This document shows, in pieces, positions 1-29,180 of a stretch of 29,180 nt of DNA (its first letter is position 1; each line of letters opens with the position of its first letter). The translations under genes and the position numbers were made by a program. This DNA comes from a virus. The notes beneath the pieces were generated by a model. That model was not told the origin of the DNA. It searched no databases and saw nothing but the letters and a program-made list of their open reading frames with translations. The DNA lies in the IMG/VR virus record IMGVR_UViG_3300042899_000067, positions 1 to 29,180 of that record; one strand, 5' to 3'.

Positions 1-12
1 TATTTTTGAGTA

Positions 13-46
13 TTAAAAAAGGGTAGGCAGTTTATCCACCTACCCT
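13..46 (-). terminator. Rho-independent terminator after the capsid gene
   Basis: On the minus strand an 8-bp perfect stem (AGGGTAGG / CCTACCCT, positions 46-39 and 27-20) encloses an 11-nt loop and is followed by six T (20-15). It lies 25 nt past the stop of the major capsid gene, so it should end the tail/head transcript. This is seen directly in the sequence. Confidence 0.9.
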
Positions 47-70
47 CTTTGGTTAAAAATTAATTGTTAA

Positions 71-1024
71 TTAAGCAACTCCACCTTCTTGCCAGTAAAC
101 GATTTCAGTTGGGAAAGCATATTGAACTCCCATCTTAAATTCAGCAACAAAACGCATTTCGTCTGCTTCTTTCGCATAGAACAATTCAAATCTTTCTTCC
201 TCGTTAAGTAAATCAACTCCTAAGTAAAGGTTTGACATACGAGTAGCGATAAGCTTGTCAGTTCCGTTCAAACCATTTACAGCGATTAGCTTAACGCTAG
301 TTCCCGGAATAACGATTTCAAAGTCTACTGATTCAGCAGCGTAATGGAAAAGATTTGCAGCCTTCAATGCAACAGTGTACATTCTGAAAGCATCCATTCC
401 AGCGAAGATAACAACGTCACCATTTGAAACGATGTCAGCAGGGATTAAAGTGTAAACTTCATCAACAGCAGCAATGATAGTGCTTGTAGATAAAGCAGCT
501 ACGTTACCGGGATTGCCATCAATTACACCAGAAACTGGAACACCAGCAGGAGCGATAAGCTTCAAAAGACCATCAAATTTATTAAGTTGTGCGTTACCTG
601 AACCAGTATCACCTTGCCACAAACCAACTTCTAGAGCTTCGCCAATTACAGCGATTTTCTTAGCGGTGTACTCGTCAGCAAATGGCATGTAATCGTACAT
701 TGAACCAGCTCTCAAAGCCTTTTGTGTGTACTTAGCTTCGAATGACTTAGGACAAATAGACTCATTTACTTTAATCTTACCGGGAGTTAATGCTCTTTGT
801 GTGAAAGCAGTTGTACCGCTTGAGCTAAAACCACAAGTTCCACCAGCTTGAAATACAGCATCGGTTTCCATAAGGTTAATTTTTTCAGACGACTTAATGC
901 CGACTTGTACGTTTCCAGCTGCTTCGATTAGTTTAGCAGTCTTTGGCGCGAATACTAGAGAAGTGGCAAGTTGTTGCTCATTCTCTTTTACATAATTGGT
1001 TAAACCAGTTAAATCTAAAGCCAT
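71..1024 (-). CDS. Major capsid protein (HK97-fold type)
   Basis: 317 residues, about the usual size for a small HK97-fold capsid protein without a large N-terminal delta domain. It has the overall look of Bacteroidota phage capsid proteins: an N-terminal helical region, a middle segment rich in Ala/Gly, and a C-terminal half alternating beta segments (for example VIPGTSVKLIAV) with an acidic stretch, ending near FPTEIVYWQEGG. No catalytic motif is expected or seen. The gene is the last of the tail/head block, follows a scaffold-like gene (5 nt gap) and the prohead protease, and is closed by a strong terminator, as fits a highly expressed product. Function is inferred from length, composition and neighbours; confidence is good because protease, scaffold and capsid genes normally sit in this order. 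Confidence 0.82.
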   Translation of the reverse strand: MALDLTGLTNYVKENEQQLATSLVFAPKTAKLIEAAGNVQVGIKSSEKINLMETDAVFQAGGTCGFSSSGTTAFTQRALTPGKIKVNESICPKSFEAKYTQKALRAGSMYDYMPFADEYTAKKIAVIGEALEVGLWQGDTGSGNAQLNKFDGLLKLIAPAGVPVSGVIDGNPGNVAALSTSTIIAAVDEVYTLIPADIVSNGDVVIFAGMDAFRMYTVALKAANLFHYAAESVDFEIVIPGTSVKLIAVNGLNGTDKLIATRMSNLYLGVDLLNEEERFELFYAKEADEMRFVAEFKMGVQYAFPTEIVYWQEGGVA

Positions 1025-1029
1025 GTTTT

Positions 1030-1599
1030 TTAATTTTTAATTGTTTGAAAAATGTTTTGTAATTTTTTAAAGCTATCCGATTTCACGTTCTTACTTTGTG
1101 CAAGAAATGTGTTTTTCGGTGCTTGTGTTTCTGGAGCAGATTCGATTGTCGCAAAAGCTTCCATGAATTCAATCAGCTTTTTAGTAACCTCGTTTAGTGA
1201 ACTTACTTTAGTTTCAATCTCAGTCATTTTAGAATTAAAAGATTCTCTGATTTCTTGAAATCTATCGTCGTAATTTACAACGTCTGCGCTCAATTCTTCA
1301 ACAACTTCTACTTCCGCAACTTCCTCTTCTACCATTTTAACTTCGGCAATTACGCCCGGCTCAGATACTATAACGATAGTTCCGTCCTCAAGCTCATGCT
1401 CACCAACTGGTGCTGGAATTTCTCCTTCTTCTGTAACCACTGAAATTAAACCGCCAACTTCTAACTTGTCGAACTTAACGATAGTACCGTCGGCAAGAAC
1501 GCCTTCAGCAAATTCAGTTACCACTTCTTCTGGAGTACTCACAACCTCGTCGGAAAACAACAAACTTTTAATTTGCTCTAATGCTTCCTTTGCTTTCAT
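1030..1599 (-). CDS. Scaffold-like capsid assembly protein
   Basis: 189 residues, strongly acidic. Residues about 30-90 contain two related beta-type segments built around the words ADGTIV and EDGTIVIV, each followed by a glycine-containing turn; the second half (about 100-150) is predicted coiled coil (FQEIRESFNSKMTEIETKV). The C-terminus is more basic. A charged coiled-coil protein directly before the major capsid gene and after the prohead protease is the usual position and composition of a scaffold. The repeated D-G-T modules are a pattern I associate with Bacteroidota phage head genes, but I cannot name the family. A capsid decoration role is the alternative. The 49-nt AT-rich gap upstream is the longest in this block, so a local promoter or RNA processing site is possible. 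Confidence 0.6.
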   Translation of the reverse strand: MKAKEALEQIKSLLFSDEVVSTPEEVVTEFAEGVLADGTIVKFDKLEVGGLISVVTEEGEIPAPVGEHELEDGTIVIVSEPGVIAEVKMVEEEVAEVEVVEELSADVVNYDDRFQEIRESFNSKMTEIETKVSSLNEVTKKLIEFMEAFATIESAPETQAPKNTFLAQSKNVKSDSFKKLQNIFQTIKN

Positions 1600-1648
1600 A
1601 CTTTTTGATTAATAATAATTATATATAATTGAATTGATTTTATGCAAC

Positions 1649-2236
1649 TTAAATTTCAGCTGAACGTAATATCTCTTTTATCTTTTCAAGCATTATATCT
1701 TCTTTCTTTACAATGTCTGAATAACCAAAAATACCTTCGACGCTAAAGCCTTGAAATTCGCCAGACTTTACCTTTTCCCAAATGTCCGCGTTATCTACTT
1801 TGTAGCTTCCAAACCATGACCCGTCTTTTGCATCTTCAAAACCCTTGATAGGCATCTTACCCATTTCTTTATTTACTAGCCATGATTCAAACATCGTAAC
1901 GCCTTGCACCGCCTTATCTGGGTTGTGCATTTCGTTTACGTTTGATTGATAACCACGCTTAAAGAATTTTTCTGCTATTTGCTGAATAGTTCCTGAATCG
2001 AAAACAACGTAATGTTCGCCAAATTCTTCATTATTTCTATAAATAGGAACGTCTGCTAACATCAAAGCACCAGACAAGATTTGTTTATCTTCGCTAATAA
2101 CCTCAAATTTTAGACGCTCATTAAACGCTAAGAAATTCTTCTGAATAGCGGGTCTATCTACTAGCGCGATGTAATCAACTTCACTATCGTCCGACATATC
2201 GGAATTGATAATTAATTTGTAAATTGGTAAGTCCAT
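1649..2236 (-). CDS. Prohead protease, XkdF-like serine protease
   Basis: 195 residues. The N-terminus has the pattern common to XkdF-type (Peptidase S78_2) prohead proteases: a short beta strand, then YIALVDRPA (22-30) and FLAF (35-38). Candidate catalytic residues are His104 (in NEMHNPDK) and Ser165 in the motif GFSVEG (164-169). The last 25 residues (KKEDIMLEKIKEIL) are helical and charged and may act as a small scaffold or targeting tail. The enzyme would cleave capsid or scaffold proteins inside the prohead during maturation. It lies between the tape measure and the scaffold-like and capsid genes, which supports the call. Motif reading is direct; the assignment of the catalytic pair is inferred from the family. 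Confidence 0.78.
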   Translation of the reverse strand: MDLPIYKLIINSDMSDDSEVDYIALVDRPAIQKNFLAFNERLKFEVISEDKQILSGALMLADVPIYRNNEEFGEHYVVFDSGTIQQIAEKFFKRGYQSNVNEMHNPDKAVQGVTMFESWLVNKEMGKMPIKGFEDAKDGSWFGSYKVDNADIWEKVKSGEFQGFSVEGIFGYSDIVKKEDIMLEKIKEILRSAEI

Positions 2237-2249
2237 ATCTTTAAATATA

Positions 2250-3968
2250 TTAAATTGTTGCAGCTGCCTTTATTTTGTTAATTCTATCTTGACTATCTGT
2301 GATATCTGTTTCAACAACAAAAGCTTTTATCGCTTGTTGGTTTTGTACGTTTACGTTTGCAGTTCCTAATGATTGAGTTTGTGTCACGTTAATACCTGAC
2401 TGTATAGGTGCTTGAGCAGCCGAAGCCGTAAATGTTTGCGGACTACCCCCACCCGGAATAGAAGCACCACCACCACCGCCCGGAACTTTCACAGATATAA
2501 TACTTTTTACCGCCTTGAATCCTGTAACCGAAGCAGCTAAGACCGCTGGAATAGCAGCTGGATAACCTAACTTAACACCCGCTGAAATACCTTGATAAGT
2601 ATTAATCAAAGCTTGTGCAACCGCTAAGGCTTTACCCGCTGCCGTTTCTTTACCTGCTAAGTCTGCAAGTTGCCCCGCTGTGCTTGATACCGCCATCAAT
2701 AATTCAATTTCACCTTGAGCTGCCCTTGTTTTTATTTCTAAATCAAACTTTGCGTTTTCTTCAAACTTTGCATAGGTTTCAGCATTTATAGAAGTTTGCT
2801 TTGCTTGTGTTAATAAATCAAATCCAATTTTCTTTTCAGATGAAGCCTTTAAAAAAGCATCATTATTTAAATCTAATTCTTTAATTAATCCTAAACGCTT
2901 ATCTTCTTTGTCTTTTATTTCTTGCTGTTCTTTTTCAAACGCTGCAACCCTAAGACCACCAATTCTAAGAAGCTCGGCTTCGTCTGCTGCTTTCTTATCC
3001 GCAATTTCCTTATCTCTTACAGTCTTTCTATCGGCTACCCTTTTTTCTTCTTCAGTCCTTAGCCTTGCAGTTTCTTGCGCGTCAATTATTTTCTTTTGAT
3101 TCTTTAAATCTTCAAAGTTTTTTAAATCCTCGCCACGCAATCCCTTTTCGGCATTGTACTTTGAGCGTAACGTATTTAAATCATTTTCGGCTAATTGCTT
3201 CGATAGCTTTGCAATTTCCTTTTCTTGACCACCTTGCGCGGTTAATAAATCGATACGTCTTTGTATTGCTTCGTTAGCTGACTTATTACTACCTGCTAAT
3301 TTATCATAAGCACGTGACGCTTCACTTGTAGCACCTACAAAATCAGTTACTTTATCAACTAACTTACCGATAAATTCACCAACTTTTGCAAGTCCTGGAA
3401 TAAAATCTAATACAACCTTTTTAACAGTTTCAAAATTAGCTATTACTAAACCGACCGCAATAGCTAAAGCACCAATTCCTGTGGCTATTATTGCACCCTT
3501 TAAGGTGCTAAAGGCTGTAACTACTTGCGTTTTTATAATTGCACCTAAACGATTAAAATCTTTTGCACCATCTTTTACAGCAGATAAGCCTTCAGATAAT
3601 GCCAAAGCACTTTGCACCTTTAGTAATTGCTTTTCAAGTTCCGCGCTTTCAGTACCGAATAAACCGATAGCACCTTGTAGACCTGCGTAACCCGCTGCCG
3701 TTGTTTGAAGAACACCACTAAAGGCTTGAAACTTTTTGCCGGGGTCAAATAAGTCCGCTGTTTCTCGCGCTTCGTTTACGCTATCTTTTAAAAGCGCAAC
3801 CTTTTTAGCTGCGTTTAAAGCTTCTTGAGAATAATCACCAAAGTTTTTCTGCGCAAGTATTAATTCCTGATTCGCTTCTTTTAATTCGGTCTTTATAGAC
3901 TTAACCGCTTTTACTGTTTGCGTGGTGTCGGTTGTTATTTCAAGCGCTATTTTATTATCGGTTGTCAT
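2250..3968 (-). CDS. Tail tape measure protein
   Basis: 572 residues. The N-terminus is helical and polar; a hydrophobic segment at about 156-178 (rich in Ile, Ala, Gly) could insert in a membrane; residues about 275-400 are a long charged coiled coil (Glu/Lys/Arg rich); an Ala-rich helical part follows; a Gly/Ser-rich linker lies near 495-510; and the C-terminus ends in a short segment with AFVVETDITDSQDR, an ending I have seen in Bacteroidota phage tape measures. Coiled coil plus hydrophobic patch is typical of tape measures. At roughly 0.15 nm per residue the length would predict a tail near 85 nm if it spans the whole tube. The gene follows the tail genes directly (0 nt gap) and precedes the head genes. 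Confidence 0.8.
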   Translation of the reverse strand: MTTDNKIALEITTDTTQTVKAVKSIKTELKEANQELILAQKNFGDYSQEALNAAKKVALLKDSVNEARETADLFDPGKKFQAFSGVLQTTAAGYAGLQGAIGLFGTESAELEKQLLKVQSALALSEGLSAVKDGAKDFNRLGAIIKTQVVTAFSTLKGAIIATGIGALAIAVGLVIANFETVKKVVLDFIPGLAKVGEFIGKLVDKVTDFVGATSEASRAYDKLAGSNKSANEAIQRRIDLLTAQGGQEKEIAKLSKQLAENDLNTLRSKYNAEKGLRGEDLKNFEDLKNQKKIIDAQETARLRTEEEKRVADRKTVRDKEIADKKAADEAELLRIGGLRVAAFEKEQQEIKDKEDKRLGLIKELDLNNDAFLKASSEKKIGFDLLTQAKQTSINAETYAKFEENAKFDLEIKTRAAQGEIELLMAVSSTAGQLADLAGKETAAGKALAVAQALINTYQGISAGVKLGYPAAIPAVLAASVTGFKAVKSIISVKVPGGGGGASIPGGGSPQTFTASAAQAPIQSGINVTQTQSLGTANVNVQNQQAIKAFVVETDITDSQDRINKIKAAATI

Positions 3969-6020
3969 CTATATCTTTTTTAATAATTCTACTTTTGTTA
4001 ATGAATCCCCTAAAGGATTGTAACCATCTATCTTATTTAGGTAATATAAACCATTTTGAACTTTTATGGGTTTCTTAAAATCTAAGTCCATAATATCAAT
4101 CGTATTCAATAAGAAATATAAAGTAATTAGTTTAGCGTCTTTATTATCTTGCGCTTCGATAAATTCTTGATAGTATTTCACGAATAAGTTATACGCGGGA
4201 TAAAAAGCTGTTTGAAAATATATTTCTTTTGGTGCTTCAAAAGTCAAGTCGTATAATTCGCTTGTCGTGCTATCGATTAAATAATTGTAGATATGACCGA
4301 AATAAGGATATTGCACGTTGGTTGCATCAAGCAAAGTATCACCATTATAAATCTCAAAGTTTGTGCAATCTTGTAACCCTCCGTAAAATACTAGCTTAGG
4401 ATTAGTCTTTACTTTCTTGTAAGTTCCATCTGTGTTAATATCAAACATCGCAGGTAGTGCCATATCGGTATTTATAAACACATTAGGTACTAAAGAGAAT
4501 ATCAATTCAAATGCTTTGTCGTCTTTGCTAAATTCGTTTTGAGTTGTGTAAGTTTTATTACCATACGCGCTATTGTATTTATTGAAATACAACTTTGAAT
4601 AATAGTCGTTATCATTCTTGTATTTAAAGCTCAATGTTTTTGGTAAGAAATCGTTTGAAGATTTGATTGTAAACCCTTTAGATAAATCCTTCTTATTATC
4701 CCAATCGATTACGTTATCGTTATAAAAGTCTGGATAAGGTATAAACGTAAGTTTAAATTCATCGTCTTTATCTTGAATAACATACAAGTTTAAAAGATTA
4801 ATAATTGACTTTAAGAAATCAGCTTGTTTAACCGCTGTCGGCACAAATGATTTCCCTTCAAATTGCTTCCCATATATTGCGGGTACTTTTGCTGAATTAT
4901 CAAAGTTAGTAATTACTAAATTAGAAGATAATTGAATGTCTAAAATTGTTGTGCTTAATGCGCCACCTATCTTTGCTCTGAATTCATTCGCTGCACCGGG
5001 TCGTAATACAAAAGTAAACTCATAATTAAAAGAACCTATACCACCCGATATTGGATATTCCGAATAACTTTCTACGCCTGTGAATAAGTCAATCATACCA
5101 ATAGACATATTTTCGGGTGCAAAGGTATCACGCTCCCAAACTATCATACCTGTAAACTTTGCTTTTATTTCATTAGCTGAATTGTTTACTATGTAGTAAT
5201 TGCCTAAGCCATCGTCTGCAAAATTAAAATAACTAGGCACTAAACTTCCTGGGTCTAATTGCAAAGACCTATATAAATTATTGACTTCTTGAGCTTCCAA
5301 ATCCGCGCTACCTAAAGCTGAAATGTAAACTGTAAAATCTTCTTCATTATTTAATAGCGTTATCTTATCTAAGTTATTACTATCCCATAACGTAGTATTA
5401 TAAGTGTAACCAGCTTCGCTCATTATCTTGTCGAATATCTCACGACAAAACAATGTAGGTCTAAAATTAGTTACATCTAATTTGCTCGGTGTTGCATCTT
5501 TAAACTTACCATAATTCGCTAAAGCATAAATATAATCGTCACGCGACCAACTAGCTTCTATATTTGTTAAGTTATAAACTTGATTGAATTCGCTTAGGTT
5601 TAAGTCGGTCAATAGCTTGTCGCCTACGCTACTAAAGAGGTTGTTTAACGAACCGAATAAAGCGCACTCGTATATTAGCTCACCGTTCAAATACTTTATC
5701 TCTAGAAGCCTTAAAACGCCTACAAATATTTCGATATTATCAAGCGTTACTTTTGTAAAAGCTTTCTTTAAAGGATTAAAATTTACCCCGATATTTGTTT
5801 CTAAACTCGAATAAGGATTCTCGATATTGAAATCAAAGTAACTACCGAATAAAAAGTTATTGTGAGCAGTACCCGGAATGTAAATAGTCTTTGAAAATGT
5901 CGTAGTTCGTTTCTCAAAATCTTCAATATCAACTATCGAATAAGTGAAATCTATATCTACGTTTTTATCCAAGTCTAATGCAACGCCTTCGAGATATATC
6001 TGTGTCCTTTGCGTAGCCAT
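3969..6020 (-). CDS. Tail tip/hub-like structural protein
   Basis: 683 residues, aromatic and Asn-rich, with no membrane segment. Near residue 40 it has RTTTFSKTIYIPGTAHNN, a start I recognise as common to large Bacteroidota phage tail proteins that resemble baseplate hub proteins, followed by FNPLKKAFTKV and a strand-rich middle. The rest shows many short beta segments and Tyr/Phe-Asn clusters, as in distal tail or host-contact proteins. Its stop overlaps nothing and the tape measure starts at the next base; its own start overlaps the stop of the preceding gene by one base (TAATG). In this position (next to the tape measure) it probably forms the tail tip. A precise family name cannot be given. 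Confidence 0.62.
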   Translation of the reverse strand: MATQRTQIYLEGVALDLDKNVDIDFTYSIVDIEDFEKRTTTFSKTIYIPGTAHNNFLFGSYFDFNIENPYSSLETNIGVNFNPLKKAFTKVTLDNIEIFVGVLRLLEIKYLNGELIYECALFGSLNNLFSSVGDKLLTDLNLSEFNQVYNLTNIEASWSRDDYIYALANYGKFKDATPSKLDVTNFRPTLFCREIFDKIMSEAGYTYNTTLWDSNNLDKITLLNNEEDFTVYISALGSADLEAQEVNNLYRSLQLDPGSLVPSYFNFADDGLGNYYIVNNSANEIKAKFTGMIVWERDTFAPENMSIGMIDLFTGVESYSEYPISGGIGSFNYEFTFVLRPGAANEFRAKIGGALSTTILDIQLSSNLVITNFDNSAKVPAIYGKQFEGKSFVPTAVKQADFLKSIINLLNLYVIQDKDDEFKLTFIPYPDFYNDNVIDWDNKKDLSKGFTIKSSNDFLPKTLSFKYKNDNDYYSKLYFNKYNSAYGNKTYTTQNEFSKDDKAFELIFSLVPNVFINTDMALPAMFDINTDGTYKKVKTNPKLVFYGGLQDCTNFEIYNGDTLLDATNVQYPYFGHIYNYLIDSTTSELYDLTFEAPKEIYFQTAFYPAYNLFVKYYQEFIEAQDNKDAKLITLYFLLNTIDIMDLDFKKPIKVQNGLYYLNKIDGYNPLGDSLTKVELLKKI

Positions 6021-7261
6021 TATTTTGTAAGTTTAATATTATCATAAGAATATTGCAATTCTATTTGCACGTTTTGCAATCCATCCACTCGTTGTATTTT
6101 AGGCTCGTAGGTAGTCGATTTAATTGTTGCTGGTATATAATAGGTCACTCCGTTTATCTTTTCTTCTACGTAAAGAGAATGCGCTTTGATAAGCTCCCAA
6201 AACCATTCATGTTCCGCATCGTTTAGCAAATCAGAATTTAAGACTACGCCCTCTGTGTAATTAGTGAAATAGTTTTGATTCGAAAGATTAAACATGTTAT
6301 TTACATGCTGACTATACCCAGTAGGTGTAAAGTTATACGGGTAGTTCTGAATGCTCTTTCTTTCAATATCGTATCGTTTACGCTTAACCATGTTAAACGT
6401 GTAACTATCAAAACCACCAAGGCTGTTCTGCCAATACACATTTGTTTTTGCGTACTTAGAACAATAGTCATCAAAGGTAAATTTAAATGTTTCACTCACA
6501 GCGATATCGTCTTCATCTAGTAAGGTAATTTCACACGCGGTCACAAAAGGATTAATCAAATATCCCCCTATTGTTTCCCAAGTAGATTCTACTGTTTCCC
6601 ACGCTTCCGAAACATCCTCCCAATAAACAAAATCAGCTCCGAATGATTCACGACTAATCGCAATAATACCTGCTAAAGCTGAAAGGTCTGGAATATCAAA
6701 CTCATATACACCCGTTGGAATTAAAGCATTGCTTTCGTATAACTTTAAAAGTATTTTTGTAGCTGGTGAATCCCCGTCAATATAACTCAAGAAGTTTGTA
6801 CGTTCAAAGTCTGTGCTTAAAACACGTGGCGAACTTGTCAAAAACTTTGTAGTTGTGTTTGTCGTTGTGAATTGTGTTTGATTAAATTGCACAAAATCAG
6901 TGAAAGAAACTTGACCGTTAAAGGCATAGCGAACAGTATCATTATAAGACGTTCCGCCGATAGATTCCACGCATTTAATCTGATAGTTCACGTAATAACT
7001 TAAATCGTTTAAAGGCTTCCAAAATACGTCAAACTCGAAAAACATCTGGTCGTTCTTTGTAAACGATAGCAAGAATTGTTTAACATCGCAATACGCAAAG
7101 TTCCCATCATTGACAACTAATTTAACACGCCCGACTATTGTCGATTGCACCCATATCTCAAGGAATAAAAAATCTATATCGCTATTCGTTTGCACGTAAT
7201 AAATCATATCATTATTTATCGGTGTCCAAAGTTGTGGAGTTTGAATGTACGTTATTGCCAT
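6020..7261 (-). CDS. Tail structural protein, beta-rich
   Basis: 413 residues. The protein is rich in Phe, Tyr, Trp, Asn and Thr with short alternating segments, indicating an all-beta structural protein. A Trp-rich run near residues 210-228 (YWEDVSEAWETVESTWETI) and a later WQNSLGGFDSYTF are recurrent patterns in Bacteroidota phage tail proteins that precede the hub-like protein. It starts one base after the stop of the gp10-like gene and overlaps the next gene by one base, so translation is probably coupled. A distal tail or tail-tube-associated role is likely from position; the major tail tube protein has not been recognised elsewhere in the window, so this or a neighbour may fill that role. 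Confidence 0.5.
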   Translation of the reverse strand: MAITYIQTPQLWTPINNDMIYYVQTNSDIDFLFLEIWVQSTIVGRVKLVVNDGNFAYCDVKQFLLSFTKNDQMFFEFDVFWKPLNDLSYYVNYQIKCVESIGGTSYNDTVRYAFNGQVSFTDFVQFNQTQFTTTNTTTKFLTSSPRVLSTDFERTNFLSYIDGDSPATKILLKLYESNALIPTGVYEFDIPDLSALAGIIAISRESFGADFVYWEDVSEAWETVESTWETIGGYLINPFVTACEITLLDEDDIAVSETFKFTFDDYCSKYAKTNVYWQNSLGGFDSYTFNMVKRKRYDIERKSIQNYPYNFTPTGYSQHVNNMFNLSNQNYFTNYTEGVVLNSDLLNDAEHEWFWELIKAHSLYVEEKINGVTYYIPATIKSTTYEPKIQRVDGLQNVQIELQYSYDNIKLTK

Positions 7262-7262
7262 G

Positions 7263-7922
7263 TTATTTATTTTTATACTTTTCTGCTAGTGGGTTAAACA
7301 CTATTATATTATTTCTTATATCTCTTTTTAATGCACCTGATAATTCTTTGTAAAAGTTCTTTTCAACTGACTTAATAGCATTCGTTAAAAAGTAAGTCGG
7401 TGGAGTTCCTTTTTTTCCTATGCTTGAAGCTATCTTGTAAGCTGTCATATCTAAAATTGAAACTTTCTTTTTACCTGAAAGTACTTTCTTTTTTGATTTG
7501 CTAATTAAAGTACCTTCACGCTTATAACCATTTTTAGTAGTGCCACCATCGTCAAGCCTTAATTGCTTATCTCTTATCCATTTTTTAATATTCTCAATCG
7601 GTGGGCGCTTACTATTAGGTCTACGCCCTTGGTCTACTATCTCAAAGTAATCAAGCATAGTGACCTCGATTGAATAAACACCTCCCATGAATTTAACAGG
7701 TGAAATCTTGATACTTTCTTCTAAGTCACCAGAAGCATTCGAACCGCTAGGACTATTTTTTTTAGGTTTGTTTAAATTCTTTGCAGCACGTGACGCAATT
7801 AAACCAGCGTATTTAAAAAGGATAAGCTCAAGTTCAGGAAGTGCCACCTCATTTTTACCCAATATCTTGAAGTCACCTTTTCCACCCCCTAAATTTGCAT
7901 AAAAACTTTCGTCATCTACCAT
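7263..7922 (-). CDS. HK97 gp10-like tail completion protein
   Basis: 219 residues, basic. The middle contains YFEIVDQGRRP (about 89-99) followed by PPIENIKKWI, the pattern typical of gp10-like head-tail joining / tail completion proteins (aromatic - VDxG - RP - PP - I - WI). The C-terminal third is helical and lysine-rich. Such proteins act at the neck or proximal tail. It follows the tail assembly chaperone genes with a one-base gap and precedes two beta-rich tail genes. The lysine-rich loop at about 125-150 is longer than I would expect for the family. Family placement is by motif reading only. Confidence 0.55.
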   Translation of the reverse strand: MVDDESFYANLGGGKGDFKILGKNEVALPELELILFKYAGLIASRAAKNLNKPKKNSPSGSNASGDLEESIKISPVKFMGGVYSIEVTMLDYFEIVDQGRRPNSKRPPIENIKKWIRDKQLRLDDGGTTKNGYKREGTLISKSKKKVLSGKKKVSILDMTAYKIASSIGKKGTPPTYFLTNAIKSVEKNFYKELSGALKRDIRNNIIVFNPLAEKYKNK

Positions 7923-7923
7923 A

Positions 7924-8226
7924 TTATTTCCTTAACTTTTCTAATTGCCTACGTTCATTTGCATTCTTATCCTTTAAATAAGCCAAAGAATTTAACGCCT
8001 GTATTGTATTTAATTTCCACACCTCATTCAAAGCTACTCGTTCAAACTTTGCGATAAGTTCGGCATTATAAACCCATCCCCACCGTTTTTCAAAGGTTTC
8101 AGAATCGCTCTCAATTTCTCCTTCGTCACTCGTTTGTTCTTCAGAACCTCCTTGACCGAATAAACCCCTATAACCTTTATTAAGGCGCTTATAAGTTTCA
8201 AAAAAAAAACGCTTGTATGATAGCAA
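7924..8226 (-). CDS. -1 frame extension of the tail assembly chaperone
   Basis: A 100-codon frame that overlaps the preceding gene for 193 nt and runs 110 nt past its stop. It is in the -1 frame relative to that gene. Its first codons (MLSYKRFFF) are made by the same run of ten T that would serve as slip site, so a separate start here may be unused; the meaningful part begins at residue 9. It has an acidic Gly/Ser/Glu linker (25-45) and then KRWGWVYNAEL and YLKDKNANERRQLEKL, an ending I recognise as conserved in Bacteroidota phage proteins. Joined to the upstream frame this gives a 257-residue protein, as in lambda G-GT. Alternatives are an independent gene, or one gene split by a true or sequencing indel in the homopolymer. 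Confidence 0.6.
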   Translation of the reverse strand: MLSYKRFFFETYKRLNKGYRGLFGQGGSEEQTSDEGEIESDSETFEKRWGWVYNAELIAKFERVALNEVWKLNTIQALNSLAYLKDKNANERRQLEKLRK

Positions 8227-8696
8227 TTTGCAAAGTTTGACTTCAGCATATCGCTTGAAACCTTGCTATGCTCTAAGCTACCATAAGGCATTACACTTTC
8301 TTTACCATACCAATTAGTTTTTACAGGCATTGATAACGAAGCCATGATTAAGTGCAAGTTTTCAACCATAGCGTTTTCACCTGCTAAAAAGGTTGTGATA
8401 TCTACATATTGCCCGTATGTTAATTTAAAAGCATCTAAGGACATTACATATTTTGTATCGTTTACTTTTACATACTTTTGAAGCTTACCTTCAATCGTTC
8501 CTTTATGCAAGAAATCCAAACTAGGTTTTAAATCTTTGAACTTATCCAAAGGCATATTGTCAAGTTCGTCCTCTGAAATTTCATTAATTATTGAAATCAA
8601 TTTAACTTCCTTTTCAAAGTCATTCATATTAGCATCGTTTATGATACCATAAATAAGCTGATAATCTTCTATTGTAATTGTATTCCAGTTCTTCAT
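8034..8696 (-). CDS. Tail assembly chaperone, zero-frame product
   Basis: 220 residues in the unshifted frame. Residues 1-165 are well formed: an acidic helical N-terminus beginning with NTITIEDYQLIYGI, a central YVKVNDTKYVMSLDAFKLTYGQYVDI region, and a helix near 105-120. After the T10 run at 8209-8200 the zero-frame tail (166-220) is hydrophobic then basic, and less convincing than the overlapping -1 frame. Position (after two small genes, before tail completion, tail and tape measure genes) and the two-frame layout match the tail assembly chaperone pair of siphoviruses, which coats the tape measure during tail assembly. The start at 8696 follows a 34-nt gap; a TATATTTA box 8 nt upstream is only a weak promoter match. 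Confidence 0.6.
   Translation of the reverse strand: MKNWNTITIEDYQLIYGIINDANMNDFEKEVKLISIINEISEDELDNMPLDKFKDLKPSLDFLHKGTIEGKLQKYVKVNDTKYVMSLDAFKLTYGQYVDITTFLAGENAMVENLHLIMASLSMPVKTNWYGKESVMPYGSLEHSKVSSDMLKSNFANCYHTSVFFLKLISALIKVIGVYSVKEVLKNKRVTKEKLRAILKPLKNGGDGFIMPNLSQSLNE
8200..8209 (-). other. Homopolymer slip site (T10 on the coding strand)
   Basis: Ten consecutive T on the coding strand, read GTT TTT TTT TTG in the zero frame. A one-base backward slip after the second TTT moves the ribosome into the 100-codon frame that reads FETYKRLNK. The run contains the heptamer T TTT TTT, which fits the X XXY YYZ rule for -1 frameshifting. Transcriptional slippage is equally possible on such a run. 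Confidence 0.6.
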
Positions 8697-8730
8697 TATT
8701 GTTTAAATATAATGTAAATAAAAAAAAGAC

Positions 8731-8940
8731 TTACCGTTGTGGCAAATCTTTAAAATCTTTAGGGTCGTTATCTTTTCTGAACTTTCGCCAGTCTGGTGAT
8801 ACGGTAATTAAACCACCGCTATCGATATAGTCCTTTAGGTATTGTTTAAACGCTTCTGGGTCATTCTTTGCTATTTCCTTTATAGCTATTATCTGACCGC
8901 CTTGCATTGAATCGAAAAACTCAAAAGCTTTATCTTTCAT
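8731..8940 (-). CDS. Small hypothetical protein in the tail block
   Basis: 69 residues, charged, no membrane segment. The first half is helical (IIAIKEIAKNDPEAFKQYLKDYI), the end is rich in Lys, Asp and Pro (WRKFRKDNDPKDFKDLPQR). I do not recognise the family. It starts 3 nt after the previous stop and is followed by a 34-nt gap before the tail assembly chaperone, so it belongs to the same transcript. Its position suggests a role in tail assembly, but nothing in the sequence shows it. Confidence 0.6.
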   Translation of the reverse strand: MKDKAFEFFDSMQGGQIIAIKEIAKNDPEAFKQYLKDYIDSGGLITVSPDWRKFRKDNDPKDFKDLPQR

Positions 8941-8943
8941 ATA

Positions 8944-9237
8944 TTATACCAATGACATATATGAAGTGTTTTTATACTTATTTTTTAACGCTTCTGTTTT
9001 GTAATCAGTTGCTACAACTATTGACTTATTCCAAAGACCTAATCTTTTCTTTGCATCGTCAAGATTCATCATTAAATCAGTTCTTTTAAGACCTTCGCTA
9101 ATTGTAACTTTTCTAAAATTACAAAGCAAGTCAGTCATAAATTCTTTTAATGTTACATTCCAATAAGCATTAATTGATTCGTTAAAATAAGTTATAACTT
9201 CTGTTTTGTTTTCTGTTAAAAATTCTTTATTTGTCAT
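8944..9237 (-). CDS. First gene of the structural transcript, unknown
   Basis: 97 residues, helical, slightly basic. It begins MTNKEFLTENKTEV and contains one Cys (in LLCNFRK). No recognisable motif or membrane segment. It is the first gene downstream of the promoter at 9258-9302, with a 20-nt leader between the -7 box and the ATG. As a promoter-proximal small gene it could be regulatory or a small tail protein. I do not recognise it. Confidence 0.6.
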   Translation of the reverse strand: MTNKEFLTENKTEVITYFNESINAYWNVTLKEFMTDLLCNFRKVTISEGLKRTDLMMNLDDAKKRLGLWNKSIVVATDYKTEALKNKYKNTSYMSLV

Positions 9238-9257
9238 GTCTTTGTTTGTTTGTTAAT

Positions 9258-9302
9258 CAAAGATAATGCAAAGCACCTATTCAATTGTCATAGAATTGTC
9301 AT
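9258..9302 (-). promoter_or_regulatory. Promoter with tandem 11-bp repeats (structural operon)
   Basis: On the minus strand two direct repeats, ATGACAATTCT (9302-9292) and ATGACAATTGA (9291-9281), are followed after exactly 15 nt by TATCTTTG (9265-9258), a match to the Bacteroidota -7 box TAnnTTTG. The ATG of the first structural gene is 20 nt further on. The same architecture occurs at 18459-18503. No TTTG -33 box sits at the same place in both, so the repeats probably take over that role by binding an activator, or they are an operator. The match to the -7 consensus is seen; the function is inferred. Confidence 0.7.
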
Positions 9303-9328
9303 AAAGTAAATTATTTTGTAAGCTCTGT

Positions 9329-9354
9329 TTACAACTTTTTTTAAAAAATTGTAA
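9329..9354. repeat. AT-rich imperfect palindrome
   Basis: TTACAA (9329-9334) and TTGTAA (9349-9354) flank a T-run and an A-run, giving a 12-bp AT-rich stem with one unpaired C. Another TTGTAA at 9316-9321 can pair with the left arm as an alternative hairpin. It lacks the GC stem of a normal terminator. It could be an easily melted element, an operator, or a weak structure after the terminase gene. Confidence 0.5.
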
Positions 9355-9368
9355 GTTTCAATCCTTAC

Positions 9369-9438
9369 TTTGTGACATAAATAAGTGTTTTACACAAAAT
9401 ATAGGTGCAAATAACTATTTCACACAAATAATAAGTGC
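9369..9438 (-). repeat. Three 20-21 bp iteron-like repeats
   Basis: Three related blocks in the same orientation: 9369-9388, 9389-9408 (immediately adjacent) and 9418-9438. On the plus strand they share the core ACA-nAA-TA-AGTG, for example TTTACACAAAATATAGGTGC at 9389-9408. On the minus strand they read GCACtTAT..TTTGTG. A fourth copy lies at 19653-19672 in the opposite orientation. The blocks start 4 nt after the terminase stop. They could be iterons of a replication origin, operator sites, or a packaging recognition site next to the terminase gene. Confidence 0.6.
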
Positions 9439-9441
9439 TTT

Positions 9442-10611
9442 TTATATTAAAGCATATTGCCCAAGTGTACGCCCTTGAATAAAACCACGCCACGCTAAGG
9501 CTAAAGAACACACCGCATCGTCGTGCATTCCTTGAGGTGCTGAATATTTAACACCTGTTTTGCTATACACATATTCAAATAACGACAATTCGTCTACGAT
9601 TGACCCCTCCGGGTATTTAATTAAACCTTGCTGAATAGCTATGACTAACCCTTCGATTAGTTGTTGTTTAGAAGTGCTTGTAAATTTAAACCCTTCAATC
9701 ATGTAGTCATCACGTTGCAAATCTTCTACTATTGGGTCACCAACGCCCGTTGCATCAATTACCTTTGGCACGTTTGCTAATTGCTTTATCTTATTCTTAG
9801 TAGCAGACCAATCAGCTTGAAAGCGGTCGTAATGACATACGCAACCATTACCGTCAAGACCGATAATAACAGTGTAATCGTAAGACTTAGCCAAATCAAT
9901 GCCGTAGCAAACGGGAATGGCACTCGATATTTGCGTAATGTTTTGACGAATAAAGTCCATACCAAATGGATTAGCTGCATTCTCCATTGGATTCGCAAGA
10001 TATTCCTGCTCAAAGACCGCCGAAGGTAACGAAGCCTTAGCGTCATCGATTTCTTGATTATTAATAAATGGATTGTCATACGTTGTATATTTGAATGATT
10101 GAAAGTCTTTGTCACCATTACGCAAATAAAGGCGATAGAAAAAGTCTTTGCCACGCGGTGTGGATATGAACAAGGCACGACCTTGATAATCGGTTAGAGT
10201 TGGTCTTATAGCGTTGTTCCAAGCATCTTCTAAGTGTGGTATATAACAAGCTTCATCTATTATGACATTGTGAAACTTTAAACCTCTAAGATTATCCAAA
10301 CGCTCACCTGTAAAGAAACGAATTTCACCACCTGTGACGAACTTAAAAACCAAATCAGACTTATTTGCAGTTGCTACCTCGTTTGGTATTAGCTTTGCTA
10401 TCTCATCAAAGAAAACTTTTGCAAGTGAATATGTCGGTGTTATATAAGCATTGATATTACCTGCAAGTGATTCCGTTATTGTGTACTGTTTACTTATCAA
10501 AGATTTGCCCCACCTACGACCACACATTAAAACTCTAAAACGTGCTTTTGATTCTAAGACGTTTCTTTGCCCTTCGTGTGGTTTAGGAAGCTCGATTTGT
10601 ATCGTCTGCAT
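9442..10611 (-). CDS. terL: Terminase large subunit
   Basis: 389 residues. ATPase: variant Walker A CGRRWGKS (30-37), Walker B VIIDE (116-120), and STPRG (150-154) as coupling motif. Nuclease (RNase H fold): Asp239 in YGIDLAKSYDY, Asp286/Asp292 in IDATGVGD, and HDD (363-365) near the C-terminus. It drives DNA packaging into proheads and cuts the concatemer. It is at the short end of the range for the family (often 400-550 residues) but all motifs are present. It overlaps the small-subunit gene by 29 nt. It ends just before the 204-nt gene-free region, and no strong terminator follows. Confidence 0.95.
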   Translation of the reverse strand: MQTIQIELPKPHEGQRNVLESKARFRVLMCGRRWGKSLISKQYTITESLAGNINAYITPTYSLAKVFFDEIAKLIPNEVATANKSDLVFKFVTGGEIRFFTGERLDNLRGLKFHNVIIDEACYIPHLEDAWNNAIRPTLTDYQGRALFISTPRGKDFFYRLYLRNGDKDFQSFKYTTYDNPFINNQEIDDAKASLPSAVFEQEYLANPMENAANPFGMDFIRQNITQISSAIPVCYGIDLAKSYDYTVIIGLDGNGCVCHYDRFQADWSATKNKIKQLANVPKVIDATGVGDPIVEDLQRDDYMIEGFKFTSTSKQQLIEGLVIAIQQGLIKYPEGSIVDELSLFEYVYSKTGVKYSAPQGMHDDAVCSLALAWRGFIQGRTLGQYALI

Positions 10612-10966
10612 CTTTATATGTTACTTCTATTTTAAACCCACCTGAAGCGTTTAAATCCATTTGTTCTTTAGGCTTACCATAAACTCTATTCCATAATAAA
10701 TCTAATGAATAAAGAGTACCTTTCTCGATTGACTTTCGTATCGCTCCAGCCACAGTCTTTTCTAAAACGGTTGTATTTTTATCTTGATAAACTTCTTTGA
10801 GTTCATCGATAGTCATTGACATTAAAGCCTGAATAGTATCTGTGACCTCTGAATTTTTATAGCCTTGTTCTGTTAATGTAGATACCCATTTTCTCGGTCT
10901 ACCGTTTCCCTCGCGTCGTGAATCATAACCTTTATTGAAAGGTTTTAAATTTTGTTCATTTGCCAT
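10583..10966 (-). CDS. terS: Terminase small subunit-like protein
   Basis: 127 residues. Starts with a basic low-complexity segment, FNKGYDSRREGNGRPRKW (about 9-26), in the style of the KGxSGNPxGRP starts of DUF5681-type small terminase proteins, followed by helical segments (VTDTIQALMSMTIDELKEVY) and a C-terminal tail. It overlaps the start of the large subunit by 29 nt and itself begins one base inside the stop of the gene before it (TAATG). Role: DNA recognition and regulation of the terminase. The call rests on position and N-terminal pattern. Confidence 0.75.
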   Translation of the reverse strand: MANEQNLKPFNKGYDSRREGNGRPRKWVSTLTEQGYKNSEVTDTIQALMSMTIDELKEVYQDKNTTVLEKTVAGAIRKSIEKGTLYSLDLLWNRVYGKPKEQMDLNASGGFKIEVTYKDADDTNRAS

Positions 10967-11136
10967 TATTTCGCTTTTGTTTCACTTTTTAAATCTTTGT
11001 AAAAGAAATCGCATTCGTCATCAATATACGGAGGGTCACAAAAGTAACTTTGATAATAACTCGGTTTCGCTGTATAACGATAGCATTCATTTTTTAAAGG
11101 GCAATCTTCACCCTTGCACATTGATATGTCTGGCAT
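10966..11136 (-). CDS. Small Cys-rich protein, possible metal-binding
   Basis: 56 residues, starting MPDISMCKGEDCPLKNECYR. It has five Cys: three in a CxxxxCxxxxxC array (7, 12, 18), then Cys33 and Cys42, plus many Tyr and Asp. The spacing suggests a small zinc-binding fold. I recognise the pattern (MC..-CP-.-CYRY) as recurring in Bacteroidota phages, without known function. Its stop overlaps the start of the small terminase gene (TAATG) and it begins 1 nt after the stop of the tiny membrane gene, so it is part of the terminase operon. It is small but the codon use and coupling make it convincing. Confidence 0.75.
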   Translation of the reverse strand: MPDISMCKGEDCPLKNECYRYTAKPSYYQSYFCDPPYIDDECDFFYKDLKSETKAK

Positions 11137-11137
11137 C

Positions 11138-11236
11138 TTAAAAATAATTAAATATTTCTATAATTTTTGTTATTAAATAATAAAGCATTAATCCAATAAA
11201 TGAAATGTATAAAACAAATTCAATTACCTTTTCCAT
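11138..11236 (-). CDS. Tiny single-span membrane protein (tentative)
   Basis: 32 residues, MEKVIEFVLY then a strongly hydrophobic helix to the C-terminus. It overlaps the end of the HNH gene by 17 nt and stops 1 nt before the start of the Cys-rich gene, filling an otherwise empty 83-nt gap exactly. No family is recognised. A chance open frame in AT-rich DNA is possible because such DNA encodes hydrophobic residues easily. Confidence 0.4.
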   Translation of the reverse strand: MEKVIEFVLYISFIGLMLYYLITKIIEIFNYF

Positions 11237-11492
11237 ATAACCTTTCTTGAATTAATAAGTCGTGTATATCTTGTAAGTATTCTTTATGTTGTTTTTTATC
11301 CCCGTATTCTATATGACATTCTCGGCACAAAGCTTGTAAGTTATCGATATGGTCTGCAAGTTTAGTGCCACCCATTCCCCTACATTCTAGGTGGTGAATG
11401 TCACACGATTGTTTGCCACACACTTCGCAAGATATGAAGTCGGTAGTATCGTAACCAAAGAATGATAAATATAATTTAACGTGCTTTTTCAT
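11220..11492 (-). CDS. HNH endonuclease
   Basis: 90 residues. Zinc ligands Cys22 and Cys25 (CEVC), His33-His34 (IHHLECRGMGG), and Cys56-x-x-Cys59-His60 (LCRECH) give a complete small HNH domain. In many HK97-type phages an HNH protein encoded next to the terminase is needed for specific DNA cutting during packaging; the same role is plausible here, with only three small genes/terS between it and terL. It starts 4 nt inside the ParB-like gene (ATGA type overlap). Confidence 0.88.
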   Translation of the reverse strand: MKKHVKLYLSFFGYDTTDFISCEVCGKQSCDIHHLECRGMGGTKLADHIDNLQALCRECHIEYGDKKQHKEYLQDIHDLLIQERLYGKGN

Positions 11493-11986
11493 TTGACTTT
11501 CATTATTGCGCTGTATTCGTCACACAAGTTTTGTAGCTTTTCATTCATTTCTATAAAAGCGTTGTTTGTCGTTTCAATAGATATCTTAATAAAGTTTTCT
11601 TCTTGAGCATCTTTTACGGATTCGCTATCAAATACGGGTACGTTTAAACCCCATTCTTTTAATTCGTGTTCATCCCATTCGTTTGCCAAGGTATCCCAAT
11701 CCCATTCACCGGTGTTTGCGTTTAGTCTTATATTCAATTCTCTTTCGTCGTCGTCGTTTAAATCAACAATCACACATTCAATTTCTTTATATCCTAGCTT
11801 TGTTAATTCACGTACTCTAAAATGACCACCTACAATGTAACCGCTTTGCTTATTAAATATAATAGGCTCAACAACGCCAAACTTTTCTAATGAAGCCTTT
11901 AAATGCTTTTCTTGATTCTTTGTGCTTTGTCTAGGATTGTAAGGCGCAGGGATTAAATCGCTTAATTTCTTTATCTCTATAATCAT
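11489..11986 (-). CDS. ParB/Srx-domain (ParB N-terminal-like) protein
   Basis: 165 residues. The N-terminal 95 residues are a ParB-N type domain: LIPAPYNPRQ (11-20), a helix, VVEPIIFNK, then GGHFR (53-57, the GGHxR motif that in ParB binds CTP/phosphate), and LNIRLNANTGEWD (85-97). The second half has no clear HTH. Single-domain ParB-like proteins of phages often lie near a DNA methylase or terminase genes; no methylase is visible in this window. It may act in DNA binding, nicking or packaging. There is no ParA partner, so segregation is unlikely. Its start overlaps the preceding stop by 4 nt (ATGA). Confidence 0.85.
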   Translation of the reverse strand: MIIEIKKLSDLIPAPYNPRQSTKNQEKHLKASLEKFGVVEPIIFNKQSGYIVGGHFRVRELTKLGYKEIECVIVDLNDDDERELNIRLNANTGEWDWDTLANEWDEHELKEWGLNVPVFDSESVKDAQEENFIKISIETTNNAFIEMNEKLQNLCDEYSAIMKVK

Positions 11987-12150
11987 AACCTATCAAGCAA
12001 ATTATCAATTTTATTTATAACCTTTATTTTCATTGGTATTGAATTGCCTAACAAATCAATGTCATCTAGTTGCGCAAGTATCTCAAGCATAACCATTATC
12101 TTATCTAAATTCTGATTCGTTTCTTTTTCAATATCGATTTTATTAGGCAT
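11983..12150 (-). CDS. Small hypothetical helical protein
   Basis: 55 residues, beginning MPNKIDIEKETNQ, helical and leucine-rich with amphipathic repeats (LAQLDDIDLLGN). It starts inside the stop of the preceding gene (TAATG at 12150) and stops inside the start of the ParB-like gene (ATGA at 11986), exactly filling the gap. The double coupling supports it being real. No family is recognised. Confidence 0.65.
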   Translation of the reverse strand: MPNKIDIEKETNQNLDKIMVMLEILAQLDDIDLLGNSIPMKIKVINKIDNLLDRL

Positions 12151-12506
12151 TACTTTCTTGATTTACGCCCTCGCCTTTTTGGCACTTGCTTATTCACCAT
12201 TTCAGCATTAAAGTCATTCACAAAGGTAGCTTCTACATTAGTAGTACTTTGTATTGATTCTGCAAAGGCTTCGATAGGTTCGATGTAAGTATCGTAATTA
12301 ACGCTTAGATATATCCTTTGAATCATTTCTGCGACGCAAGACATACACCATTTATTAACAAAGAATTTATCGTCAACTTCTTGCTTGTAAATTGCTTCAA
12401 GTTCTAAAATAGTTACTTGATTTAGATTCTTGATAAACCCAGCATCACGCAATGATACCCAGTGTTCTTTATATTTATCAAGTGTTTTTTTAGTTAGATA
12501 GTTCAT
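12150..12506 (-). CDS. Hypothetical protein with CxxC and basic tail
   Basis: 118 residues. Central NKWCMSCVAEM contains a CxxC; the C-terminus PKRRGRKSRK is a strongly basic tail resembling an AT-hook core (RGR), suggesting contact with nucleic acid. The N-terminal half is helical. It overlaps the membrane protein gene by 4 nt and its stop overlaps the next start (TAATG). Between a sigma-like factor and ParB/HNH genes it could belong to DNA handling or host takeover. No family name can be given. Confidence 0.6.
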   Translation of the reverse strand: MNYLTKKTLDKYKEHWVSLRDAGFIKNLNQVTILELEAIYKQEVDDKFFVNKWCMSCVAEMIQRIYLSVNYDTYIEPIEAFAESIQSTTNVEATFVNDFNAEMVNKQVPKRRGRKSRK

Positions 12507-12802
12507 ATAAATTTTTTAAATAGTATAGCCACAATACTAGCTGCGAAAGCTATCATTAAGGCTGTGATAATAATATAGTTAAAATATAAAGCTGATAGCA
12601 AAGCAACCCAGAACGATAAGCAATAACCACAATCGAAAGGTTTCAAGCGTAAAGGTGTCTTTATAAAATCGTAGCCTTTTAACTTGTTACCGATATTGAA
12701 TTCATCATATAAAAAACGTGAAAACATTTGTGGTATCATTGATATTTCGGCAAAGCTAAAGCCTAAACAAGCCGACCCGACAATAAGAAATAATTCATTC
12801 AT
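12503..12802 (-). CDS. Small membrane protein with CxxC-FW motif
   Basis: 99 residues. Hydrophobic N-terminal segment (5-22), then a polar loop, the motif PFDCGYCLSFWVAL (55-68) and a long hydrophobic C-terminal stretch (63-95) with a final basic KKF. The CxxC before a membrane helix resembles a family of small membrane proteins of Bacteroidota and their phages (DUF1360-like pattern). Location: host inner membrane. It overlaps the sigma-like gene by 8 nt. Function unknown; it lies far from the lysis cassette, so a holin role is less likely. Confidence 0.6.
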   Translation of the reverse strand: MNELFLIVGSACLGFSFAEISMIPQMFSRFLYDEFNIGNKLKGYDFIKTPLRLKPFDCGYCLSFWVALLSALYFNYIIITALMIAFAASIVAILFKKFI

Positions 12803-13346
12803 ATTCTTTAATATTTAGTTTAACATTATTTATAGCGTTCTTCACGCCGTTTGCGATTGTTCGAATAGGAATACCAGTTTTTAAACTCACATTCTTGTAA
12901 GTTCCTAATTGTAAATATAACTTTAAGACTTCACATTCAAAGAACCTTAACTCTGATATGCTCTTTTCTACCGCTTGAATCCTAGCTTCTATCTTATCAT
13001 AAGCGTTATCGTCTTGTAATTCAAACAAATGATTAGCAAATAGTATATGGTCACTGTTTTCGATTAATTCATCGTCAATTATATTGTCGCTTATCCTTTG
13101 ATTCTTGAAGTTCTGATAATAAAACTTTGAATTTTTAGAACGGAATTGGTTTAACCCTATACGAACAATAAAGAATTTTAAACATTTTCTTTCGTGCATA
13201 TCAATAATTTTTTCTTGATTGTACTCGCATATAGTTAAAAATACATCTTGTCGAAGTTCCTCCCACCATTCACCAGCGATGTTCTTAAAAAATGTTATTA
13301 TATCTTTTTGAGTATAATAATCACTTATAACCCTATTATAATTCAT
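12795..13346 (-). CDS. Sigma-70-like (ECF-type) factor
   Basis: 183 residues. Residues 27-42 (WWEELRQDVFLTICEY) match the start of a sigma region 2 (helix with QDVF), followed by a basic segment with aromatic residues (65-84). Residues 130-175 (SELRFFECEVLKLYLQLGTYKNVSLKTGIPIRTI) match sigma region 4 with its helix-turn-helix, of the kind L-E-LY-G--Y-EI----GIP--T. Such factors occur in phages of Bacteroidota and could redirect host RNA polymerase to late promoters. It lies late in the replication block, upstream of the terminase genes, a suitable place for a timer of the structural operon. Region 2 is divergent, so an autonomous HTH regulator is the alternative. Confidence 0.65.
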   Translation of the reverse strand: MNYNRVISDYYTQKDIITFFKNIAGEWWEELRQDVFLTICEYNQEKIIDMHERKCLKFFIVRIGLNQFRSKNSKFYYQNFKNQRISDNIIDDELIENSDHILFANHLFELQDDNAYDKIEARIQAVEKSISELRFFECEVLKLYLQLGTYKNVSLKTGIPIRTIANGVKNAINNVKLNIKEYE

Positions 13347-13722
13347 TGTGCATATACTTATCTATTATTTCTATTGAGTTTGTTACACCAACGCCAAACG
13401 AAGCGTAAGCACCCTCTCTATTTAGGTAGTCAAGGTAATTCTTTTGTTTAGTTAAATGTTCATTAGTTTTCAACATACCATTTAGCTTGAAAGGTGATTC
13501 GACTTTTAACTCTAAAACTAGCATTGAGTACTTACCGTTATTATGAAATATAAATAAGTCTGGTGTACCTTGTCCTGCTTGTCCTAGCTTCTTTGCTTTA
13601 CGTGCTAAGTAAATCGGAAGCCTTGCACCTGAAAGATAATTAGCCATAAATCGAACTTGCGGATATTGCATCTTCAAATAATTGACAACGCTTAACTGAA
13701 TTAAATCTTCTTTGTTTTGCAT
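13336..13722 (-). CDS. VRR-NUC domain nuclease
   Basis: 128 residues, a stand-alone VRR-NUC domain (PD-(D/E)xK fold). Motifs: GQGTPDLFI (50-58, catalytic Asp55), LELK (70-73, Glu71 and Lys73), and Gln93 in TKQKNYLDYL; AYASFGVGV near the end is the final strand. These nucleases act on branched DNA, such as Holliday junctions, during phage recombination or before packaging. It overlaps the sigma-like gene by 11 nt and starts 1 nt before the previous gene's stop codon begins. All expected catalytic residues are seen. Confidence 0.88.
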   Translation of the reverse strand: MQNKEDLIQLSVVNYLKMQYPQVRFMANYLSGARLPIYLARKAKKLGQAGQGTPDLFIFHNNGKYSMLVLELKVESPFKLNGMLKTNEHLTKQKNYLDYLNREGAYASFGVGVTNSIEIIDKYMHNEL

Positions 13723-14004
13723 TTACTTCTTTTTAAATTGTTCAAACCATTCTCTAAAACTTCCTTTATCCTCACCAATAAACATCATTCCTGCTTCAAA
13801 AGCACTTAATAAATCTTCCTCACTATACATTCTTTCAGCTTGAAATTTAGCACCTTCAATAAAACCTTGTTTTAACGATTTATAGTTATTTGTTTCGTGC
13901 ATATCAAAATAATTATGTGCATAATTTAATGCAGCTTTTTCAATGGTTTCTTGCGTGAGCCCATTAAGCCCATTATGAGCCATTTGTTCTTCTTTGTTTT
14001 GCAT
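13723..14004 (-). CDS. Hypothetical protein in replication block
   Basis: 93 residues, no recognised family. It contains a helical N-terminus, FIEGAKFQAERMY, and a C-terminal amphipathic helix ending in FKKK. There are two plausible starts: ATG at 14004 (MQNKEEQMAH) and ATG at 13983 (MAHNGLNG). The first 17 bases from 14004 are identical to the start of the next gene (VRR-NUC), so the upstream start may be a duplicated initiation segment. The overall composition (GAKFQAERMYSEEDL) resembles phage proteins of unknown function that read EDM--A--AG--. Confidence 0.6.
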   Translation of the reverse strand: MQNKEEQMAHNGLNGLTQETIEKAALNYAHNYFDMHETNNYKSLKQGFIEGAKFQAERMYSEEDLLSAFEAGMMFIGEDKGSFREWFEQFKKK

Positions 14005-14006
14005 AG

Positions 14007-14267
14007 CTATTTATTTAACAATTCATTCCAGTTATTATCAAGTTGTTCTTCAAAATCATTCTCAAGAAGTTCTTTATTTTCGATATTACGTTCCATCGTT
14101 CCCATTGCTTTACGGTGCGCGTTAATTAGCTTTTCAAACTTGTGCTGTAACTTCCCTGCATCTTCATTATTCAATACTGATAATTCATGTACTGCGACTT
14201 CTAAATTCTTAATCGACATTTTAGAATGCAAGTAAGATAATATTAATGAGTTTTCGAGTGGTGTCAT
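14007..14267 (-). CDS. Hypothetical coiled-coil protein
   Basis: 86 residues, mostly helical with heptad-like spacing (LEVAVHELSVLNNEDAGKL, then NIENKELLENDFEEQL). Acidic. It overlaps the preceding coiled-coil gene by 4 nt (ATGA). No family is recognised; with the next upstream gene it may form a pair of helical partners encoded together downstream of the helicase. Confidence 0.55.
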   Translation of the reverse strand: MTPLENSLILSYLHSKMSIKNLEVAVHELSVLNNEDAGKLQHKFEKLINAHRKAMGTMERNIENKELLENDFEEQLDNNWNELLNK

Positions 14268-14587
14268 AAGCTTGAATTTAATTTTTTAACTTCATTTTCT
14301 AAATCATTAACGTACAAAAGCAAAGTTCCTATTTGCATTCGCATTGTTTCTAATTCAATCGCTGCGAGTTCGTACTTTGCAAACATCTTAGAATATTCAT
14401 TCATTGCCTGTTCGACATAAATTTGAGCTTGATTGATTTCGTTATCAAAACCTTTTAAATCCGTTAAGGCTCGATTAATAATTTGCAAGTCTAAAGCTAC
14501 CTTTAAAAGGCTTAGTCTTTCGTCGTCAAAGAACTTGTAAGCATTTAGCTTGTTTTGTAAGTCGTTTATTAATTCTTTGTAGTTCAT
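14264..14587 (-). CDS. Hypothetical coiled-coil protein
   Basis: 107 residues, almost entirely helical with long leucine-rich heptads, ending LLYVNDLENEVKKLNSSL. It begins 3 nt after the helicase stop, so it is translated with the helicase. A helicase accessory role is possible but nothing in the sequence proves it. No family is recognised. Confidence 0.55.
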   Translation of the reverse strand: MNYKELINDLQNKLNAYKFFDDERLSLLKVALDLQIINRALTDLKGFDNEINQAQIYVEQAMNEYSKMFAKYELAAIELETMRMQIGTLLLYVNDLENEVKKLNSSL

Positions 14588-14590
14588 ATC

Positions 14591-15580
14591 TTAAAAATCA
14601 AAGTCTTTACCAAATGTACTATTTAAAACGGATATATTGCCCGGCTCTTTATTTAATTTCTCTTTTGCTTCATATTCCAAACCAAAGTAAATTACGCCCT
14701 CAATTTCTTCATAAAAGCGATTTTTCTTCCAATCCCAAAATAGTTTGCACATTCCTAGCTTTGCAGACCCTTTAGGCTTAGCCTTTGCAATAATCACGTG
14801 TGTTTCATTTTCTTTGTAAGGTTGTCCATCTTTGTCATTAAAACCGAATGGAGGTCGCCACAAGATTATAAAAGCCATTGCTTTACGGAAGAATGATTGA
14901 CCCCCTGCGGATTGTCTAGGATGTGGAGGTGGATAATAAGTCACTCCGTTTTCGGTAATCGGTTGTTGGTCTTGTGGGTGCATACAAATAAAAATATGCT
15001 TTTCTTGATTCTTTGCGTAACGTCTAAGCTTCCCAACTGCATCTTCGATATATAAGTCTTGACGACTGCCAAACTCGCTCATATTGTGTTTAATTTCATT
15101 ATAAGGGTCAAACAAAATATTATCAATCTTGATACGATTTTCAGCTTCTAAGATTTTAACCTGACTTATTATGTCATCAAAGCTAAAAGAATTTTCGTCG
15201 TTATCTACAATATAAAACTTATCGCTTAGAAAGGCTATTGCGTTGTAAATCTCTGATTCGCTACAAGCGTTTACGTCACTTGCAAAAAATGGTTTACGAA
15301 TGTATTTAGATATTAGTTCTTTTGCTAGGTCTTTATAATCCCCTGTTTCTGGACTAAATATTACGTGCTTTTCGTTGTGCTTAATTGAAAGGTTAAGTAA
15401 TATCTCTAAGTTAAATTCTGTTTTGCCTGAGTGAGGTGATGCTAGTATAAAAGTCATTGAACCTTTTTTCTTTGTGTATAAAGCATCTAAAGATTTAAAG
15501 CCTACGTATTGCCCTCGCTGGATTCCTGACTTATGAAAGTCTAGGATTTCGTTTTCAAATTGAATTAAGTTTTTTATCAT
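14591..15580 (-). CDS. DnaB-like replicative helicase (RecA-type ATPase)
   Basis: 329 residues. Walker A ASPHSGKT (47-54), catalytic Glu78 in FSPETGD (the E of DnaB motif 1a), Walker B NILFDPYNE (154-162), and a motif 3/4 region with ICMHPQ (about 198-203) where the His replaces the usual polar sensor. It lacks the DnaB N-terminal primase-interaction domain, so it is a core RecA-type helicase as in several phages. Likely role: unwinding at the phage fork together with the DUF4373 and DnaA-like proteins encoded just upstream. A RepA-type helicase or an AAA_25-type ATPase is the alternative name. Confidence 0.83.
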   Translation of the reverse strand: MIKNLIQFENEILDFHKSGIQRGQYVGFKSLDALYTKKKGSMTFILASPHSGKTEFNLEILLNLSIKHNEKHVIFSPETGDYKDLAKELISKYIRKPFFASDVNACSESEIYNAIAFLSDKFYIVDNDENSFSFDDIISQVKILEAENRIKIDNILFDPYNEIKHNMSEFGSRQDLYIEDAVGKLRRYAKNQEKHIFICMHPQDQQPITENGVTYYPPPHPRQSAGGQSFFRKAMAFIILWRPPFGFNDKDGQPYKENETHVIIAKAKPKGSAKLGMCKLFWDWKKNRFYEEIEGVIYFGLEYEAKEKLNKEPGNISVLNSTFGKDFDF

Positions 15581-15605
15581 GTCGTTTGTCGTTTGTCAAA
15601 TGTAA

Positions 15606-16232
15606 TCAATTAACCGGTATATTAAAACTTAAAGTATTATTTGTGTTTATTTTATTTTCATCCCGAAACCATACGCCACGCATTTTTTGTTTCCAATTTA
15701 GAACCTTCTTACCATTACTATCAACCCAGCCAGATTCATTGTAATATTTATAAGCGTTCTTTGCTGCATCAGCCTTAAATCCATTCTCAAGAAAGTATTT
15801 AATCACTTCATCAATATCGGGCATATATATATTTACTTTACTTTTCTTTTCTTTAGGAGTGTTACACGCGCGTTCTGAATGCGTTACATTTTCTGTAACT
15901 ACTTGTTTTTCACGCCATTGCGAAATCCTTTTAGCGTTTTTTTCTTTTTTTATCTGGTACTTTTCACTAAAGTTTAGTAATTGTTTGTTGAAAGTTTCAC
16001 CATTGTTTGACGAAATCAAGTCTATTTCTTCCATAAAATCCCAGCACTTTTCAAGTCTTTTACCTACTTTACATTGATGTTTTAACACGTTTGTTTTTAT
16101 AGGTTTTTCTTGACGTGCCATCTTTTCAATCAAAGTATAGAACAATCCAAGACCTTCGTAACCAAAGTTTATAAATAGTTCGGAGATTTTTTCATCTTCA
16201 AAACTTGCTGTGTCGTGTAGGAAATATTTCAT
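15606..16232 (-). CDS. DUF4373-type replication protein
   Basis: 208 residues. The first 95 residues match the DUF4373 (Lin1244/Lin1753-like) pattern: FLHDTASFEDEKISELFINFGYEGLGLFYTLIEKM, a winged-helix type domain common at the N-terminus of Bacteroidota phage and prophage replication proteins. A lysine-rich linker (95-130) leads to a small C-terminal helical domain with YYNESGWVDSNGK and NWKQKM, resembling the end of primosomal/helicase-loader proteins. It sits between a DnaA-like gene and the helicase, so it probably brings the helicase to the origin. It starts 1 nt after the DnaA-like stop. Confidence 0.8.
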   Translation of the reverse strand: MKYFLHDTASFEDEKISELFINFGYEGLGLFYTLIEKMARQEKPIKTNVLKHQCKVGKRLEKCWDFMEEIDLISSNNGETFNKQLLNFSEKYQIKKEKNAKRISQWREKQVVTENVTHSERACNTPKEKKSKVNIYMPDIDEVIKYFLENGFKADAAKNAYKYYNESGWVDSNGKKVLNWKQKMRGVWFRDENKINTNNTLSFNIPVN

Positions 16233-16233
16233 T

Positions 16234-16788
16234 TTAATAGTCGATTTTTTGAATTACAAATCTAGACATTTTAACTTGAGGTTTTCTCGTTGCGTTTAAA
16301 GTTTCTTTATTCAAGCTATAAAGATAAAACTTGACCGCGCCTTTAGTTTTGCTTAATATATCCGCGTAATAACTAACCGAGAAATCATTTGATAAGTTAG
16401 CTTTTATAAAATCTTTGTCATCTTCCGATAAGATACCTTTTGAAATAGGTCTGTCGCGCGTTACGGTGCGCTGTACGCCGTTAATAATATCAAGCATGAA
16501 GTCATGCCTATATTTCATTCTTTTGTCGGTACGTAAGCTGTAAAAGACTTTGTCAATTTGATAAATTATTGAGCTATGATTTTGCAATTTAAATTCTTTT
16601 GCAATTTGCACCATAGTCATTTTATAATGATTGTACAAAAAGTATGAAACAAGTTGCCTTGCTTTTGTAACTTCGCCAATACGTCTATTCGTAGTGGTTA
16701 ATAATTGATAAATATCGTTTGAACTTAGCTTCTTAGATTCGTATAATTCCGAAGCGTAATAGCATAATTTTAAAGTGTCTTGGTTCAT
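16234..16788 (-). CDS. DnaA domain IV-like DNA-binding protein
   Basis: 184 residues. Residues 42-80 (TKARQLVSYFLYNHYKMTMVQIAKEF and NHSSIIYQIDKV) match the DnaA C-terminal DNA-binding domain: a basic helix, then helix-turn-helix, then the (D/N)HSSIIY signature. There is no AAA+ ATPase domain. The C-terminal half has a second possible HTH (about 120-160, SVSYYADILSKTKGAVKFYLYSL). It probably recognises the phage origin and acts with the DUF4373 protein and helicase. It starts after a terminator at 16799-16827, so it depends on read-through or an unseen promoter; the terminator may reduce its expression relative to the ERF genes. Confidence 0.72.
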   Translation of the reverse strand: MNQDTLKLCYYASELYESKKLSSNDIYQLLTTTNRRIGEVTKARQLVSYFLYNHYKMTMVQIAKEFKLQNHSSIIYQIDKVFYSLRTDKRMKYRHDFMLDIINGVQRTVTRDRPISKGILSEDDKDFIKANLSNDFSVSYYADILSKTKGAVKFYLYSLNKETLNATRKPQVKMSRFVIQKIDY

Positions 16789-16798
16789 GTCGGTTGTA

Positions 16799-16827
16799 TA
16801 AAAAAAGGGAGGTTTTTACGCTCCCTT
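16799..16827 (-). terminator. Rho-independent terminator inside the replication block
   Basis: On the minus strand a perfect 7-bp stem AAGGGAG / CTCCCTT (16827-16821 and 16811-16805) with a 9-nt loop is followed by a T run to 16799. It lies 8 nt after the stop of the 72-residue gene and 11 nt before the start of the DnaA-like gene. No promoter box is evident after it, so it likely attenuates rather than ends transcription. Confidence 0.85.
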
Positions 16828-16834
16828 GTTTGGT

Positions 16835-17053
16835 TTAAAATGCGTCTTGTGTTTTAACAGACTTTAAGTTTTTAATTTTTTCTGTGTCTACTTGGTCAGT
16901 TGCTTTATCAAAATGTTCAACTTCTTCTTTCTTAACTGTGAAAGTATCGATTGCTTCTTTTACTAATACGCTTTCTTCTAATTTAAGTGCGCCAAATGAT
17001 TGAGCCTTTAAGGCTACCTGTACTAAAATGTTTAGTGCTTCGTTTTCTGTCAT
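16835..17053 (-). CDS. Small hypothetical protein
   Basis: 72 residues, helical, acidic/basic mixed, with AFGALKLEES-like amphipathic segments; no membrane segment or motif. It follows the SSB-tail-like gene by 2 nt and ends just before a terminator, closing the ERF operon. Small proteins in this position next to an annealing protein are common in phages of this host group; function unknown. Confidence 0.6.
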   Translation of the reverse strand: MTENEALNILVQVALKAQSFGALKLEESVLVKEAIDTFTVKKEEVEHFDKATDQVDTEKIKNLKSVKTQDAF

Positions 17054-17055
17054 GA

Positions 17056-17271
17056 TTAAAATGGTAAATCTGTTTTTGATTCTGTTAATTGTGTTTCCGT
17101 AGGTGCTACGTAATCGTTTACGTAGATATTAAAATCTGGTTGCTTCTCTTCTTTCTTGTAGCCATTTGCCCACATCGAATATCGAGTGCCATTAATTGCA
17201 AAGTTAATTACTTCGCCTTTTGCAGTGGTACGCTTCCACGCGCCAAAACTGATTTTTTTTTCGTCTGTCAT
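17056..17271 (-). CDS. Small DNA-metabolism protein with SSB-like tail
   Basis: 71 residues. Core: FGAWKRTTAKGEVINFAING, then WANGYKKEEKQPDFNIYV, a beta-rich pattern resembling small DUF736-like proteins (GAxWK...G...N.YK....PDF.I). The C-terminus is a flexible linker ending in TDLPF, which resembles the acidic-hydrophobic tip (DDIPF) with which SSB proteins bind partner enzymes. Encoded directly after the ERF annealing protein. It may be a small single-strand binding protein or an SSB-tip mimic. Resemblance is by eye only. Confidence 0.6.
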   Translation of the reverse strand: MTDEKKISFGAWKRTTAKGEVINFAINGTRYSMWANGYKKEEKQPDFNIYVNDYVAPTETQLTESKTDLPF

Positions 17272-17291
17272 AGTTTTTAAATTTATATAAT

Positions 17292-17876
17292 TTATTTGTT
17301 AAATTCAAGTTTTTTATTATTTATTAATTCTTTAAAAGTTGTATTCGTGTGAAACATTGGATAAGATGCCCAAATTGCTTTTAAACTATTTACATTATCG
17401 CACACGTTTGTTTCTGCAATAGCGATGTTTAACAAGTTACTTAATTGAACAGCTTCACCTGCTGAAATCTTTACAGGCTCTTTATCGTGGCTATTCGTTG
17501 CGTCACTATCTTTAGTGTCATCGATTGCAAACATTCCATTTAAGGCATATTTACGTGCGTAACTAGAACAAGCGCCGGTTACTTGCGAAGCATCCATTCC
17601 TTTTTTGTTTTCCTCTTCACGTGCAAATCCATCGACTGAATATTTGTCTGTTCCGTCTGTGATGTTTACCGAAGCTTTGATGTAATACCTATCTCCGATG
17701 TTTACAAGTTCATCAGTAATTGATAAGAACAAACCATGCTTTAATAGATGCGGTTTAACTGCTTCTAGTATATCTTCGCATGAACGGTACTTATATTTCC
17801 CGAAGTTATTAGTTTGTCCCTTTGGTGCTTTCAATTCGCTTTGAATTGTTACAAGCTTTTTAATTAGTTTTTCCAT
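17292..17876 (-). CDS. erf: ERF-family single-strand annealing protein
   Basis: 194 residues. The ERF signature is clear: FGKYKYRSCEDILEAVKPHL (25-44) at the N-terminus and GACSSYARKYALNGMF with AIDDTKDSD (101-125). These proteins anneal complementary single strands in phage recombination and repair. The C-terminal 60 residues are a helical tail probably used for partner contacts. It lies in an operon with a small SH3-like protein before it and an SSB-tail-like protein after it. ERF identification is confident. Confidence 0.93.
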   Translation of the reverse strand: MEKLIKKLVTIQSELKAPKGQTNNFGKYKYRSCEDILEAVKPHLLKHGLFLSITDELVNIGDRYYIKASVNITDGTDKYSVDGFAREEENKKGMDASQVTGACSSYARKYALNGMFAIDDTKDSDATNSHDKEPVKISAGEAVQLSNLLNIAIAETNVCDNVNSLKAIWASYPMFHTNTTFKELINNKKLEFNK

Positions 17877-17879
17877 GTC

Positions 17880-18053
17880 TTATAAAATTACAAATTCTTT
17901 GTTTTCAAAATACCATTCTTCTGGCTCGTTAAACTCATTGGTAAATTCAATTAATGAAAACTTAAACCATCGTTTTAAAATGATACCTGTTTTGCCTGTG
18001 GTTTGCACGTCAATCCCTTGCGGATTAGTCAATAGTTTTACTTTGTTATCCAT
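17880..18053 (-). CDS. Small SH3-like beta-barrel protein (predicted)
   Basis: 57 residues: MDNKVKLLTNPQGI, then TGKTGIILKRWFKFSLIEFT, and a C-terminal PEEWYFENKEFVIL. The spacing (strand, G-x-x-G turn, K/R-W-F strand, E-W-Y, final strand) looks like a small SH3-like barrel as seen in many short phage proteins. Starts at 18053, overlapping the end of the previous tiny gene by 16 nt, and ends 3 nt before the ERF start. No function known. Confidence 0.6.
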   Translation of the reverse strand: MDNKVKLLTNPQGIDVQTTGKTGIILKRWFKFSLIEFTNEFNEPEEWYFENKEFVIL

Positions 18054-18166
18054 GATAATAATTTTTTAAAGGTTGTTTGTTTGTTTTGATTTGATTTAAA
18101 GATTATTTGTTCTTCATAAAGCCTAATATAATTAAGCTTTGACTTTTCTAGTGGTGTTAATTCCAT
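18038..18166 (-). CDS. Tiny hypothetical protein
   Basis: 42 residues, beginning MELTPLEKSKLNYIRLYEEQ, a polar helix with a lysine/asparagine-rich end (KQTTFKKLLSWITK). It sits 9 nt after the stop of the ribbon-helix-helix-like gene and overlaps the next gene by 16 nt. Its composition (amphipathic N-terminal helix) is more protein-like than random, but it is short. Confidence 0.45.
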   Translation of the reverse strand: MELTPLEKSKLNYIRLYEEQIIFKSNQNKQTTFKKLLSWITK

Positions 18167-18175
18167 TTTATTGTT

Positions 18176-18436
18176 TTATTCTAAAATTGATTTATGCCAT
18201 AATCGTTTGGTTGTCCTTTCAAATATAGACTTTTCGGTGTATTCATTGTGAAATTCACAAACAACATTTGCAAAGTATAATAAAATAATAAATTTATTTT
18301 TATTAAAATCTTTGTCGCTTATTCCTAATTTTTTTGCAACCTTAATAGATTCTTCTATAAACTCCGGGTCATAGGTTAAATCAATTCTTTTTTGAGTTTC
18401 TGTTTCAATAAACAAATTTGCATTTAATTTTTTCAT
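18176..18436 (-). CDS. Ribbon-helix-helix-like small protein, candidate regulator
   Basis: 86 residues. Residues 14-52 fit a ribbon-helix-helix order: a strand QKRIDLTYD, a helix PEFIEESIKVAKKLGIS, then a second helix beginning NKNKFIILLYFANV. That is the strand-helix-turn-helix plan of Arc/MetJ/CopG DNA-binding dimers. The rest is a basic helical tail. It is the first gene after the promoter with tandem 11-bp repeats (18459-18503), the usual place for an autoregulator, and such dimers typically bind tandem repeats. The match is by pattern only and the family is short and degenerate, so an unrelated helical protein is possible. Confidence 0.55.
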   Translation of the reverse strand: MKKLNANLFIETETQKRIDLTYDPEFIEESIKVAKKLGISDKDFNKNKFIILLYFANVVCEFHNEYTEKSIFERTTKRLWHKSILE

Positions 18437-18458
18437 ATTGTTTCTTTTTTTGTTTAAA

Positions 18459-18503
18459 CAAATATAAGGTCATTGCACAAAAGAATTGTCATAGAAATGT
18501 CAT
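18459..18503 (-). promoter_or_regulatory. Promoter with tandem 11-bp repeats (replication operon)
   Basis: On the minus strand ATGACATTTCT (18503-18493) and ATGACAATTCT (18492-18482) are followed after exactly 15 nt by TATATTTG (18466-18459), a match to the Bacteroidota -7 box. The next ATG is 22 nt downstream. The same layout and spacing occur at 9258-9302. The repeat block directly abuts the lysis-operon terminator, so this is a compact operon boundary. Confidence 0.72.
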
Positions 18504-18538
18504 AAATAAAAAAAGGCAGTCAAATTAATGACCGCCTT
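18504..18538 (-). terminator. Rho-independent terminator after the lysis cassette
   Basis: On the minus strand a 10-bp stem AAGGCGGTCA / TGACTGCCTT (18538-18529 and 18522-18513) with one G-U pair and a 6-nt loop is followed by seven T (18514-18508). It lies 24 nt after the spanin stop. In the plus orientation the G-U pair would become an A-C mismatch, which supports action on the minus strand. Confidence 0.9.
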
Positions 18539-18561
18539 CTAAACAAACAACAATGAAAAAC

Positions 18562-18951
18562 TTAAATAAAGCGTTTAAACGCTACATAAGCACCGACAAA
18601 CAAAAGTAATAAATAAAATGAATGCTTATAAAATAAGTTTTGCACAATGACTTCCTTTGTCTTTGTGATTGTTTTCGTAATAGGAATAATAATTTCTTTA
18701 GGTTTACAAATACCTTGCACCCTTATATACTTATCTCTAAATTTTTGAATAGTGATAGTCATTTGCCCGGTCGTGTCGTGAATAGTCACGATTGAATCCT
18801 TAAACAATACCAAAGTATCAAGCTGAATCTTTGCAGGAACTATAATAGTGTCTTTAATTGTAATCGTTTGCGTAATTCGTTTACTTGCACAAGACGCAAT
18901 TACAAGCGATGTGAGCAACGATAATAATAAAGCCTTATAATTTGTCATCAT
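18562..18951 (-). CDS. Unimolecular spanin (u-spanin) candidate
   Basis: 129 residues. N-terminal signal with a lipobox LVIASC (Cys21) indicates an outer-membrane lipoprotein; the last 20 residues (HSFYLLLLFVGAYVAFKRFI) are a transmembrane helix. Between them the ectodomain is rich in Thr, Ile and beta-type alternation (TQTITIKDTIIV, KTITKTKEVIV) rather than coiled coil. A lipoprotein joined by a beta-rich region to a C-terminal inner-membrane anchor is the plan of u-spanins such as phage T1 gp11, which fuse inner and outer membranes in the last lysis step. It overlaps the holin gene by 17 nt and closes the lysis cassette before a terminator. An alternative start is 3 nt downstream (second Met). 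Confidence 0.8.
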   Translation of the reverse strand: MMTNYKALLLSLLTSLVIASCASKRITQTITIKDTIIVPAKIQLDTLVLFKDSIVTIHDTTGQMTITIQKFRDKYIRVQGICKPKEIIIPITKTITKTKEVIVQNLFYKHSFYLLLLFVGAYVAFKRFI

Positions 18952-19141
18952 CTGTGCTAAAGTTTGTTAGAAACTTTCCTATGACCCCAGAAACGATAGC
19001 AACGATTGCCACCCATTCAAAACCTGCATAAATTGAATAACTTGCTACCATTGTAGAACAAGCAAGTAGCGTGTCACCTATTTTACGGAACGTCTTTGGT
19101 GTTGGTTTCCAATATCTATTTTTTAATTTGCTCACATTCAT
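18935..19141 (-). CDS. Holin candidate
   Basis: 68 residues. A basic N-terminus (KLKNRYWKPTPKTFRKIGD) is followed by two short hydrophobic segments, about 22-38 (LLACSTMVASYSIYAGF) and 42-60 (WVAIVAIVSGVIGKFL), then an acidic C-terminus (STDDDKL). Two membrane spans with a charged end is the common holin plan, and the sequence pattern TPK--RKIGD-LLA-ST is one I associate with Bacteroidota phage holins. It is encoded between a candidate endolysin and a spanin. A holin would form the inner-membrane lesion that lets the endolysin reach the wall. Confidence 0.75.
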   Translation of the reverse strand: MNVSKLKNRYWKPTPKTFRKIGDTLLACSTMVASYSIYAGFEWVAIVAIVSGVIGKFLTNFSTDDDKL

Positions 19142-19151
19142 AAATATAAAT

Positions 19152-19604
19152 TTAGTAAACGATTTGCAATTCTACTCTTTCATTGTTTTGAATAGCCTTG
19201 TTTATTTCTTTTATAAGCTTAACCTCCGTGCTTCCTTGAATCCAATTTAATACTGTGCCAAATCGTTTATTAATATGCTTAGTGTTTGCGACTAGAATAC
19301 AACCTTGTGTATTTTCATGAGTATTACCACCATGAATTCTGATTCCTTCAAATCCTTTGACTTTTAAAACTTCTGGCATTACACGTTTGAAACGATTGCT
19401 TAGTGTTAATATTACGCGATACGTTCCTGAAGGTATAGCAGTAACACCAAATTTCTTTTGAGTTTTGATTTCGGATTCGATTTGCAACTGATTTAGCTTT
19501 CTATCTTTATCTTCAAGCGTATAGCAAAAGAATTTATCGTTAATAAACATTGAACCGATAGTTTCGGTATCTGTAAAGAACTCCCTTTTAACTGTTATCT
19601 TCAT
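19152..19604 (-). CDS. DUF5675 protein, candidate endolysin
   Basis: 150 residues. The family signature is present: CYTLED (27-32), IPSGTYRV (57-64), then GIRIHGGNTHENTQGCILV (87-105). The last motif has the His-x-Gly...Gly-Cys order (His91, Gly101-Cys102) of YkuD-type L,D-transpeptidases, which suggests a cysteine-dependent peptidoglycan enzyme. No signal peptide is seen, consistent with release by the holin. It is the first gene of the lysis cassette (endolysin, holin, spanin). The biochemical activity is inferred from motif similarity; I do not know of proof for this family. Confidence 0.68.
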   Translation of the reverse strand: MKITVKREFFTDTETIGSMFINDKFFCYTLEDKDRKLNQLQIESEIKTQKKFGVTAIPSGTYRVILTLSNRFKRVMPEVLKVKGFEGIRIHGGNTHENTQGCILVANTKHINKRFGTVLNWIQGSTEVKLIKEINKAIQNNERVELQIVY

Positions 19605-19652
19605 AATATGTAAAGTTAAATGCTTTTAATGTGTAAAATAAAAACATAATTG

Positions 19653-19672
19653 GCACTTATTTTGTGACAAAA
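19653..19672 (+). repeat. Distant copy of the 20-bp iteron-like repeat
   Basis: GCACTTATTTTGTGACAAAA on the plus strand matches the minus-strand form of the three repeats at 9369-9438. It lies in the 90-nt gap between the dATP/dGTP diphosphohydrolase-like gene and the candidate endolysin. It is in the opposite orientation to the cluster. It may mark a regulator or initiator site near the lysis operon start; no clear -7 box was found in this gap. Confidence 0.5.
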
Positions 19673-19694
19673 AATGTTAAATAAATACTAGTAA

Positions 19695-20084
19695 TTATGA
19701 TTTATAATAATGGTCTATTTCAATTCCTGCTTTTTGTTCGTTCTTCATGATTAATTGAATGCCAAACATAATACAAGCTAAATGGTCTTCACTTCTATCA
19801 CCTAATTCATACTTAGCTAAATGCCTGTGTAAGCTTTCTAAACTACTTTCGTCTGGTTGCCCCTTTTGCCAGTTATTTTTTTCGTACTTATTAGCACCCA
19901 TTCTTAATAAATAGCCAAATCTTAGCCGAACGTAAGCATCTAAATGGTTTACTAATGGTTTGTTTGTGTCGTCGTCGCGCTGACTTCCTGATTCAAACAC
20001 TCTTTTTGTTTTAATACTATCTGGAACATATCGACCAGTAGCAGTTGAGGTACTTGAATTATTCCAGTCTTTAATAGAACTCAT
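19695..20084 (-). CDS. dATP/dGTP diphosphohydrolase-like protein (DUF5664)
   Basis: 129 residues. Motifs of the DUF5664 (dATP/dGTP diphosphohydrolase N-terminal-like) family: RDDDTNKP (36-43), GANKY (63-67), NW (71-72), RHL (87-89) and EDHLA (99-103). Helical, related in style to MazG-like nucleotide pyrophosphohydrolases; the acidic and His residues would hold the metal. It may remove host-type purine dNTPs or balance the pool. It lies next to a metallophosphoesterase gene. The family includes proteins from phages with 2-aminoadenine in DNA, but no purZ-like gene is seen in this window, so that should not be assumed. Confidence 0.75.
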   Translation of the reverse strand: MSSIKDWNNSSTSTATGRYVPDSIKTKRVFESGSQRDDDTNKPLVNHLDAYVRLRFGYLLRMGANKYEKNNWQKGQPDESSLESLHRHLAKYELGDRSEDHLACIMFGIQLIMKNEQKAGIEIDHYYKS

Positions 20085-20085
20085 A

Positions 20086-20220
20086 TTATTTTTGTATTAA
20101 TTTACGTAATGCCATAACTATTTCTTGAAGTTCCGCTTCTTTTTGTGCTTTTAACTTCATTAATCCTTTTATCTTTTTATTCTCGATTGCCTTTTGCTCT
20201 AATATTTCCATGTAGCTCAT
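20086..20220 (-). CDS. Tiny coiled-coil protein
   Basis: 44 residues, MSYMEILEQKAIENKKIKGL onward, a single long charged helix with lysine and glutamate heptads. It starts 4 nt inside the end of the metallophosphoesterase gene (ATGA) and stops 1 nt before the next start, so it is translationally coupled on both sides. Too short to assign; probably a helper or linker peptide. Confidence 0.6.
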   Translation of the reverse strand: MSYMEILEQKAIENKKIKGLMKLKAQKEAELQEIVMALRKLIQK

Positions 20221-20960
20221 AACCATTCTATTTTGCTTCCTAAATTCATTGGAATAAATATAGCTGTTTTACCATCTATTACAATTCCACACCCTAAAGT
20301 TGGTTTCTTTGCGTACACTTTGCCATAAGCCATTGCGTATGACCTAACATCAATTCCACATCCGACATTCATTCCAAAAATCATATCTCTATCTGAAGCT
20401 GAATAGTTTACACCACCAAAAGAATGAATATGTCCTATCACAGTGGATTGTCTATTGTCCCTTGCGCGATTAATTGCACCTTGCGCACCGCTTGACCCTG
20501 TGCCATGAATGTATAAAGTATTATCTATCTCATGACTATATGCCCATTTCCACCCATCTGGATAACCTAGCATTTCATTATAAGTTTTAAACATAGACTT
20601 AGGAAGTCCTGCGGTTTGAAGCTTTCTAGTTGGTAGGCTTGAATGATTACCTATGCAACCATAAACATTCGGAAATGCTTCATGCCATTTAACATGGTCG
20701 CGCCTTGCAAGTTCTAATTCATTACCTGCACTTTCACCATCTGGGTCTGATTCGTGGTAACTAATCGCATGAAAGTCGGTATCGTCACCAATATCTACAA
20801 CTGTTGAAACTTGAAACTTATTAAACACCTCATACACAAATTCAAAGTAATCTGGGTGTGTGAATGGAGCGTGTCTATCGCCTATAATACCAACGACATT
20901 AGAATTACGAAATGATTTAATCAAGTCGTATTCATTAGAATTTAATCTCGGTCTAAACAT
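20217..20960 (-). CDS. Calcineurin-like metallophosphoesterase
   Basis: 247 residues. The full set of motifs is present: GDRH (27-30, variant of D-x-H), GDDTDFH (58-64, GDxxD), GNHS (104-107), His152 in YIHGTG and GHIH (176-179). These bind two metal ions and hydrolyse phosphoesters; substrates of phage members include nucleotides, DNA ends or host signals, so the substrate is open. It is preceded by its own promoter-like TATCTTTG (20985-20978) and is followed by a tiny coiled-coil gene and a DUF5664 gene, suggesting nucleotide metabolism. The core is complete and probably active. Confidence 0.85.
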   Translation of the reverse strand: MFRPRLNSNEYDLIKSFRNSNVVGIIGDRHAPFTHPDYFEFVYEVFNKFQVSTVVDIGDDTDFHAISYHESDPDGESAGNELELARRDHVKWHEAFPNVYGCIGNHSSLPTRKLQTAGLPKSMFKTYNEMLGYPDGWKWAYSHEIDNTLYIHGTGSSGAQGAINRARDNRQSTVIGHIHSFGGVNYSASDRDMIFGMNVGCGIDVRSYAMAYGKVYAKKPTLGCGIVIDGKTAIFIPMNLGSKIEWL

Positions 20961-20977
20961 TGTTTGTTTTTTTTAAA

Positions 20978-20985
20978 CAAAGATA
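20978..20985 (-). promoter_or_regulatory. Promoter-like -7 box for the metallophosphoesterase operon
   Basis: TATCTTTG on the minus strand fits the Bacteroidota -7 box TAnnTTTG, 17 nt before the ATG at 20960. The surroundings (CATTATCTTTG then TTTAA) resemble the two repeat-type promoters at 9258 and 18459, but no tandem ATGACA repeats and no clear TTTG -33 box are present. A different class of promoter is therefore likely. Confidence 0.45.
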
Positions 20986-21022
20986 ATGAAATTATGAAAG
21001 ATTTTTGTAATGTTGAAAAATG

Positions 21023-21289
21023 CTAAAATAAAGCAGGGAATATCTTTTTAATTAATTCCGTTATTTGCCACCCTCCAGTGATACCTACCCCAATTAAAGT
21101 ATAGTAAACATATTTAAACTTATTTTGAATAGCAGATATTTCTTCCGTGTTCTTTTTGGTTTGTTGTTTCAATCCTTCGCCGAAATATTCACTTCCCAAG
21201 ATAGCATCTTCAATTGTTTGAACTTTATGCGATAAGTTGCGTAATTCATCAAATACCTTTTCTAAAGTAGCAGATTCTTTTTGGGTCAT
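21023..21289 (-). CDS. Small coiled-coil and single-span membrane protein
   Basis: 88 residues from the ATG at 21289, chosen because it overlaps the previous stop by one base (TAATG); a longer start at 21331 would add 14 residues that read like the overlapped gene. Residues 1-50 are a polar coiled coil (TLEKVFDELRNLSHKVQTIED), then a predicted membrane helix near the C-terminus (YVYYTLIGVGITGGW) and a final KKIFPALF. This is the plan of XhlA-like or Bacteroidota holin-associated proteins, and a second lysis-related role is possible though it is separated from the lysis cassette. A tail or connector-associated role is the alternative because it follows connector genes. Confidence 0.6.
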   Translation of the reverse strand: MTQKESATLEKVFDELRNLSHKVQTIEDAILGSEYFGEGLKQQTKKNTEEISAIQNKFKYVYYTLIGVGITGGWQITELIKKIFPALF

Positions 21290-21738
21290 TACACTGCATC
21301 GATTAAAGGGTAATCGGAGGGCACAGCGCATCTATCTGCAACGTATGGAATAGCAAGTGAGATTGAAGCCTGAACACCTGCTACAAGGTCTGATAATCGT
21401 TCTGTAAAGAAATTAATATTAACCGAATTACCTAGCGTAAACTCAAAAGTATCGCTTCTAAGCTGTGCGATAATATCCTGACAAACTAGCATCTGGTCGC
21501 TTATTACATCGTCCTCATTCTTTTCATCTGCAAATACTAAATCAGCAAAGATAATAGACAAAGAAAGGTTAAATATAGAACCGCTTACATTTGAACTTTC
21601 GATTGTGCAATACATGAGCGGATAAGTAATTGATTTACTTTCGCCAAGTTCCCAAACATCGCCCCAACCAAAGTCATTTATTTGCTTGTGGTCGGTTGCT
21701 AAATTATTTAGTAGACTTTTTACTTCCTTGATTGTCAT
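21289..21738 (-). CDS. Tail terminator-like / head-tail joining protein
   Basis: 149 residues. Begins MTIKEVKSLLNNLATDHKQI with a helical start, and a beta-rich middle (SIIFADLVFADEKNEDDVISDQMLVCQDIIAQL) whose LxFAD...D pattern and final AIPYVADRCAVP motif resemble tail terminator/neck proteins in Bacteroidota phages. It follows the DUF6712 connector gene. Probably joins the tail to the head. The exact family cannot be named from this reading. Confidence 0.55.
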   Translation of the reverse strand: MTIKEVKSLLNNLATDHKQINDFGWGDVWELGESKSITYPLMYCTIESSNVSGSIFNLSLSIIFADLVFADEKNEDDVISDQMLVCQDIIAQLRSDTFEFTLGNSVNINFFTERLSDLVAGVQASISLAIPYVADRCAVPSDYPLIDAV

Positions 21739-21802
21739 TTTTTACAGTGCTTAAATAAGTCTTTAATTTAACTACGTTCTTATTTGAATAATCCTTTGCC
21801 AT
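21704..21802 (-). CDS. Tiny coupled basic peptide (tentative)
   Basis: 32 residues, MAKDYSNKNVVKLKTYLSTV followed by a Lys/Ser-rich end. Its ATG overlaps the stop of the DUF6712 gene by one base (TAATG) and it runs 35 nt into the tail-terminator-like gene, whose start it overlaps. The coupling pattern matches many real genes of this phage, but the length is marginal; it might only serve to pass ribosomes to the next start. Confidence 0.35.
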   Translation of the reverse strand: MAKDYSNKNVVKLKTYLSTVKNDNQGSKKSTK

Positions 21803-22392
21803 TAATCTCTATAATCTTTACCTAATGCACCGAATTGTGATTGATACATATCTGAATAGTCTTTGTAATCTCTTTCAACACCACCAAGAAACATTCCTGT
21901 GCTATAACTAGAACCGTTTGGGTGTATGATATCAGAACCACTACCGGGATTGTTATATAAAGGATAATCAATTATATTTTCACAAAGGTAATTTGTAATT
22001 CTTTGCGCGTACCATTCAGCTTTATTTTTGTAATAGCTCATTAAATCAAACAATTCAGACAAGGTCGCTTCGTTTGAATTTTCACTATTTTTTCTAAGCA
22101 CGTTTTTGTTTGTCATCTTAAAACCTAATGACATAACCATTTCACTTGCGACATACCAACAAATGCAATCGGTCACGTATAAATCAAGAAGCTTTTTATT
22201 TAAAACAGTCAAAGAATTATCTTCTATTTGTGTTTGAAGCTCTTGATACAAGCCAGTTCCTAAGATAGGCTCAATGTACATATCTTGAGATTGCTTGATA
22301 GTTGGTCTTATAAGTTTAGGGTCTACATTGTCCTGCAATAGTGACCTATCTTTTAGCGTTGTTTCGCTTATAAATAAAATATTCGCGCTCAT
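21802..22392 (-). CDS. DUF6712 head-tail connector-like protein
   Basis: 196 residues. N-terminal LFISETTLKDRSLLQDNVDPKLIRPTIKQSQDMYIEPILGTGLY is the strong pattern of the DUF6712 family of Bacteroidota phages, expected to be a head-tail connector. A helical middle (CICWYVASEMVMSLGFKMTNK) follows, with a Gly/Ser-rich end. It follows the portal gene with a one-base overlap (TAATG), the normal place for a connector. Function is inferred from position. Confidence 0.75.
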   Translation of the reverse strand: MSANILFISETTLKDRSLLQDNVDPKLIRPTIKQSQDMYIEPILGTGLYQELQTQIEDNSLTVLNKKLLDLYVTDCICWYVASEMVMSLGFKMTNKNVLRKNSENSNEATLSELFDLMSYYKNKAEWYAQRITNYLCENIIDYPLYNNPGSGSDIIHPNGSSYSTGMFLGGVERDYKDYSDMYQSQFGALGKDYRD

Positions 22393-24221
22393 TATCTTCT
22401 TTTAATTACAACTTGTTCGACCCATCTATGTCTGCAATACGGGGTGGTTACTTGTGTTTTAGGATTATAGTAAAACCCGCCACGTCTTTGCCAAACTGAA
22501 TATCCTAACCTTTGACTTATTGCTTGTATTTCGGCACGTGAATAAATCTTATCTAATGTGATTAAGTTTTCGCAAAACCTCCTAGTAGTTGGAATAATTG
22601 GCGGACCTAAAACGGGATTTACCTCGTATGAATAACGAATTTGAATATCTGCTATTGGTTTACGTGCTGACTTTTGCTTTTTACCTTCATCCGTAATCTC
22701 GCGAGATATGACTTCGCTTCCATTATCATTGAAAGGTTTTACATTTATTAGCTTGTTATTTTCTAAAGTAGACAAAGACCCGATAATGACCTGCTTATCT
22801 ACTTTTAAAGCGGTTGCCATATCATCAACTGTCGTCAAAGGATTCTTTTGCAACAAATCTAATATTCCACTTTGTACATTCGTAATAATAATATCAATAT
22901 CTGCGAATTCTTGATGTGGTATAGGCTCGAAATTATCATCAAATTGAACACGTCTAGACTTTATAACGTTGTAATCACTTCGAGAATCGCCAAAGTCTGC
23001 AAATACACTTACCGCAAAGTCATCGTCTTGTTGTGAAAAAGCTTGATTTGTAACTTCAGGAATTGCAACTGGTTTAACTTCTAAAGGCAATCCCAGCTTT
23101 TCGCGTATTTCTTCGCGTGTCATATTAGCCGAAATAATCGCTTCGCTAAATTCAAAGCCTAAAGGTTCGGTATGTTTAATATGAAACTCGGCTGTGATTC
23201 CAAACAAGGGTAAAATATAACCTAGCCATCTTTCAATGAATTGTTGCTTACCACTTACATAAGTGTTTTGGAATATCTCGTAAGCGTCGCGCATTTCAGT
23301 CCTTGCACCTAATGCGCCCTCTTGAGCGATACCAAACAATGAAGCTGATGTAATCCTATGACCGCTAAATATCTCTTGCTGTATAGTCTTATTTAGCATA
23401 TCAAATTGTTTATCCAAATCGGAAGCGGATAAGTCAATTACTGTCGGAGCTTTTGCAGGGTCGTTATTAAAGTTAATAATAAATTTACCCGCGTTTTTTT
23501 CGCCTGAAAACTTATCTTTTACTTGACGCTCAATTTTACGTTGCTCTTCTTCAGTCGGGATACCATTGTTAAACGATAGCATCTTTGAAGGCATCATTCC
23601 ATTGTGAATAGCGTTTAAATGAAATTCAGAAACAGCAACATCTAACTCGATGTAATTTAAAGCACCCTGATAAGTTGGTAGAGTGTACGTATTAACTCCC
23701 GGGCGATACTCTTTTAAGTAAATTAATTGCTTACCTACTTTGTTATCGGGATTAAATGCTGAAATAGATTCAATATCGTTTGGCTTTGCTTTAATATCCC
23801 ACTCGTTTGAAATGTAGAAATAAGTATTATCTGGATTAGACCTTACTTTTGCGTAATCGATATGGTATAAAGAAACCGCGTCGCCAAAATGATTGTAAAT
23901 AATCTCAAGATAGCAACCCCCAAAGGTTTCGATGTCTAAAGTGATTTTATCTAAGATATCGTTTATGTTTTCTTTTGACCGATTGATAGGCTTTTCAACT
24001 AAATACTGATTTGCTTCGTCGTCAAATACAATACCACCACCAGCGATGTAATTAGCTTTACCATTTACGATAGCGTTATGCTTTGCCGAGGTGTTAAGCA
24101 ATGAAAGCAAGTGCAAAGGAAACTTATTATCTTCGCCATAATTAACCCAGTCTTGATTCTTCTTTTCAGTGAACTTAGGTTGTGAATATTCGCTAAAATT
24201 TATCGCTATTAAATTACTCAT
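22392..24221 (-). CDS. Portal protein with winged-helix and MuF-like C-terminus
   Basis: 609 residues. Residues about 1-385 are a portal: NYGEDNKFPLHLLSLL near the start, a central helical part (QFDMLNKTIQQEIFSGHRIT, 272-291), ASLFGIAQEGALGARTEM (293-310). Residues about 445-512 look like a winged helix: a first helix, VDDMATALKVDKQVIIGSLSTLENNKLI (465-492) and a final wing-like SREITDEGK. Residues 525-609 carry a MuF-like end with RRFCENLITLDKIYSR and GGFYYN, then PYCRHRWVEQV (594-604). The portal forms the DNA channel at the capsid vertex. Ordinary portals end near 400-500 residues, so the extension is unusual; the winged helix could contact packaged DNA or partners. It starts 4 nt inside the previous gene (ATGA). 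Confidence 0.82.
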   Translation of the reverse strand: MSNLIAINFSEYSQPKFTEKKNQDWVNYGEDNKFPLHLLSLLNTSAKHNAIVNGKANYIAGGGIVFDDEANQYLVEKPINRSKENINDILDKITLDIETFGGCYLEIIYNHFGDAVSLYHIDYAKVRSNPDNTYFYISNEWDIKAKPNDIESISAFNPDNKVGKQLIYLKEYRPGVNTYTLPTYQGALNYIELDVAVSEFHLNAIHNGMMPSKMLSFNNGIPTEEEQRKIERQVKDKFSGEKNAGKFIINFNNDPAKAPTVIDLSASDLDKQFDMLNKTIQQEIFSGHRITSASLFGIAQEGALGARTEMRDAYEIFQNTYVSGKQQFIERWLGYILPLFGITAEFHIKHTEPLGFEFSEAIISANMTREEIREKLGLPLEVKPVAIPEVTNQAFSQQDDDFAVSVFADFGDSRSDYNVIKSRRVQFDDNFEPIPHQEFADIDIIITNVQSGILDLLQKNPLTTVDDMATALKVDKQVIIGSLSTLENNKLINVKPFNDNGSEVISREITDEGKKQKSARKPIADIQIRYSYEVNPVLGPPIIPTTRRFCENLITLDKIYSRAEIQAISQRLGYSVWQRRGGFYYNPKTQVTTPYCRHRWVEQVVIKRR

Positions 24222-24511
24222 TTTTTAATATTTTTATTTCCCTGCTCGTTTGTTGTGTATTTCTTCAATCCTAATCGTATTAACAACTCATTAACTATAA
24301 AATTGTCATCTTTGCCCCACTTATCAAGCGTTTCTTTTTTTATAAATATACATTCTTCAAAACAAATACAATTATTAGCGTCGCATATTTGACAAATGAT
24401 ATTAACGCCTTCACAAAACAAGTCATATCTAAAAGAAAGTATATTGACTGAATTAATTTTTCGTGAAATATTACCGACTTTTAGCTCGGTATCTAATACT
24501 CTAATTTTCAA
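24218..24511 (-). CDS. Hypothetical protein, paralogue of the next gene
   Basis: 97 residues. Similar in order to the 124-residue protein encoded just upstream: a segment NSVNILSFRYDLFCEGVNI, then TLDKWGKDD and a final helix and RLGL. It has five Cys, four of them in the segment CQICDANNCICFEEC, unusual for the window and suggesting metal binding or a redox role. It overlaps the previous gene by 11 nt and the portal start by 4 nt. Function unknown. Confidence 0.6.
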   Translation of the reverse strand: MKIRVLDTELKVGNISRKINSVNILSFRYDLFCEGVNIICQICDANNCICFEECIFIKKETLDKWGKDDNFIVNELLIRLGLKKYTTNEQGNKNIKK

Positions 24512-24875
24512 CTGTCAAGGAATCCTTTACAATTTCACTTTCAATTATAGCATCAAATAACGGAAAATCGCTATTTAATTTTTCAGCAGTTTTGTCAATT
24601 TCTACTATCGGAGCAACATAATCCCCTGTAATAATTAAATTAAGCTTCTCAGCTGCATAGTTATACGCATACTCGTCATCATTACCCCACTCGTTATAAG
24701 CTTCGCCTGACATCGTTAAATTGCCATCTGCGGTTACCGCTAAATCACTATCTAATAAAGCATAGTAAAAACTAGCGCTTTGGAATAGTTCGCCACCGAT
24801 TGGGCGTAAATTAAAAATGGTAGCCGTTACGGCTTGACCTTTTACCCATGTAGGGATTTCTTGAATTGTTTTCAT
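24501..24875 (-). CDS. Hypothetical structural-module protein
   Basis: 124 residues. Begins with EIPTWVKGQAVTATIFNL, then ELFQSASFYYALLDSD, and EWGNDDEYAYNYAAEKLNL in the second half; acidic C-terminal tail. The middle portion is the pattern also found in the following 97-residue protein (WGxDD followed by a helix and a KLNL/RLGL end). It lies between the fibre genes and the portal. Possibly a small tail or fibre-associated protein; the family is not known to me by name. Confidence 0.6.
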   Translation of the reverse strand: MKTIQEIPTWVKGQAVTATIFNLRPIGGELFQSASFYYALLDSDLAVTADGNLTMSGEAYNEWGNDDEYAYNYAAEKLNLIITGDYVAPIVEIDKTAEKLNSDFPLFDAIIESEIVKDSLTVEN

Positions 24876-24877
24876 AA

Positions 24878-24943
24878 TTATTTGTTTTTATATATTCCGA
24901 TTAAATTTCCGTTATGAGTTATTAGTTTTATTGTAAGTTTCAT
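24878..24943 (-). CDS. Possible micro-ORF upstream of the 124-residue gene
   Basis: 21 codons, MKLTIKLITHNGNLIGIYKN. It ends 2 nt before the next gene and is preceded by AATAATTATGAAA, a context also found at the next start, so it may be a duplicated initiation region or a leader peptide. It may equally be non-coding. Confidence 0.25.
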   Translation of the reverse strand: MKLTIKLITHNGNLIGIYKNK

Positions 24944-24952
24944 AATTATTTA

Positions 24953-25195
24953 TTAAAATGTTCCTAAAATTTCATCTTTTGTCGGGCATTGCAAACTTGT
25001 TAATTCAGACATTGGGAAATTCCCTGTTGGTATATCTGTATAAGTTGCTAATTGCGACTTTGTTAATACCTCTTTATTTAATTCAGTTGGTATAGATGTT
25101 GTAATGCTAAATAATCCTGCTGTTGAAGCTCCGTTTCTAATGGCATTGCCAGTACATAACTGATTACCTGCATTTGCATCCCAAGTATCTGCCAT
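24953..25195 (-). CDS. Small fibre-associated protein
   Basis: 80 residues, Thr/Ser/Asn-rich, beginning MADTWDANAGNQLCTGNAIR. The NQL...G...SI(P)TELNKEVLTKSQL pattern resembles short modules that follow tail fibre genes in Bacteroidota phages. Its start overlaps the fibre stop by one base (TAATG). Likely a fibre accessory or tail tip component; not proven. Confidence 0.55.
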   Translation of the reverse strand: MADTWDANAGNQLCTGNAIRNGASTAGLFSITTSIPTELNKEVLTKSQLATYTDIPTGNFPMSELTSLQCPTKDEILGTF

Positions 25196-28100
25196 TATAT
25201 TAGTTGTTTAATTAAATCCTCTAATTGCTTAATTCTGTTCTCTAAGTTAGCTATTTTAGCCGTATGTACTTGACGATATGATAAATCTAAATAAGTATCA
25301 TCTCTTTCAATTACTGCACTAGGTAAAACGCTTTGCACATCTTGAGCAAAATAACCTAATTCCTCAACTCCATTTTTTGTGTATAACTTTGCGGTTATGC
25401 TTTCAATTCCTTTAGCTTGATAATTATCAGTTATTAATGTTTTTAATCTGCTATCGGAGCTTTCAAAAAATGCAGTCGCCGTCACACTACTAGAGAATGT
25501 AGCTGCACCTGCATTACCAAAACTAAGAATGTCTGAATTAGTTCCTGAACCTATTACAAATTGAGTAGTATTTAATTTAGTGCCTAAGTACCAGTTTTCA
25601 TATCCAGAATTAAAGAAATTTAATTTAATAGCATTACCAGATATTTGCAAAGTATTATTAAACCTCCCAGTACCATTAACATCTAGCTTGTAACCTGCAT
25701 CTGTTGTAGTGCCTATTAGTACGTTACCGCCTGAGGTAATGCGCATACGTTCGGTATTGCTTGTACCAAACACCATTGAATCCACACCATGTTGATATTG
25801 TATATATCCTGAATAAGATGCAGTTCCACCTCCAGTAGCATCACCAAAAAATAAATTTCCTGTTCCTGTTGATGTTGAAGCTATTTGTATATATGAATCA
25901 GCGGTTGTACCAGCTTGTCCTACTGTTAATAGATAACTCGGAGTTGTAGTTCCCACCCCTAATCTACCACTCGCATCTAACGTCATTGCTTGAGTAAAGG
26001 TTATAGCGTTACCTGCTGTACCTGATGGAGCGGTGAGCCAAGAATGAATTCCATCAGTTTGTTGAACGTATAATGTTGCAGAATTATTAGTTAAATAAAT
26101 TGATTGTCCTGCTGTATTATTATAAAAATTATTTCCAAAATAAGACTGACTAAATCCATTGTATATAATACTTGTATTACCAATTTGAAAAGCTTTATTG
26201 TTTGTACTCCACGCACTCGGTGTAACTCCTAAGCCTAGATTGCCAGATGGGTTAAGAATTAATTTAGAACCTGGACTTGAGCCATACCAATAAAAATCTA
26301 AATAGTCAGTTCCAGCATTGTTATTAAATATAGCCCATTTATCTACTCCTGCTCTATTTAATTTTAATCCACTATAAGTAGTTCCATTAGCTATGAATAG
26401 ATTTTGAGATGCTCCACCGCTTGTCACATCCCCACTAAACGTAGCACTTGTACCATTTAAAGTTCCTGAAAGAGTAGTATTACCAGCTGAATTAATCGTT
26501 AATCTTGCAGACGCTCCTGTTTGTAAAATCAAACTACCAGCCGAATCGTAAACAAAAGAACCACCAGCCGTTCCCAAAGTGATTATCCCTGTAATCTTTG
26601 CGCCCCCTGTAACTTGTAGCTTATCACTTGTAGCATTATTTCGTGAGCCTAAAAGCAAGTTACCGCCTAGCCATGTAGATGTAGTATCGGTATTACCTAT
26701 CCAAGTTCTATTGTTTTCGGTTGCACTTTCACCATTAGAGTTCATTCCAACGAATATGTTATTATATCCAGTTGTATTATTATCTCCTGAGCTTTTTCCA
26801 AAAGCCGTATTATTATTTCCTGTGGTATTGCTGGAAAGCGAAAAATGTCCGCTAGCGGTGTTTTGAATTCCAGTTGTATTCGCAATTAAAGCATTTTTTC
26901 CAACTCTTGTGTTTGATTCTTCATTACCTCCGCCCCTGCCAATATTAATTCCATTAACAATTAAATCACTACTAAAAGTCTTTGCTCCCGCTATTGTTTG
27001 CGCTCCCGTAGTTACTACACCGCCAAAACTTGCATCTGCTGGTTGTAAACTTAAAAGGCTACCAACTATACTAGCTCCATTTGCGTTTGGTGTAATCCCA
27101 ATAGCTGCTAAAGATAAAACTGTGTATTGTGGAATGTTTAAAGTATTGCTTATAAATGTAGCTGCTCCGCTTGTGCCAGTTGTGGTTAGCGTGATTGTGT
27201 TTTGTTTATTATTAAATGTACTCCAATCTGTAGAGGATAAATACCCATTAATCGTAGAGGTAGCAGCAGGAATAGAAATAGTGTTTAATGTTCTAACTAA
27301 AGGAGATGAAAAACTTAATACATTTTCTTTGTTGTTAAACGTAGTCCAATTAGCAGAACTTAAAGCACCCCTATTTGTAGCACTTGCAGTTGGTAGATTA
27401 AAAGTATGAGTATCAACTAAACTTGAAATATTAAAATCCGTTCCAGTCGTTCCAGTTGCAAAATATTGAGTATTAGCAGTTAATCCATTTAACGCTGCAA
27501 TACCACCCGCAAAAGTTGTTGTGACTAAACATAAGGTATTGTCCTCAGTATGAAAAGTAACTGTACGACCTCCTGAATTATTTACAATGTAAACCCTTAA
27601 AGCTAACCTATCGGTAATTAATAAAACAGTTTCGGGTACTGCTAAAGAAGTGATATATAAATCAGTTGTTATACCGCCTGTTATTTCTTCAGGAACTGCA
27701 CTTGAACTTGCAATACTTGTAAAAGTCGTTCCATCGTATTTTAATAACTCGACATAAAATTTAGAATTGCCACCGCTTGAGCTAATATTAAAGTACATCT
27801 CAAAATTCCATGCACCACCTGGGATAAGCAATCTATTTGGGTTACCCGCATCAGTTAAGAATTGAGAAATTAAGCCGTTACCTGTTAAATTAAAATCAGT
27901 ACCTCCACCAATTACGGCACTGTTAGCCATCTGCTTATAAGTCGCCACACTTGCAGCAACTGAACCATTTAAATAATAATTAACATTAGCACCACCGCTT
28001 GATGTTGAAGGAATAGTTGCCAAAGTTCCATCGCCACGAATGTATTGAGAAGCCGTACCTATTGCGGTAACCTCTAAAGTACCCGAACTTGTAATTGGCG

Positions 28101-28821
28101 AATTAGCAACGCTAAACGCTACTGGCATTGTTAAACCTACGCTAGTAACCGAGCCAACCCCTGCACCTATATCTGAACGTAATTCAGTGCCGGTACGATA
28201 TTTAACTACTCCGCCATCACTTACTAAAAATTTATCAGTATCAGTTGTAGCGTTTTGAATATTAGCTATTGTTAATCTTAAAGCAGTATCTATTCTTAAT
28301 GCTTCCGTATTGTTTACTCGTATTAAAAAATCGTTATTTATTGTTGACCCTATATAAGCATCGTTATTTACGCCCGGCTCACCCGGTATGCCCGGATTGA
28401 TAATCCCGAAACTTGCATAGCTTGAAGTGCCATCCGTTAAGTGTATAGCGTTACCGATTTCTTCAAGAATTGAATTACCGACCGCGCCTGTGCTTGTAAA
28501 CTTTGCGATATTTCCAGTCGTTCCCGAAATGCTTGAGCTTGATGCGCCACCAATATCTGATAAGACTTCGGAAGCGGTTCGATATGCAACTGAATTATCT
28601 GCTTTTAGGCTTAAGAACTTTGTAGCTGCTTCTAAGTCGGTAAGTGCTGAAAGTATTAGCGTTCCATCAATTTCGACATCGGTAGAAGAAAGTTGTAATG
28701 GGATTTCATTTCCAAATCCATCGGTAATTCTTTTCTTTACGCCTGTGATTGTATTATTATCAGTTACCTTAAGTAACGAATCGTATGTTTCCGAAATTAA
28801 TTCGCCTGTAAGTGTAGCCAT
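25195..28821 (-). CDS. Tail fibre with C-terminal S74 chaperone
   Basis: 1208 residues, the largest protein. The first 600 residues are low-complexity Gly/Ser/Thr/Asn-rich beta with fibre repeats such as LSSANWTTFNNKE (about 490) and YLSSTDWSTFNNKQ (about 527). Residues about 634-690 carry short NTTG-type repeats (NTTGIQNTASG and related) in a YadA-head-like style. The last 87 residues (from SDSRLK near 1122) match the Peptidase S74 intramolecular chaperone, with GYFAQDVQSVLPS, LDLSYRQVHT and a final leucine-rich coiled coil. S74 domains help the fibre trimer fold and then cut themselves off at the Ser in SDSR. It binds the host receptor. The repeats are ready substrates for recombination between phages. 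Confidence 0.9.
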   Translation of the reverse strand: MATLTGELISETYDSLLKVTDNNTITGVKKRITDGFGNEIPLQLSSTDVEIDGTLILSALTDLEAATKFLSLKADNSVAYRTASEVLSDIGGASSSSISGTTGNIAKFTSTGAVGNSILEEIGNAIHLTDGTSSYASFGIINPGIPGEPGVNNDAYIGSTINNDFLIRVNNTEALRIDTALRLTIANIQNATTDTDKFLVSDGGVVKYRTGTELRSDIGAGVGSVTSVGLTMPVAFSVANSPITSSGTLEVTAIGTASQYIRGDGTLATIPSTSSGGANVNYYLNGSVAASVATYKQMANSAVIGGGTDFNLTGNGLISQFLTDAGNPNRLLIPGGAWNFEMYFNISSSGGNSKFYVELLKYDGTTFTSIASSSAVPEEITGGITTDLYITSLAVPETVLLITDRLALRVYIVNNSGGRTVTFHTEDNTLCLVTTTFAGGIAALNGLTANTQYFATGTTGTDFNISSLVDTHTFNLPTASATNRGALSSANWTTFNNKENVLSFSSPLVRTLNTISIPAATSTINGYLSSTDWSTFNNKQNTITLTTTGTSGAATFISNTLNIPQYTVLSLAAIGITPNANGASIVGSLLSLQPADASFGGVVTTGAQTIAGAKTFSSDLIVNGINIGRGGGNEESNTRVGKNALIANTTGIQNTASGHFSLSSNTTGNNNTAFGKSSGDNNTTGYNNIFVGMNSNGESATENNRTWIGNTDTTSTWLGGNLLLGSRNNATSDKLQVTGGAKITGIITLGTAGGSFVYDSAGSLILQTGASARLTINSAGNTTLSGTLNGTSATFSGDVTSGGASQNLFIANGTTYSGLKLNRAGVDKWAIFNNNAGTDYLDFYWYGSSPGSKLILNPSGNLGLGVTPSAWSTNNKAFQIGNTSIIYNGFSQSYFGNNFYNNTAGQSIYLTNNSATLYVQQTDGIHSWLTAPSGTAGNAITFTQAMTLDASGRLGVGTTTPSYLLTVGQAGTTADSYIQIASTSTGTGNLFFGDATGGGTASYSGYIQYQHGVDSMVFGTSNTERMRITSGGNVLIGTTTDAGYKLDVNGTGRFNNTLQISGNAIKLNFFNSGYENWYLGTKLNTTQFVIGSGTNSDILSFGNAGAATFSSSVTATAFFESSDSRLKTLITDNYQAKGIESITAKLYTKNGVEELGYFAQDVQSVLPSAVIERDDTYLDLSYRQVHTAKIANLENRIKQLEDLIKQLI

Positions 28822-29175
28822 TTATTTGTAAGTTATAAAGTCTTCTGATTGCCCATTGTATTCAGTGAAAGTAAAAGCTTCACCTACTAATTTCATTTTA
28901 CCGATTTCTAATTGTTTTTTAATTTCTGGTTCGATTTGAAATTCGAAAACTTGATAAGTCCAAAATCCCTCGGTTGCGTTTAAAAAATAATCATTTACGT
29001 TTATCTCGAATTCTGAATATCTCTCAATGTATAAACTTTCATTTATTGCTTCAAAGATAATGATTTCATTTGTAATATCGTTCACAAATTCAAACACGTA
29101 AATAGGTGTTTCAATCGTCACCTTTTCAAGCGACAAAACCAAATCTTTTACAGTTCCTTTTTCAAAAAGTATCAT
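28822..29175 (-). CDS. Small fibre-linked protein, upstream of the fibre
   Basis: 117 residues. MILFEKGTVKDLVLSLEKVT, then PIYVFEFVNDITNE, ERYSEFEINVNDYF and FWTYQVFE: a beta-rich pattern I recognise as recurrent beside Bacteroidota phage fibre genes (L-KG----LV--L-E----T---Y-F-F-ND). Probably an attachment or collar component. It ends at the base before the fibre start. The start lies 5 bases from the window edge, so the upstream region is not visible. Confidence 0.65.
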   Translation of the reverse strand: MILFEKGTVKDLVLSLEKVTIETPIYVFEFVNDITNEIIIFEAINESLYIERYSEFEINVNDYFLNATEGFWTYQVFEFQIEPEIKKQLEIGKMKLVGEAFTFTEYNGQSEDFITYK

Positions 29176-29180
29176 AATCA

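Follow-up and report, generated by a model that had tools for sequence, protein, structure and literature searches.

The analyzed window is a virus record of 29,180 bases, in which nearly all long open reading frames (ORFs) lie on the minus strand. A pattern search revealed two perfect copies of ATGACA-N5-ATGACA-N20-TAnnTTTG on this strand, at 9302..9258 (P1) and 18503..18459 (P2). At P1, the tandem 11-bp repeats (9281..9302) consist of ATGACAATTCT (9302-9292) and ATGACAATTGA (9291-9281) and are followed by 15 nt, the -7 box TATCTTTG (9265-9258), a 20-nt leader and the ATG at 9237. P2 shows the same order, with the repeats ATGACATTTCT (18503-18493) and ATGACAATTCT (18492-18482) at 18482..18503, again 15 nt, the -7 box TATATTTG (18466-18459), a 22-nt leader and the ATG at 18436. 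Even with up to three mismatches allowed, P1 and P2 were the sole matches to the full pattern in the window, while dinucleotide shuffles of the window gave a mean of 0.01 matches. This confirms the two matching promoters with tandem 11-bp repeats described in the initial annotation. The -7 box by itself is uninformative, as TAnnTTTG occurs at background level (56 in the window versus 47 expected).

Here, the hemA-type promoter element is defined as a TGACA-N6-TGACA direct repeat with an 11-bp period, the second repeat being separated by 19-21 nt, usually 20, from the TA of the -7/-10 box. Both P1 and P2 carry the repeat with this period at a spacing of 20, and at both the TAnnTTTG box is located ~15-25 nt ahead of the start codon, as in Bacteroidota sigma-A promoters. 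In F. psychrophilum, the -7 box was mapped at -12..-5 (PMC9723704); placed accordingly, the ATGACA half-sites fall at about -49..-44 and -38..-33. The absence of a fixed -33 TTTG, which had been pointed out before, holds insofar as none is present at normal spacing in P1 and P2, but the -33 position is covered by the downstream ATGACA. A strong intrinsic terminator (hairpin and U-run, 18511..18540, minus strand; fold -17.6 kcal/mol, z -5.9) stops 7 nt short of the P2 repeats and closes the block upstream. P1 is situated in an AT-rich intergenic stretch after the terminase gene, where hairpin folding showed no clear terminator. A third box on the minus strand (20978..20985) is free of repeats and conserved in this form in the relatives, and can therefore be regarded as the contrast class that it had been proposed to be.

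P1 is followed by a variable first ORF of 97 aa (8944..9237) and a second ORF of 69 aa (8731..8940, cluster c5), and P2 by a variable first ORF of 86 aa (18176..18436) to which family searches assigned no family, all on the minus strand. Comparison with relatives showed that most of them encode another small protein in the first ORF behind P1 and P2, with the second and later genes unchanged. ORF kinds also swap position. For example, a related pair is found behind P1 in L018 and L075 and behind P2 in L060 and L082, and the 69-aa protein, second behind P1 in the window, has a homologue in first place behind P2 in L021 and L087. L072 (terminase 98% identical) has neither repeats nor variable ORF at P1; its 69-aa gene comes first there, behind an ordinary TATATTTG box. 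Repeats are likewise missing at P1 in L083 and L084, where the 69-aa gene comes directly, and in L080, where another small ORF comes first; thus, they appear to be dispensable for the tail block. At P2, L085 has an ordinary box instead of the repeat promoter. By position, P1 starts the tail block and P2 the replication block, as originally annotated, but the first gene behind each is an exchangeable small ORF and L072 does without the repeats at P1. With variable first ORFs and repeat-free relatives, the repeat promoters look like a module tied to exchangeable accessory genes. The hypervariable slots behind P1 and P2 (8944-9237 and 18176-18436 in the window; first ORFs in L007, L008, L016, L018, L036, L044, L058 and L060) hold candidates for anti-defence or host-takeover genes. 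Elsewhere in the window, 19695-20084 matches the Pfam family PF18909 (dATP/dGTP diphosphohydrolase N-terminal family). Genes of this type can go along with modified-base phage genomes.

Most close relatives (terminase 89-99%) carry the elements at the same two positions with 0 mismatches. In addition, a third copy (P3) is located on the opposite strand, inside ~1.6 kb missing from the window contig. The contig L030 (99.3% identical; L030:1-1640) bridges the window ends 1 and 29180 via these ~1.6 kb, which contain P3 and four small ORFs, so that the record probably represents a genome, circular or circularly permuted, from which a piece is missing. A scan of IMG/VR, in which the spacing was left free at 18-21, yielded 68 stretches corresponding to 56 unique sites, and in 50/56 of these the spacing was exactly 20. 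The sites are spread over several unrelated phage groups with unrelated downstream genes. For the phage-site consensus, in which close relatives weigh most, we left out L003 as well as L019, L023, L027, L028, L055, L061, L062 and L067; the latter eight (T4-like or coding) look like chance matches within genes. The initial annotation had taken the repeats and their spacing as the conserved part and P1 and P2 as one class, and had named conservation in relatives as a check; this check was run and passed, with relatives keeping both. One phage group (L006, L013, L020, L037, L040 and L066) shows the element followed by a conserved ~105-nt leader before the first ORF, which may represent a small RNA or a structured leader. 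A terminase search among annotated phages found neither a close isolate nor a host; the promoter type points to a host within the Bacteroidota.

The same element was found in bacterial genomes. A scan for the full element across 84,980 bacterial and archaeal genomes gave only 53 places, and those with a spacing of 20 were concentrated in Bacteroidota, many of them ahead of hemA (glutamyl-tRNA reductase). With at most two mismatches tolerated, the rows listed for 199 Flavobacteriales genomes comprised 101 matches, compared to 10 for the pattern read backwards. There is usually one match per host genome, most often at hemA: this gene stands behind 52 of the 81 Flavobacteriales elements fetched, the box being mostly 11-27 nt away from the start codon, as in the phage. 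Other host genes carrying the element in this sample, recognized by eye from N-terminal sequences, were hemB, TonB-dependent receptors and a bacilliredoxin-like gene. For an unbiased sample, hemA genes were drawn from 30 Flavobacteriales genomes irrespective of the element; 20 hemA genes were compared, and 18 of them are preceded by it.

In Sphingobacteriales, all 30 hemA genes (30/30) carry TTGACA-N5-TTGACA or ATTACA-N5-ATGACA variants, at 20 or 21 nt from TTACTTTTG-like boxes. Within the order of a Saprospiraceae genome, a convincing form was present at 5/8 better-matching hemA genes, including one whose -7 box is weak and another whose distance from the start is unusual. Bdellovibrionales showed the exact TGACA-N6-TGACA at 6/7 hemA genes, 20 nt ahead of a TA-rich, sigma-70-like -10 box (shuffles ≤0.0004 each); for the upstream regions of Flavobacteriales, Sphingobacteriales and Bdellovibrionales alike, mononucleotide shuffles served as controls. 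In the sampled hemA upstream regions of these three orders (L312-L331, L339-L376 and L383-L389), TGACA-N6-TGACA-N20-(TAnnTTTG or TAnnnT) is nearly universal. Copies in the Pedobacter sp. Leaf170 genome (L197, L212), whose hemA carries a variant element (L349), and in a Pedobacter MAG (L194) precede small genes of prophage- or mobile-element-like appearance, and mobile elements beyond this phage group seem to use the element, too. The literature searched on a hemA motif in Bacteroidetes and on flavophage promoter classes contained no description of the element.

Altogether, we consider it likely that P1 and P2 are promoters of the host's main sigma factor, in which the -33 region is replaced by a predicted host-activator site identical to the hemA element. 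On the sequence level, this is supported by the identity of the element, its fixed spacing, its near-fixed place at hemA and its conservation in phages; from these features we infer protein binding to the element, activation and the supply of the protein by the host. The main sigma factor would read the TAnnTTTG -7 box, while the pair of ATGACA half-sites, offset by one helical turn, would serve as an activator site in place of the -33 element, where the bound activator would substitute for the -33 contact with the polymerase. That a protein is bound and touches the polymerase is suggested by the equal spacing ahead of two kinds of -10 box and across phyla. Supply by the host appears most likely because the sites occur in several bacterial orders and in unrelated phages; among the relatives compared, no fixed phage-encoded partner gene adjoins the phage sites. 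In this way, the phage probably relies on a host regulator to express some of its own genes. It and its relatives would hold two or three copies of the host regulator site, which would head exchangeable small accessory ORFs: P1 at the start of the tail block, P2 at that of the replication block and P3 in a cassette on the opposite strand. The relatives without repeats at P1 (L072, L080, L083 and L084) and at P2 (L085) were counted against a host activator.

As an alternative explanation, both blocks could be coordinated by a phage-encoded regulator that binds to the repeats, comparable to phage middle-promoter systems; examples would be the sigma-like product of 12795-13346 and the 86-aa protein encoded at 18176-18436. 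The presence of two copies in one genome, ahead of two blocks, would fit such a regulator, and the 183-aa protein at 12795-13346 weakly matches the phage sigma-factor family PHROG 1740 (E=4e-4). However, the sites are not confined to activator-carrying phages but are found at hemA in several bacterial orders and in unrelated phages, and in most relatives keeping the promoters other ORFs take the place of the 18176-18436 gene, which makes a phage regulator quite improbable. Of the initial proposal that one regulator controls both promoters, the common control is favoured by the conserved element class shared by P1 and P2, but the two phage-encoded candidates named for it are not. The product of 12795-13346 is possibly a phage transcription factor for another promoter class. 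It is similarly doubtful that the repeats form an extended -33 or upstream element read by RNA polymerase alone, giving a strong constitutive promoter that needs no regulator: TGACA does resemble a -35 hexamer, the downstream repeat lies at the -33 position and Sphingobacteriales hemA genes have TTGACA twice, but host genomes contain the element rarely, and mostly at hemA rather than scattered over strong promoters, both copies are retained one turn apart, and the spacing is identical ahead of TAnnTTTG and TAnnnT boxes.

The bound host protein could also act as a repressor, e.g. one that senses heme, and would then keep the phage genes silent or tuned down until the state of the host changes. 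At the -33 position overlapped by the downstream repeat, a bound protein could indeed block the polymerase. Activation, however, fits better with the lack of an own -33 TTTG at normal spacing in P1 and P2, and the repeats maintain an exact distance from the -7 box across phyla; we therefore regard repression as rather unlikely. That AT-rich promoters share short repeats merely by chance or common ancestry might be suspected in an AT-rich genome in which TAnnTTTG is common, but is refuted by the counts given above (0.01 matches in window shuffles, spacing 20 in 50/56, 101 versus 10 matches, and 18/20 and 6/7 hemA genes) and can practically be dismissed.

As to the identity of the predicted host activator, the OmpR/PhoB family typically recognizes direct TGTCA repeats that recur every 11 bp. 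A response regulator of this family, bound as a head-to-tail dimer to the 11-bp TGTCA repeats, is our guess, which we rate as nearly as likely to be right as wrong. PhoB acting on its usual genes was not supported: the Pho-box geometry fits, but no pst/pho gene was recognized by eye behind the 81 host elements (52 of which belong to hemA). The same applies to RprY, as nqrA, its proven target in P. gingivalis, lacks the element in three Bacteroidota upstream regions. The rprY gene is present in 40/40 genomes tested and lies near hemA in 2/40, these two being 99% alike there. None of the hemA loci inspected gave evidence of a regulator gene regularly beside hemA, and a divergent AraC or other regulator was discarded, with no AraC or response-regulator signature at these loci except L332 (G064). 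L332 (G064:C5) carries an RprX/RprY-like kinase-regulator pair at 5042-7179, ~3-5 kb from hemA, in a single pair of Flavobacteriales genomes (G064 and G096). In an OmpR-family profile, one paralogue was present in 11/13 element-carrying genomes and in 0/10 genomes without detected hemA, the latter being drafts in which absence may reflect incompleteness. A wider set showed a PhoB-like protein in 50/51 genomes, among them genomes without detected hemA, and many hemA-bearing genomes have only one; the profile was therefore dropped as proof. Among solved structures, the PhoB-like regulator of the wider set is closest by sequence to MtrA and RegX3.

In these bacteria, hemA encodes the first step of the heme pathway. 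It is conceivable, though we advance it tentatively, that a single undescribed activator governs this entry step in Bacteroidota and Bdellovibrionota via TGACA-N6-TGACA located 20 nt upstream of the -7/-10 box, and that its site has been copied by several Bacteroidota phage groups and other mobile elements, so that replication, tail and accessory genes track the heme/redox state of the host. If true, phage gene expression would be linked to host heme or redox state, and a knockout of the host protein would be predicted to alter both hemA expression and phage infection. Little is known so far about the transcription of Bacteroidota phages and about hemA regulation in this phylum, and a short, exact cis-element common to phages and to the hemA genes of two phyla provides a handle on both. 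Phage promoters using host regulator sites are a known kind of arrangement; what is probably new here is the source of the site, a very widely conserved hemA promoter element of which the literature searched gave no description.

Among known systems, P1 and P2 share the -7 box at -12..-5 and the short leader with Bacteroidota sigma-A promoters, as represented by the F. psychrophilum motifs SM1-3 (PMC9723704). While SM1-3 are described by their -7 box, ATGACA repeats at a fixed distance fill the -33 region in P1 and P2, and hemA-type sites are rare and hemA-associated. RprY and HaeR of Porphyromonas gingivalis are OmpR-family Bacteroidota regulators linked to stress or hemin, for which no binding motif is given in the respective studies (PMC3646045, PMC3764172). 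The three nqrA promoters compared are without the hemA-type element. The Pho box of E. coli PhoB (consensus CTGTCATAAAACTGTCAT) likewise consists of 11-bp direct repeats of TGTCAT with the downstream half-site over the -35 region, and P1 and P2 read TGTCAT-N5-TGTCAT on the plus strand. However, Pho box repeats have the same orientation as the gene and lie ~10 bp upstream of the -10 box, whereas the phage repeats are reversed and 20 nt away from the box, and the host gene with the phage-type element is hemA rather than pst/pho. Marine cyanophages reportedly have phage genes under host Pho boxes, and the predicted use of a host regulator's binding sites at P1 and P2 would resemble this case. Here, the phylum is a different one, the pathway is that of heme rather than phosphate, and the sites are located ahead of replication, tail and accessory blocks.
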